A DNA stretch of 51,405 nt, taken from assembly GCA_028131545.1 (NCBI GenBank), contig JAOICL010000014.1, forward strand, positions 1 to 51,405, written 5' to 3'. Below, in pieces: positions 1-51,405 of this stretch. Position 1 is the first letter of the stretch. Every line of letters begins with the position of its first letter. Origin of the DNA: Vibrio sp. Its GTDB lineage: Bacteria; Pseudomonadota; Gammaproteobacteria; Enterobacterales; Vibrionaceae. Below the pieces are notes generated by a model. That model was not told the origin of the DNA, searched no databases, and worked only from the letters and a program-made list of their open reading frames with translations. A program made the translations under genes and the position numbers.

Positions 1-554
1 GTGATACTACGAATGGGTACCGCAGGTGAACCAACGCACAGTGTGTTCGCGGGGAGATCTTTCGTTACTGTGCTGCCAGCTCCGACAATGACGTTATCTC
101 CGATAGTGACCCCTGGGCAAACGGTAACATTAGCGGCAAGCCAAACATCGTTGCCGATGGTGATGGTGTGTGCGATCTCATCACCAGCTGCACGGCTTAT
201 TGGATCTAAAGGGTGGTTGGGTGTGGCAATAATCACCCCAGGGCCCAGTAGACAGTTATCCCCAATCATCACTTTGGCACAATCTAAAATGGTACAACCA
301 TGATTAGCGTAAAAGCTTTTACCAAATGTGGTGTTGTAACCATAATCGCAATAGAAAGGTGACTCTATATGGGCATCAGAAGTGAAACCAAAAATGGTTG
401 CGATGATATCTCTGCGCGTAGAAATGTCGGTTGGGCAGGTTAGATTAAGCTGATGGCAGCGTTTTTTTGCCTGAGCGCGATCATGGGCTAACTCTGCATC
501 CCAACCTTGATAAAGCTCACCACGGAGCATTTTTTGTTTTTCTGTAAGACTCAT
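1..554 (-). CDS. maa: Maltose/galactoside O-acetyltransferase, C-terminal end cut by window
   Basis: Translation from the ATG at 554 begins MSLTEKQKMLRGELYQ, the classic N-terminal Mac (maltose acetyltransferase) domain, and continues into left-handed beta-helix hexapeptide repeats with the family signatures ATPNHPLD and DVWLAANVTVCPGVTIGDN. These enzymes transfer an acetyl group from acetyl-CoA to the 6-hydroxyl of maltose, glucose or similar sugars in the cytoplasm; the active-site His is the one in NHPL. 184 codons are present and the reading frame is still open at base 1, in a segment (SPAVPIRSI) that matches the last residues of the family, so only a few residues are missing. The exact sugar acceptor cannot be read from sequence. 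No operon partner is visible. Confidence 0.9.
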   Translation of the reverse strand, partial: MSLTEKQKMLRGELYQGWDAELAHDRAQAKKRCHQLNLTCPTDISTRRDIIATIFGFTSDAHIESPFYCDYGYNTTFGKSFYANHGCTILDCAKVMIGDNCLLGPGVIIATPNHPLDPISRAAGDEIAHTITIGNDVWLAANVTVCPGVTIGDNVIVGAGSTVTKDLPANTLCVGSPAVPIRSI

Positions 555-919
555 TGATAGTTCGATACCTAGAAATGGAAGACGTTAATGCTTAGAGACA
601 TATATGATTATCTATTTTGAATAACACGATCAGAAGGTTGACCAAGAATAGACCCCCCTATGAGTTGATCTATATCAGTTCAACGCAAAAAATCTAACAC
701 ACTTTGAGATGGGTATACAAACGAGATAGATATACAAACGTAAAATGAACAACAGGGATGAGTGAAAAACTGAATGGCTTTACTATTACATGAAGGTCAC
801 ATTATGAATATATTTATCGCTCTTCAGATCGTGATCCTGCCATCATTACATTAGATTTAGGAAAGAAAAGTAAATTCACTTAAATCAATGAATTTTAATT
901 TGACTCTAAGGACCCCTAA
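555..919. other. 365-bp intergenic region with possible short gene remnant
   Basis: Divergent promoter region between the acetyltransferase and the cupin gene. No complete gene is visible. A plus-strand frame of about 29 codons ending at TAA 881-883 (containing RSSDRDPAIITLDLGKK) reads like protein but has no start and is closed upstream by TGA, so it may be a gene remnant or chance. No strong terminator or palindrome was seen. Confidence 0.35.
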
Positions 920-1582
920 ATGACTACTTTGATAAATGCGGATTTTGAACAACGCATTGTTATACGCCCTGAAGATTACCAATGGGTGAATTCACCGATG
1001 GCTGGTGTTGAACGAATGATGCTTGATCGAATCGGAGATGAAGTTGCCCGTGCGACCTCTCTTGTACGATTTGCGCCTAATAGTGAGTTTTCACCTCATC
1101 GGCATGATGGAGGAGAAGAATTTTATGTATTAGAAGGCGTTTTTTCTGATGAACATAGAGATTATCCTGCAGGCAGTTATGTCAGAAACCCAATAGGGAC
1201 ATCGCATCAACCTAAAATTGGGCCAGAGGGCGCAACCATATTCGTTAAATTGCACCAGTTCAACGCGCAAGATTCAAACCATTTTCATGTACATACACAA
1301 GCGCAAGAGTGGCAACAAGGGTTAGTCGAGGGTTTAACCGTTATGCCTTTACATGAATTCGAAACAGAACATGTCGCTTTAGTAAAATGGGCACCCAATA
1401 CGACATTTAATCCCCATAAACATTGGGGCGGAGAAGAGATCTTTGTACTAGAGGGCACCTTCTATGATGAACATGGTGCGTACCCAAAGGGGACGTGGAT
1501 TCGAAGCCCTCATTTAAGTGAACACACCCCCTTTACTAAGGAAGAGGGCGCGTTAATTTTCGTTAAGGTCGGGCATCTTTAA
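920..1582 (+). CDS. Double-cupin protein of the ChrR cupin-like (cupin_7) type
   Basis: The 220-residue protein carries two consecutive cupin domains, roughly residues 15-110 and 125-220. Each has the cupin motif 1 pattern: SPHRHDGGEEFYVLEG in the first and NPHKHWGGEEIFVLEG in the second, i.e. two histidines and a glutamate positioned to bind a metal (commonly Zn, Fe or Mn). The repeats resemble the C-terminal cupin of ChrR anti-sigma factors, but the N-terminal zinc-binding anti-sigma domain is absent, so this is probably not an anti-sigma factor. Start ATG 920 follows an AAGGA Shine-Dalgarno. It is a single-gene unit. A stress-related or small-molecule binding or dioxygenase role is possible but cannot be assigned. 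Confidence 0.8.
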   Translation: MTTLINADFEQRIVIRPEDYQWVNSPMAGVERMMLDRIGDEVARATSLVRFAPNSEFSPHRHDGGEEFYVLEGVFSDEHRDYPAGSYVRNPIGTSHQPKIGPEGATIFVKLHQFNAQDSNHFHVHTQAQEWQQGLVEGLTVMPLHEFETEHVALVKWAPNTTFNPHKHWGGEEIFVLEGTFYDEHGAYPKGTWIRSPHLSEHTPFTKEEGALIFVKVGHL

Positions 1583-1648
1583 GATAACATTTTTAAGAGG
1601 ATCTTTTTAAGAGAAGAGCAGTATCGTCATCAAGACGACTGTCTCTCT

Positions 1649-2092
1649 TTATTCAATGATCAGCCGTATTCCTTCAACGGCCACGATGTTAGCTTGTTTT
1701 CCTACGCTAATATCATGGCTGCCTTCTTTTAATATGGCGTCCCATTCAACACCTGACCACAGTACTCGACCGGGGTGTTCAGCACTGACTGCTTTAGTGA
1801 CTGTCACGGTTTGACCAATGACATCATTACCCGGCATTTTATTGGATTGTGTTTGCCACTTTTTTAAAATGGGGTAAATCAGTAAAGATAAAACCACAGA
1901 GCTGCCTAAAAACAATCCTGTCGAAGCCACCCAATCAACATCTGGGTTTATCCAAGCATAGATCGATGTTACTAACGCCGACAGTCCAATGATCAAGAGC
2001 CAAAGTAGAGTTAAATTAAAAAACAGTACCTCTGCGATCACAAGCGCGGAACCTAATAAGATAAAGAATAAAAATGGGCTTATCTCAGCCAT
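1649..2092 (-). CDS. NfeD-like membrane protein
   Basis: The 147-residue protein starts MAEISPFLFFILLGSA, has about three to four hydrophobic membrane segments in residues 5-80, and ends with a soluble OB-fold NfeD domain (VIGQTVTVTKAVSAEHPGRV, then VEWDAIL). NfeD1b proteins are partners of SPFH/stomatin proteins in the inner membrane and are usually encoded next to them, as here. The ATG at 2092 is preferred over upstream in-frame starts because it has a GGAG about ten bases before it and lies 7 bp after the qmcA stop; the longer frame would run back into qmcA. It is probably co-transcribed with qmcA. The role is most likely membrane-domain organisation or quality control, inferred from the family. 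Confidence 0.85.
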   Translation of the reverse strand: MAEISPFLFFILLGSALVIAEVLFFNLTLLWLLIIGLSALVTSIYAWINPDVDWVASTGLFLGSSVVLSLLIYPILKKWQTQSNKMPGNDVIGQTVTVTKAVSAEHPGRVLWSGVEWDAILKEGSHDISVGKQANIVAVEGIRLIIE

Positions 2093-2099
2093 AAAATGA

Positions 2100-3005
2100 T
2101 TACTCCTTACTTTTTGAAACTTGATTTTGTAACGCATCAAAGGCAGTGAATGCCTTCGCAACACTACCTGAGATGTCTGAGCTATCCGCTGGAATCAGCG
2201 CGACGGTGCTTTCCTTCGCAATTTTTTCAAAGGCACTGATGTATTGCTCTGAAAGTTGCTGAGCAACGGCTGCTTCGCCTCCTTCTTTTATCGCATTAGC
2301 AATGACTTGAATCGACTTTGCTCGGGCCATTGCTTCAATTTCGATTGACTGAGCATTACCTTGCGCTCGCAAAATTTTAGATTGTTTATCGCCTTCGGCT
2401 TTATTAATCTGAGCGGTTTTATACCCTTCTGAAGTAGTCACGGCAACGCGGCGTTCACGTTCTGCCGACATCTGCTTTTCCATTTCATCTAATATCGAGC
2501 TCGGTGGCGAGATATCTTTTACTTCATAGCGCAGAACCTTCGTTCCCCACGCATTCGAGGCTTCATCAATCGCCGTGGATATAGCGCCATTAATCGTTTC
2601 GCGTGATTCGAATGTTTCATCCAACGTTAATTTACCAATCTCAGCACGCATCGACGTTTGAGCTAATTGAGTAATAGCAAAGTTAAGGTTATCAACACCA
2701 TAAGAAGCAAGCCTTGCATCCATCACTTTCACGTATAACACACCATCAATACCCAATGATACATTGTCTCTTGTAATGGCTTGTTGGCTAGGGACATCTA
2801 TGGCCGTTTCTTTTAAAGAATGTTTATAAGCGACTTTATCAATAAAAGGGACTAATACGTGAAATCCGGCTTCTAATGTTGAGGAGTATTTTCCTAAACG
2901 TTCGACCACATACGCCTCATTTTGAGGAACAATACGAATGATGGAAAATAGAATGAAAATAAAGAGTAAAGCAGCAATACCGATCAAAATGAGTGTAATG
3001 TTCAT
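2100..3005 (-). CDS. qmcA: SPFH/stomatin-family membrane protein (QmcA/paraslipin type)
   Basis: The 301-residue protein has one N-terminal membrane anchor (about residues 2-24), then the SPFH/PHB domain with RIVPQNEAYVVERLGKYSSTL, ending in an alpha-helical oligomerisation segment rich in A/E/Q (SAERERRVAVTTSEGYKTAQINKAEG). This matches QmcA, which forms large multimeric assemblies at the inner membrane and works with FtsH-type proteases and flotillin-like domains. Length fits the family (about 305). I chose ATG 3005 over ATG 3032 because AGGGA lies 8-12 bases before it and the protein then starts directly with the membrane helix. It is first in a two-gene unit with nfeD. Confidence 0.9.
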   Translation of the reverse strand: MNITLILIGIAALLFIFILFSIIRIVPQNEAYVVERLGKYSSTLEAGFHVLVPFIDKVAYKHSLKETAIDVPSQQAITRDNVSLGIDGVLYVKVMDARLASYGVDNLNFAITQLAQTSMRAEIGKLTLDETFESRETINGAISTAIDEASNAWGTKVLRYEVKDISPPSSILDEMEKQMSAERERRVAVTTSEGYKTAQINKAEGDKQSKILRAQGNAQSIEIEAMARAKSIQVIANAIKEGGEAAVAQQLSEQYISAFEKIAKESTVALIPADSSDISGSVAKAFTAFDALQNQVSKSKE

Positions 3006-3128
3006 AATGAAATTCCCTATATTAAGAGGCAAAAAACAGGACTTTGGTTGTTATAATCAAGTGCTTATAACGCGTTTTGTTTCCTTAGCTTGATGAGGCT
3101 AACAAGTCGATTAGGTAATATCAAATCG

Positions 3129-3247
3129 GTCGCATGGTAATGCGACTATCGTCCAGAATAAGGCAAATCCTTGCAAATAAGATCATGATATTCAGAATAA
3201 AACGAATCCTTGCAAATAACACCATTACTCCAAAATAAGGATAATCA
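3129..3247. repeat. Hairpin followed by degenerate ~39-bp direct repeats
   Basis: At 3129-3146 a perfect 7-bp inverted repeat (GTCGCAT, loop GGTA, ATGCGAC) is visible. It is followed by a segment at 3152-3180 that recurs at 3191-3219: both contain CAGAATAA and AATCCTTGCAAATAA. A partial third copy (CCAAAATAAGGATAATC) starts near 3230, giving a period of about 39 bp. The array lies in the roughly 330-bp region between qmcA (minus) and the PilJ_N gene (plus), so it could hold regulator binding sites or be a decayed repeat element. Confidence 0.6.
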
Positions 3248-3359
3248 AAACTGGTCATTATATGGACCTTTGCTTGCTTGATTTTTTTTCAAAAGAAATG
3301 AATAGCGCGGCCGATAAGTTAAAGAACCCTTTATGAACCCCTTATTGATGGTGGCTACA

Positions 3360-4244
3360 ATGTTAAAATATTTGAAGAGTTTCTGTGTATCCCTTTCTTG
3401 TTTATTATTCATGTCTTTGGCCTACGCTGCCCCGACAGGGGAAGAATATGGCACCATATTAAATTTATCAGGCAAGCAACGCATGTTAAGCCAAAAAATG
3501 AGTAAAGAAGTGACGTTGATTGCCTTAAAGGTGGATGTCACAGCCAATATCATTAATTTGACCAATACCAGTGCTCTTTTTGATAAAACCCTAACAGGTC
3601 TTCGCAGTGGCGATTCGAGTCTCGGCCTTCCACCAACAACGAGCAAACGTATACTCCGTCAGTTGAATAAAATCGATAAGATTTGGGTTGAGTTTTACCC
3701 AATAGTGAAAAGTATTACAGCGAATCAAACGGTCTCTCAAGAGCAACTGGATTTTATTGCGAAAAATAACTTACCCCTTCTGAAGCAAATGAATAAAGCC
3801 GTTGGCCTGTATGAAAAAGACGCGAAGAAAAATGGACTGAAGGGAAGTGGTGATCTTGCAACCACCATTAACTTAGCCGGTAAACAACGTATGTTAACTC
3901 AAAAAATGAGTAAGGAGTTCTTCCTTATCGCGCTGAATCATAATACGGATGATAACAAACTGAACCTATTGGATACATACAGTTTATTTGATACCACGTT
4001 ACATGGATTAAAAGACGGTAATGACACGTTAGGTTTACCAGGAACACAGGTTCCAGCTATTCGCAGTCAGCTCGATAACGTTAATTCACTTTGGAGTGGT
4101 TTTAAACCGATGGTGGTTAAGGGAACAGAGAAGTCAACTTCAAGCATTCCACAAGCCGACATTACTGCTGTTGCCAGCAATAACTTACCTCTGCTAAAAG
4201 AAATGAATAAAGCCGTTCAAATGTTTGCTAATGAAGCAAAATAA
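3360..4244 (+). CDS. Secreted protein with two PilJ_N (type IV pili chemotaxis N-terminal) domains
   Basis: The protein starts with a typical signal peptide (MLKYLKSFCVSLSCLLFMSLAYA, cut after AYA) and then has two tandem PilJ_N-like helical modules, roughly residues 27-150 and 165-290. Each opens with the hallmark box: NLSGKQRMLSQKMSKE in the first and NLAGKQRMLTQKMSKE in the second, and each closes with NNLPLLK(Q/E)MNKAV. In PilJ and nitrate sensors this fold is the periplasmic ligand-binding part of a membrane receptor, but here there is no transmembrane helix or signalling domain after it, so it is predicted to be a soluble periplasmic protein. An ATG at 3333 is an alternative start. The chemoreceptor gene follows 58 bp downstream in the same direction, so the two may work as a binding protein and receptor pair (inference). 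Confidence 0.8.
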   Translation: MLKYLKSFCVSLSCLLFMSLAYAAPTGEEYGTILNLSGKQRMLSQKMSKEVTLIALKVDVTANIINLTNTSALFDKTLTGLRSGDSSLGLPPTTSKRILRQLNKIDKIWVEFYPIVKSITANQTVSQEQLDFIAKNNLPLLKQMNKAVGLYEKDAKKNGLKGSGDLATTINLAGKQRMLTQKMSKEFFLIALNHNTDDNKLNLLDTYSLFDTTLHGLKDGNDTLGLPGTQVPAIRSQLDNVNSLWSGFKPMVVKGTEKSTSSIPQADITAVASNNLPLLKEMNKAVQMFANEAK

Positions 4245-4302
4245 AGAAAATTAGACTTAACTTATTCGTGGTATGCGCTGAGTAACGAGGCAGGAGAGAA
4301 GA

Positions 4303-5979
4303 ATGATTAGAACGAAATTTATGATCTTTAGTGGTGTCATGGTGCTATTGCTCTTGATCACGACTTGGATCGCTCATTCTTCTTTTAATAAAATTGAACA
4401 CAGTTTTACTGATGTTGTTCATTCCGTTGCTAACGCTGAACAAAACAGTCAATTATCGCAAGAAGGGATAATAAGCAGCGGCTCACGTTTGCAACAAGTT
4501 AATCAAGCGATGCTAGAGGTGGTGTCTGGCATCGATCGCCTTGATCAAAAAGCGGCTTTAGTCAGTAAAAAAGTTAATGGTATCAGTTCTGATATTAAAG
4601 AATTGATTCTCACCGTCGAGGAGCTATCTGAAGAAGTATATGATGAAGAAGCCCTTTCCATCTTAGAAGAAGTAAATGATGAATTAGCGGATATTAGTGA
4701 GCGCCTACAGCGAGAGGCGGTGCTGAGTATTCAAGATTCATCGGTGCAACTGGATAACTACAGTAAAGAGATTACCGCTCGAGCGAAGGATCTTGATACA
4801 TTGAATCAAGAGCTCAGTACTCAAATTAACCTGAGCGATGAAAATCTAGCGATCACTCAAAATATCGCTCAGCTATCGACCACGTCTTTATCTTCTTTGA
4901 AAACAGAAAGCCGTATTTTGGTTTCTGTGATTGTGATCATTCTTGCGATTGTGATTGTCTCGACAGTGATTGGCTTTAAGGTAGTGATAGAACCCATTAA
5001 TAAAACCGTTGCATTAATGAAAAGGGTGAGTAGCGGAGAAGCAAACCTAACACAGCGTTTAGACACAAAAAATACAACGGGTGAAATGTTAGCAATATCA
5101 ATATCGTTTAATCAATTTATTGAACGTATACAAAATTTAGTGATTGATATTACCGATTCAACTGAAAAATTACGTATTGCTTCAAACCAAACATTAGAGG
5201 CGATGAAACAAGGGGATGCGGCGATGCACGAACAGCGTAATGAGGTTGAGCAAATCGTGACAGCGATCAGTCAAATCAATACCGCCTCATTAGAGGTAGC
5301 GCAAAATGCACAGGGTGCAGAAGATGCCGCAAGAGAGGTAACAACGTATACCCAATCAGGTCGAGACACGGTTGATCACGCGATGTCTTCTGTTGGACGT
5401 TTGGTGAGAGAAGTGGATAGCTCGGTTGATGTCATTGATCATTTGAGTCAAAAATCATCGTCTATTTATTCTGTGGTGGATGTGATTCAATCGGTATCAG
5501 AACAAACGAATCTATTGGCTTTAAATGCCGCCATTGAAGCAGCAAGGGCAGGGGATCACGGTCGCGGATTTGCTGTCGTTGCCGATGAAGTGAGAAGTCT
5601 GGCATCAAAAGCAGATCAAAGCTCAACGGACATACGTAATATCATTGGTGAAATGCTCGAACTGACAGAACAAGCCGTCGCTGTCATGCAATCGAATAAA
5701 ACCATTAGTGAAGAAACACTGTCAGGAACTAACTCCACGGCTGAGGTGTTTAATTCGATTAATGGGAAAATTGTTTCTGTAAAAGAAATGAACATCAATA
5801 TTGCGACGGCGGCAACTGAGCAAAATCAAGTCGCAGAACTCTTACAAGATAGAATTGCTGCGATTAATACATTATCGACTGAAACCACGGAAAAAGTATC
5901 CAGTACCGTTCAAACTTGTGAAGATTTACAAGCAATCAGTGAAGCGATTACTCGTAAATTAGAACAGTTTAAAGTGTGA
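4303..5979 (+). CDS. Methyl-accepting chemotaxis protein
   Basis: The 558-residue inner-membrane receptor has an N-terminal helix (about 7-24), a periplasmic region of about 175 residues predicted to be helical and coiled-coil, a second membrane helix (about 201-224, [21 protein letters not shown]), a HAMP domain (about 225-278) and a C-terminal cytoplasmic signalling helical hairpin. The kinase-contact tip is intact: [20 protein letters not shown] followed by [15 protein letters not shown]. The periplasmic part has no recognised Cache or 4HB motif; the repeated D/L/S-rich heptads suggest an all-helical bundle. Start ATG 4303 follows AGGAGAGAAGA. It lies 58 bp after the PilJ_N protein, suggesting co-transcription. 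Ligand unknown. Confidence 0.92.
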
Positions 5980-6025
5980 CGTTATCGGATTTAATCGGTT
6001 TTACAGAGATGCTGCTCTTTCTTGG

Positions 6026-6175
6026 GTTCAGTATTTGCCAGTTCGCTACTGGCAGGTTCGTTATGGGCAAGCTCACTACGAGCAAGTTCGCTACGAGTAA
6101 GTTCACTACGGGCAAATTCACCATGAACAAGATCACCATGGGCAAGCTAACCACGGGCAAGTTCACCACGAATAA
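6026..6175. repeat. Tandem 15-bp repeat (about 10 copies) overlapping the mesD 3' end
   Basis: On the plus strand a GTTC/GATC/GCTC-type unit start recurs at 6026, 6041, 6056, 6071, 6086, 6101, 6116, 6131, 6146 and 6161, exactly 15 bp apart. Read on the minus strand the unit is close to GGTGAACTTGCCCGT, which encodes GELAR, the last five-residue block of MesD. The array starts inside mesD (6161-6175) and continues 120 bp or more beyond its stop codon. Units differ at a few bases, so the array is not brand new. There are no spacers, so it is not a CRISPR. Confidence 0.93.
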
Positions 6176-7193
6176 TAGCAGCACCTGCACTCAGAGCATG
6201 GAGTTTACCGTCTGCGATGGCTTGCGGTAATGGTGTCATACCACAATTGGTGCAAGGATATAATTTATCAGCATCCACAAACTTCAGTGCTTCTCGAAGG
6301 GTACGAGCGACTTCTTCAGGTGTTTCGATAGTGTGATTAGCCACATCTATCGCGCCTACCATGACTTTTTTACCTCGTATTAATTCAAGTAACTCCATCG
6401 GTACATGTGAGTTGTGGCATTCTAGTGAAATAATATCAATATTGGATTTCTGTAAGGTAGGAAAGATGGCTTCATATTGTCGCCATTCGGATCCGAGTGT
6501 ATTTTTCCAATCGGTATTGGCTTTGATTCCGTAGCCATAACAAATATGAACCGCTGTTTCACATTTTAATCCTTCAATGGCCCTTTCTAAACACGCAATT
6601 CCCCAATCATTAACGTCTTCAAAAAAGACATTAAAGGCCGGTTCATCAAATTGGATAATGTCCACGCCGGCAGCTTCCAATTCCTTTGCTTCTTGGTTTA
6701 ATATTTTAGCAAATTCCCATGCCAGTTCTTCTCGGCTGTTGTAATGGTCATCGTACAAGGTATCAATCATGGTCATCGGTCCTGGCAATGCCCATTTGAT
6801 AGGTTGGTCGGTTTGTTGACGGAGAAATTGTGCATCTTCAACAAAAACGGGTTGTTTACGGCTAACGGGACCTGTGACGGTAGGAACGCTGGCATCATAT
6901 CGATCACGAATTTTCACAATGTGGCGTTTGTCTAAATCCACACCATTCAAATGTTCAATATACGTGGTGACGAAATGCTGTCGAGTTTGCTCTCCGTCAC
7001 TAACAATATCGATATTGGCTTGTTGTTGACTAAGTAAAGCGAGGCGTAATGCTCGTTGTTTTCCATCGAGTAATTCGTTGTCTTCTAGCTTCCACTTTGA
7101 CCATAGTGTTTCAGGTTCGGCAAGCCAAGAGGGTTTTGGTAAGCTGCCTGCGGTTGAAGTCGGAAGTAATGGCGTGTTTAACGTAGTCTTCAT
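6147..7193 (-). CDS. mesD: Core-MetE-type methionine synthase (MesD family)
   Basis: The 348-residue protein corresponds to only the C-terminal catalytic half of cobalamin-independent methionine synthase. Zinc-ligand motifs are visible: H-x-C at about residues 216-218 (AVHICYG) and Cys at about 317 (CTNCGMTPL), plus TAGSLPKP and QFDEPAF. Such core-MetE proteins lack the N-terminal half that binds methyl-tetrahydrofolate polyglutamate. MesD makes methionine from homocysteine with a non-folate methyl donor and depends on its partner MesX (DUF1852), encoded 42 bp upstream here. The stop at 6147-6149 is a TAG inside a 15-bp tandem repeat; in the same frame, repeat-coded residues continue 51 codons to a TAA at 5991-5993, so the C-terminus has apparently been shortened by a nonsense change. 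Confidence 0.85.
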   Translation of the reverse strand: MKTTLNTPLLPTSTAGSLPKPSWLAEPETLWSKWKLEDNELLDGKQRALRLALLSQQQANIDIVSDGEQTRQHFVTTYIEHLNGVDLDKRHIVKIRDRYDASVPTVTGPVSRKQPVFVEDAQFLRQQTDQPIKWALPGPMTMIDTLYDDHYNSREELAWEFAKILNQEAKELEAAGVDIIQFDEPAFNVFFEDVNDWGIACLERAIEGLKCETAVHICYGYGIKANTDWKNTLGSEWRQYEAIFPTLQKSNIDIISLECHNSHVPMELLELIRGKKVMVGAIDVANHTIETPEEVARTLREALKFVDADKLYPCTNCGMTPLPQAIADGKLHALSAGAAIIRGELARG

Positions 7194-7235
7194 GATTCAT
7201 CTTATCCTTAAATGTGTGTCAATAATGCGAATGGC

Positions 7236-8210
7236 TTACGCTAAGCTGGTTGATAATTGTTTTAAAATGGCTTGATAAGGCAAAACAAAATGCTCTTGAG
7301 CAAACTTGCCTTGCTCAATGGCTAATTGGCTACGTTCTTCACGATCATAGATGATCTTGGTTAATGAATGATCTTGGTTATTGAGGTTGGGACGGTAGCG
7401 GGTGCCTGCGGCTGTATTCGCATTATAAATTTCAGGTCGGTAAATTTTCTGGAATGTTTCCATTGTGCTGATCGTACTGATCAATTCTAGGTTCGTGTAA
7501 TCATTGAGTAGATCCCCAGAAAAATAGAATGCTAATGGAGCCACACTGTGTTTCGGCATGAAGTAACGAACGTTTAATCCCATCTTTTTAAAGTAGTGTT
7601 CGGTTAATGAGGATTCATTCGGTTGGTACTCTGTTCCTAAAATCGGGTGTTGATTGTTGATCTGATGGTATGTCTTATTATCAGAGACACTCAAACAAAT
7701 CACGGGTGACTTAGTGAATGCACGCTGATATTCATCAGAGCGAATCAGTGCTTGATAAAGAGAACCATGCAGTTCGCCAAAGTTATCTGGGATGCTGAAT
7801 TGGGTCTGGTTTTTATTGTGTTCTAGAAGAACCACACTGAAATCATAATCTCTGACGTAAGAAGAAAAATTATTCCCTACAATGCCTTCGATGGTTTCCT
7901 GTGTCTTTTTATCAATAATATTGGTTTTTAAAATTTCAATGGAGGGAAAGGATTGAGCGCTGCCTTCGAGTTCAATATTGACCGAAATAATATCAAGGGT
8001 AACAGAGTATCTATCACCCTCTAAATTGTCCCAATGGGCCAATGTGTTAAAGCGATTATCGATCATGGTTAAGACATTATTGAGATTATCTTCCCTATGA
8101 ACACCCCTTGCTAAATTCGCAAAGTTGGTGGTGGTTCGAGTGTTACTCGAAGGTTGATAATGTACATCAAAAGGGGTCTTTTTTATGGTAAAACTAAAAC
8201 ACGTATTCAT
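7236..8210 (-). CDS. mesX: DUF1852 protein, partner of MesD (MesX)
   Basis: The 324-residue protein matches the DUF1852 family by its opening FTIKKTPFDVHYQPSSNTR, the conserved TNFANLARG and RENNL-like stretch, and MIDNRFNTLAHWDN. DUF1852 proteins are nearly always encoded next to core-MetE genes; genetic work in Acinetobacter (recalled) shows this protein, MesX, is needed for MesD-dependent methionine synthesis and that the pair acts in aerobic cells. Its chemistry is not established; it may generate or deliver the methyl group. I prefer ATG 8210 (AGGA upstream, start matches family) over ATG 8246, which adds 12 residues. It is first in the mesX-mesD unit. No MetJ-box tandem was recognised upstream. 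Confidence 0.83.
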   Translation of the reverse strand: MNTCFSFTIKKTPFDVHYQPSSNTRTTTNFANLARGVHREDNLNNVLTMIDNRFNTLAHWDNLEGDRYSVTLDIISVNIELEGSAQSFPSIEILKTNIIDKKTQETIEGIVGNNFSSYVRDYDFSVVLLEHNKNQTQFSIPDNFGELHGSLYQALIRSDEYQRAFTKSPVICLSVSDNKTYHQINNQHPILGTEYQPNESSLTEHYFKKMGLNVRYFMPKHSVAPLAFYFSGDLLNDYTNLELISTISTMETFQKIYRPEIYNANTAAGTRYRPNLNNQDHSLTKIIYDREERSQLAIEQGKFAQEHFVLPYQAILKQLSTSLA

Positions 8211-8368
8211 GGTCGTCTGTTTCCTATTCCCAGTTGGCTTAGACATACCTTACGACAAAGCGCGATAATGAATAAAGAGAGGAATTTTAACTCTCACTAT
8301 GAATAATTTTCATGTTCATCAATAATCGGATTGCTTTATACTCCACATGAACAATCAATGACTTAACC

Positions 8369-8950
8369 GTGAGTGTACAAGTGAAAAAGTATTGTGATTT
8401 ATTTATGGCCTTCTTGCGTATTGGTCTCTTTGGATTTGGTGGTGGCCCGACGATGATCCCGCTGGTGTATAAAGAAGTCGTTGAGCGCTATCAATATCTA
8501 GACGATGAAGAGTTTTCAAATGTTTTGGCGATAGGCCACACATTACCTGGCCCAATTATTACTAAAATGGGTGGCTATATTGGGTTTCGAGTGGGTGGGT
8601 TGCTAGGGTGTTGTCTCGTCTTAATTGCAACGCTACTTCCGATGGTCGTCGTGATGATTGTTACATTAACATTTTTACATGAATACCAAGATCAGCGATG
8701 GGTGATCGGGATGACTCAAGGCGTGGTGCCAGTCGTGACTTGGATGATGGTGAAATTGACCTATGATTTTTTTAAAAAAGGACAAAAAGCGGTAGGAATG
8801 ACAGCGGTAATCTGCTTAACCACGGCGACACTACTGGCCATATTGTGGGGGAATGTTCACCCAGGATTAGTGGTGTTTGTTGTTCTAGTTTACGCCGTTT
8901 TAAAACCCACTCTTCTCAATAAATTCACAAAGGATAAAGTGAAATGTTAG
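8369..8950 (+). CDS. Chromate transporter, first CHR subunit (short-chain ChrA)
   Basis: The 193-residue inner-membrane protein has a single CHR domain, with FLRIGLFGFGGGPTMIPL near the N-terminus and LAIGHTLPGPIITKMGGYIG in the first third, followed by several hydrophobic helices. Long ChrA proteins contain two such domains; here they are split in two overlapping genes, the short-chain CHR arrangement in which the two proteins are thought to form a heterodimer with opposite membrane topology. CHR proteins export chromate, though several have other anion substrates. The start is GTG 8369, with GTG 8381 as a reasonable alternative. It overlaps the next gene by 7 bp, indicating translational coupling. 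Confidence 0.88.
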   Translation: MSVQVKKYCDLFMAFLRIGLFGFGGGPTMIPLVYKEVVERYQYLDDEEFSNVLAIGHTLPGPIITKMGGYIGFRVGGLLGCCLVLIATLLPMVVVMIVTLTFLHEYQDQRWVIGMTQGVVPVVTWMMVKLTYDFFKKGQKAVGMTAVICLTTATLLAILWGNVHPGLVVFVVLVYAVLKPTLLNKFTKDKVKC

Positions 8951-9477
8951 ATACCTATATGGATATATTTTGGGCTTTTTTCATACCCAATATTATCGGT
9001 TATGGCGGTGGGCCTGCGATTATTCCTTTAATTGAAACGCAGGTTGTCACTCAATATGGTTGGTTAACACCATCAGAGTTTGCCAATGTGTTGGCACTTG
9101 GTAATGCATTACCGAGTCCTGTTGTGACAAAAATAGCAGGTTATATCGGTTATGAGTTAGGGGGTATCACTGGGGCGGCAATCGCCATTTTTGCAACGGT
9201 CGCACCGACATTGATCATTATGATTACATCACTTGGTGTCCTGTATAAGTTTCGTGATTCCCCACAAGTTAAAGCGCTTGGACAATGGGTTCTTCCTGTA
9301 ATTACGGCTTTAATGGTCATACTGTGCTCGAATCTATTCAGCAGTGCCGAACACATCGGTTGGCCTGCTTTTGCTGGAATATTTATTGTCACTGCAATCT
9401 TACTGGAAAAAGTGAAGTTACATCCAACTTGGGCGATTGCGTCCAGTTTGATTTTTGGCGCTGTATTTTTAGGGTGA
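8944..9477 (+). CDS. Chromate transporter, second CHR subunit
   Basis: The 177-residue partner of the preceding gene also has one CHR domain: IPNIIGYGGGPAIIPLIE near the start and LALGNALPSPVVTKIAGYIG after it, then four or so hydrophobic helices. Its ATG overlaps the stop of the first subunit (8944-8950). The G-rich loop and the P-x-x-T-K motif are present in both halves, so neither looks degenerate. The stop TGA at 9475-9477 runs directly into a 7-bp tandem repeat, and a bidirectional terminator follows. Confidence 0.88.
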   Translation: MLDTYMDIFWAFFIPNIIGYGGGPAIIPLIETQVVTQYGWLTPSEFANVLALGNALPSPVVTKIAGYIGYELGGITGAAIAIFATVAPTLIIMITSLGVLYKFRDSPQVKALGQWVLPVITALMVILCSNLFSSAEHIGWPAFAGIFIVTAILLEKVKLHPTWAIASSLIFGAVFLG

Positions 9478-9517
9478 AGAAAGAAGAAAGAAGAAAGAAG
9501 AAAGAAGAAAGAAGAAA
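9476..9517. repeat. Six perfect copies of the heptamer GAAGAAA
   Basis: Six head-to-tail copies of GAAGAAA run from the stop codon of the second CHR gene into the intergenic region. The unit is not a multiple of three and purely purine on this strand, a typical slippage-prone microsatellite. It begins at the stop codon TGA itself, so length changes would not alter the protein. Confidence 0.95.
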
Positions 9518-9540
9518 GGTGGAGTGAGTAATCAAAAATA

Positions 9541-9589
9541 AAAAACCGACTTTATGTCACTTTAAGTAAGGTGAACAAAGCCGGTTTTC
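9541..9589. terminator. Bidirectional intrinsic terminator between chrA and gcvT
   Basis: Outer arms AAAACCGACTTT and AAAGCCGGTTTT pair with one mismatch, with A-rich sequence before and T-rich sequence after, so it can act for the convergent CHR operon and gcvT. Confidence 0.75.
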
Positions 9590-9622
9590 ATTATGAATAC
9601 GCTATGTATTCGTTATTAACAA

Positions 9623-10741
9623 TTAGCCACGGTAGTAACGTTGAGGAACGAATGGCATTTTAGATACTTCCATCGGGATATTTTTTCCACGAACCTTGGC
9701 GTAAACTTCAGTACCTAGTATCGCAAGGTCAGAACGAATGTAAGCCATAGCAACTGGTTTTCCAATTGTTGGGCCAATAGTACCACTGGTTACAGTACCA
9801 ATTTTTTCGCCTTCACCGTCAAATAACTCAACGCCTTCACGGATAGGTGTTTTCGCTTTAGCGATTAGGCCAATACGTTTTTTAGCGATGTCTTTTGTTG
9901 CGATTTGAGAAAGAATGATTTCAGCGCCAGGGAAGCCGCCAGCACGGATACCATCAGCACGACGTGCTTTAGAAATACCCCATAAAAGGCTCGACTCTAC
10001 TGGTGTTGATGTTGTATTAAGATCGTGACCATATAAACATAGACCGCACTCTAGGCGTAGAGAATCACGCGCACCCAGACCAATCCACTCAACTTCATCT
10101 TCAGACGTTAGTGCAATCGCGATTTTTTCAGCGTGAGAATTTGGCATAGAGATTTCGAAGCCATCTTCACCAGTGTAACCACTACGGCTTACGATACACT
10201 CAACGCCTTTAATGTTCAGCTTTTGAACATCCATAAACAGCATTTTTTCAACATCAGGATTAAAGCGAGCCAATACTTTGGCTGCTTGTGGACCTTGAAG
10301 GGCAAGTAGAGCGCGATCGTGAATGATTTCAAGCTCAACGTCACTTGGAAGGTTCGACTCTAAATGAGCAATATCTTGTTCTTTACAGGCTGCGTTCACA
10401 ACAACAAATAGCTCACTTCCTAGGTTAGCGACCATTAGGTCGTCCATGATACCGCCTTGCTCATTTGTGAAGAAAGCATAACGTTGGCTGCCGCTTGGTA
10501 GGTCAATGATATCAACAGGAACTAAAGATTCTAGGTATTTTGCTGCATTGTCACCTTTTAATAAGACTTGCCCCATATGTGAAACATCGAAAAGACCAGC
10601 AGCGTCACGTGTATGCAGGTGTTCTTTCTTTACACCTAAGCTGTATTGTACTGGCATGTCATAGCCAGCAAACGGAACCATTCTTGCGCCAGCATCCACG
10701 TGCAGTTGAAAAAACGGGGTTTGTTGTAGTTGCTCAGTCAT
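9623..10741 (-). CDS. gcvT: Aminomethyltransferase, T-protein of the glycine cleavage system
   Basis: The 372-residue protein carries the GcvT folate-binding fold with MVPFAGYDMPVQYSLGVKKE and the DVSHMGQ motif near the N-terminus, and LRLECGLCLYGHDL plus a C-terminal beta-barrel domain (VAMAYIRSDLAILGTEVYAKVRGK). It transfers the methylene carbon from the aminomethyl-lipoyl arm of GcvH to tetrahydrofolate and releases ammonia. Length fits the family. Start ATG 10741 follows AAGGAATAAGAAC. It is transcribed divergently from gcvH-gcvP-glyA, so the roughly 390-bp region between them must hold two promoters. Confidence 0.97.
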   Translation of the reverse strand: MTEQLQQTPFFQLHVDAGARMVPFAGYDMPVQYSLGVKKEHLHTRDAAGLFDVSHMGQVLLKGDNAAKYLESLVPVDIIDLPSGSQRYAFFTNEQGGIMDDLMVANLGSELFVVVNAACKEQDIAHLESNLPSDVELEIIHDRALLALQGPQAAKVLARFNPDVEKMLFMDVQKLNIKGVECIVSRSGYTGEDGFEISMPNSHAEKIAIALTSEDEVEWIGLGARDSLRLECGLCLYGHDLNTTSTPVESSLLWGISKARRADGIRAGGFPGAEIILSQIATKDIAKKRIGLIAKAKTPIREGVELFDGEGEKIGTVTSGTIGPTIGKPVAMAYIRSDLAILGTEVYAKVRGKNIPMEVSKMPFVPQRYYRG

Positions 10742-10801
10742 GTTCTTATTCCTTGAAAGGGTTTTGTTAAATTAATGTTAATTAATTTCGGGCTGTGTGA
10801 T

Positions 10802-10817
10802 ATTTCCAATAGGAAAC
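10802..10817. promoter_or_regulatory. Palindromic operator candidate, gcvT side
   Basis: TTTCCAATAGGAAA is a perfect inverted repeat (TTTCC, AATA spacer, GGAAA) about 60 bp upstream of the gcvT start. A near-copy lies on the gcvH side at 11010-11025. The two sites suggest one regulator for both divergent units. The regulator is not encoded in the intergenic region. Confidence 0.5.
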
Positions 10818-11009
10818 TTTACAATGTCATAGGCATGTCAACTTTCATCTATTTGTAAGTATTAATACCATTCTATCAGCAGACATTTGCCTGTCTGGTT
10901 GAGATTATTAAACAGAAATGACTCTATATTAAGCCTAAAATGTTGATAATTTGACCTAGGTAGCATTTGTTGGTGTTTTTTTGAACTCGGTAATGTTTTT
11001 GATAATAAA

Positions 11010-11025
11010 GTTTCCAATAAGAAAA
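11010..11025. promoter_or_regulatory. Second copy of the TTTCCAATA operator candidate, gcvH side
   Basis: GTTTCCAATAAGAAAA matches the gcvT-side palindrome at 13 of 16 positions and lies about 108 bp before gcvH. The rest of the 391-bp region between gcvT and gcvH is AT-rich; I looked for the conserved glycine-riboswitch core and did not find it. Confidence 0.45.
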
Positions 11026-11132
11026 ATAATGTTTGATTTGGTTGTTAATGAATTGTAATTTGAACTTAAGTTTTGAAACGCATTCGAATTCAAAGCAAAA
11101 CACAAACGACAATATAAGTTAGGAAATCAATT

Positions 11133-11510
11133 ATGAATAACGCATTAAAATTCAGAGAAAGCCACGAGTGGGTCCTAGACAACGGTGACGGCACTATCAC
11201 TATGGGTATCTCACAGCACGCACAAGAGCTACTTGGTGATGTGGTTTTCGTTGAAGCGCCAGAAGTTGATGATGAGTTTGAAGTCGGTGATGTATTAACG
11301 ACAGTTGAGTCAACGAAAGCCGCTTCAGATATCTACACACCAGTAACAGGTGTTGTAGTTGAAGTGAATGAAGAGCTTGAAGATAGCCCAGAGCTAATCA
11401 ACGAAGGTCCATACGATGCTGGTTGGATTTGTAAAATTAAAATCTCTGATGAAGCTTCTCTAGCTGGACTTAAAACAGCAGAAGAATATTTAGAAGCTAT
11501 CGAAGATTAA
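11133..11510 (+). CDS. gcvH: Glycine cleavage system H protein
   Basis: The 125-residue lipoyl carrier protein shuttles the aminomethyl group between the P, T and L proteins. The lipoyl attachment lysine is residue 62 within ESTKAASDIY, in the expected hairpin, and the C-terminal helices (EYLEAIED) are complete. Start ATG 11133 has AGGA about 10 bases upstream. It is first in the gcvH-gcvP-glyA unit. Lipoylation needs an octanoyl/lipoyl pathway; a lipoyl synthase gene lies 7 kb downstream in the same direction. Confidence 0.97.
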   Translation: MNNALKFRESHEWVLDNGDGTITMGISQHAQELLGDVVFVEAPEVDDEFEVGDVLTTVESTKAASDIYTPVTGVVVEVNEELEDSPELINEGPYDAGWICKIKISDEASLAGLKTAEEYLEAIED

Positions 11511-11520
11511 GTCTTATCTC

Positions 11521-11571
11521 ACGTTAACGTATCGATGTTAAAGCATTGACGTTAAATACAGACGTTAACGT
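11521..11571. repeat. Repeated palindrome ACGTTAACGT in the gcvH-gcvP gap
   Basis: The 10-bp palindrome ACGTTAACGT occurs exactly at 11521-11530 and 11562-11571, 41 bp apart, with related half-sites ATGTTAAA (11535) and ACGTTAAA (11549) between. They lie in the 183-bp gap, which otherwise contains no gene, and could be operator sites for an internal promoter or a fold in the mRNA. Confidence 0.6.
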
Positions 11572-11693
11572 AAGTAAGTTGGTTTATTTCACAAAGCTCA
11601 ATGGGCAATTAAAAGAAGCCGATAAAGGTGATGATAACGCTTAGATAAGCTGCATCATTGAGCTGACTTCATTTGAAATTACAGGGTTAAATA

Positions 11694-14573
11694 ATGTCTC
11701 AATTATTACAATCGCTGAGCACTCACAATGAGTTTGCATCACGACATAACGGTCCGAATGCGGAAGAACAAAAAGCGATGCTGAAAACACTGAATGTTGA
11801 CAGTATCAGTAGTCTGATTGATCAAACGGTTCCAAGCCATATCAGGCTTAAAGCCCCTATGGAGTTATCAGCGCCTGAAAGCGAAGCTGATATGCTAAGC
11901 ACATTGAAGACGTTTGCTAATCAAAATGAAGTTAAGCGTACTTTTATCGGTCAAGGTTACTACAACACGCATACGCCAAACGTTATTTTGCGTAATGTGA
12001 TGGAAAATCCGGGCTGGTACACGGCTTATACACCGTATCAACCAGAAATCTCTCAGGGTCGTTTAGAGGCATTATTAAACTTCCAACAAATGGTGATGGA
12101 TTTAACGGCGATGGATATCGCAAATGCATCATTATTAGATGAAGCAACAGCCGCAGCAGAAGCGATGAGCCTGTGTAAGCGCGTATCTAAAAATAAGAAA
12201 AGCAATCTTTTCTTTGTGAGCAAGGATGTTCACCCACAAACGACTGAAGTTATCAAAACACGTGCAAAATACTTTGGTTTTGAACTGAAAGTTGGAACAA
12301 TTGAAGAGCTAGAAGAAAGCAATGTGTTCGGTGCACTTTTACAACACCCAACAACAACAGGTGAAGTGGTTGACTTAACAGATACCATTGCTGCCATTCA
12401 AAAGAATAAAGGTGTGGTTGCAGTAGCAACGGATCTTTTAGCATCAACGCTTGTCAAACCTGCTGGTGAAATGGGTGCCGATGTTGTGATTGGTTCTTCT
12501 CAACGTTTTGGCGTTCCAATGGGATACGGCGGTCCACACGCTGCATTCATGGCGACACGTAAGAAGCATCAACGTACCATCCCAGGTCGTATGATCGGTG
12601 TGTCTATTGATTCTAAAGGTAATCAAGCTTACCGCATGGCAATGCAAACTCGTGAGCAGCATATCCGCCGTGAAAAAGCGACATCAAACATTTGTACAGC
12701 ACAAGCTCTCTTAGCGAATATGGCGTCTTTCTACGCTGTGTATCACGGTGCTGAAGGCCTTAAAACGATTGCACGCCGTACTCATCACCTAACAGCAATG
12801 TTAGCCGGCGGATTGGTTAAAACGGGCTACGAATTACTGAATAATAGCTTCTTCGATACGGTAACGATTGCAACGGGTTCAAAAACACAAGAGTTGTTCG
12901 ACAAAGCGCAACAAGCGGGTGTGAATTTACGTTTGTTGGATGGCCAAATCGGTATTAGCTTCGATGAAACAACCACGACAAAAGACGTTGAACTGCTTTT
13001 CTCTGTATTTGATGTAAAAGAAAGCACAGATTCTCTATCACTTCATATTAGTGAAAATGAATTTGCAGCGATTCCTGAAAATTGTCGTCGTACGTCTGAA
13101 TTCCTAACTCACCCAGTATTCAATACGCATCGTACTGAAACTCAGATGCTGCGCTACCTGAAGCAATTAGAGAATAAAGACTTCTCTTTGACTCACGGTA
13201 TGATCCCACTGGGTAGCTGTACAATGAAGCTGAATGCGACGGCGGAAATGATCCCTGTTACCTGGCCTGAATTTGGCGCTCTACACCCATTCGTTCCTAA
13301 AGCACAAGCAGCAGGTTACCTTGCTCTAGCGGAAGATTTTAAACAGAAGCTATGTGAAATCACAGGATACGATGATTTCTCATTACAGCCAAACGCAGGT
13401 GCGTCAGGTGAATACGCAGGTCTTATTGCGATTCAGCGTTACCATGACAGCCGTGGTGAAGGCCATCGTGATGTGTGTTTAATCCCAAGCTCTGCTCACG
13501 GTACTAACCCAGCAACGGCATCCATGCTATCAATGAAAGTGGTTGTTGTTAAGTGTGATGAAGCGGGTAACGTGGATATTGCAGACTTAAAAGACAAAGT
13601 TGAAGAGTATAAAGACAATCTATCAAGCATCATGATCACTTACCCATCGACGCATGGTGTGTATGAAGAAGGTGTTCAAGAGGTATGTGACATTATTCAT
13701 GATGCAGGCGGTCAAGTGTATCTTGATGGTGCAAATATGAATGCTCAAGTGGGCTTAACATCACCAGGCTACATTGGTTCTGATGTTTCACACTTAAATT
13801 TACATAAAACATTCTGTATTCCACATGGCGGCGGCGGTCCTGGTGTTGGTCCTATCGGTGTTAAATCTCACCTAGCTCCTTTCTTACCTGGTCATATTGA
13901 AGGTGGTATCGAAGGCAGTGATTATGCTGTTGCAGCAGCCGATTTAGGCAGTGCATCCATTCTTCCTATCTCTTGGGCGTACATTGCAATGATGGGCCAA
14001 GAAGGTCTAACTCAAGGTACTGAGCTGGCTATTTTAAACGCGAACTACATTACGGAACGTTTAAGCGAACATTACCCAGTACTTTACCGTGGTGAAAATG
14101 GTCGAGTTGCTCACGAATGTATCATTGATATTCGTCCTCTTAAAGAAGCGTCTGGTGTCAGTGAAGAAGATATCGCGAAACGTCTGATGGATTTTGGCTT
14201 CCACGCTCCAACGATGTCATTCCCTGTGTCAGGTACATTGATGATTGAGCCAACTGAATCGGAAGATTTGAAAGAGATTGACCGTTTCTGTGATGCAATG
14301 ATTGCTATCCGCGCTGAAATGGAAAAAGTGAAGGTAGGCGAGTGGCCACTAGAGAATAACCCTCTAGTTAATGCACCTCATACGCAAGCGGATCTTTGCG
14401 CTGCAGATTGGGATCGTCCATACAGCCGTGAACTGGCTTGTTTCCCAACTCAAGCAACGAAGAATAGCAAATACTGGCCGACTGTGAACCGTGTCGATAA
14501 CGTCTACGGTGACCGAAACTTAATCTGTTCATGCCCAAGCATTGAGAACTACATGGATGATGATAGCGAGTAA
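11694..14573 (+). CDS. gcvP: Glycine dehydrogenase (decarboxylating), P-protein
   Basis: The 959-residue protein is the full-length fused P-protein (two homologous halves). It decarboxylates glycine with pyridoxal phosphate and passes the aminomethyl group to lipoyl-GcvH. The PLP lysine sits in [18 protein letters not shown], at about residue 705, and the N-half landmarks [18 protein letters not shown] and [20 protein letters not shown] are intact. A weak Shine-Dalgarno (AGGG) precedes ATG 11694. The 183-bp gap after gcvH and the 110-bp gap before glyA suggest a single operon with possible internal control. Confidence 0.97.
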
Positions 14574-14613
14574 ATAAGACCGCTGATTCAATGAATAGAT
14601 AACACCATTTTTA

Positions 14614-14658
14614 ATGCCCACTGAGCTATTGGCTAGATAACCATAAACAAGTGGGCAT
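14614..14658 (+). promoter_or_regulatory. Hairpin between gcvP and glyA
   Basis: ATGCCCACT (14614-14622) pairs perfectly with AGTGGGCAT (14650-14658). There is no T-tract after it, so it is more likely an mRNA processing or stability element, or a partial attenuator, than a full terminator. Confidence 0.4.
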
Positions 14659-14683
14659 GCTTTAAAAAACGAGGATTTAGAAA

Positions 14684-15934
14684 ATGTTAACGAAGAACAT
14701 GAACATCGCTGATTACGACCGTGACCTATTTGATGCGATTAACGAAGAAAGTGTGCGCCAAGAAGAGCACATCGAACTTATCGCGTCTGAAAACTACACT
14801 AGCCCACGCGTAATGGAAGCTCAAGGTTCTCAGCTAACAAATAAATACGCAGAAGGTTACCCAGGTAAGCGTTACTACGGTGGTTGTGAATACGTTGATA
14901 AAGTAGAAACATTAGCGATAGACCGCGCACGTAACTTATTTGACTGTGAATACGCGAACGTACAACCACACTCTGGTTCTCAAGCGAATAATGCGGTATT
15001 CATGGCATTACTTAACCCAGGTGATACGGTACTTGGTATGAGCCTAGCGCACGGTGGTCACCTAACACACGGTTCTCCTGTTAACTTCTCTGGTAAGCAC
15101 TATAACGTGATCCCTTACGGCATTGATGAAGCGGGTCAAATCAATTACGAAGAAATGGAAGAGCTGGCTGTTAAGCATCAACCAAAAATGATCATTGGTG
15201 GTTTCTCTGCTTATTCTCAAATTGTTGACTGGGCTAAAATGCGTGAAATCGCAGATAAAGTTGGCGCATTCCTATTTATCGATATGGCTCACGTAGCGGG
15301 TTTAATCGCAACGGGTCAATACGCAAACCCAGTACCTCATGCGCATGTTGTGACGACAACGACTCATAAAACATTAGGTGGTCCACGCGGTGGTTTGATT
15401 CTTTCAAATGCAGGCGAAGACATGTACAAGAAACTGAATTCTGCTGTTTTCCCTGGCGGTCAAGGTGGTCCTTTAATGCACATCATTGCAGCAAAAGCAG
15501 TGGCGTTCAAAGAAGCGATGGAACCAGAGTTCAGAGAATACCAAAAGAACGTGGTTATCAACGCAAAATCAATGGTGAAAGCATTCCAAGACCGTGGCTA
15601 CAAAATTGTATCTAACGGTACTGAAAACCACTTATTCCTTGTTGACCTTATTGATAAGGGCATCACAGGTAAAGAAGCGGATGCGGCATTAGGTGAAGCG
15701 TTCATTACCGTGAATAAGAACTCTGTACCTAATGATCCACGTAGCCCATTCGTTACATCGGGTATTCGTTTAGGTACCCCAGCAATTACTCGCCGTGGCT
15801 TTAATGAGCAACAAGCGGTGGACTTAGCTGGTTGGGTTTGTGATGTGCTTGATAACATTGACGATAAAGGTGTCATTGAAGCGACACGTCAAAAAGTACT
15901 CGCTGTCTGTAAACAACTGCCGGTTTACGCATAA
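14684..15934 (+). CDS. glyA: Serine hydroxymethyltransferase
   Basis: The 416-residue PLP enzyme interconverts serine and glycine with tetrahydrofolate. The family start ([28 protein letters not shown]) and the PLP lysine (about residue 229, [14 protein letters not shown]) are intact, and the length is standard. Placed behind gcvH-gcvP, it combines one glycine with the methylene-tetrahydrofolate made from another to give serine, so this block is suited to using glycine as a carbon and nitrogen source. Vibrios usually have another glyA elsewhere, so this is probably the catabolic, glycine-linked copy (inference). A strong terminator follows. Confidence 0.97.
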
Positions 15935-15959
15935 TTCGCTATTAAGAATTAACTAACCC

Positions 15960-15998
15960 AAGGCCTAGTGAGTGTATTTTTTCTAGGCCTTTTTTTTA
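15960..15998 (+). terminator. Intrinsic terminator after glyA
   Basis: AAGGCCTAG (15960-15968) pairs with CTAGGCCTT (15983-15991), followed by an uninterrupted run of seven T. Confidence 0.93.
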
Positions 15999-16016
15999 AC
16001 ATTAAACTACAAATAC

Positions 16017-16062
16017 TGCATTAAGTTGTAAACAATGCATAAAACTACTTAATAATGCATAA
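16017..16062 (+). promoter_or_regulatory. Three phased TGCATAA/TGCATTA sites upstream of ppsA
   Basis: TGCATTA at 16017, TGCATAA at 16036 and TGCATAA at 16056 are spaced 19 and 20 bp, about two helical turns; the last two share the longer AATGCATAA. They lie 43-88 bp before the ppsA start, where a regulator would bind. No matching known motif was recognised. Confidence 0.4.
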
Positions 16063-16104
16063 GCATGAGATGACATCATGTAACTCAGTCATTAAGGATT
16101 AATT

Positions 16105-18504
16105 ATGGAACATCATGTACTTTGGTATAACGCACTTTCAATGTCAGATGTTGATATTGTGGGCGGTAAAAATGCCTCGCTAGGGGAAATGGTCTCAAAC
16201 TTACATACGCTTGGTGTGTCAGTTCCGAATGGTTTTGCTACAACATCTCATGCTTTTAATGAGTTTCTAGAGTTTAATAATCTGAATGAAAAGATTTATA
16301 CCATTCTAGATACTCTTGATATTACGGATATCCCACAGCTTCAATCTGTTGGTCAGACGATTCGTACTTGGATTGCAGAAGCTCCATTCCCAGAGATATT
16401 AGATACTCAAATTCGTACTAGCTACGAAGAGTTAGTCGGTGATGATGCGGATGTGTCTGTTGCGGTTCGTTCTTCGGCAACCGCTGAAGATTTACCGGAT
16501 GCTTCTTTTGCAGGCCAACAGGAAACGTTCCTGAATGTAAAAGGAATTGAATCGGTTCTTGAAGCAACAAAGGAAGTGTTTGCCTCTTTATTTAATGACC
16601 GTGCTATTTCTTACCGTGTTCACCAAGGTTTTGACCATCGTGGTATTGCGCTATCAGCGGGTATTCAGCGTATGGTTCGTTCAGACAAAGCGTCTTCTGG
16701 TGTTATGTTCACACTTGATACGGAATCTGGCTTTGACGATGTTATTTTCATCACTTCTTCTTGGGGTTTAGGAGAAATGGTTGTACAAGGGGCGGTGAAC
16801 CCTGATGAGTTCTATGTACATAAACCATTGTTGCTACAAGATAAGCCAGCGGTTATCCGTAAAAACTTCGGATCAAAATTGATCAAAATGGTCTACTCCG
16901 ATCAAACGGAAGTCGGTAAACAAGTTCAGATTATTGATACAACAAAAGAAGAGCAAGGCTCTTTCTCTTTATCGAATGATGATCTTATTGAACTCTCTAA
17001 GCAAGCCGTACTGATTGAGCAGCACTACAAGCGTCCGATGGACATTGAGTGGGCAAAAGACGGTGTGACAGGAAAACTGTACATTGTTCAAGCGCGCCCA
17101 GAAACAGTATGTTCTCGTAAAAACGCAAGTATTATCGAAAAGTACCACTTAGATACCAAACTAGAAGCGATTTGTGAAGGTCGTGCTATTGGACAACGTG
17201 TTGGCTCAGGTAAAGTACGTTTAGTGTCTTCTCTAGATGAGATGCACCTTGTTCAAGACGGTGATGTACTGGTCACGGATATGACAGATCCTGATTGGGA
17301 ACCTGTTATGAAAAAAGCGGCGGCTATCGTAACTAACCGTGGTGGACGTACGTGTCACGCTGCGATCATTGCTCGTGAATTAGGTATTCCAGCGGTGGTA
17401 GGTTGTGGTAATGCGACGTCTATCTTGAAAGATGGTAGTGATGTAACGGTATCCTGTTCTGAAGGTGAAACCGGTTTTATCTACGATGAGATTATCCCCT
17501 ACGAAGTGATTACAAGTAACATCGAAGAACTAAAACGTTTACCAAGCAAAATGATGCTGAATGTTGGTAACCCAGATCGCGCCTTCGAGTTTGCTCAATT
17601 ACCTAATGAAGGGGTGGGTCTTGCTCGCTTAGAGTTCATCATCAATAAAATGATTGGTGTTCACCCGAAAGCGTTACTGAACTACGATCAATTAGATGCT
17701 GATCTTCAGCAGAAAATTGATGAAAAAACAAAAGGCTATGCATCACCGGTTGATTTCTATGTAGAGAAATTAACGGAAGGCATTGCAACCATCGCAGCGG
17801 CGTTTTGGCCTAAGCGTGTTATCGTTCGTATGTCTGATTTTAAGTCGAATGAATACAGTAACCTACTGGGTGGTCAAGCATTTGAACCGCATGAAGAGAA
17901 TCCAATGTTGGGCTTCCGTGGTGCTTCTCGTTATATCTCAGAAGACTTCCAAGATTGTTTCGAGCTAGAAACTCAAGCATTCAAGAAAGCACGTACAGAA
18001 CTGGGCTTGAAAAACATTGAAATCATGGTGCCATTTGTTCGTACTACGGGTGAAGCTGCTCAAGTTATTGAGTTGCTAACGAAGAATGGTCTTGAACGTG
18101 GTGTGGATGGCCTAAAAGTTATCATGATGTGTGAGCTACCATCGAATGCAATCCTGGCGAGTGAGTTCTTAAAGCACTTTGATGGCTTCTCTATTGGTTC
18201 GAATGATATGACTCAGCTGACTCTGGGTCTTGACCGTGATTCTGGTGATATTGCACATTTATTCGATGAACGAAATGAAGCTGTGAAAGCCATGTTATCG
18301 ATGGCAATTAAAGCCGCGACAGAGGCAGGCAAGTACGTTGGTATTTGTGGTCAAGGTCCATCGGATAGCTTGGAATTCGCTGAATGGTTAATTGAAGAGG
18401 GCATTAACTCAATGTCGCTTAACCCAGATACGATTGTGAGTACATGGGATCAATTAAATCAAAAGCTTGATTTTGAAATTAAAGCGCTTGGTTTAGAGTA
18501 CTAA
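16105..18504 (+). CDS. ppsA: Phosphoenolpyruvate synthase
   Basis: The 799-residue protein converts pyruvate and ATP to PEP, AMP and phosphate, the entry step to gluconeogenesis from C3 compounds. It has the ATP-binding pyruvate/phosphate dikinase domain ([32 protein letters not shown]), the phosphohistidine domain with catalytic His about residue 418 ([21 protein letters not shown]), and the PEP-binding TIM barrel with [12 protein letters not shown] and [16 protein letters not shown]. Length is normal. The PpsR regulator gene that usually accompanies ppsA is not adjacent. ATG 16105 follows AAGGAT. lipA begins 4 bp after its stop, so the two are co-transcribed. Downstream of the glycine block it would turn glycine/serine-derived pyruvate into PEP. 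Confidence 0.95.
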
Positions 18505-18508
18505 TCCT

Positions 18509-19483
18509 ATGGGCAAGCCAATTCAAATGGAAAAAGGTGTCAAGTATCGTGACGCCGATAAAATGGCGCTCATTCCGGTAAAGAATATGCCTGCGGAGCA
18601 CAAGGAAGTGCTGCGTAAGCCGGAATGGATGAAGCTAAAGTTGCCTGCAAGCAGCAAACGTATTCGCGAAATCAAAGCAGCAATGCGTAAGAATGATTTG
18701 CATTCAGTGTGTGAAGAAGCCTCTTGTCCAAATTTGGCAGAGTGCTTTAACCACGGAACGGCGACATTCATGATTTTAGGTGCGATTTGTACAAGACGCT
18801 GCCCATTTTGTGATGTAGCTCATGGTCGTCCTCTTGCTCCAGATGCACAAGAGCCGGTGAAATTGGCACAAACCATTAAGGATATGAAGTTAAGATACGT
18901 GGTGATTACCTCTGTCGATCGTGATGATTTACGAGATGGTGGCTCGACACATTTTGCGGAATGCAATGCTGAAATTAGGCGTCAAAACCCGAATATTACG
19001 ATTGAAACACTCGTCCCTGATTTTCGTGGTCGAATGGATATCGCATTAGAAGCATTAAAAGACAACCCGCCAGATGTGTTTAACCACAACCTTGAAACGG
19101 CACCCCGTTTGTATCGTAAAGCAAGACCAGGTGCGAACTATAAATGGTCTTTACAGTTGTTACAAAAGTTCAAAGAGCAACACCCTAATGTTCCGACTAA
19201 GTCCGGTGTGATGATGGGACTTGGAGAAACAAAAGAAGAGATCATTGAGGTATTAAAAGACTTACGAGCGCATGGGGTGACTATGTTAACGCTAGGGCAA
19301 TACCTTGCACCAAGTCGACATCACCTTGCGGTTGAACGTTTTGTTCCACCTGCGGAGTTTGATGAGCTTAAAGAGGTCGCTTTAGGTCTTGGCTTTACTC
19401 ATGCCGCCTGTGGCCCGTTTGTTCGCTCTTCTTATCATGCGGATCTACAAGCAAAGGGCGTGGATGTAGGATCTGGCGTTTAG
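18509..19483 (+). CDS. lipA: Lipoyl synthase (radical SAM)
   Basis: The 324-residue protein inserts two sulfur atoms into protein-bound octanoyl groups. Both clusters are intact: the auxiliary [4Fe-4S] cysteines C68, C73 and C79 ([12 protein letters not shown]) and the radical-SAM C94, C98 and C101 (CTRRCPFC), and the C-terminal RSSYHAD motif is present. It closely resembles the standard LipA of gammaproteobacteria but ends in VDVGSGV rather than the usual short tail. It is not next to lipB, where lipA normally lies, but 4 bp behind ppsA and near gcvH, which needs lipoyl. It is probably a second copy serving the glycine cleavage system; whether the genome also has the lipB-linked copy cannot be seen here. 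Confidence 0.94.
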
Positions 19484-19551
19484 CTTTTATTGCAATTAAA
19501 TCTTCATGTTAGGAAAATGTTTAGCCTTACTTTTTGAAGTAGGGTACTGTA

Positions 19552-19592
19552 AGCCATAGACTTAGCTTTAAGGGCTAGTCTATGGCTTTTTT
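19552..19592 (+). terminator. Intrinsic terminator after lipA
   Basis: AGCCATAGAC (19552-19561) pairs perfectly with GTCTATGGCT (19578-19587), followed by a T-run. Confidence 0.92.
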
Positions 19593-19658
19593 ATTTGCTA
19601 ATCATAATGGTTTTTTGTTTATTGATTGGCTTCTTCAGTTACTAACAAGGATAACAAA

Positions 19659-20222
19659 ATGTCTAAAATTGCCGTAGTGTATTTTAGTAAAACAGGTGTC
19701 ACGGAACATTTAGCAAAAGCTGTTATTTCAGGTATCACAGAGAACAATGACGTTGACGTTGTTGAACATAAAATAGAAGGAAAAGAAATCGTTGAAGGAC
19801 GATTTATTAACCCATCTCTTTTTGAATCATTACTGGATTGTGATGCCATCATTATGGGGTCGCCAACGTACATGGGAAGTGTTGCAGCGCAGTTCAAAGC
19901 ATTTGCTGATGCAAGTAGTGAATTTTGGCCTCAGCAGCAGTGGGCCGATAAGATTGCAGCGGGTTTCACTTGTGGTATTGCATTAAATGGTGACCAATCG
20001 AGTAGCCTTCAATGTATGAATACCTTTGCAAGTCAACACGGAATGATATGGGTAGGGTTAGATACTGCCGTGGGATATCGAGATCATGGAGTGAACCGTT
20101 TTGGCTGTAACCTTGGTGTGGTGGCTCAATCCTTTGGTTCAATAGCCAATGAAGTGGATACCGCTTCAGCAACGCACTTAGGATCGCGAGTTGCTCGCCT
20201 TGTTGAGCGTTTGAATAAATAA
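19659..20222 (+). CDS. Flavodoxin-family (WrbA-like) NAD(P)H:quinone oxidoreductase-type protein
   Basis: The 187-residue protein begins KIAVVYFSKTGVTEHLAKAV, with the FMN phosphate loop S-K-T-G-V-T-E, and has the second flavin-contact motif MGSPTYMGSVAAQFKAFAD characteristic of WrbA and related flavodoxin-fold quinone reductases. The third FMN region (GFTCGIALNGDQSSSL) is present but differs from WrbA in replacing the usual GGQETT. ATG 19659 has AAGGA upstream; an earlier in-frame start at 19626 has none. It has its own downstream hairpin, so it is a single-gene unit. A cytoplasmic two-electron quinone or flavin reductase role is likely, but the substrate is unknown. Confidence 0.8.
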   Translation: MSKIAVVYFSKTGVTEHLAKAVISGITENNDVDVVEHKIEGKEIVEGRFINPSLFESLLDCDAIIMGSPTYMGSVAAQFKAFADASSEFWPQQQWADKIAAGFTCGIALNGDQSSSLQCMNTFASQHGMIWVGLDTAVGYRDHGVNRFGCNLGVVAQSFGSIANEVDTASATHLGSRVARLVERLNK

Positions 20223-20248
20223 GATAGTGATCGGACATTGTCTTTAAA

Positions 20249-20276
20249 TTAGGCAAGCTAAAATAAGCTTGCCTAA
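20249..20276 (+). terminator. Terminator-like hairpin after the flavodoxin gene
   Basis: TTAGGCAAGCT pairs with AGCTTGCCTAA (11 bp, loop 6). No long T-tract follows, so its strength is uncertain. Confidence 0.6.
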
Positions 20277-20279
20277 AGT

Positions 20280-20388
20280 CGAGCGAATTAGTCTAACTTA
20301 TCAAGCTATTGAGTCAGTTAACCCGAGTGAAGCTCAAGCTAGGATAACCCATCATTTAGAAAAAGTTATGCAAATAGAAACCCATTGA
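20280..20388 (+). pseudogene. Remnant of a C-terminal FCD (GntR/FadR-type) regulator domain
   Basis: An open frame without a start runs to TGA 20386-20388 and reads VERISLTYQAIESVNPSEA followed by ARITHHLEKVMQ. This resembles the last helices of FCD ligand-binding domains of GntR-family regulators (pattern HxAI-x-A-I-x(3-5)-D/E-A-x(3)-M/I-x-x-HL). There is no N-terminal helix-turn-helix upstream because the flavodoxin gene and its hairpin are there. It probably marks a deletion that removed a sugar-acid regulator next to the ROK kinase. The match was judged by eye. Confidence 0.4.
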
Positions 20389-20397
20389 GTAAAAGAT

Positions 20398-21294
20398 ATG
20401 ATTATTGGATTAGATATCGGTGGAACAAAAATCGAGGGAATAGCGCTTGATCCCAATACCTTGGAAGAGATCGCTAAAATACGCAAACCCACTCAAAAAG
20501 ACGCTTATAACCACTTTTTAGAATCAGTGCGCAACGTATTAACCTTCTTAGCTGAAAAAGGAACGATAGATTCTATCGGTATTAGCTGTTGTGGTTCTAT
20601 CGGCAACGATGGTTTGATGCAAGGGGCTAACGTCACGGTGTTGAATGGTAAAGATTTTGTCGGTGATTTACAGAAGTACTTCGATGTTCCGATTAAATTA
20701 GCCAATGATGCAGATTGTTTGGCTTTATCTGAATTTGTAGACGGTGCGGGTAAAGAGGCTGCAAACTCGTGTGTTGGTATTATCATCGGTACGGGGTGTG
20801 GTTCAGGTGTGATTACCTATAAATCCTTAGTGACGGGTTTAAATAAGTTAGGCGGAGAGCTTGGGCACAATCCATTGCCTCACTTTGATAAAGACATCGA
20901 TGGTTCTAAAGCACAATGCTATTGCGGTTCTTATAATTGCAGTGAGCTTTTTGTCTCAGGGACAGGATTTGCTCGCACGTATCACGAAAAATACGGTGAA
21001 GATTTAACAACCTATGACATCGTACAAAATGCGAAAAATAATGACGCTAAAGCAACAGAGCATTTGGATCTATATTGTGACCAACTTGCGCGTGTCTGTG
21101 GGACCATTGTCAATTTTGTTGACCCAGAAGTGATCGTGTTAGGAGGGGGTATGTCTAATATTGATGAAATTTATCCGCTTGTTAATGCAAAATTAGATAA
21201 CTATACATTTACTAAAAATACCCTAACCAAGGTGGTTAAAAACGTGCACGGTGATTCGAGTGGCATTCGAGGCGCGGCATTTTTACATCGTTAA
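20398..21294 (+). CDS. mak: ROK-family sugar kinase (fructokinase Mak-like)
   Basis: The 298-residue protein starts with the ROK phosphate motif IGLDIGGTKIEGIAL and contains NDADCLALSE (catalytic Asp), GTGCGSGV, GGELGHNPLPHF and the zinc-binding cysteines of the ROK signature in CYCGSYNCSELFVSGTGF. The arrangement GHNPLP plus CxCG is closest to E. coli Mak (manno(fructo)kinase) and also to N-acetylglucosamine kinase. It phosphorylates a hexose with ATP in the cytoplasm; fructose is the best guess but GlcNAc cannot be excluded, which matters given the amino-sugar-like cluster 4 kb downstream. Start ATG 20398 has only a weak ribosome binding site (GAGTAAAAGAT). A small hairpin with a T-run follows. 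Confidence 0.82.
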   Translation: MIIGLDIGGTKIEGIALDPNTLEEIAKIRKPTQKDAYNHFLESVRNVLTFLAEKGTIDSIGISCCGSIGNDGLMQGANVTVLNGKDFVGDLQKYFDVPIKLANDADCLALSEFVDGAGKEAANSCVGIIIGTGCGSGVITYKSLVTGLNKLGGELGHNPLPHFDKDIDGSKAQCYCGSYNCSELFVSGTGFARTYHEKYGEDLTTYDIVQNAKNNDAKATEHLDLYCDQLARVCGTIVNFVDPEVIVLGGGMSNIDEIYPLVNAKLDNYTFTKNTLTKVVKNVHGDSSGIRGAAFLHR

Positions 21295-21308
21295 TGTCTT
21301 GCTTTAAT

Positions 21309-21328
21309 CTAATACTTTGTATTAGTTT
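21309..21328 (+). terminator. Short hairpin after the ROK kinase
   Basis: CTAATAC, loop TTT, GTATTAG, then TTT: a weak intrinsic terminator candidate. Confidence 0.5.
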
Positions 21329-21405
21329 ATCGACTTAGGGTGTGCGCAATGTATTAAATTTAAAGAGCGTACATCTTGTTGAATATCGGAATAATAAGGG
21401 AAATC

Positions 21406-21756
21406 ATGTCAAAGAAAGTCTTCGTACTTGCGCAATTTAAACCGAAAGCCGGCAAGCAAAATGAGTTGTTTGAAGTCCTCAAAGCATTAGAACCAGATTC
21501 GAATCGTGAAGATGGGTGCATTCAATATACCGTGACACGACAAATTGATCATCCAAATGGCATGAGAAATGATTACCCTATCGTTTTTAATGAAATCTGG
21601 GCTGATGCTGAAGCATTACAAGCACATTGTGGGCGTCAGCAAATACAGGCGTTTTTTCAGTCACAAGTTGTCGATGAACAGGGATTAGTCGACGATGCAA
21701 TTGTGACGGTATACACCGATGAAGCAGAGCACTTTGATCATCCTATTTATGCCTAA
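21406..21756 (+). CDS. Antibiotic biosynthesis monooxygenase (ABM)/quinol monooxygenase-like protein
   Basis: The 116-residue protein has the ferredoxin-like ABM fold pattern: KKVFVLAQFKPKAGKQNELFEVLKALEPDSNREDGCIQYTV followed by FNEIWADAEALQAHCG. Family members (YgiN and relatives) act as quinol monooxygenases or small-molecule oxygenases, or bind heme; no cofactor is needed in many. The ATG at 21406 is preferred over that at 21376 because of AAGGGA just upstream and the family's usual short N-terminus. It stands alone between the kinase and the COG0523 gene. The substrate is unknown. Confidence 0.75.
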   Translation: MSKKVFVLAQFKPKAGKQNELFEVLKALEPDSNREDGCIQYTVTRQIDHPNGMRNDYPIVFNEIWADAEALQAHCGRQQIQAFFQSQVVDEQGLVDDAIVTVYTDEAEHFDHPIYA

Positions 21757-21816
21757 CTCAGGTGTAAAGTAATCGCATTATAATGTCACTTACAGACTAC
21801 GAATGGATGCTTACGC

Positions 21817-22812
21817 ATGGCTCAATTACAACATAAAGTCCCAACGAATATTATTACTGGCTTCCTAGGAGTGGGTAAAACGACCGCTATATTGTCTCTT
21901 TTAAAAGAAAAACCAGAACATGAGAAATGGGCGGTCTTGGTCAATGAATTTGGTGAAATAGGTATCGATGGCGCTTTGATGACGGATCAAGGGGCGATGA
22001 TCAAAGAAGTGCCTGGTGGTTGCATGTGTTGCACGGCGGGTGTCCCAATGAGTGTGGGCATTAACGCCTTGTTAAGGCTGCAACCCGATCGTTTACTGAT
22101 AGAGCCAACAGGGTTAGGTCACCCCAAACAGGTGGTGGCGACGTTAACGTCAGATCAATATACGAATTATGTGGATTTACGAGCAACGATTGCTTTGGTT
22201 GACCCTCGTTATCTTAGTAATGAAAAGTACACATCAAACCAAAACTTCAATGATCAATTAGACAGTGCAGATGTTGTGATTGGCAATAAGGTCGATGAGT
22301 GTACTTCTCATGATATCGATGTATTTAATGATTGGGTGACGGAGCAATCGCCACCAAAAACGTTTAATAAACTGACATCCAATGGAAAGTTGCCCTTAGA
22401 AATATTAGACATCGAACGCTATCATACGGAAAACGATCAAGCAGCTCAGGCCGATCAACATCTTCATGTGGTGGATGAGCCAGAATTCAAATTGCCTCCT
22501 TCAGAAACCTTTTTAAGAAAAGAGAATAAAGGGCAGGGGTTCTTTAGTTGTGGTTGGTTATTTGGTGCAGAGCATCAATTTGATTTTAATGGTGTGTTTA
22601 CATGGCTAAGCTCGTTGAAGATTGAAAGAGCAAAAGCCGTCATTAATACCACTCAGGGTTGTTATGCCTTTAATAGTGCGAATGGTGTTATTTCAATGCA
22701 TGAAATGTCTTTAGTTGGTTTTGAATCTCGGCTTGAGATCATTAGCTCAGACAGCATGGATTGGGATACATTAGAAAAGGCATTATTAACGTTGGCCGAT
22801 ATAAGCCATTAA
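21817..22812 (+). CDS. COG0523 (CobW/YjiA/ZigA-type) metal-linked GTPase
   Basis: The 331-residue G3E-family GTPase has the Walker A loop GFLGVGKTTAIL, the metal-binding signature GGCMCC (C-x-C-C), the EPTGLGHP switch region and the NKVDE guanine-specificity motif, then a C-terminal CobW_C domain. COG0523 proteins deliver zinc, cobalt or other metals to client enzymes. Here the likely clients are unclear; the nearby D-amino-acid deaminase-like and D-aminoacylase-like enzymes are both metal-dependent, but they have their own promoters. No Zur box was recognised in front. It ends before a long hairpin shared with rpiR. Confidence 0.85.
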   Translation: MAQLQHKVPTNIITGFLGVGKTTAILSLLKEKPEHEKWAVLVNEFGEIGIDGALMTDQGAMIKEVPGGCMCCTAGVPMSVGINALLRLQPDRLLIEPTGLGHPKQVVATLTSDQYTNYVDLRATIALVDPRYLSNEKYTSNQNFNDQLDSADVVIGNKVDECTSHDIDVFNDWVTEQSPPKTFNKLTSNGKLPLEILDIERYHTENDQAAQADQHLHVVDEPEFKLPPSETFLRKENKGQGFFSCGWLFGAEHQFDFNGVFTWLSSLKIERAKAVINTTQGCYAFNSANGVISMHEMSLVGFESRLEIISSDSMDWDTLEKALLTLADISH

Positions 22813-22842
22813 AAAGGGCAGTCTAGAAGGTTAAGAGCATGT

Positions 22843-22874
22843 AGTTTGAGGCGCTGCTTACAACGCCTCAAACT
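22843..22874. terminator. Hairpin between convergent COG0523 GTPase and rpiR genes
   Basis: AGTTTGAGGCG (22843-22853) pairs perfectly with CGCCTCAAACT (22864-22874). The T-tract is poor on both strands, but the position between convergent stops fits a terminator. Confidence 0.6.
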
Positions 22875-22899
22875 AAGGTAATTAAGTTAATCAAATCAA

Positions 22900-23751
22900 T
22901 TAATCACCAAGCGGTAGTCTATCCCCACCATCACGATGTTTATCTAACGCTGACTTAAGCTTTCTTAGCTTCTCTCGCGATTTTTTCTTAGAGCGTAGCG
23001 ATAACTCCATTACGACGACATCCATAATAGCCAGCATGGCATAGCGAATGGATGAAGGTTTAAAGATAAACTCTCCTTCATTATGAGCAATGGGTAAGTG
23101 AATATCCGCTAATTCTGCAATGGGTGTTTTTTCAGGTGTAATGGCAATGATAGTGGCTCCTGTATCTTTGGCAATTTGACCAGCCGATAAGGTTTCAGTG
23201 ACATAGCCTGAAGCTGAAAATAAGACCATACAATCCTTGGTATCTAGAACCGACGCAATCATTTTCGATAATACACCATCATGGTAAGCCGTAGACGGAT
23301 AACCCAAACGAAAAAGTCGAAATTGCATTTCTTGTGCAGCAATGGTTGAGCTCCCACCCATTCCTATCGTTATAATTTGCTTAGAGTGTAAAAACGCATC
23401 GATAGCTTGTTCTATTTTCTCATCATCCAATAGACGTAAGTTTAAGTCTAATGTCTCTTTGATGGACTCAAACACGCCACTGTGTGAGGTTTTTTCAGTT
23501 GTATCATGAACAAAGCGTTGCCCGACAGCAGAGGCTTGTGCGAGCTTTAATTTTAACTCTCGAACATTTTTACAGGCTACCCCTTTAGCTAGGCGAGTAA
23601 TCGTTGCTTCACTAACGTCATTGGCTTCTGCCAATTCGGTAATACTCAGTAATGACGCTTGTTGGATATTCAATAAAATCCAATTCGCGACTTTTTGTTC
23701 CGATGAACGGAGCGAAGGTATTCGCTCGTTCATTTGTGAAATGATGTCCAT
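22900..23751 (-). CDS. RpiR/MurR-family transcriptional regulator
   Basis: The 283-residue protein has the N-terminal HTH_6 domain (about 1-77; IPSLRSSEQKVANWIL and LAEANDVSEATITRLAKGVACKN) and a C-terminal SIS sugar-isomerase-like domain (about 120-250; ITIGMGGSSTIAAQEMQFRL). SIS domains of this family bind phosphosugars or sugar acids as inducers. It follows the deaminase gene with a 1-bp gap and is thus co-transcribed with it, and it most likely controls the divergent catabolic operon starting at 25180. A phosphorylated 2-keto-3-deoxy acid made by the operon's kinase is a plausible effector (inference). Confidence 0.88.
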   Translation of the reverse strand: MDIISQMNERIPSLRSSEQKVANWILLNIQQASLLSITELAEANDVSEATITRLAKGVACKNVRELKLKLAQASAVGQRFVHDTTEKTSHSGVFESIKETLDLNLRLLDDEKIEQAIDAFLHSKQIITIGMGGSSTIAAQEMQFRLFRLGYPSTAYHDGVLSKMIASVLDTKDCMVLFSASGYVTETLSAGQIAKDTGATIIAITPEKTPIAELADIHLPIAHNEGEFIFKPSSIRYAMLAIMDVVVMELSLRSKKKSREKLRKLKSALDKHRDGGDRLPLGD

Positions 23752-23752
23752 G

Positions 23753-25009
23753 CTAGAATGCCGTGGTTACCCATTGAATGATATTGTCATTATCATCCAC
23801 AATACCAATATATTTCCATTTGTCGAAGGTAATACATGGGTGTGATGTAGAAAAAACAACAATATCACCCGTTTGTAGATCATTATTATCAGGGAGTTCG
23901 ATAAAAGTATGTTGATCCATAACAGCAGTAGAAATCATTGGTGGGCAATCAATGTTTACCCCATCACGAAAAGCACGTTCTGGAGTCGGTAACCCTTCAT
24001 CAAAGGCGACGTCACGTTTACCCATAAGAGCAACCGCTTTAGTCGATTCTGGTTTTGATATAATGGTGGTCCATACTTCCAATGAAGAGCTTAAGTCACC
24101 GTTAATATCACAGACTTTATTCTGATTGAGACGCGTCATGACCTTGTTTTGTGCGTCAAGATAAATGCCGGTATCGTGAATAACATAGCAGCCAGGGCGG
24201 ATCACGGCATTAAATGCGTCTTCTTTACCAAGTAACTCAGCAACGATGTCGTACCAAGCGGAACCTGCTCCGGTTACGATAGGGTTTTCAGGAAGCAATT
24301 TGTCGCTGATTAATGTTTTAGTCAGGTTTATCGTGGAGTGTAAGAATGCTCTAACTTGGGCTTCTTCGTCCCCACCATGAATGACCCCTTCATAAAACTC
24401 TAATCCCGCGAGTGTTAATCCTTCTGATTCGTTAATATGTTGGGCTAATGACATGGCTTCTGATTCTGTTCTACAGCCACAGCGCCCCCCTTGAACTCCC
24501 ATCTCTAGTAGAACATTGAGTTTTTTATCGGTGTTTGCAAAATGGCGATTTAACTTATCAACATTACCCAATGAGTCAACACAACAGTAAAAAGTACAAT
24601 CGTATTCTGTCATTAATCGCTCTGCCATAGCGATATTTGTTTTACCAACGAGTTGATTCGCCATGATGATATTACTAATACCGGCTTTTGCTGCCACTTC
24701 CGCTTGAATAATCGTGGCAACGGTAATTCCCCATGCTCCAGTTTGCTTTTGTTGTTCAAAGAAAGCGGGGGTCATTGTGGTTTTACCGTGTGGGCAAAGC
24801 TTTACGTTTTGACTATCAGCGAAGTTTTGCATCCAGAGCATATTATTTTCTAGAGCGCTTTTTTTAATAACAGCAGCGGGAAAAGTGACGTCTTCTTTGG
24901 TTAAAGAGTAAGACGTTGCTGCCGTGATAGGTAAGCCTTTTTCACCTCTTAAGTTAGTGATAAATTCAACATCTTGTTTGTTACTAACATCATAAGTGTA
25001 TTTATTCAT
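23753..25009 (-). CDS. D-amino-acid deaminase / D-serine dehydratase-like PLP enzyme (fold type III)
   Basis: The 418-residue protein has an alanine-racemase-like barrel with the PLP lysine in LCPHGKTTMTPAF (about residue 75) and a C-terminal D-serine dehydratase-like domain whose metal ligands appear as H and C in STSHPCITFDKW. Members are PLP plus divalent metal enzymes acting on D-hydroxy amino acids: D-serine dehydratase, D-threonine aldolase, and, as I recall, D-glucosaminate dehydratase. The cluster (deacylase, RidA, transporter, 2-keto-3-deoxy-acid kinase and aldolase) favours alpha,beta-elimination of ammonia from an amino sugar acid such as D-glucosaminate, giving a 2-keto-3-deoxy acid. 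D-serine remains an alternative substrate. It is divergent from the deacylase operon. Confidence 0.82.
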   Translation of the reverse strand: MNKYTYDVSNKQDVEFITNLRGEKGLPITAATSYSLTKEDVTFPAAVIKKSALENNMLWMQNFADSQNVKLCPHGKTTMTPAFFEQQKQTGAWGITVATIIQAEVAAKAGISNIIMANQLVGKTNIAMAERLMTEYDCTFYCCVDSLGNVDKLNRHFANTDKKLNVLLEMGVQGGRCGCRTESEAMSLAQHINESEGLTLAGLEFYEGVIHGGDEEAQVRAFLHSTINLTKTLISDKLLPENPIVTGAGSAWYDIVAELLGKEDAFNAVIRPGCYVIHDTGIYLDAQNKVMTRLNQNKVCDINGDLSSSLEVWTTIISKPESTKAVALMGKRDVAFDEGLPTPERAFRDGVNIDCPPMISTAVMDQHTFIELPDNNDLQTGDIVVFSTSHPCITFDKWKYIGIVDDNDNIIQWVTTAF

Positions 25010-25179
25010 ATTTAAACCTTCGATAAATCGGTGTTTGACGAGTATTTGTGACTTTTATAACGATTATGTTAGAAAGTATCAAACTACCTAGTGTTAATTG
25101 TGCGCTAAATCACTGCAAAGTTAAAAAGAGATGTTTAGTATGTGCATTCGAAATCAAGAGTGATAAGTCTGGATAAAGT
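25010..25179. promoter_or_regulatory. Divergent promoter region of the amino-sugar-acid regulon
   Basis: The 170-bp AT-rich region separates the deaminase-rpiR unit (minus) from the deacylase-to-DgoA unit (plus) and must contain both promoters and, presumably, RpiR sites. I could not pick a convincing palindromic operator by eye. Confidence 0.5.
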
Positions 25180-26667
25180 ATGAAGTTTGATTGTGTAATC
25201 ACAGGTGCTCAAATTATTAATGGTGAAAACCAGCCTCGTTATGTGGCTGATGTTGCTATAACCAATGATCGAATCGTAGCAATTGAAGATCATATCGATA
25301 TTGCCAAAGCGCATACCCATTATGATGCACAGGGAATGGTTTTAAGCCCGGGCTTTATTGATGTTCATACACATGATGATACGAATGTTATTCGCTATCC
25401 AGACTGTTTGCCGAAAATCAGTCAAGGTATTACAACCGTGATTGTTGGTAATTGTGGGATCAGCGCTTCACCCACGATTCTGACGCAGGATCCACCGGAT
25501 CCAATGAATTTGCTTGGTAAGAAAGAAGATTTTAAATACGCGACATTTGAGCACTATGCTCGAAGCGTGAAAGAAGCCCAACCTGCAGTGAATGTGGCTG
25601 CGCTTGTCGGTCATACGACATTGCGTAACAACGTGATGGATGATTTATTCAGAACGGCAAGCGAAGATGAAATAGAACAAATGCAAGCCATGCTGAACCT
25701 TGCGATGGAGCAAGGAGCACTAGGGTTGAGCTCTGGTCTTGCTTATAGCAGTGCCAAGCAAGCCACTGCAGATGAAGTGATGAAATTATCAACGGTATTG
25801 AGTCAACACGAGGGGATTTACACCACTCATATGCGTACTGAATTTGAACATATCTTATCTGCAATGGAAGAAGCGTTTGAGAATGGTCGGTATGCAAAGG
25901 TTCCAGTGGTGATTTCACATCTCAAGTGTGCAGGTGCCGGCAATTGGGGGCGCACAACGGAAGTTCTGAAATTATTAGAAGAAACCAGTAAAAAACAAGA
26001 TGTTTCCTGTGATTGTTACCCTTATTCTGCCAGTTCTTCAACGCTGGATTTGAATCAAGTGACCTCCGATTTTGATATCTTTATTACGTGGTCCAATTCA
26101 ATGCCGGAAATGGCGGGTGATACATTAGCGAATATAGCTAATAAGCTTGAATTACCATTGATGGAAGCGGCGAAAGCACTTCAACCTGCGGGAGCGGTGT
26201 ATCACAATATGGACGAATCGGATGTTGAAAACGTATTAAAATATCATAAAACGATGGTGGGTTCGGATGGGTTACCTAATGATCCACATCCGCACCCAAG
26301 ACTTTGGGGAGCGTTTCCTAAGGTTATTCATCATTATTGTAAAACACGCTCTCTTTTCACATTGGAAGAAGCTATTCATAAAATGACAGGGTTATCAGCG
26401 GAGCGCTATCAACTTGAAGGGCGCGGCCGTATTCAAGTTGGACATTTTGCTGATTTAGTTTTATTTGATGAAAATACAATAAAAGATACTGCGACATTTG
26501 AGAATCCAATTTCTCAAGCAGAAGGTATTCATTCTGTTTTTGTTAATGGAAATCTTGCATATAAAAATAACCAAGTATCTGAAAAGCGTACGGGTCAATT
26601 TATTTTTAGAAGTACAAAAAACATTGAAAATTTAAATTTTAAAAAGGAGTCTGAATATGTCTATTAA
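25180..26667 (+). CDS. N-acyl-D-amino-acid deacylase (amidohydrolase family)
   Basis: The 495-residue protein has an amidohydrolase barrel with the first metal motif GFIDVHTHDD, then VIVGNCGIS with the Cys that bridges metal in D-aminoacylases, a His in GHTTLR, STHM-like THMRTE and VISHLKCAG, and the C-terminal catalytic Asp in VGSDGLPNDPHPHPRLWG. It removes an acyl group (usually acetyl) from N-acyl-D-amino acids using zinc. In this cluster it would deacetylate an N-acetylated amino acid or amino sugar acid taken up by the TRAP system. The start codon ATG 25180 has a weak site (GGATAAAG). Its 3' end overlaps ridA by 11 bp. First gene of the plus-strand operon. Confidence 0.9.
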   Translation: MKFDCVITGAQIINGENQPRYVADVAITNDRIVAIEDHIDIAKAHTHYDAQGMVLSPGFIDVHTHDDTNVIRYPDCLPKISQGITTVIVGNCGISASPTILTQDPPDPMNLLGKKEDFKYATFEHYARSVKEAQPAVNVAALVGHTTLRNNVMDDLFRTASEDEIEQMQAMLNLAMEQGALGLSSGLAYSSAKQATADEVMKLSTVLSQHEGIYTTHMRTEFEHILSAMEEAFENGRYAKVPVVISHLKCAGAGNWGRTTEVLKLLEETSKKQDVSCDCYPYSASSSTLDLNQVTSDFDIFITWSNSMPEMAGDTLANIANKLELPLMEAAKALQPAGAVYHNMDESDVENVLKYHKTMVGSDGLPNDPHPHPRLWGAFPKVIHHYCKTRSLFTLEEAIHKMTGLSAERYQLEGRGRIQVGHFADLVLFDENTIKDTATFENPISQAEGIHSVFVNGNLAYKNNQVSEKRTGQFIFRSTKNIENLNFKKESEYVY

Positions 26668-27049
26668 ACGTTACGGTGTAGAAGGTGGTACAGGTACGGG
26701 TGGTCAACACCTTCCATTTGCACGTGCAACAGAAGCGGGTGGTTTTTTATATGTATCGGGTCAAACACCGATGACAGATGGCGAAGTGGTTGAAGGTGGT
26801 ATCGTAGACCAATCTCGCTTAGCGATTCAAAACTGTGTTGATATCATGGAAGAAGCTGGTTACGGACTTGAAGATGTTATGCACGTAAAAGTCGTGCTAA
26901 CGGATTCTCGTTACTTCCAATCATTTAATAAGGTGTTTAAAGAATTCTTTGGCGCTAACCCACCAGCTCGTATCTGTATGGTATGTGATTTAGTGGTTGA
27001 TGTAAAAGTGGAAGTGGATGTGACGTGTTACCGAGCGGATCGCGCTTAA
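26657..27049 (+). CDS. RidA-family enamine/imine deaminase
   Basis: The 130-residue protein has the YjgF/RidA fold with GGFLYVSGQTPM, the DVMHVKVVLTDSRYFQSFNKVF core and the catalytic arginine at about residue 106 (NPPARICMVCDLVVDVKVEVD). RidA proteins hydrolyse reactive 2-aminoacrylate-type enamines and imines released by PLP dehydratases, giving keto acids and ammonia. Its ATG 26657, behind a strong AAAAAGGAG, overlaps the deacylase end. In this operon it fits as the partner of the PLP deaminase-like enzyme encoded divergently. The N-terminus carries a G/T-rich extension (EGGTGTGGQHLP) typical of one RidA subgroup. Confidence 0.9.
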   Translation: MSIKRYGVEGGTGTGGQHLPFARATEAGGFLYVSGQTPMTDGEVVEGGIVDQSRLAIQNCVDIMEEAGYGLEDVMHVKVVLTDSRYFQSFNKVFKEFFGANPPARICMVCDLVVDVKVEVDVTCYRADRA

Positions 27050-27076
27050 GCCTGACTTAATATCATAATGCTTTTG

Positions 27077-27110
27077 AAGAATGACTCCTTTTCATTAAGG
27101 AGCCATTCTT
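27077..27110 (+). promoter_or_regulatory. Intercistronic hairpin between ridA and the TRAP genes
   Basis: AAGAATGACTCCTT pairs with AAGGAGCCATTCTT with a single mismatch (14-bp arms, loop 6). No T-run follows; it may set expression of the transporter relative to the upstream enzymes. Confidence 0.6.
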
Positions 27111-27155
27111 ACCCTATAAACTTTATATGGTTTACATAATACAGGATGTTCAATT

Positions 27156-27686
27156 ATGGAATTGCCAAATAATTGTATTAGCACGTTTAAAAATAAATTT
27201 AATAAAGCGAATCAGTTTATTGTTGCAGTATTAGCCACTTTATTAATATTAGATGTTTGGCTAGGTGTATTAGATAGATATATTTTAAAACTTCAGCTTG
27301 TTTGGGTTGAAGAATTGGCTCGATATATAATGATATGGGCAATTCTAATGGCCGTGCCATGTTGTACTGCTGGTCGTGAACATATGGGTCTGGAGTTTGT
27401 TGTTAAACGCTTCTCTTTTATTACTCAACAAGTAATTAAATGTATTGTGGGTTTAATCACATTGAGTTTCTTTGCTTATATTTGTTATCTCGGTATTACC
27501 TTTGCTGCAAAAGGCTCAAGTCAATTATCGACAGTATTCGGAATGCCAATGGCTTACGCTTATGCGGCGATTCCTACGACATTTGCTTTATCAGCATTTC
27601 AATCCTTACTTGTCTGGCTTGAAGATGTTTATGCACTTAAGTTGTCATTAATGCAACCAGAATTACAAGTCCAAGGAGAGGTATAA
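27156..27686 (+). CDS. TRAP transporter small membrane subunit (DctQ type)
   Basis: The 176-residue protein has four hydrophobic helices, with LDVWLGVLDRYILKLQLVWVEELARYIMIWAILMAVPCCTAGREHMGLEF being the typical DctQ signature (W-x-E-E-L-x-R, then G-x-E-H). It forms the membrane complex with the DctM subunit and the periplasmic binding protein to import an acidic solute driven by the sodium gradient. The stop overlaps the DctM start by one base (TAATG). Confidence 0.93.
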   Translation: MELPNNCISTFKNKFNKANQFIVAVLATLLILDVWLGVLDRYILKLQLVWVEELARYIMIWAILMAVPCCTAGREHMGLEFVVKRFSFITQQVIKCIVGLITLSFFAYICYLGITFAAKGSSQLSTVFGMPMAYAYAAIPTTFALSAFQSLLVWLEDVYALKLSLMQPELQVQGEV

Positions 27687-28963
27687 TGGCAGTCGGTGGT
27701 ATATTTTTATTTTTAATGTTAATTGGTGCGCCAATTGCGATTGCATTAGGTGTCGCTGGCCTAACGGGTATGCACGAGATTGGTGGTTCGCACTTTACCT
27801 CGTTGGCACCCAGTAAAATCTTTAATGGATTAAACATTTTCCCTTTCCTTGCTATGCCATTTTTTATATTAGCAGGGGAAATTATGAACCATACTGGCAT
27901 CACAAGCCGCTTAGTTCATCTTGCTGAAGCGTTAGTTGGTCACTTTCGTGGTGGGCTTGCTCACTCAAATATGGTGGCATCGGTTTTCTTCTCTGGTATT
28001 ACCGGTTCTGCGACTGCTGATGCTGCAGCGTTTGGACGCACACTTGTTCCTGCAATGGAAAAGCAAGGTTATAGTAAAGAATACGCATGTGCTGTTACCG
28101 CAGCGGGTTCTATTATTGGCCCAACCATACCGCCATCTGGATTAATGGTTGTCTATGGCTCTTTAATGGGCGTATCGATTGGTGGCTTATTCGCAACGGG
28201 TATTTTACCTGGTTTGTTAGTGTGCTTTGTGTGTATGGCTATTATTGCAACGATGGCAAAGCGTAAAAATCTTCCGAAGAATAATCAAAAAGCGTCTCTT
28301 GCTGTAGTACTTGATCACTGTAAAAAGTCGACATTAGCTTTACTCATGCCTCTTATTATTTTGGGAGGGATAGTCTTTGGTATTGTAACACCGACTGAAG
28401 CCGCTTCAATTGCCGTTGCTTATGCATTGTTTATCGGTACGTTCATTTACCGAAACTTAAGTGTTAACGCTCTGTACCACATGATTGTTAGAACTTCTCA
28501 AATCTCAGCAGTTATTTATCTCATTATTGGTGCAGCTTCGATTCTTGGTTGGTGGTTAAGCTTCCAACAAATACCACAGGCTATCGCAGACAGCTTTATG
28601 GGGTTAACGGATAACCCACATCTGATTCTAGCACTGCTTATCGCTATGTTATTGATCGTTGGTATGGTCATGGATATTAATGTCATGTTAATCATCCTTG
28701 CTCCAATCCTGATTCCAGTCACTGTTGAAATCGGAATGGATCCATTACACGCAGGTATTATTTTTATTCTGGCTTTGAATATTTCGTTGATGACACCACC
28801 CATTGGGGCATGTCTCTTTGTATTGTCTTCGGTGACCGATACCAAGATTGAAGGGATTGCAAAAGAGCTGATGCCATTCTTGATCGGGGAATTAGTATTA
28901 CTCTTCTTCTTAGCTTACTTCCCTGAAGTAACTCTATTTATTCCAAGATTACTTGGATATTAA
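27686..28963 (+). CDS. TRAP transporter large permease subunit (DctM type)
   Basis: The 425-residue integral membrane protein has the DctM profile with about twelve membrane helices, FNGLNIFPFLAMPFFILAGEIMNHTGIT near the start and SGITGSATADAAAFGRTLVPAM, PTIPPSGLMVVYG and NISLMTPPIGACLFVLS in the conserved transport motifs. Sodium-driven uptake of organic acids or sugar acids is the family role. The coupled DctQ, the adjacent DctP and the following DgoK/DgoA enzymes point to an acidic sugar or amino sugar acid as cargo. Confidence 0.95.
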   Translation: MAVGGIFLFLMLIGAPIAIALGVAGLTGMHEIGGSHFTSLAPSKIFNGLNIFPFLAMPFFILAGEIMNHTGITSRLVHLAEALVGHFRGGLAHSNMVASVFFSGITGSATADAAAFGRTLVPAMEKQGYSKEYACAVTAAGSIIGPTIPPSGLMVVYGSLMGVSIGGLFATGILPGLLVCFVCMAIIATMAKRKNLPKNNQKASLAVVLDHCKKSTLALLMPLIILGGIVFGIVTPTEAASIAVAYALFIGTFIYRNLSVNALYHMIVRTSQISAVIYLIIGAASILGWWLSFQQIPQAIADSFMGLTDNPHLILALLIAMLLIVGMVMDINVMLIILAPILIPVTVEIGMDPLHAGIIFILALNISLMTPPIGACLFVLSSVTDTKIEGIAKELMPFLIGELVLLFFLAYFPEVTLFIPRLLGY

Positions 28964-28999
28964 AATTATAAATAACGTGAAACTATAAAGGACTATATA

Positions 29000-30052
29000 A
29001 TGAAAAAAATAACAAAATCTTTAGTTGCAGCGGCATTAGCGAGCTCTATGCTTGCAGCGCCAATGGCAATGGCAGAAAAAGTACTGCGTATTGGACATGA
29101 TAATAAAGCTGATATGTTAGAAAACCCAGCTCATGCTTTTGTTGGTGTATTCAAAAACCTTGTTGAAACGAACTCTAATGGTGAAATTAAAGTTCAGGTA
29201 TTTCCAAGTAACCAGTTAGGTTCTGCTAAAGAACATATACAGATGGTTCGTGATGGTCAGATTCAAGGTACGCTTTCTTCTGTTGGTGCTTTAGCGGGTT
29301 ACTACCCACGTATTGGGGTTCTGGATGTTCCATTTGCCTTTACAAGTAATTCAGCAACATATGAAGTATTCGATGGTCAATTTGGCGAAGTGTTAGCTCG
29401 CGATATTGAAGGAGAAATGAAAGACGTTAAAGTGCTTGGTTTCCCTGATACAGGCGGTTTCTTTGCAGTGACAGGCTCTAAGCGTCCAGTGACTTCTGTT
29501 GAAGATTTCAAAGGAATGCGTATTCGTACAATGACACTTCCTACACACCAGAAGATCATTCAATCGCTCGGCGCCGAAGCGTATCCTTTATCTTGGGGTG
29601 AAGTGTATTCTTCGCTACAGACAGGCGTAATTGATGGTCAAATGAACCCAATACCGACGGTTTCTTTTGCGAAATTTGATGAAGTACAAGAACATTTAAC
29701 TCTAACTAATCACTTATTTGCACCCTACACATTTATGGTGAATAAAGGCTTCTACGACGGCTTAAATGCTGAAGAGCAGAAGATTGTGGCGGATGCTGTT
29801 GAGGCAGCACTGAGTGCTAACCGTGGTTTATCTCGTTTAATTGAAGCTTCTGAAGATCGTGGTTTAGCGGGTCTTAAGAAAAAAATGAAAGTAACAGCGT
29901 TAACATCAGATCAGCGCGAAGCTCTTAAGCAGGCAACACAGCCAGTGATCATTGATTACTTGAATGAAACTCAAGGAGTAAAAGGTAAGGAATTACTTAA
30001 CTTATTCTTGACTGAAGTTGAGAAAGCAAACCAACGAGTTTACCTTCAGTAA
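29000..30052 (+). CDS. TRAP transporter periplasmic solute-binding protein (DctP type)
   Basis: The 350-residue protein has a signal peptide (MKKITKSLVAAALASSMLAAPMAMA) and the DctP fold, with VFPSNQLGSAKEHIQMVRDGQI, GMRIRTMTLPTH containing the arginine that binds the carboxylate of the ligand, and GVIDGQMNPIPTVSFAKFDEVQEHL. Ligand unknown; the operon suggests a sugar-acid-like carboxylate. ATG 29000 follows AAAGGA. An intrinsic terminator-like hairpin follows 12 bp after the stop and before dgoK. Confidence 0.93.
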   Translation: MKKITKSLVAAALASSMLAAPMAMAEKVLRIGHDNKADMLENPAHAFVGVFKNLVETNSNGEIKVQVFPSNQLGSAKEHIQMVRDGQIQGTLSSVGALAGYYPRIGVLDVPFAFTSNSATYEVFDGQFGEVLARDIEGEMKDVKVLGFPDTGGFFAVTGSKRPVTSVEDFKGMRIRTMTLPTHQKIIQSLGAEAYPLSWGEVYSSLQTGVIDGQMNPIPTVSFAKFDEVQEHLTLTNHLFAPYTFMVNKGFYDGLNAEEQKIVADAVEAALSANRGLSRLIEASEDRGLAGLKKKMKVTALTSDQREALKQATQPVIIDYLNETQGVKGKELLNLFLTEVEKANQRVYLQ

Positions 30053-30064
30053 TTTTAGACACTC

Positions 30065-30099
30065 AATAATAAAAGCCAGCGAGTCTGGCTTTTATTATT
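30065..30099 (+). terminator. Strong hairpin between dctP and dgoK (intra-operon terminator or attenuator)
   Basis: AATAATAAAAGCCAG pairs perfectly with CTGGCTTTTATTATT (15 bp, loop CGAGT). The T-rich second arm can act as a terminator, yet dgoK starts only 15 bp further, so read-through probably sets a lower level of kinase and aldolase, as often seen after binding-protein genes. Confidence 0.8.
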
Positions 30100-30114
30100 T
30101 CTAGGGATAGAGAA

Positions 30115-31017
30115 ATGAACCAAAAAGAGATCAGCTGGTGTATTGTCGATTGGGGTACATCTAATTTTCGTTTGTTTGCAATGAATGACGATAAGCAAAT
30201 TGTCGATAAAATAGAATCTAATATTGGATTAATGAAGGTCGTTGATGGTGACTTTTCTACTGCGTTAGAGAATCAATTAAACACGTTGATACCGGATCAT
30301 TATCACTCGTTACCCATTATGATGGCGGGAATGGTTGGCTCAGCGAATGGTTGGCACCCTGTTGATTACATTGATGCTCCGGCAACTCTAGATTCTTTAG
30401 TCAATCATTGTTTTTCGTTCACTTTACCTTGGGGGGCGAATGCGAAAATTGTCCCTGGCGTGAAGGTATGCAACACCGATGGCATATACGATGTCATGCG
30501 TGGTGAGGAAGTCCAGTTTTTTGGGTTACAGGGTATTCTTAACAAGAAGGATGCATTTGCGATCTTCCCTGGAACGCACAGCAAGCATATAGAGTTACAA
30601 AATAATTTACTTGATCATTTTAAATCGTTTATGACAGGTGAACTGTTTGACCTATTGTCGAAGCATTCAATATTATCTTTAAATTTACCTGAGCAAGTTC
30701 AGTCTCAAAAGGCCTTTAGTAAAGGGATTAAAGAGAGTGGGGGTATCGATATTACAAGTCGGTTATTCGCAGCGAGAACACATCGTTTATTTGGTTTAAT
30801 ACAAGAATCTGAGGTTTTAGATTATCTTTCAGGGTTGCTTATCGGACAAGAATTAAAGAGTGTCAGTCATAAAGAGGCATTTTTGATTGGAGGAGAGTTG
30901 CTCTGTGAGCGCTATGCGCTGGCTTGTGAATTACTCCAGATCAAAACTCAAACCATCAATGGTGATGAGGCTTTCATTAAAGGAATGATAAGACTATTTG
31001 AGGCACAAAATGCATAA
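30115..31017 (+). CDS. dgoK: 2-Dehydro-3-deoxygalactonokinase-type kinase
   Basis: The 300-residue protein matches the DgoK family: IVDWGTSNFRLFAMN at the N-terminus, MAGMVGSANGWHPVDYIDAPAT, GEEVQFFGLQG and FPGTHSKHIEL (ATP/substrate loop). It phosphorylates a 2-keto-3-deoxy sugar acid at C6. E. coli DgoK acts on the galactonate-derived isomer; the C4 stereochemistry needed here depends on the unknown upstream substrate. The stop overlaps dgoA by 8 bp, giving translational coupling. Confidence 0.92.
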   Translation: MNQKEISWCIVDWGTSNFRLFAMNDDKQIVDKIESNIGLMKVVDGDFSTALENQLNTLIPDHYHSLPIMMAGMVGSANGWHPVDYIDAPATLDSLVNHCFSFTLPWGANAKIVPGVKVCNTDGIYDVMRGEEVQFFGLQGILNKKDAFAIFPGTHSKHIELQNNLLDHFKSFMTGELFDLLSKHSILSLNLPEQVQSQKAFSKGIKESGGIDITSRLFAARTHRLFGLIQESEVLDYLSGLLIGQELKSVSHKEAFLIGGELLCERYALACELLQIKTQTINGDEAFIKGMIRLFEAQNA

Positions 31018-31678
31018 AGTACAAAGAGAAGAGACACTTCCTTTAATTGCTATTCTGAGGGGTGTCAGCACACAAGATGTCCTCCGTATTGCACATATAT
31101 TAATTGATGAAGGGTTTCGTATTATAGAGGTCCCATTAAATAGTCCTAATGCACTAGAGAGTATTCGGTTACTGGTTAATCAGTTTGGTGATGACTATCT
31201 TATTGGTGCGGGTACGGTGACGAATATAATACAAGCTAAAGACGTGGTTGAAACGGGGGCCAAGTTAATCGTAACACCAAATATGAATCGAGATGTAATC
31301 ATGTTTGGGCGACAAAATGGATGTGAAGTTTACCCTGGAGTCGTGACCCCAACTGAAGCATTTACAGCATTGCAATCTGGAGCAACAGGTTTGAAGCTAT
31401 TTCCAATTTCAATGGTCGGTATAGATGGGTTAAAAGCGCTGAAGTCAGTTTTACCAAAAGGGACTCTGTGTTTTCCTGTTGGTGGAATTAACCCGACTTT
31501 TGAAAGTATGGAGCCTTATTGTAAAGCAGGTGCCGATGGCTTTGGTTTAGGTTCTGCTCTTTATAAACCATCGATGTCAGATGAAGAAATTCGTCTTAAT
31601 GCTCAAAATTACGTGGATAATTTCATTAAAATTACCAATAAAGAGAGAAAATCCGTCGATACCTTAGTACATTGTTAA
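31010..31678 (+). CDS. dgoA: 2-Dehydro-3-deoxy-6-phosphogalactonate aldolase-type enzyme
   Basis: The 222-residue class I aldolase has LIAILRGV, the glutamate in GFRIIEVPLNSPNALESI, GAGTVTN, VTPNMNRDVI and the Schiff-base lysine in ATGLKLFPISMVG. It splits the 6-phospho-2-keto-3-deoxy acid to pyruvate and glyceraldehyde 3-phosphate. The IEVPLNSP pattern is DgoA-like rather than Eda-like. I use ATG 31010 (overlapping dgoK stop) rather than the in-frame upstream codon at 30998. No galactonate dehydratase gene (dgoD) is visible in the cluster, which is one reason to think the pathway starts from an amino sugar acid instead. Confidence 0.92.
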   Translation: MHKVQREETLPLIAILRGVSTQDVLRIAHILIDEGFRIIEVPLNSPNALESIRLLVNQFGDDYLIGAGTVTNIIQAKDVVETGAKLIVTPNMNRDVIMFGRQNGCEVYPGVVTPTEAFTALQSGATGLKLFPISMVGIDGLKALKSVLPKGTLCFPVGGINPTFESMEPYCKAGADGFGLGSALYKPSMSDEEIRLNAQNYVDNFIKITNKERKSVDTLVHC

Positions 31679-31753
31679 GTTAAGAGGCTGACCTTATTTC
31701 GTCAGTGCTTCCAAAGGCGATTATTTAAAGCCTAACCCCCTTTCTGAATATTG

Positions 31754-31785
31754 GTTGCAGCTTGAATAACACGATAAGCTGCAAC
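31754..31785 (+). terminator. Hairpin downstream of dgoA
   Basis: GTTGCAGCTT (31754-31763) pairs perfectly with AAGCTGCAAC (31776-31785). It lies 76 bp after the dgoA stop and lacks a clear T-run. The remaining 31679-31868 sequence contains no gene. Confidence 0.5.
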
Positions 31786-31868
31786 TGATTAATGAGTTCG
31801 AACCCTCTTCTATTCGATTCAACTTCTCTACGGATAAATCCCTTCATTGTCATAAATCATCCATAGAA

Positions 31869-31912
31869 CTGACATATATCTATCACATTCATGAAATAAA
31901 ACTGTCACACAG
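31869..31912 (+). promoter_or_regulatory. Pho box array (PhoB sites) upstream of pstS
   Basis: Four consecutive 11-bp direct repeats start at 31869, 31880, 31891 and 31902. The first (CTGACATATAT) and the last (CTGTCACACAG) fit the PhoB half-site CTGTCAT/C well, the third is poorer. The array ends about 105 bp before the pstS start, as expected for a phosphate-starvation promoter. Confidence 0.88.
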
Positions 31913-32017
31913 TATTGGTAACTTACCTCCCATAAGTTCAAAGCATCGATGTAAAGCATGAGTTTAAAAGATGGTTTGATAAAAATTACATTTATAGAGT
32001 TCAATGGGACAGTAATT

Positions 32018-33037
32018 ATGAAAATATCGTCAGTTTTAAAGCCAACTATTTTAGCGATGACACTCGCTGCTACATCAACATCGTTTGCCGCGGATAAAAT
32101 CGTTGGCTCAGGTTCTTCTTTCATTTATCCAGTCATGACGGCTTGGGCAAAGGAATTCAACAAAGAAAACGATGTACGCATTGATTACCAATCGAAAGGA
32201 TCTGGTGCGGGTGTTCGTGACATGTTATCGAACGTTGTTCAGTTCGCAGCATCGGATTCCGCAATGGATTCTGATGAAGAAGCAAAAGTAAAAGGCGGGG
32301 CGATTTTCCTTCCAGTTACTGCGGGCGAAGTGGTTATCTCATACAACTTGAAAGGGCTAAAAGACCTTAAGCTAAGCCGTGATGTGTATGTTGATATCTT
32401 CCTTGGAGAGATTCCACGTTGGAATGACAAGCGTATTGCTGCTGATAACCCAGGCGTTAAGTTACCGGATAGCAAAATCACGGTTGTAACTCGCTCTGAC
32501 AGTTCAGGTACGACTTACGCATTTACTAACCACTTAAACGAAGTCAGTGCTGAATGGAAAGAAGTGATTGGTAAAGGAAAGTCAGTTCAATGGCCGAAAA
32601 AATCAAATTTTGTAGCAGCTCCGCGTAATGACGGTGTTGCCGCGACAATTATGCAGACACCGGGCGCACTCGGTTATATTGAGTACGGTTACGCGAAAGT
32701 AACGGGTCAGCCAATGGCATCGCTTGAGAATAAAGATGGTTACTTTGTTGCACCAAGTGCTGAAACAGGTGCTGCGGCACTGGCTAATGTTGAATGGCCT
32801 GAAAACTTAGTGGCATTTGCACCGGACCCATCGGGTGAAAATGCTTATCCAATTACAACATTCTCTTGGATGATGCTGTATCAAAACAACTCTGATGGTA
32901 CGACAGCGGAAACGATGCGTAACTTTGCGAAATACATTGTGACAGATGGACAAGCGCTATCAACAAAGATGGGTTACATCCCAGTACCTGACAGTTTGAA
33001 AGCAAACATGTTAGCGGCTATTGAGAAGATCAAATAG
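32018..33037 (+). CDS. pstS: Phosphate ABC transporter, periplasmic binding protein
   Basis: The 339-residue protein has a signal peptide (MKISSVLKPTILAMTLAATSTSFA) and the PstS motifs VGSGSSFIYPVMTAWA, DYQSKGSGAGVRDM, FAASDSAM and TRSDSSGTTYAFTNHL that contact phosphate. It delivers inorganic phosphate to PstCA. ATG 32018 gives a canonical signal peptide; the upstream in-frame start at 31958 would only add a non-signal-like extension. The gene follows the Pho box array, so it is induced by phosphate starvation through PhoB. The operon is pstSCAB; phoU and phoBR are not next to it. Confidence 0.95.
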   Translation: MKISSVLKPTILAMTLAATSTSFAADKIVGSGSSFIYPVMTAWAKEFNKENDVRIDYQSKGSGAGVRDMLSNVVQFAASDSAMDSDEEAKVKGGAIFLPVTAGEVVISYNLKGLKDLKLSRDVYVDIFLGEIPRWNDKRIAADNPGVKLPDSKITVVTRSDSSGTTYAFTNHLNEVSAEWKEVIGKGKSVQWPKKSNFVAAPRNDGVAATIMQTPGALGYIEYGYAKVTGQPMASLENKDGYFVAPSAETGAAALANVEWPENLVAFAPDPSGENAYPITTFSWMMLYQNNSDGTTAETMRNFAKYIVTDGQALSTKMGYIPVPDSLKANMLAAIEKIK

Positions 33038-33078
33038 CTAAAGCTGACTCGTAAAGAGCAATAACCGTGATTCTACAT

Positions 33079-33114
33079 AGCACTAAGAGCATGATAACAA
33101 TGGCTCTTGGTGCT
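33079..33114 (+). promoter_or_regulatory. Intercistronic hairpin between pstS and pstC
   Basis: AGCACTAAGAGC pairs with GCTCTTGGTGCT over 12 bp with one G-U pair. It probably stabilises pstS mRNA and lowers read-through to pstC, a usual arrangement in binding-protein operons. Confidence 0.7.
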
Positions 33115-33167
33115 GATATTCGTTGTGTATATCGAGTCACTGAATAGTTAAGACCGTTTGAGGATTT

Positions 33168-34142
33168 ATGGGCGCACATTTTTTTCAAGATAATCGCAGT
33201 AAAGAGGCATTAACGCAGCCGCCGACGTACCTTGATGAATTAAAGGATAAAACGTTTAGAACCGCTGCGTTGCTCTCAGTACTCACGCTCTTTGGGGTGG
33301 TGGTTACGCTCTTTGGTGCGGTGATATACGAAGCCTTTCCAGCGATGCAGCAATTTGGTTTTGGTTTTATTACTGGAACGCAATGGAGCTCTGCTCGTCA
33401 AGAGTTCGGTATTTTACCGGAAATATGGGGAACACTATACAGCTCTTTATTTGCCTTGTTCTTGGGTGGCGGTTTAGGTGTTGTGATTGCGATTTTTTTA
33501 ACCCAGCGTTTTATCCCTGAAAAGTTAGCGCATTTACTGCGTACGATTATTGAGTTATTAGCCGCGATACCCAGTGTTGTTTATGGCCTTTGGGGGATTT
33601 TTGTTTTAATTCCAGCGATTCGCCCAATAGCAGCATGGCTACATGAACATTTAGGATGGTTTCCTTTATTTAGCTCTGAGTTAAATGGCCCAGGGTTATT
33701 CCCAGCCATTATTGTGTTATCGGTCATGATATTACCAACGGTTGCCGCCGTTTCTATTGACGCTTTAAAGCGCATTCCAGCGAAAACTCATGAAGCGGTG
33801 TATGGAATGGGAGCGACACGCTATGAAGCGATTACAAAGGTTATGTTACCCACTGCATCATCGGGTTTATTGGCGGCATTGATTCTTGGGTTTGGTCGTG
33901 CATTAGGTGAAACCATGGCATTAGCGATGTTGATAGGCAGCTCTAATCAAATTAGCTTATCTATCTTTTCTCCAGCGAATACGTTGGCATCATTAATGGC
34001 ATCGAGCTTTCCAGAAGCGGGCGAGTTAGAGATTCAGGCTCTTATGTATGCTGCGGTCGTATTATTAATGATTACATTTATAGTAAATATTCTTGGTCTT
34101 GCAGTACAACAGATGACTAAGCGTAAGTTTGAAGGGCAATAA
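33168..34142 (+). CDS. pstC: Phosphate ABC transporter permease PstC
   Basis: The 324-residue inner-membrane protein has about six helices and the permease EAA-type loop (AVYGMGATRYEAITKVMLPTASSGLLAALILGFGRALGETMAL). It forms the membrane channel with PstA. ATG 33168 follows GAGGAT. PstA begins 2 bp after its stop. Confidence 0.95.
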   Translation: MGAHFFQDNRSKEALTQPPTYLDELKDKTFRTAALLSVLTLFGVVVTLFGAVIYEAFPAMQQFGFGFITGTQWSSARQEFGILPEIWGTLYSSLFALFLGGGLGVVIAIFLTQRFIPEKLAHLLRTIIELLAAIPSVVYGLWGIFVLIPAIRPIAAWLHEHLGWFPLFSSELNGPGLFPAIIVLSVMILPTVAAVSIDALKRIPAKTHEAVYGMGATRYEAITKVMLPTASSGLLAALILGFGRALGETMALAMLIGSSNQISLSIFSPANTLASLMASSFPEAGELEIQALMYAAVVLLMITFIVNILGLAVQQMTKRKFEGQ

Positions 34143-34144
34143 AT

Positions 34145-35140
34145 ATGACGACGCTAACTGCACAGAATGTATCGAGTATAAAAGAGATACCATCACATTA
34201 TAAAACGGTTACTAACGATAAAAAACGTAACGAGAACGAGTTGAATACAACAGAGTGTAAGTCAGTGTCTGATAAAACAAAGACAATCGATTTATCAAAA
34301 CGAGTTAACGATAAACGTTCTTTAAAGAATACACTTTTTACCGTGTTAATGGGCGGCTTTGCTCTAACGGCATGTTTACCTTTGTTTTCGATTCTTTACA
34401 TGTTGATTACGAAGGGCGCATCAAGATTAAGTTTTGATACGCTTGTCGATCTTCCACCTGCGGGGTTCGAGATGGGCGGGGGTATCGGTAGTGCGATTCA
34501 AGGTACTTTAGTCATGGTGGCGATTGCGTCAGTGTTGAGTATTCCACTGGGGATCATCGCAGCTATCTATATTAATGAAGTGAGCCCAAATTCGAAATTG
34601 GCTTCCATCGGGAACTTTTTAGCGAAGGTACTCACCGGTTTGCCTTCTATCTTGGCAGGTATTTTTGCTTTCACCATTGTTGTGGCTGTGATGGGAACGT
34701 ATTCCGCCTTTGCGGGGGGTGTTGCTCTAGCGATATTGATGCTTCCAACGGTGATTATTACGGCGATAGAGGGGCTAAAATCCGTTCCTCAAAAAATGAA
34801 AGATGCGGCATTTGGCATGGGATGCACACGAACACAAGCGATTTGGAAGGTGACATTACCAACGGCTGCACCGAGCTTAACAACCGGTGTTTTACTGGCC
34901 GTAGCCGGAGCAGCAGGTGAATCAGCACCGCTTTTATTTACCGCTCTTTTTAGTAGTTATTATTTAGAGTCGTTGGCTGAACCAACGGCATCATTATCGA
35001 TTTTAATATACAACTTTTCTGGTTTGCCATTCCCTAACCAAATCGAGTTAGCTTGGACGGCATCACTGGTTTTAGTTTTGATTGTATTAGCATTTAATTT
35101 AATTGCTCGAGTTATTGGTCGCACAAAGCATACCCTGTAA
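34145..35140 (+). CDS. pstA: Phosphate ABC transporter permease PstA
   Basis: The 331-residue permease has six helices and the conserved loop DAAFGMGCTRTQAIWKVTLPTAAPSLTTGVLLAVAGAAGESAPLLF. The first 65 residues are an unusual charged, N/K/D-rich cytoplasmic extension (many K, N, T; NDKKRNENELNTTECKS) not found in short PstA proteins. ATG 34145 is preceded by AAGGG. An 86-bp gap with a long inverted repeat separates it from pstB. Confidence 0.94.
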   Translation: MTTLTAQNVSSIKEIPSHYKTVTNDKKRNENELNTTECKSVSDKTKTIDLSKRVNDKRSLKNTLFTVLMGGFALTACLPLFSILYMLITKGASRLSFDTLVDLPPAGFEMGGGIGSAIQGTLVMVAIASVLSIPLGIIAAIYINEVSPNSKLASIGNFLAKVLTGLPSILAGIFAFTIVVAVMGTYSAFAGGVALAILMLPTVIITAIEGLKSVPQKMKDAAFGMGCTRTQAIWKVTLPTAAPSLTTGVLLAVAGAAGESAPLLFTALFSSYYLESLAEPTASLSILIYNFSGLPFPNQIELAWTASLVLVLIVLAFNLIARVIGRTKHTL

Positions 35141-35151
35141 TTTGAGAAAAG

Positions 35152-35227
35152 TACCCCATTAACGTTCACATTCACATTCACAAAATGAGAAGTAAGAAAT
35201 GTGAAGCAAGAAATGAGTAATGGGGTA
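35152..35227 (+). promoter_or_regulatory. Long inverted repeat in the pstA-pstB gap
   Basis: TACCCCATTA (35152-35161) and TAATGGGGTA (35218-35227) are perfect inverted copies. Inside them, TTCACATT (35165 and again 35171) can pair with AATGTGAA (35198-35205). In the mRNA this forms a long stem ending 17 bases before the preferred pstB start. Confidence 0.75.
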
Positions 35228-35244
35228 TGACAAAAGGAATACAC

Positions 35245-36051
35245 ATGAATACGGCAACGATAGAAAAAACAGAATTAGCAATGAACTGTCACATCGATGA
35301 AATTCGCTATGGTGACTTTCTAGCAGTCAGAGATTCAGATATACCGATTGAAAAGGGTAAAATTACGGGTTTTATCGGCCCTTCAGGTTGTGGTAAAAGT
35401 ACCGTATTACGTAGCATGAATCGCATGAACGATATGATTGATAGCTTTAGCTTTAAAGGTTCGATTGATTTTATGGGGAATGACCTGTACGGCAAAGAGG
35501 TTGATCCTGTTATTGTTCGTCGTTATATCGGTATGGTCTTTCAGCAGCCCAATCCTTTTGCTATGAGCATTTATGACAATGTGGCCTTCGGTTTACGTTT
35601 GAATGGTTTTAAAGGCACAAAAACGGACTTAGATGAGTGCGTTGAAACAGCACTACGTCGAGCGGCAGTGTGGGATGCAGTTAAAGATAAATTGAATAAA
35701 TCTGGATTGTCTTTATCAGGTGGTCAGCAGCAGCGAGTTTGTATTGCTCGTTCCATTGCGACAGAGCCAAGTGTGCTATTAATGGATGAGCCTTGTTCGG
35801 CATTGGATCCGATTGCGACTCGAAAAATAGAAGAACTGATGCTGGAATTAAAGGAACGATTCACCATTGTGATCGTGACTCACAATATGCAGCAAGCGCA
35901 ACGAGTGGCGGATAATACGGCGTTCTTTTCTGTGGATATGACTAACGGCGGTCACGTAGGTCACTTAGTTGAAATGGGTGCAACAGACGCTATTTTTAAT
36001 CAACCTCAGCAAGACTTGACGCGCAAATACATTCGAGGAGAGTTCAGTTAA
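35245..36051 (+). CDS. pstB: Phosphate ABC transporter ATP-binding protein
   Basis: The 268-residue ATPase has Walker [10 protein letters not shown], the Q-loop [15 protein letters not shown] typical of PstB, the signature [14 protein letters not shown], Walker [14 protein letters not shown] and the H-loop VTHNMQQA. It powers PstCA. ATG 35245 has AAGGAATACAC before it and is preferred to ATG 35227, which would lie on the edge of the inverted repeat without a spaced ribosome site. A strong terminator follows, so phoU is not part of this operon. Confidence 0.95.
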
Positions 36052-36092
36052 ACTCAACTGGATACAGTGTAATCAACTCAAGATTAAACGAC

Positions 36093-36126
36093 AAAGGCGA
36101 TAACTTTTAATTAAGTTATCGCCTTT
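36093..36126 (+). terminator. Terminator hairpin after pstB
   Basis: AAAGGCGATAACTT pairs perfectly with AAGTTATCGCCTTT (14 bp, loop 6), followed by AGTTTG. It ends the pst operon, and as it is symmetric with an A-rich 5' flank it may also serve the convergent rbgA gene. Confidence 0.85.
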
Positions 36127-36232
36127 AGTTTGTATTAATATAGGCAGTTCTATAAAAACGGTCGTTATATGAGAATCAACCGTTTATAGTAAGCCTGTTA
36201 TTGCCACTAACAACGATGACTCTGGATAAACT

Positions 36233-37177
36233 CTATCGTTTATTCTTAAGGTAACGCTTACGACGTTCTTCTTTTTTCTTGATCTTTTCTTCTGTTCGTC
36301 TGGCTTCTTCAATCTCAACTTCAATCAATTCTTGAGTGATCATTTCCGGCCTTTCTAAAGTCAATTGACCCAGTGTACCGTTACGCAGCTCGTGTAATAG
36401 AATTTCAGAGGCTTTATGGAGATCGACTCGGCCACCCGATCTCAGAGCACCACGTTTACGGCCTAGCTCTTCAATCAATTCAATATCGCTTTCTGGTAGC
36501 TCGTCAATGTTATAACGCTCTTTTAAGCGCTCAGGGTAAGCTTGTGCTAAATATTCAATCGTATAGAAAGCCACATCTTCGTATTCCATCGCCGTATCTT
36601 TAACGGCACCGGTTGCTGCAAGGCGGAAACCACTGTGTGGATTTTCAACCTTCGGCCACAAAATTCCCGGTGTATCAGACAAGATAATCCCGTTTTGTAG
36701 GTTAATACGCTGCTGGTGTCGAGTTACCGCAGGAACATTACCCGTTTGTGCAACCGTTCGCCCCGCAAGAGTGTTAATGATGGTAGATTTTCCTACATTG
36801 GGAATTCCCATGATCATCGTACGAATGTTTTTTCCGATGTTTTCACGGTTTGGCGCTAACTTTCGGCACAGATCGAGAATTTTATTCACTTCTTGAGGGT
36901 TTTGAGTCGTGATGGAAATCGCCTTCACGTTTTGTTCTTTCTCAAAGTGTTCAATCCATAACTCGGTCATTTCAGGATCAGCGAGATCGCGCTTGTTCAA
37001 TACCTTCACGACCGGCTTATCTTGCTTCAAACTTGCTATCAGAGGGTTTTCACTACTGAATGGAATACGTGCATCAAGCACTTCAATAATCACATCAACC
37101 TGAGGAATAGATTCTTCAATTTCCTTGCGAGCTTTGTGCATATGCCCCGGAAACCACTGTATTTTGTTTGGAATCAT
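36233..37177 (-). CDS. rbgA: Ribosome biogenesis GTPase, circularly permuted (YlqF/RbgA)
   Basis: The 314-residue protein has the G motifs in permuted order: G4 LNKRDLAD (about 58-65) precedes G1 GIPNVGKSTIIN (about 124-135) and G3 DTPGIL (about 168-173). The start IQWFPGHMHKARKEI is the YlqF hallmark. The family assembles the large ribosomal subunit. The C-terminal tail is very basic (EKIKKKEERRKRYLKNKR), fitting RNA binding. The ATG 37177 is the family start. It is the last conserved gene before the accessory island. Confidence 0.93.
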   Translation of the reverse strand: MIPNKIQWFPGHMHKARKEIEESIPQVDVIIEVLDARIPFSSENPLIASLKQDKPVVKVLNKRDLADPEMTELWIEHFEKEQNVKAISITTQNPQEVNKILDLCRKLAPNRENIGKNIRTMIMGIPNVGKSTIINTLAGRTVAQTGNVPAVTRHQQRINLQNGIILSDTPGILWPKVENPHSGFRLAATGAVKDTAMEYEDVAFYTIEYLAQAYPERLKERYNIDELPESDIELIEELGRKRGALRSGGRVDLHKASEILLHELRNGTLGQLTLERPEMITQELIEVEIEEARRTEEKIKKKEERRKRYLKNKR

Positions 37178-37213
37178 TTGATTTTTATACCTTATTTTTT
37201 GTCCTTCCCATTA

Positions 37214-37237
37214 TGGGGTACATAGTGGGGTACATAA
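37214..37237. repeat. Direct repeat TGGGGTACATA at the island boundary
   Basis: TGGGGTACATA occurs twice head to tail (37214-37224 and 37226-37236, with one base between). Repeats with a TGGGGTACA core are familiar to me as arm-type sites near P4-type integrases, and this pair sits exactly where conserved genes end and accessory genes begin. No integrase gene is in the window. Confidence 0.45.
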
Positions 37238-37365
37238 AATAATTAACCATGTAACTGTATAGAAGAACAGATTATCTTAATATGAATGATTTTAGCACCT
37301 AACCGTCTTAGTGAGAACCGTAAAGTGTGTTACTTCGATCTAGGGTTGAGCCCAACGAGGAAATT

Positions 37366-38349
37366 TTATCTTCTATCTTTTATCTTTTGGTATTCATTAT
37401 CGATCATCTTTTCAATTATTCTTGCAAATGTTTGCCCATTTTCCTTTTTAATCATTAATAGCTTGTAATGATAGTCTCCACCGATCATTGTATTTAAATT
37501 TACGACATCAGATCGTTTGCTTTTCATTTTGTAAAGATAAGAACGCCATGAGTTCTTTAAATATTGTGAGTAAATTAACCTTAAAGCTATTTTGTCTTTT
37601 AAGGAAAATAAAGCTATAGATGATATAACGTTTAGGTAATTTTGGTGATTATTAGTATTTTCCGGGAATATTAATAAAATCGTGTTCCTATCGGTAGTTA
37701 ATAGGTTGTCTTTTATTATCCAGTTTATCATCCAAGGAATTATGTCATCTCTGTTGTTTTTATTTATCCACTTTATGATTGTCTTTATTTCATTGTAAGC
37801 AGTGTTCCAGATGTCAATAAAGAACTTCATTAGTTTTTTTTGCTCTTCTATATGAATTTCACTTTTAAAGAAGGAGTTTATTAATACCTCAAGTCTCCCC
37901 TTGTGGTTAATAGGTGAGTCATTTACATCGCTGTATAAGTTTAGGCGATAGTTCTTAGTTATCAACTCATCAATTGTTATATTTTGACTCTCATAATTTG
38001 GTCCCATACCAATGAGGTGACGTGATGGACTTAAGGCGGTTCTGCACTGCTTATCAAATAAAGATGGGTTATTTTTATATTCTATATAAATTGAATAAAT
38101 GAAAGCACATGGAAGTTCATCATTTAACCAATCAAAACTAGATTTATTCAATTGTTGTGTTTTCTTGAACTCACTCTTTATAATGTTTGCCTTACTCTCT
38201 AGGTTCTCATTAATTAATTCTTTCTTTAATGTATCCTCGGCTTGGTCGAGGGTTCTGAAATTGAATACTAATTCTAATTTATAGTTGTCAATATCTTTAA
38301 ATAGCTCTTTGTATATATATACTGCCTCTCTCCAGCACTTAAGTTCCAT
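37366..38349 (-). CDS. Hypothetical protein (327 aa) of the accessory island
   Basis: No family was recognised. The protein is rich in I, N, K and W, has no signal peptide or clear membrane helix, and looks mostly alpha-helical (many runs such as LMKFFIDIWNTAYNEIKTII). The middle has ALSPSRHLIGMGPNYESQ. Codon and base use are very AT-rich compared with the genes before 37.2 kb. ATG 38349 follows AAGGGGT, so translation is likely. It is transcribed away from the Gp2-like gene. A role in the mobile element or in phage defence is possible, but nothing in the sequence proves either. Confidence 0.65.
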   Translation of the reverse strand: MELKCWREAVYIYKELFKDIDNYKLELVFNFRTLDQAEDTLKKELINENLESKANIIKSEFKKTQQLNKSSFDWLNDELPCAFIYSIYIEYKNNPSLFDKQCRTALSPSRHLIGMGPNYESQNITIDELITKNYRLNLYSDVNDSPINHKGRLEVLINSFFKSEIHIEEQKKLMKFFIDIWNTAYNEIKTIIKWINKNNRDDIIPWMINWIIKDNLLTTDRNTILLIFPENTNNHQNYLNVISSIALFSLKDKIALRLIYSQYLKNSWRSYLYKMKSKRSDVVNLNTMIGGDYHYKLLMIKKENGQTFARIIEKMIDNEYQKIKDRR

Positions 38350-38822
38350 ATTTACCCCTTATGTTATCTATTGTTGTTAAGTCACATTTTAATTCTGATA
38401 TTGTTGCTTTTTAACTTTGTTTTTAATGTTGAATTAGCACCTTAATAATCAATTTATAATGTTATATTAGTGTTTGATTGATACTGTTTCATTAACATTA
38501 TAGTAGTTTTTTAACAAACCATACTAGGGAGTTTGTCATGTTCATAAGGCTCTCTGAGATATCTCCTATCACGATACACCTAAAGCTTCATGCCGTAACC
38601 ATAGTGTTATAATTTGAAACGTATAACTTCAGAGTTTAATTTTATTATATTGGTGTTGTAATTTTCTTTTTTCAATATGGGTTTTTGCTTGTTTTTATTT
38701 GTCCCATGTCGGTATGATTAATATTATATTGTTTATGGTGTGTTGTTATATGTAGTGTTGAGGTGATGAATTATATTATATTTACCTTGTACTTGTTATG
38801 CATATTAGTAGGAGGTAGTGCA
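38350..38822. other. 473-bp AT-rich region between divergent island genes
   Basis: No gene is visible. It includes an interrupted inverted repeat (ACAAAC at about 38515 and GTTTGT at about 38532), a GAGATATCTC palindrome near 38557 and many A/T runs, consistent with promoters, and possibly a replication origin of the element that uses the Gp2-like protein. An upstream in-frame ATG at 38763 exists but has a hydrophobic and poorly conserved extension. Confidence 0.4.
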
Positions 38823-39473
38823 ATGACGAATAAGTATAAAGGACTAGATATTATAAGAGAGTTGGATAAGATGAATGTATATTACTTAGATAGGATTGAA
38901 CGTACTTTAGCTATAGCTTGTTCTAGTTGTAATAGAACATATGCTATCAGGGTTGATTTGAGATTGCCTAATAATGATAACCTAGATAGTGAAGATAGAG
39001 ATTGTATTTATTACTCTATAGTTGATAAAAGGGATTTAATGAAAAGGTTCTTTGAGTCACTAAACTCTAAGATTAAGTGTCAATACAATAGAAAAGTAAA
39101 AGATAGTATTAGAGTACACAAAACAAAAGTAAGATACATATGGGTGAGAGAGGAAGGTAAATCAGGGAAGCCACATTATCATGTTTGTTTACTATTGAAT
39201 AAAGATAGGTTTTATCGAGCAGGGAATATTGAGGATAAAGAGAGCTTATCTTTTTTAATCATAAGCGCTTGGGCTAGTGCATTACGGTTGAGAAAGGAAG
39301 AAGTAGTTAGATTAATACATTTCCCAATAAACCATGGGTATTATTTAGAAAGAAATAATCATAAATCTTATGAAGTATTTAATTCGTTATTCTATAGATT
39401 AAGTTATTTTGCTAAAAAAGAATCAAAAAAATATGGTGAAGGCTATAGAAACATCGGCACCAGTATTAATTGA
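38823..39473 (+). CDS. Inovirus Gp2 / YagK-YfjJ-type protein
   Basis: The 216-residue protein matches the YagK/YfjJ C-terminal family (inovirus Gp2) by the signature YIWVREEGKSGKPHYHVCLL, then IISAWASALRL and NHGYYLERN. The H-Y-H motif is like that of HUH replication endonucleases, and family members occur in filamentous phages and in CP4-57-like satellite prophages, where they are suspected replication initiators. ATG 38823 has a near-perfect AGGAGGT 8 bases upstream, so I place the start there. It ends before a strong hairpin shared with the convergent gene. It is strongly AT-rich like its neighbours. Confidence 0.78.
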   Translation: MTNKYKGLDIIRELDKMNVYYLDRIERTLAIACSSCNRTYAIRVDLRLPNNDNLDSEDRDCIYYSIVDKRDLMKRFFESLNSKIKCQYNRKVKDSIRVHKTKVRYIWVREEGKSGKPHYHVCLLLNKDRFYRAGNIEDKESLSFLIISAWASALRLRKEEVVRLIHFPINHGYYLERNNHKSYEVFNSLFYRLSYFAKKESKKYGEGYRNIGTSIN

Positions 39474-39480
39474 AATAGAG

Positions 39481-39502
39481 AGGGACTCATCTCTGAGTCC
39501 CT
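39481..39502. terminator. Bidirectional hairpin between the Gp2-like gene and the LRAT-like gene
   Basis: AGGGACTCA, loop TCTC, TGAGTCCCT, followed by TTGTTT. Confidence 0.8.
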
Positions 39503-39508
39503 TGTTTA

Positions 39509-40210
39509 TTAGTCAAACCAAGATGAAATGATGAAATAGGCATCACCTAAAACATATATAGGTGAAAATGTCACATCAACAAGAGTTTCTAAAGAACCTG
39601 TTATTAATGACTCCGTTGCTTCTATGACTTCTCCTTCAGATAGCTTATTGAATGAGGAGGTCAATGTATCATAGGAACCAATGAGAGCTGTTTCTAAAGG
39701 TTTAGCTATCAGATCCCCTGAAGCGCCCATAAGGGTGTTTACATCATCAGGCAAGCCAATGTATTCCCCCATATATTTAGCCCCTGTTGAGGCGATTGTG
39801 ACCGTTCCAAATACACCTTGAGATAAGACCTTAGTTGAAACTCCTAATAGTCCTTGTTTTGCTGCGAGGTGACAAATAGCATGACCAACATTGCTGATTT
39901 GATTGGAAGTGTGTCGATGTGTCATACAGTAGTTAACAAATTGCTCACAGTTGTTCGTTAAAAGATTATATCCTTTTTGACCTAGCAGGCTTTCTGCTAG
40001 TTCAACTGTTAGTTCTGGATTTACAGAAGGTTTCTTTCTTCTAATAGTCTGATGATTAGCAAAGAAACAAAGGGTACTTTGAATAACACAGCCAGCTTCT
40101 TGACTTAAGTGAATGACTTGGTTATTGCCAGTATAAATTCCATGGTGTTCGGTTGCCCCTAAGATGTCGATATTAGTGACTAAATGATCACCCAGTTGGT
40201 ATATAGCCAT
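39509..40210 (-). CDS. LRAT/NlpC-P60-like cysteine (acyl)transferase domain protein
   Basis: The 233-residue protein has the lecithin-retinol acyltransferase-like fold in its first 110 residues: GDHLVTNIDILGATEHHGIYTG carries the active-site His, and LLTNNCEQFVNYC carries the catalytic Cys with the typical N-C-E-x-F motif. The remaining part has hydrophobic, glycine-rich stretches (KVLSQGVFGTVTIASTGAKYMGEYIGLP) that could insert in or lie on membranes. Bacterial LRAT-like proteins are poorly known; acyltransfer, thioesterase or peptidase roles are possible. ATG 40210 follows AGGAG. It is a common accessory gene on genomic islands next to RadC-like genes. Confidence 0.7.
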   Translation of the reverse strand: MAIYQLGDHLVTNIDILGATEHHGIYTGNNQVIHLSQEAGCVIQSTLCFFANHQTIRRKKPSVNPELTVELAESLLGQKGYNLLTNNCEQFVNYCMTHRHTSNQISNVGHAICHLAAKQGLLGVSTKVLSQGVFGTVTIASTGAKYMGEYIGLPDDVNTLMGASGDLIAKPLETALIGSYDTLTSSFNKLSEGEVIEATESLITGSLETLVDVTFSPIYVLGDAYFIISSWFD

Positions 40211-40450
40211 AGTGTAGGCTCCTAGAGTTGTAATGAGATAAGGTGTTATCGATATTGGGTTGGTGTCGCATTTGTTTGTTTTAAACCCCTTTAAATGACT
40301 CGTCTTAGTTCGTAACTGACAGCCATTTCATTGCAATACAATCAATGTGAGTAGGTATGTAACTTGAATGGTCTTAAAACGAATTAAGAGTAAATTAAGT
40401 CTCCCAATGGGTAACAGTGAGCTTGTCATTGCGTTAATGTGGGAAGTCAG

Positions 40451-40942
40451 CTAAATCCAGCCTTTCTCAGCAAAAGAGGTTACAGTAGTACCGACAACAA
40501 TATGATCTAACACTTTTATATCGATGAGATTTAATGCCTCTGTTAACTTGGTTGTAATGTCACGATCGGCTTGTGAAGGTGTACTTGAACCAGAAGGGTG
40601 GTTATGTGAAAAAATAATCGAAGCAGCATTCACCATTAAAGCGGCTTTAACGACTTCTCTGGGATAAACGGAAGCAGCATTAATTGTTCCCCAAAATAGT
40701 TCTTGGTATTGAATCAGTTGGTTTTGGCTATCTAGGAGCATAACGGCAAAAACTTCTCTGTCATAAGAACCTAATTTAAACTTGAGATAACTTTTCACCG
40801 AATCGGGTTGAGTAAATAAACCACTACGTTGGTACTTTTCAGCCAACGCCTCTGCTGCTGTTTCTAGAATTTGGTTGAGTTCAGTCAAGCTACGAGCATG
40901 AGTAGGTAACGGGTAAATTGAAGGATGTTTGGAACTATGCAT
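40451..40942 (-). CDS. RadC-family JAB/MPN metalloprotease-like protein
   Basis: The 163-residue protein has the RadC JAMM metal motif in full: IIFSHNHPSGSSTPSQAD, with E in QELFWGTINAASVYPREVV upstream. It lacks the helix-hairpin-helix of chromosomal RadC, as do the YeeS/YkfG-type copies found in prophages and CP4-type islands. Its biochemical function is not established. ATG 40942 follows AAGGAG. It lies in the same direction as the LRAT-like gene, 240 bp apart; the gap holds no visible gene. Confidence 0.88.
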   Translation of the reverse strand: MHSSKHPSIYPLPTHARSLTELNQILETAAEALAEKYQRSGLFTQPDSVKSYLKFKLGSYDREVFAVMLLDSQNQLIQYQELFWGTINAASVYPREVVKAALMVNAASIIFSHNHPSGSSTPSQADRDITTKLTEALNLIDIKVLDHIVVGTTVTSFAEKGWI

Positions 40943-41165
40943 AGGGTCTCCTTAGATATTATTGATAGCGTATGCATAGTGGTAATATAGGTTTGTAAAT
41001 ATTTGGAATTCTAAAAAAAGGGCAAGAGTGATATCTCGGCTTGTGAAAGTTAATGAAGATCGGGAGGTAAATTATTATGAGTGAATATTGATAACAAAGT
41101 ACCAGATAACATTTAAAATTGAACAAGTGATGAAGTAAGGATTATTAACCAATTAAGTGGCTGGT

Positions 41166-41185
41166 GGGAGCTGAGCTCAGCCCCC
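41166..41185 (-). terminator. Palindrome downstream of the secreted-protein gene
   Basis: GGGAGCTGAGCTCAGCCCCC contains the perfect palindrome GCTGAGCTCAGC extended by G and C runs, 12 bp after the stop of the minus-strand gene. No T-run follows. Confidence 0.45.
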
Positions 41186-41196
41186 CTAATCGTGTT

Positions 41197-41826
41197 TTAA
41201 CGCACGACTAATGGTAAACTAAAGGCCTCGGTGTTTATGTACGCCACATCTCTGGTGTATTCCCAATCTTCACCTTCTCCGTAAACAACTTCTTCTACAG
41301 TAAATCGAGAGTCCGTAGTAAAGTCGTAGTGAGCGTATTCAATAAAATAGCCACCACTAGGGTATGAATCTGAGGCTTGACATTCACCGTCTATAATTTG
41401 GTATACCGTATCTAGTTCCATAATATCGGAAGTAGGGTAAGTACCATCGTTAGTAACCGCTGGACCATAAGCAGTAAATAAACCAGATTCTTCTGGGTCA
41501 TTCACTGTGTTAGTACAATCGATGTCAGAATAATAATTGTATTCATCAGAGCTGCTAAGTCGTCCTACTTCACCCATAACTTTAATAGCTATAAAGTGTT
41601 CTACACCGTTGATCTCGATTGAAGTTAATACGCGTGGGTAATCATCCCATACAGCATACGCCTGACCAAATACTGCACCATTATTACCGTATAGATATTC
41701 AGTGACTTTCATTTTCTCATCATTGACGTAAAGCTTGCCATCAAAGGCCTGTAACTCGACGTTAGAGAAAGCTGAATATGAAAGGGTAGAAGCTAGAGCG
41801 AGTGTCGCTATATTAAAATTTTTCAT
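41197..41826 (-). CDS. Secreted hypothetical protein (209 aa)
   Basis: The protein has a signal peptide (MKNFNIATLALASTLSYSAFSN) and a mature part of about 187 residues rich in Y, D, E and S with no recognised domain; two cysteines (CTNTV and GECQA) could form a disulfide. It looks like an exported all-beta protein. ATG 41826 has AAGGAT upstream. It lies 47 bp after the small lipoprotein gene in the same direction, so the two are probably co-transcribed and act at the cell envelope. Confidence 0.65.
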   Translation of the reverse strand: MKNFNIATLALASTLSYSAFSNVELQAFDGKLYVNDEKMKVTEYLYGNNGAVFGQAYAVWDDYPRVLTSIEINGVEHFIAIKVMGEVGRLSSSDEYNYYSDIDCTNTVNDPEESGLFTAYGPAVTNDGTYPTSDIMELDTVYQIIDGECQASDSYPSGGYFIEYAHYDFTTDSRFTVEEVVYGEGEDWEYTRDVAYINTEAFSLPLVVR

Positions 41827-41873
41827 AACTGTATCCTTAATTAAAATTGTTGTTTAATAACATCCAAGTTGAT

Positions 41874-42116
41874 TCATTCACGAATAATAATGGATTGCCC
41901 ATTCTGCAACGCCACAGGCTCAGAGCTTGAAACAATGAGCTCCTCTTCGACTTCTTGAATCACTTCAAAATCAACCTCAGTAATATCAGTAGGCATTTCT
42001 GGTGACTCGATATCAGGAGTTTCTATTGGATTACTTTCCTCTGTTGTTGAATCGGAAGAGTCGTTATTACACCCTGATAAAAGCAACAACATGAATAATA
42101 AATGGTAACTTTTCAT
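41874..42116 (-). CDS. Small acidic lipoprotein
   Basis: The 80-residue protein has a type II signal peptide with lipobox LLLSGC (cysteine about residue 16) and an acidic, S/T/P-rich tail (NNDSSDSTTEESNPIE), then VEEELIVSSSEPVALQNG. It has D or N after the cysteine region, and no globular domain is apparent. It heads a two-gene unit with the secreted protein and starts 52 bp from the operator pair in front of the divergent XRE repressor, so it is likely controlled by it. Confidence 0.7.
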   Translation of the reverse strand: MKSYHLLFMLLLLSGCNNDSSDSTTEESNPIETPDIESPEMPTDITEVDFEVIQEVEEELIVSSSEPVALQNGQSIIIRE

Positions 42117-42167
42117 AACATCCTCTATTAGCTTGATTGTCTGTTAGTCCACTATTGAAATCTAAAT

Positions 42168-42231
42168 TGCTCCGCTGGTGGAGCATTTCATTTAAAGATA
42201 GATGAAAAAATAATGTTCCGCAAATGGAGCA
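42168..42231. promoter_or_regulatory. Two palindromic operators for the XRE repressor
   Basis: TGCTCC-N6-GGAGCA at 42168-42185 and TGTTCC-N6-GGAGCA at 42214-42231 share spacer length and the GC start of the spacer; centres are 46 bp apart. The second one includes the GGAG ribosome site of the XRE gene, so a bound repressor would shut its own expression, and the first one faces the divergent lipoprotein gene. Confidence 0.75.
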
Positions 42232-42234
42232 TTT

Positions 42235-42453
42235 ATGAATATTATTGGAAAGCAGTTACAGGACATTAGAAAAGAAAAAAGAGTCACCCAAGAAGAAATG
42301 GTGGCAAGGTTGCAAGTATTAGAAATGGATATAAGCCGAAGTACTTATTCAAAAGTAGAGATGGGTTTAAGGCAAGTGAAGGATTATGAAGTTCTTTTAT
42401 TTGCGAAAGCGTTACAGGTGAAAGTCGAACTTCTTTTTCAGGGGGGAGAATGA
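42235..42453 (+). CDS. XRE-family helix-turn-helix repressor
   Basis: The 72-residue protein is a single lambda-repressor-type HTH domain: IIGKQLQDIRKEKRVTQEEMVARLQVLEMDISRSTYSKVEMGLRQVKDYE. It likely binds the two palindromes just upstream and represses itself and the divergent lipoprotein/secreted-protein unit. The ribosome site GGAG is part of the second operator. Typical of small controllers in mobile elements. Confidence 0.88.
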   Translation: MNIIGKQLQDIRKEKRVTQEEMVARLQVLEMDISRSTYSKVEMGLRQVKDYEVLLFAKALQVKVELLFQGGE

Positions 42454-42774
42454 ATATAAATAATGGCATACGATATTTACCTTGTATCAAAAACACCGAT
42501 ATGCAATCAGGTTATCGATTGCAAGACGTAGTGTAATATCATCGTTCATTAATTTACAAGAGAGAATGTGGTGTTGGTATGATTACAGGAATAGGAATAA
42601 TCTCGGTGGAATTACGACCTGTGTGGGCATCTTCTTACATAGATAGCGTAGGCTGCATTAAAAGTAGACAGAGAAGCTTCTTCAACATACTACAACTAGC
42701 TTTAATCTAATGCGGAAATTAAATTTAATCTGTTGGTGAGTTGTTATGACTAAGGATTAACAACAAGGATTCCA
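42454..42774. other. 321-bp region without a clear gene
   Basis: AT-rich stretch between the XRE and AlpA genes. One frame from ATG 42578 (44 codons, MITGIGIISVELRPVWASS...) is open but has no ribosome site and no recognised match. It probably holds the alpA promoter. Confidence 0.4.
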
Positions 42775-42957
42775 ATGAAATTTTTAAAACTAAATCAAGT
42801 GATTGAGAAAACATCACTGAGTCGCTCTTCTATTTACAGGAAAATGGACTCTAAGGAATTTCCACTAGCAATCAACTTGGGCGGTAGAGCAATTGCGTGG
42901 CTGGAAAGTGATATTGAAGAGTGGATGTACGATAAAATTGAATCGATACAGGGATAA
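42775..42957 (+). CDS. alpA: AlpA-family phage/island transcriptional regulator
   Basis: The 60-residue protein is a typical AlpA winged-helix protein: KLNQVIEKTSLSRSSIYRKM, then FPLAINLGGRAIAWLESDIEEWM. AlpA proteins act as excisionase-like or activator proteins in CP4-57-type prophages and integrative islands, controlling integrase or excision. ATG 42775 has AAGGATTCCA before it. A strong terminator follows. Its presence supports the island interpretation although no integrase is visible. Confidence 0.9.
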   Translation: MKFLKLNQVIEKTSLSRSSIYRKMDSKEFPLAINLGGRAIAWLESDIEEWMYDKIESIQG

Positions 42958-42976
42958 TACAGCATAAATTTAACTG

Positions 42977-43002
42977 GGGAGCCTAAGGCTCCCTTTTCTT
43001 TT
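42977..43002 (+). terminator. Intrinsic terminator after alpA
   Basis: GGGAGCC, loop TAA, GGCTCCC, followed by a T-rich run. Confidence 0.93.
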
Positions 43003-43012
43003 AATATCAATG

Positions 43013-43335
43013 CTATCGTCTTTTTATCGCAATTGAATAAAAATAGGATGTACCATCAAAGCCTAAGTATCTAACTACTAGCAAGATTTGGGCGTTTTGC
43101 CCGATAATAGAACGTGTATCATAAGGTGTTGAAATTAATAGTTTATTCTAATTAATAGGAAGTGATAAACGATATGATGGTTAACATCAAAAGTAATATT
43201 ATCAGAAACGTTGGTGTCTAATAAATTGTATATGCTTTTGATTACTCTATCAGAGAGAAATACTGTCTTCCTCGGTACACAAGATAAAGGGGTGAAATAA
43301 TCAATCTCAAAGTGTGTTTCTAAACAACAGATAGC
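43013..43335 (-). pseudogene. Frameshifted remnant of an unrecognised gene
   Basis: On the minus strand, a protein-like frame reads FEIDYFTPLSCVPRKTVFLS ... HHIVYHFLLIRI, and at about 43140-43150 continues in the next frame as LLISTPYDTRSIIGQ ... RYLGFDGTSYFYSIAIKRR before TAG at 43013-43015. The two segments abut at one point, fitting a single-base frameshift. There is no start codon with a ribosome site, because the phosphoesterase gene lies divergently right there. The family was not recognised. Confidence 0.45.
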
Positions 43336-43345
43336 AAGGTAAGGG

Positions 43346-44249
43346 ATGCATAAAAATTATGACATTATTGGCGACATACATGGCCATGGAGAAAAATTAC
43401 AACAGATACTGACTCAACTAGGTTATACATTATCAAAAACAGGCTATTTTCACCCTAGAAGGAAAGTGATCTTCGTGGGGGACTTTATTGATAGAGGAGA
43501 AGCGCTAAAGCAACATGAAGCTTTGCTCGATATCGTCATCCCTATGGTTGAAAATGGTCATGCCTTAGCTGTTATGGGGAATCACGAGTTCAATGCGTTA
43601 GCCTATCATACGCAGCATAATGGCGAATACTAAAGAGAGCACTCGCTCAAAAATAAAAAACAACACCAAGCCTTTCTGAATGAATTTGATGATCAGCCTG
43701 AAAAAAAGCAGAGAGTGTTGAATTTCTTCTTAACCTTACCACTTTGGCTTGAACTCTCTGATTTCAGAGTGGTTCATGCTTGTTGGGATCAACGCATAAT
43801 CGAGCAACTCAAACGTATTGATAAACAATATTTATCGAGAGAAGATTTACCTAAGGCAACAACAAAAGGTGATTTTCTTTATGAAGCCATCGAAACATTA
43901 CTGAAAGGCGTTGAAGTTGAGTTGCCTCACGGAGTGACCTTCCAAGATAAAGATAGTAATACTCGAACCGCGACAAGGGTGCAGTGGTGGAAACGTGAGG
44001 CAACCCAATTAGAAGAGGTAGTTTTACCCCCCTAAGTTAAATATTGGCGAAGTAGCGAAGTTACCTATCCCTACATCGGTACCTATCTACCCTAAAGAAG
44101 CACCGTTGTGTTTTATTGGCCACTATTGGTTAAAGGGTGATCTCAATCCATTAGCAAGTAATGTCATCGGTGTTGATTATTCTGTCGCAAAGGGGGGCAA
44201 ATTAGTCGCTTATCAAGTGAGTGAAAAGCGCTTTCGATATGTTGAATAA
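43346..44249 (+). pseudogene. Decayed metallophosphoesterase (calcineurin-like) gene
   Basis: The N-terminus carries metal motifs IIGDIHGHGEKLQQIL, VGDFIDRGE and VMGNHEFNALAYH, typical of bis(5'-nucleosyl)-tetraphosphatase/PrpE-like phosphoesterases. The frame is interrupted by TAA at 43631-43633, where family context (NGEY-x-REHS) suggests a TTA leucine codon, then continues in the same frame through FLTLPLWLELSDFRVVHACW to a TAA at 44033. A shift of one base at the C-run 44027-44032 restores the family C-terminus (CFIGHYWLKGDLNP and KLVAYQVSEKRFRYVE) ending at TAA 44247-44249. So one nonsense and one frameshift mutation. ATG 43346 keeps a good AAGGTAAGGG site. Confidence 0.88.
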
Positions 44250-44428
44250 CCTAGATATTTAACCTAAAATTCACTTAATCAATAATTATCATGGACTTAT
44301 GGTGTGATATTTTTGATTTTTTAAAAGATAGCATCGTAAACTGAGCTTCAGAACAAAATTAAGCCAGTTAAAAATCTAACCACTCGCTTAAACGCATCAG
44401 ATCTTGTCACGGGGAAAATCTAATTGCT

Positions 44429-47400
44429 ATGCTCATTGATAATGTAACAAAAAAAGTTTCTGATACGCTATCTGACACGATCCAATTAAATGATAAGCTC
44501 TCTGTCTTAACCGGACTTTTCTCTATCTACGCTTTTGACCATTTGAAAGAATCATTAGATAAAGTTGATTCAGCACGAATTTTGTTCTCGCAAGCGAAAG
44601 GTTTTGATTCATTGAGCGTTACATCACCATTTGGTTCACTCAATGGTTCCGAGCTAGAAAACAAGTTTCGAAATCAGCTAAATCAAAAAGCGATAGCACA
44701 AGAGTTTGCTCATTGGTTAGAAAAAAAGGCATCCGTTCGCTTAGTACAACAAGCGGGAGCTGTTCATCAGCACATCACCCATATCAATTCACATTCAGAA
44801 TCAATTGCTATCAATGGTGCTCAATTCAATGGTCAAGGTATTGGATTAACAGAGTCGAATGGCTTTGATATGATAAGCCTTGCTAATTCAGATCAGGCTA
44901 AGGAGCTTCTAGGGTTCTTTAATCGAGTCTGGGGAAGCAAAGCACAAGTCAAAGATGCAAAAGCACTCCTACAAGCAGAGCTTGCTAAATTTACCACTGA
45001 TCAAACACCACAGTTTATCTACTTCATTACTTTATATAATATTTTTAAAGATTTTGTGGGTGATCTGCAAGAAGACAAGATCTTAAAAACTAAAACAGGA
45101 TTTAAAGATACGACTGTTTGGAACAAGTTATATAAGTTTCAGAAGGATGGTGTCTTAGGTGCTATCGACAAACTTGAACATTTCAATGGCTGTATCATTG
45201 CTGATAGCGTTGGTTTAGGTAAAACGTTTGAAGCTCTAGCGGTAATAAAATACTACGAACTCCGTAATGATAAGGTTCTTGTTCTTTGTCCTAAAAAGCT
45301 GTGTGATAATTGGCTTATCTATACTCAAAACGATAAGCGTAACTTATTAGCAAATGACCGCTTTAACTATGATGTATTAAATCACACTGATATGAGCCGA
45401 AGCCGAGGCTTCTCAGGTGGTATTAATCTAGAGACTATCAATTGGGGCAACTACGATCTTGTAGTGATAGATGAATCTCATAACTTCCGTAACAACAACC
45501 CTAAGAAAGATGGACGTAACCGTTACCAACGTTTACTAGAAGATATTATTCAATCTGGTGTTAAAACAAAGGTGTTGATGCTCTCTGCTACACCCGTCAA
45601 CAACCGTTTGAACGATATGAAAAACCAAGTTGCATTCATTACAGAAGCGAACGACCAAGCCTTAATCGATCACGGTATTAACAGTATTGAGGGGACATTA
45701 AGGAAAGCTCAAACACACTTCTCTAAGTGGACCGAACAAGATCCAGAGACTCGTTCATCGAAAGACCTTTTAGACTCGATGAATTTTGATTACTTCAAGC
45801 TACTTGATATTTATACAATTGCTCGATCACGTAAGCATATTGAAAAATATTATGGTACTGCTGATATCGGTAAATTCCCGACCAGACTATTACCTGTAAA
45901 CCTAAAAGCATCTATTGACCTTAAAGACCAGTTTCCACCATTGGAAGATGTAAACAAGACAATCCGTAGGCTTTCTCTAGCGTTTTATTCTCCGATGAAA
46001 TATGTGAGAGTGGATAAAAAAGACGAATATGCTAGACGTTATGACCAAGAAGTTAAAGGCGGTAAAAGTGTATTTAAGCAAGTGGATCGTGAAGAAAGCT
46101 TGATTCATCTTATCCGTATCAACTTACTTAAACGGATGGAAAGTTCTATTCACTCTTTTGCTCTTACGTCAGAAAAAGTCTTGGCTCAAGTCGAAGGGCT
46201 ACTATCGAAGATCCATACATTTAACGACACCCTCAAACCAAATAACACAGGTGAACTAACAGAAGAGTTTGTTGCACCGCCAATTGAAGAGATTGATGAT
46301 TTAGAATTTAACTCACCAGAACTTGCTCCATTCCTGATTGGTAATAAAACTAAAGTACGTATTCAAGATATGGATTTGATTCGATTCGCACAAGATCTGG
46401 AAGCAGATAGAGCTTTTCTTCAAGATATTGTTCGAGAATCAAAAAGTATTAATTCAGAGCGTGATGCCAAACTCGCTCTATTGAAAGAAGCGTATCTCGA
46501 AAAATGTAAGAATCCGATAAATGGTAATAATAAAAAAGTTATTATCTTTACTGCTTTCGCAGATACCGCAGAGTACCTATACAAAAATCTTTCGGTCTGG
46601 GCTACTCAAGAATTAGGGCTTCACTCTGCCATTATTACAGGTCAAAGAACAGAAACGACCTTGCGTGGTACTGACGGTAAAAAGTTCAAAACTGACTTGA
46701 ACAGTTTATTGACTCATTTCTCACCTAAATCCAAAGAACGAGCAAAAGTCTTTCCAGAGTTTCAAGAAGAAGTCGATATTCTCATCGCGACTGACTGTAT
46801 CTCAGAAGGTCAAAACTTGCAGGATTGTGATTATCTGATTAACTACGATATACACTGGAACCCAGTTCGTATCATTCAACGTTTTGGACGTATAGATCGT
46901 TTAGGTTCAGTAAATGATGTTATTCAACTTGTGAACTTTTGGCCCAATATGGAGTTAGATGAATATATCAATCTTGAAGCCAGAGTAAGCGGTAGAATGG
47001 TATTACTTGATATTTCGGCTACAGGTGAAGAAAACCTTATCGAAACAAATAGCGCGCAAGATCCTAAAACCAACAAAAACATGAACGATTTAGAATACCG
47101 CAGAAAACAGCTTGAGCAGCTACAAAATGCGGTTGTTGATCTTGAAGAAATTTCAGGTGGTGTATCTATTACTGATTTGACTCTAAATGATTTTAGGATG
47201 GACTTGTCTGGGTTCTTGAGTAGCAAAGAGAATGACAATACTGGTGTATTGGAACAATCACCAATAGGTTTGTTTGCGCCAGTGGTTATAGACAAAGAAG
47301 CATTTGAATCAGAATCGAGTCAGTTTTCAGGTCTTAGTGATGAGATTGAGTCAGGCGTGATCTTTTGTCTAAAAGACATTAAAGGGAAAGTTCAAGTTGA

Positions 47401-47755
47401 AGAAAGCTATTCACTTGCACCTTACTATCTTGTCTATATTTCTGATGAAGAAGAAATTTTACTTTCATTTACTCAGTCAAAACAAATCCTCGATCTATGT
47501 AAAAAACTAGGCTCAGAGTTAACCAATATTGACCAATCAACAGACGCTTACAATCAGTTTGCAAGACGTTCTCAAAACGGTAAACAAATGAAGCATTACC
47601 AGAATCTTCTCGCTAAAGCGGTAGAAAACATTGCTGGTAAGAGTGAAGAAATTGGAGCAACGAGTCTCTTCAATCGAGGTGGAACGGTCTTATCTGCATC
47701 AAGCACTCAAAACGTCAATGATTTTGAAGTGGTTAGTTACATGGTGATCTTGTAA
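44429..47755 (+). CDS. SNF2-type DEAD/DEAH helicase, defence-associated
   Basis: The 1108-residue protein has a long N-terminal region (1-240, perhaps a degenerate PLD-like domain), then an SF2/SNF2 motor: Walker A ADSVGLGKTFEAL (about 256), motif Ia VLVLCPKKLCDNW, motif II VIDESHNFRNNNP (about 346), motif III LSATPVNN (about 385), motif V DCISEGQNLQDCDYLINYD and motif VI QRFGRIDRLGS (about 817). The C-terminal 250 residues have no recognised domain. Such helicases are commonly paired with DUF4391 proteins in restriction-like loci. Its stop overlaps the next start (TAATG). It has no clear ribosome site at ATG 44429. First gene of the four-gene operon. Confidence 0.88.
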   Translation: MLIDNVTKKVSDTLSDTIQLNDKLSVLTGLFSIYAFDHLKESLDKVDSARILFSQAKGFDSLSVTSPFGSLNGSELENKFRNQLNQKAIAQEFAHWLEKKASVRLVQQAGAVHQHITHINSHSESIAINGAQFNGQGIGLTESNGFDMISLANSDQAKELLGFFNRVWGSKAQVKDAKALLQAELAKFTTDQTPQFIYFITLYNIFKDFVGDLQEDKILKTKTGFKDTTVWNKLYKFQKDGVLGAIDKLEHFNGCIIADSVGLGKTFEALAVIKYYELRNDKVLVLCPKKLCDNWLIYTQNDKRNLLANDRFNYDVLNHTDMSRSRGFSGGINLETINWGNYDLVVIDESHNFRNNNPKKDGRNRYQRLLEDIIQSGVKTKVLMLSATPVNNRLNDMKNQVAFITEANDQALIDHGINSIEGTLRKAQTHFSKWTEQDPETRSSKDLLDSMNFDYFKLLDIYTIARSRKHIEKYYGTADIGKFPTRLLPVNLKASIDLKDQFPPLEDVNKTIRRLSLAFYSPMKYVRVDKKDEYARRYDQEVKGGKSVFKQVDREESLIHLIRINLLKRMESSIHSFALTSEKVLAQVEGLLSKIHTFNDTLKPNNTGELTEEFVAPPIEEIDDLEFNSPELAPFLIGNKTKVRIQDMDLIRFAQDLEADRAFLQDIVRESKSINSERDAKLALLKEAYLEKCKNPINGNNKKVIIFTAFADTAEYLYKNLSVWATQELGLHSAIITGQRTETTLRGTDGKKFKTDLNSLLTHFSPKSKERAKVFPEFQEEVDILIATDCISEGQNLQDCDYLINYDIHWNPVRIIQRFGRIDRLGSVNDVIQLVNFWPNMELDEYINLEARVSGRMVLLDISATGEENLIETNSAQDPKTNKNMNDLEYRRKQLEQLQNAVVDLEEISGGVSITDLTLNDFRMDLSGFLSSKENDNTGVLEQSPIGLFAPVVIDKEAFESESSQFSGLSDEIESGVIFCLKDIKGKVQVEESYSLAPYYLVYISDEEEILLSFTQSKQILDLCKKLGSELTNIDQSTDAYNQFARRSQNGKQMKHYQNLLAKAVENIAGKSEEIGATSLFNRGGTVLSASSTQNVNDFEVVSYMVIL

Positions 47756-48666
47756 TGGAGCTAATTAACTTTAGAAATAACGATAAAGCAGAACATAGCA
47801 GTTTGATTGAAAAGGTTTGTGAGAATTTAGCCCTTCCAGATTCAACTTTCCTTGGCACTCGTATCACTAAAAAGATGCTGGTGGATAACAATGATTTGAG
47901 TAGTAATGACAAAAAGCTAGTAACGGACGTTATTCAATCTATAGAGTGGCAGAACACCCTTAAGCCAGAAACACTCAATGTTCCTATTTATGTAACTGAT
48001 ACCATTGAGTACATAGAGATAGCGGTAATTCGTGTTGTACTGAAAAACGAGATCAAGAACAAAGCCAAACTTAAGAATGTAGCAAAGCTCTTACATACGC
48101 TGATTCCTTATCCAGTGATTTTACTTTTAGAACTAGGTGAAGAACTAGCGATAAGCCTAGCCGATAAGCGTATCAACCAAGCAGACAAGAGTAAGCTGGT
48201 TATTGAGCATATCTACAACAGTGATTGGTTAAATTCTTCTGGCTTAACGGAAAATGAAAATCATTTTCTTAATGATTTTTCACTGAAAAATGTTTCAAAT
48301 ATTAACTACTTTGAGCTTTATCAAGACTTCATTTCAATGCTTATAGGTTTAGAAACAAGCAAGATTTCAGGTCGTTATCTTTTTAAAAATAATTCAGGTA
48401 ACAATCTTTCAACTGATCAGAATGATAGCGAAGCTGAATCACAAGAAGATGTACAACAATATGATACTTTACACAGTACATCTTTTTCAGAAAAAACTAA
48501 CGAAGATAAAACAGCTTTGCTCAAAGAGTTGGAAAGTTTAGAGGCTGATCTTAGTAGCATAAGAAACAAGATTAAGAAGGAGACGCAAATGAATACGAAA
48601 ATGCGTCTTAACGTTGAAGCTAAAAAAATTAAAGATTCAATTGGTAAATTGAAACGTTCCCTATAA
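47755..48666 (+). CDS. DUF4391-family protein with C-terminal coiled coil
   Basis: The 303-residue protein matches DUF4391 by LALPDSTFLGTRITKKML, then DVIQSIEWQNTLKPETLNVP, the strand EYIEIAVIRVVLKN, and KLLHTLIPYPVILLLELGEE. The last 60 residues form a charged coiled coil (LLKELESLEADLSSIRNKIKK). DUF4391 has no established activity but is characteristically encoded with SNF2 helicases and, in type III restriction-like loci, with a DNA methyltransferase. Here no methyltransferase follows; instead GajA begins 18 bp later. The start codon overlaps the helicase stop by one base, so synthesis is coupled. Confidence 0.82.
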   Translation: MELINFRNNDKAEHSSLIEKVCENLALPDSTFLGTRITKKMLVDNNDLSSNDKKLVTDVIQSIEWQNTLKPETLNVPIYVTDTIEYIEIAVIRVVLKNEIKNKAKLKNVAKLLHTLIPYPVILLLELGEELAISLADKRINQADKSKLVIEHIYNSDWLNSSGLTENENHFLNDFSLKNVSNINYFELYQDFISMLIGLETSKISGRYLFKNNSGNNLSTDQNDSEAESQEDVQQYDTLHSTSFSEKTNEDKTALLKELESLEADLSSIRNKIKKETQMNTKMRLNVEAKKIKDSIGKLKRSL

Positions 48667-48684
48667 ATAAGGCGGTTAGGTTTA

Positions 48685-50454
48685 ATGGCTATTCTAATAA
48701 ATGCAGTAAGAATTTCTGGCTTCAGAGGGATCTCAAATTTAGAGATAAGCTTACCTAAAGTTGCTGTTCTGATTGGTCAAAACAATGCAGGTAAAACTTC
48801 AATTATAAAAGCGTTACAACTGGCTCTTGGTGATTATTCAAGACATTTAACGGATGAAGATTTTTACATTGATTGTGATGATAATGTTCGTTCAGAAATT
48901 ATTGTGGATATTTCTATTGTCCCTGTAGATGAGAGTAGTCAAAGAACAAATATTTTCACTGATGAATGGGTTGAAGTGTTTGGCGATTGGGTTCAAGCAG
49001 ACCTAGAAGAAAATGACTTTGTAGCAATACGAACGATTTGTGAAAAGGACAGCATTAAAGGCGGTTTTAAAGTTAGTCGTTACCCTTTATCTCGATGGTC
49101 TGGCTTTGAAAATTGGACTGATGAATCAGCAAAGATAAATAACAAAATTTCAAAACGTATTGATGCGATTCCATTTGTGGCAATTGATGCTCAGAGAGAT
49201 ATTCATCAGGAGCTACGTGAAAAAACTTCTTATATTGGGAAAGTTTTATCTGACATTAGCTTTGAAAGTGAAGATAAAGAAGCTCTTGAAGATCTGATAG
49301 CGGAACTCAATGAAAGTGCAGTGGAGAAAAGCACTGTCTTAAGTGAATTGAAAACACATCTTGATTCTCTAAGCCAGTCATTCGAAGGTCAAGGTCAGAC
49401 GGATATCACCCCATTTCCCAAAAAGATAAGAGATTTATCAAAGCGATTTTCGATTCACTTTGGTGAAGATGATACGAACTCGTTTTCAATGGAATATCAT
49501 GGAATGGGAACAAGAAGTTGGGCTTCTATGCTTACCGTTAAAGCGTTTATAGACATTTTGGAAAAAAAGCATGTAGAGGAAGAAGAGTGTTTTTTTCCTA
49601 TCATTGCAGCAGAAGAGCCTGAAGCACACTTACACCCAAATGCTCAACGGACACTTTACAAGCAACTGACTGACATTAAAGGTCAAACGATCATAAGCTC
49701 TCATTCTCCTTACCTAGCGTCTGAATGTAAATTACAAGATCTTAGATCTTTAAGGAATGGTAGAGATGGTGTGGAAGTTAATTCTCTTGGGGATGGATTT
49801 GCACCAGAAGATATCAACAAGTTACAAAGAGATGTGATGAGATTTAGAGGTGAAATTCTTTTTTCAAAAGCAATTATATTGTTTGAAGGAGTTACTGAAG
49901 AGCAATTAGCCCCGATCTTTTTTGAAAAGTATTTTAGCAAATCTTGTTACGCAGTTGGGGTCAACTGTGTGAGTGTAGCTGGCAAAAACTACCCTCCATT
50001 TGTAAAGTTAGCGTATCGTTTGGGGATTCCTGTTTGTATTGTTAGCGACAATGATGGAACTACTTTTACAGAAATTAGCTCTCAAATTAGAAAGATTGAA
50101 ACGGAATTTGACTGCCAACTGCTACCTAATGACTTTGTAATTAATTACCTGAATCAAGGCTGTGATATTGAGAAGGAATTAGTTAATCATGTGGGACTAG
50201 TGGTGGAGTTGAAAAAAGCTCTAGTACGCCTTGCGGTTAATGGAAATGGTCACCCTGGCTATATAGAAGCGAAAACTAGGGAAATTGACCAGTTTGATAA
50301 TGATCGACTACTGACTGAATTAAAGAACTCTAAGTCGGGTTATTCAGGCTTTCTTGCTGAAATTATCTCAGATAGTGATAAAGAATCGAGCGAACTGATA
50401 CCACAGGCATTTATAAATGCTTTCGAATCAATCAGAGAATGGAGCGTATTATGA
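48685..50454 (+). CDS. gajA: GajA-like OLD-family nuclease (ABC ATPase plus TOPRIM)
   Basis: The 589-residue protein has an N-terminal ABC ATPase head: ISGFRGISNLEI, Walker A IGQNNAGKTSIIKAL (about 31-39), Walker B IIAAEEPEAHLHPNAQ (about 311-322) and the H-loop ISSHSPYL. A C-terminal TOPRIM domain follows with the catalytic Glu motif LFEGVTEEQL (about 399) and the Asp pair VSDNDGTTF (about 454). This order and length match GajA of the Gabija anti-phage system, a DNA nicking nuclease that forms a complex with GajB and is held off by nucleotides. Start ATG 48685 has a purine-rich AAGGCGG upstream. The end overlaps the GajB start by 4 bp. Confidence 0.88.
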   Translation: MAILINAVRISGFRGISNLEISLPKVAVLIGQNNAGKTSIIKALQLALGDYSRHLTDEDFYIDCDDNVRSEIIVDISIVPVDESSQRTNIFTDEWVEVFGDWVQADLEENDFVAIRTICEKDSIKGGFKVSRYPLSRWSGFENWTDESAKINNKISKRIDAIPFVAIDAQRDIHQELREKTSYIGKVLSDISFESEDKEALEDLIAELNESAVEKSTVLSELKTHLDSLSQSFEGQGQTDITPFPKKIRDLSKRFSIHFGEDDTNSFSMEYHGMGTRSWASMLTVKAFIDILEKKHVEEEECFFPIIAAEEPEAHLHPNAQRTLYKQLTDIKGQTIISSHSPYLASECKLQDLRSLRNGRDGVEVNSLGDGFAPEDINKLQRDVMRFRGEILFSKAIILFEGVTEEQLAPIFFEKYFSKSCYAVGVNCVSVAGKNYPPFVKLAYRLGIPVCIVSDNDGTTFTEISSQIRKIETEFDCQLLPNDFVINYLNQGCDIEKELVNHVGLVVELKKALVRLAVNGNGHPGYIEAKTREIDQFDNDRLLTELKNSKSGYSGFLAEIISDSDKESSELIPQAFINAFESIREWSVL

Positions 50455-51405
50455 TTTCTTTATCCTCATCTCAGCAAGAGATTGTAGAATTTGACATTAA
50501 ATCAGCAATCCAAATCCTTGCTTCTGCTGGTTCGGGCAAAACGAGAGTCTTGACTGAAAGAATTAGATATATTCTTAATAATACTAAGAAAGACAAGGTA
50601 TTGGCTCTTACCTTTACCAACAAAGCAGCTCAAGAAATGCAAGAGCGTTTGGCTGATTTTGTTGGAGTCGAAGAGCGTACTTGGGTATCTACGATTCACT
50701 CAGTCGCTCAAAGTATTATAGAAAGTTATGGGCATACTATTGGCTTGTCCAGTGACTTGCATATATATGAGCGAGATCAAGATCGAATGGAGCTGTTTTT
50801 ACAATCATTAAGAGACAGTAACATTGATATAGATGACTATCTAAACATCAATGACCCTGCTGAAAAGCGTAAGCGAAATCAGGTCATGCAAGGTTATATG
50901 GATGCTTTTGCTGAAATTAAGAGAGAGTTGCTTACTGAGCGTGATGAAATTGAAGCTAGATTCCCAAATGAGCCACGATTTTATGATATTTACCAAGATT
51001 ATCAAGAAGCATTATTAAACAGTGGTGGTATAGATTTTAACGATATTTTGTTCTTGGCGTATAGAATCCTAAATGAACATTCTAACATTGCTAGAACATA
51101 TCAGGTTATGTACAAGCATGTGTGTGTGGATGAAGCTCAGGACTTAAATAAAGCTCAATATGAACTGATAAAAGTTTTTTGTGGGGATCGGATAAAAAGT
51201 ATCTTAATGGTAGGTGATCCTAATCAGATGATTTATGGGTTTAACGGCTCAAAAGATTACTTTGAAAAAGATTTCTTAAGTGATTTTGAACCCAAAACAT
51301 TCACTTTGAGAGAAAATTACCGCAGTAGTAAAGAAGTTATTAATTTAGCGAATGTGATTAAGCCTAATTCTCAGATTAACCATGAAGCGGCATTCAATGG
51401 ATGTG
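50451..51405 (+). CDS. gajB: GajB-like UvrD/Rep-family helicase, 3' end outside window
   Basis: The visible 318 codons begin MISLSSSQQEIVEFD and contain SF1A motifs in order: Walker A ILASAGSGKTRVLTERI, motif Ia LALTFTNKAAQEM, motif Ic VSTIHSVA, motif II VCVDEAQDLNKAQYELI, motif III LMVGDPNQMIYGFNGS and motif IV LRENYRSSKEVINLAN. The remaining motifs V and VI lie beyond base 51405. Full-length GajB proteins are about 500 residues, so some 60 percent is present. ATG 50451 overlaps the gajA stop (ATGA), the usual Gabija arrangement. GajB senses DNA ends and activates GajA in the described system (recalled). Confidence 0.9.
   Translation, partial: MISLSSSQQEIVEFDIKSAIQILASAGSGKTRVLTERIRYILNNTKKDKVLALTFTNKAAQEMQERLADFVGVEERTWVSTIHSVAQSIIESYGHTIGLSSDLHIYERDQDRMELFLQSLRDSNIDIDDYLNINDPAEKRKRNQVMQGYMDAFAEIKRELLTERDEIEARFPNEPRFYDIYQDYQEALLNSGGIDFNDILFLAYRILNEHSNIARTYQVMYKHVCVDEAQDLNKAQYELIKVFCGDRIKSILMVGDPNQMIYGFNGSKDYFEKDFLSDFEPKTFTLRENYRSSKEVINLANVIKPNSQINHEAAFNGC

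Follow-up and report, generated by a model that had tools for sequence, protein, structure and literature searches.

A Gabija gene pair very likely embedded in a type III restriction operon headed by SNF2 and DUF4391 genes in a Vibrio genome

Gabija is one of the most widespread defences, and there is debate over what licenses it in the cell. At the end of a stretch of Vibrio DNA of 51,405 nucleotides (the window), a Gabija-like gene pair directly follows genes for an SNF2-family helicase and a DUF4391 protein. Do these four genes make up a defence system of their own that works without DNA methylation, as the original prediction had it, or are they the visible part of a longer operon?

Open reading frame (ORF) calling in the window gives four ORFs, all on the plus strand, in the order SNF2, DUF4391, GajA, GajB. 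The first encodes an SNF2-family (SF2) helicase/translocase (44429..47755; 1108 aa) and the second a DUF4391 protein (47755..48666; 303 aa; PF14335, E 7e-55); these are read as the first and second core genes of a type III operon. GajA (48685..50454; 589 aa; PADLOC GajA, E 2e-233; PF20469, E 2e-16), read as embedded cargo, is followed by GajB, a UvrD-like SF1 helicase present only as its N-terminal half (50451..51405), with no stop codon before the window ends. The SNF2 and DUF4391 genes overlap by 1 bp, a gap of 18 bp separates the DUF4391 gene from gajA, and gajA and gajB overlap by 4 bp. The last value depends on a gajB start at 50451, set by homology with a Psychrobacter locus (L056); if the ORF caller's first ATG at 50439 is used, the overlap is 16 bp. 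The operon interior has no terminator-like site on the plus strand and one on the minus strand, at 49336. The four genes, their order and their tight junctions were thus correctly predicted, as judged from ORFs, profiles and intact motifs, and so was the idea of one unit; the arrangement recurs, the same SNF2-DUF4391-GajA-GajB order being found in Psychrobacter L056.

The window ends at the end of its contig (C39, 1-51405), in an assembly of a Vibrio genome that is 73% complete (G000), and gajB is cut off because the contig stops there. The remainder of GajB was not found in other contigs of this assembly, and a Res query gave no match elsewhere in the same 73%-complete genome, in a search run without a positive control. 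Mod and res are predicted beyond the contig end, and the missing methyltransferase, taken initially for a real feature, is very likely an effect of where the contig stops; contig ends can mimic such an absence.

By profile and motif, GajA and GajB classify as members of Gabija. GajA is predicted to consist of an OLD-family ABC ATPase (residues 1-345) fused to an OLD-like TOPRIM nuclease of type A (DND motif); it matches PADLOC PDLC00067 with 774.6 bits over residues 1-587, and also PF13175 and PF20469. Its motifs are intact (GQNNAGKT at 31, LFEG at 399, SDNDG at 454), and the catalytic TOPRIM residues, matched by motif, are present as E401 in LFEG and D455-N-D457 in SDNDG; the reference residues of GajA are E379, D432 and D434, according to the available part of PMC10781630. 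GajB lies directly downstream; its visible 322 aa match PADLOC PDLC00132 (472.6 bits, E 5e-142), with intact GSGKT (31) and DEAQD (231) motifs, and a full-length copy is seen in L056 only. GajA relatives gave no match in phage records at E <= 1e-40, and megablast against 5426 E. coli genomes returned just a piece of gajB, roughly 140 bases long, in 6 of them.

The affiliation of the first two genes is evident from 44 related loci. In 42 of these, mod lies downstream of SNF2-DUF4391, and 40 also have res or a piece of res. Two loci lack a same-strand mod: L087 stops after 719 bases, and L092 carries mod and res on the other strand. In the relative L006, Mod contains N6_N4_Mtase (PF01555), and Res contains ResIII and RE_endonuc (PF04851, PF19778). 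SNF2-DUF4391 normally forms the first half of a type III operon; gajAB is an insert. This is seen in full in Psychrobacter L056, which reads SNF2-DUF4391-gajA-gajB-mod-res in the DNA; three of the junctions are gaps (21, 12 and 10 bp) and two are overlaps of 4 bp. The L056 mod is interrupted by an insertion sequence (IS), so this copy retains gajAB beside a probably dead restriction–modification (RM) system. A Gabija merely adjoining an RM locus is rejected for L056, where gajAB stands between core genes. Two loci with gajAB in this slot have been read in DNA, L056 and the window, the latter with the upstream flank alone; among the 44 other loci, L056 is the only one with this gajAB downstream of SNF2-DUF4391.

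Insertion into these operons is more general than the Gabija case. Of 44 loci, 8 have the slot before mod filled and 11 the one between mod and res; in other loci the slot that gajAB occupies carries GmrSD, PDC-S46 or a UvrD-like protein, among others. Ten cargo proteins were scanned, and nine of them match families of nucleases, helicases, ATPases or candidate defences; the tenth, a protein of 287 aa in L007, has no match. For five further GajA clusters, the longest contig has the same length in nucleotides as that of a Res homologue, namely 17682 (V. splendidus), 3696956 (Vibrio sp. 10N.286.48.B7), 26662 (Shewanella sp. 10N.286.45.A1), 48639 and 21302, which is an indirect match. DUF4391 and GajA matches likewise have equal-sized longest contigs; at 4031 nt, one of these leaves no room for mod and res between DUF4391 and GajA. 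No GajA relative at E <= 1e-20 was found in any of eight other genomes with the SNF2 locus (a search without positive control). The gajAB pair of the window very likely sits within a type III operon, where it occupies the slot before mod.

What Gabija does there can be framed as a mechanism, given here slightly better than even chances: the genes open a type III operon whose mod and res would lie past the contig end, gajAB occupies the pre-mod slot, and Gabija strikes second, at phage DNA ends made by restriction. Family knowledge predicts Mod to be the methylase of host DNA and Res the nuclease that cuts unmodified DNA; SNF2 and DUF4391 are core partners of the type III enzyme, SNF2 being predicted to translocate on DNA. 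A phage that survives restriction would have to protect and rejoin its ends, and would typically do so by keeping RecBCD off them. In P. aeruginosa, Gabija is reported to prevent the joining of ends kept RecBCD-free (Hong 2025 preprint, PMC12407980, available part). If GajAB acts likewise on restriction cuts, the shielding of ends would itself trigger GajAB, and self-DNA would escape on two counts, through methylation and through RecBCD. Against this reading stands a nucleotide-sensing model of GajA (PMC8136825, in the part available), under which cuts from RM would not be needed; the Res query without a match, the eight genomes without a GajA relative, the broken mod of L056 and the 8 of 14 GajAB loci that lack a one-direction RM link also count against it. 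In the literature searched, no report of Gabija inside an SNF2-DUF4391 type III operon was found; if the reading is true, this is a natural operon in which coupling between restriction and Gabija is measurable gene by gene.

Of the 14 GajAB loci read, six join this GajAB lineage to RM genes, and the partners are of type I, type III or MmeI-type. The window and L056 have the type III link; L049 reads hsdM-hsdS-gajAB-hsdR; in L038 and L041, gajAB follows hsdR after 23 and 26 bp; and in L045 it lies in one gene run after an MmeI-type gene. In the other eight, gajAB has no such one-direction link to RM genes.

The new element is that TOPRIM domains have been swapped repeatedly under near-identical GajA ATPase domains, giving two catalytic types, DND and DGE. 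On a tree of the ATPase domain (quick IQ-TREE without bootstrap), the TOPRIM domain was exchanged 7 to 11 times, and in the nearest DND/DGE pairs the TOPRIM domains are 30-36% identical and the ATPase domains up to 100% identical. In the window, the gajA segment that differs as a block among relatives runs from the TOPRIM domain to the gajA end (49714..50440, plus strand). It has no DNA match in L056, while the flanking blocks 48483-49713 and 50441-51405 match at 86% and 93%; GajB is 96% identical in this pair. GajA may thus be a sensor chassis with nuclease cartridges swapped by recombination, the gajAB pair moving as cargo among restriction operons of type I, type III and MmeI-type, some of them controlled by the same RptR repressor, with TOPRIM-covering phage inhibitors (Gad1) as the pressure and restriction supplying the DNA ends; this is a tentative proposal, with chances somewhat below even. 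The exchange makes it testable whether the TOPRIM domain sets DNA specificity, and whether swapping evades phage inhibitors.

In a different account, gajAB is a guard that traps anti-restriction: an Ocr-like DNA mimic blocking the type III enzyme would trigger Gabija, much as PrrC guards a type I enzyme. Precedents come from the available parts of three sources, stating that Gabija, PARIS and Zorya II switch on when they sense T7 Ocr (PMC12255303, a second-hand statement), that PrrC, encoded inside a type I locus, senses inhibition of that enzyme (PMC12707154), and that OLD-ABC/TOPRIM modules are proposed as backup effectors in BREX loci (PMC12839542). However, PMC12407980, as far as available, favours end sensing and argues against abortive action, and GajAB often occurs without RM genes (the eight loci above), so no RM partner to guard is required. 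The guard role is unlikely.

Gabija could also be a passenger, the slot being no more than a place of frequent recombination in a mobile island, so that gajAB and RM share promoter and inheritance and work independently. The operon is likely carried by a CP4/P4-like island, with a YagK/YfjJ-type replication-associated gene (38763..39473, plus strand; PF11726, E 2e-49), a RadC-like gene (40451..40942, minus strand; PF04002, E 4e-44) and an AlpA-type regulator (42775..42957, plus strand; PF05930, E 2e-21) upstream; the order RadC-AlpA-defence operon is common to the window and L049. Such island genes fit a passenger, as do the widely varying contents of mostly empty slots and the retention of gajAB beside the broken mod of L056. 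The defence-type character of nine in ten scanned cargo proteins speaks against it, however, as does the meeting of this GajAB lineage with RM operons of three types, and independent working is rather improbable. Upstream of the window operon, tblastn found no RptR; two stray hexamers lie within about 400 bases upstream of SNF2 and have little meaning.

The idea of four genes that work without methylation, SNF2-DUF4391 passing invader DNA on to GajAB, has the tight gene coupling in the window in its favour and is nevertheless rejected as highly improbable. Downstream of SNF2-DUF4391, nearly all of the other loci have mod and a single one has this gajAB, so the helicase-DUF4391 module is not specific to Gabija. 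In L056, mod stands 12 bp after gajB and res comes next; a methyltransferase gene at that place had been named beforehand as refuting the idea.

The SNF2 helicase motifs are intact (GLGKT at 262, DESH at 348, QRFGRIDR at 817), and the protein matches PADLOC C3a139 ‘HKD+Snf2’ with 412 bits. In a structure model, residues 1-240 match SauUSI, NgoAVII and BfiI (E 4e-5 to 4e-4, TM 0.44-0.48), and the N-terminal domain is predicted to have a PLD fold. None of 42 SNF2 proteins longer than 900 aa (three shorter ORFs of 45 omitted) has HxKx4D at the PLD position in an alignment read by eye; stray matches occur in L085 (residue 186) and L013 (residue 671), and the window protein has HxK at residue 38 without the Asp. 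An active HKD nuclease is rejected on this ground; with a PLD-like domain that lacks the motif, SNF2 is predicted to be a DNA translocase that does not cut. The DUF4391 protein, modelled by AlphaFold2 (pLDDT 85.6), has an alpha/beta N-terminal domain, a low-confidence linker (215-241) and a C-terminal helical hairpin. A Foldseek search of the PDB yielded nothing at E <= 0.001, leaving a nuclease unsupported; a second fold comparison matched mainly the hairpin, a common arrangement. DUF4391 is likely an adaptor in the type III operon.

SauUSI also combines PLD and SF2 helicase parts. The SNF2 N-terminal domain shares its predicted fold with this enzyme, the NgoAVII R-protein and BfiI, all PLD-fold restriction nucleases, but differs in having no HxKx4D at the PLD position. 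Resemblance of the SNF2 core to DISARM DrmD (155.9 bits, cut-off 610) and Hma HmaA is weak, and no DISARM or Hma partner genes were seen among the neighbours scanned; an identity as DISARM, Hma, BREX or Dpd helicase is rejected, the similarity being confined to the core. The classical EcoP15I system consists of Mod and Res only. The relative L006 shares Mod and Res, with the domains given above, and this branch adds two core genes in front, SNF2 and DUF4391. Gabija is known as a stand-alone pair of a class 2 OLD nuclease and a UvrD-like helicase, whereas the pair in the window very likely lies inside a type III operon, and its GajA carries one of two exchangeable TOPRIM types. Embedded defences are reportedly treated in a 2024 preprint by Payne et al. 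Like darTG2 in a type I operon (PMC12255303) and effectors in BREX loci (PMC12839542), both as described in the parts available, the arrangement places a second defence between the core genes of a host system (‘guilt by embedding’), as seen in L056; here, the host is a type III operon of the SNF2-DUF4391 kind, with Gabija as its guest.

The four genes at the end of the window lie on the forward strand and encode an SNF2 helicase (44429–47755), a DUF4391 protein (47755–48666) and the Gabija components GajA (48685–50454) and GajB (50451–51405, cut by the contig end). The original prediction stands as to their names, which agree with profile and motif matches, and as to their tight, co-directional packing: SNF2 and DUF4391 overlap by 1 bp, 18 bp separate DUF4391 from gajA, and gajA and gajB overlap by 4 bp. 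The last value goes with a gajB start at 50451, which is backed by the relative in a Psychrobacter locus (L056). The window is the entire contig C39 of an assembly (G000) of 132 contigs and 73% completeness, so that the stop inside gajB has a technical cause. The remainder of GajB was not found in the other contigs of G000, nor was a homologue of the type III Res protein, in a search run without positive control.

Upstream, island genes of CP4/P4 type (GTPase, YagK/YfjJ, RadC, AlpA; 36233–42957) adjoin housekeeping genes and include, on the reverse strand, a gene for an LRAT-domain protein (39509–40210). Between AlpA and the operon lies a metallophosphoesterase gene (43346–44248) that is seemingly broken into pieces, with a Pfam match in the first piece only. 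The same RadC–AlpA–defence order is seen in another relative locus (L049), which has an integrase gene at its opposite end.

The first two genes very likely belong to a type III restriction–modification (RM) operon. Gene order was read in 44 other SNF2 loci, namely nine genome contigs (L006–L014), eight plasmids (L015–L022; eight of 14 plasmid matches), seven Vibrio species (L029–L035), a viral contig (L047), the Psychrobacter locus and 18 loci from other genera of the order (L076–L093). Loci from Vibrio and from the wider order were selected by way of the DUF4391 profile, which is carried by 8/227 Vibrio genomes and 20/394 genomes of the order, the window's own genome being included in both counts. 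The type III gene mod lies downstream of SNF2 in 42 of the 44 loci, which are not independent (many were found by sequence closeness, and L015/L016 and L017/L018 are apparently near-copies in SNF2); res, scored as present if any piece matched, is found as well in 40, including L020, where it is broken, and L022, where it is split. The core unit is therefore SNF2–DUF4391–mod–res; in L006, Mod matches PF01555 and Res PF04851/PF19778. Mod is missing from the SNF2 strand in two loci: L087 has a contig that runs out after 719 bases, and L092 has both mod and res on the opposite strand. The supposed absence of a methyltransferase from the SNF2–DUF4391 locus is very likely an effect of the contig end, given that the window ends in gajB and that mod is so regular in the relatives. 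No GajA relative was found elsewhere in the genome in eight genomes with an SNF2 locus (E ≤ 1e-20, search without positive control). Some kilobases upstream of its SNF2, the annotation of L018 shows a more distant ATPase–UvrD pair.

In L056 the order is SNF2, DUF4391, gajA, gajB, mod, res. Defence that dispenses with methylation had been proposed as a possibility, and a methyltransferase gene just after gajB had been named as evidence against it; in L056, mod starts 12 bp past gajB, which speaks against the proposal. An element identified by eye as IS630-like splits this mod. Identity between the window and L056 is 96% for the visible half of GajB, 86% for SNF2 and 68% for DUF4391. An indirect sign of linkage is that clusters of GajA and of Res have longest contigs of equal size in five cases (17,682; 3,696,956; 26,662; 48,639; 21,302), for three of which the host is named (V. 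splendidus, Vibrio sp. 10N.286.48.B7, Shewanella sp. 10N.286.45.A1), as do clusters of DUF4391 and GajA in five (4,031; 3,696,956; 3,119,997; 26,435; 10,180), among the best 120 of 240, of 2286 and of 7998 matches. Taken together, the L056 order and the equal sizes make it very likely that mod and res also follow gajB in the window.

The four-gene order predicted as one composite system does recur in L056, but it is rare: Gabija is one of several guests of the operon, found in only this one of the 44 loci. Eight loci carry cargo in a first slot, between DUF4391 and mod, and 11 in a second, between mod and res. Besides gajAB, the first slot holds GmrSD (L047), PDC-S46, a candidate of the defence-profile collection PADLOC (723–730 residues, weak SMC-type ATPase similarity; L079, L089), a UvrD-like protein of 900 residues (L077, L082), a 287-residue protein without assigned family (L007) or a stretch without assigned content (L093). 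Cargo between mod and res, profile-scanned only in L013 and L034, consists of GmrSD in L013 and an ATPase with DUF4276 (PADLOC HEC-01A/B) in L034; translations read by eye show the same GmrSD type in L014 and L019 and the same ATPase in L035, L081–L083, L085 and L088, and a short ORF was noted by eye in L093. The HEC-01A/B pair, an OLD-like ATPase plus DUF4276, is perhaps a split counterpart of the two domains of GajA.

This Gabija lineage also has other homes. Six of the 14 GajAB loci read, which include the window, are not a random sample and cover six of 15 plasmid matches, are linked to RM genes: the window and L056 to type III, L049 to a type I operon (hsdM–hsdS–gajA–gajB–hsdR), L038 and L041 with gajAB 23 and 26 bp downstream of hsdR, and L045 with gajAB at the end of a gene run behind an MmeI-type gene. 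The other eight (L037, L039, L040, L042, L046, L048, L096, L097) have no such link; in L042 an annotated mod–res pair lies 0.8 kb past gajB on the opposite strand, and L048 has a broken gajA. GajA relatives are rare, occurring in 1/227 Vibrio genomes (the window's own only; 1e-40), in 3/394 genomes of the order (1e-100) and 2/329 of the family (1e-80), the window's own again counted, and in 1/105 Psychrobacter and 1/129 Shewanella genomes (1e-100).

As to how the parts may work, residues 1–240 of SNF2 are predicted to adopt a PLD fold like that of SauUSI, NgoAVII and BfiI (model pLDDT 77.7). Because this domain is without the HxKx4D motif while the helicase motifs are intact, SNF2 is likely a DNA motor without a nuclease of its own. 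Fold comparison of a confident DUF4391 model found no solved structural relative; its helical tail and strict linkage prompt the guess that it is an adaptor. GajAB would act on DNA ends made by restriction. This is preferred because a preprint (PMC12407980) reports, in the text available, that Gabija acts on linear DNA from which RecBCD is kept away, and because members of the lineage are found repeatedly in operons whose products break DNA. By analogy with Ocr and PrrC, Gabija might instead be triggered when an Ocr-like phage anti-restriction protein blocks RM, or gajAB and the RM genes may simply be inherited together.

Compared in blocks of 40 residues, the GajA proteins of window and L056 share 72 to 100% identity as far as residue 360 and 20 to 45% beyond it, against 96% in GajB; the DNA match breaks at 49713 and returns at 50441, the gajA/gajB junction. 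Another relative (P0162) is identical to the window over 345 residues of the ATPase domain and 33–34% identical in the TOPRIM domain. When 127 GajA sequences (the window's own, 11 from loci and 115 of 119 further best matches, four outside 540–680 residues being dropped; 118 distinct in the ATPase part) were sorted by TOPRIM similarity, 103 fell into type A, that of the window, 24 into type B and none was undecided, frequencies that are not population values. Of the 103 type A proteins, 97 carry DND as their DxD motif (two have DSD, and in four the motif was not located by pattern), and all 24 of type B carry DGE. On a quick ATPase-domain tree, without bootstrap, type changes at least 11 times, or seven on strongly supported branches only, compared with 22 for shuffled labels; the types are thus clustered but of several origins. 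Six type B proteins have a type A relative at 95–100% in the ATPase domain and 31–35% in TOPRIM, and TOPRIM type differs between A. towneri and A. pittii, in each of which gajAB lies behind hsdR. These comparisons suggest that the TOPRIM domain has likely been swapped by repeated recombination under near-identical ATPase domains, giving the DND and DGE types. So sharp an identity step in several lineages is poorly explained by rapid divergence.

An ORF resembling the regulator RptR lies upstream of SNF2 in 12 of the 44 loci (L006, L008–L010, L015–L018, L029, L031, L079, L086), upstream of the stand-alone gajAB of an E. coli plasmid (L040) and as first gene of the type I–Gabija operon of L049; the search, which covered 57 sequences, gave no such ORF in either the window or L056. 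All six conserved residues named in the available text of PMC12255303 are kept in 13 of the 14 ORFs, those of L009 not being located by pattern. Operator hexamers at 9-bp spacing occur in six of the 14 loci (L006, L017, L018, L086, L040, L049) and a single near site in seven, with none in L029. Repression is held to need two sites in the part of that paper available, and RptR likely controls those members of the type III branch that have paired sites. Among the RptR loci described in the same text, those of P. heimbachae and S. baltica are assigned one site each and a type I system without hsdS. Since plasmids of these species (L015, L016), also with a single site, carry type III mod–res behind SNF2–DUF4391, such loci probably belong to the type III branch.

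Embedding of defence genes was reportedly treated by Payne and colleagues in 2024. In the open literature, partly available as text and exclusive of subscription papers and most preprints, no paper was found that describes Gabija within a type III operon or an exchanged TOPRIM domain in GajA. DUF4391 appears in the table of one paper, with no function given in the text available. Defence genes embedded in RM, BREX and Hma loci are already known from the accessible parts of PMC12255303 and PMC12839542.
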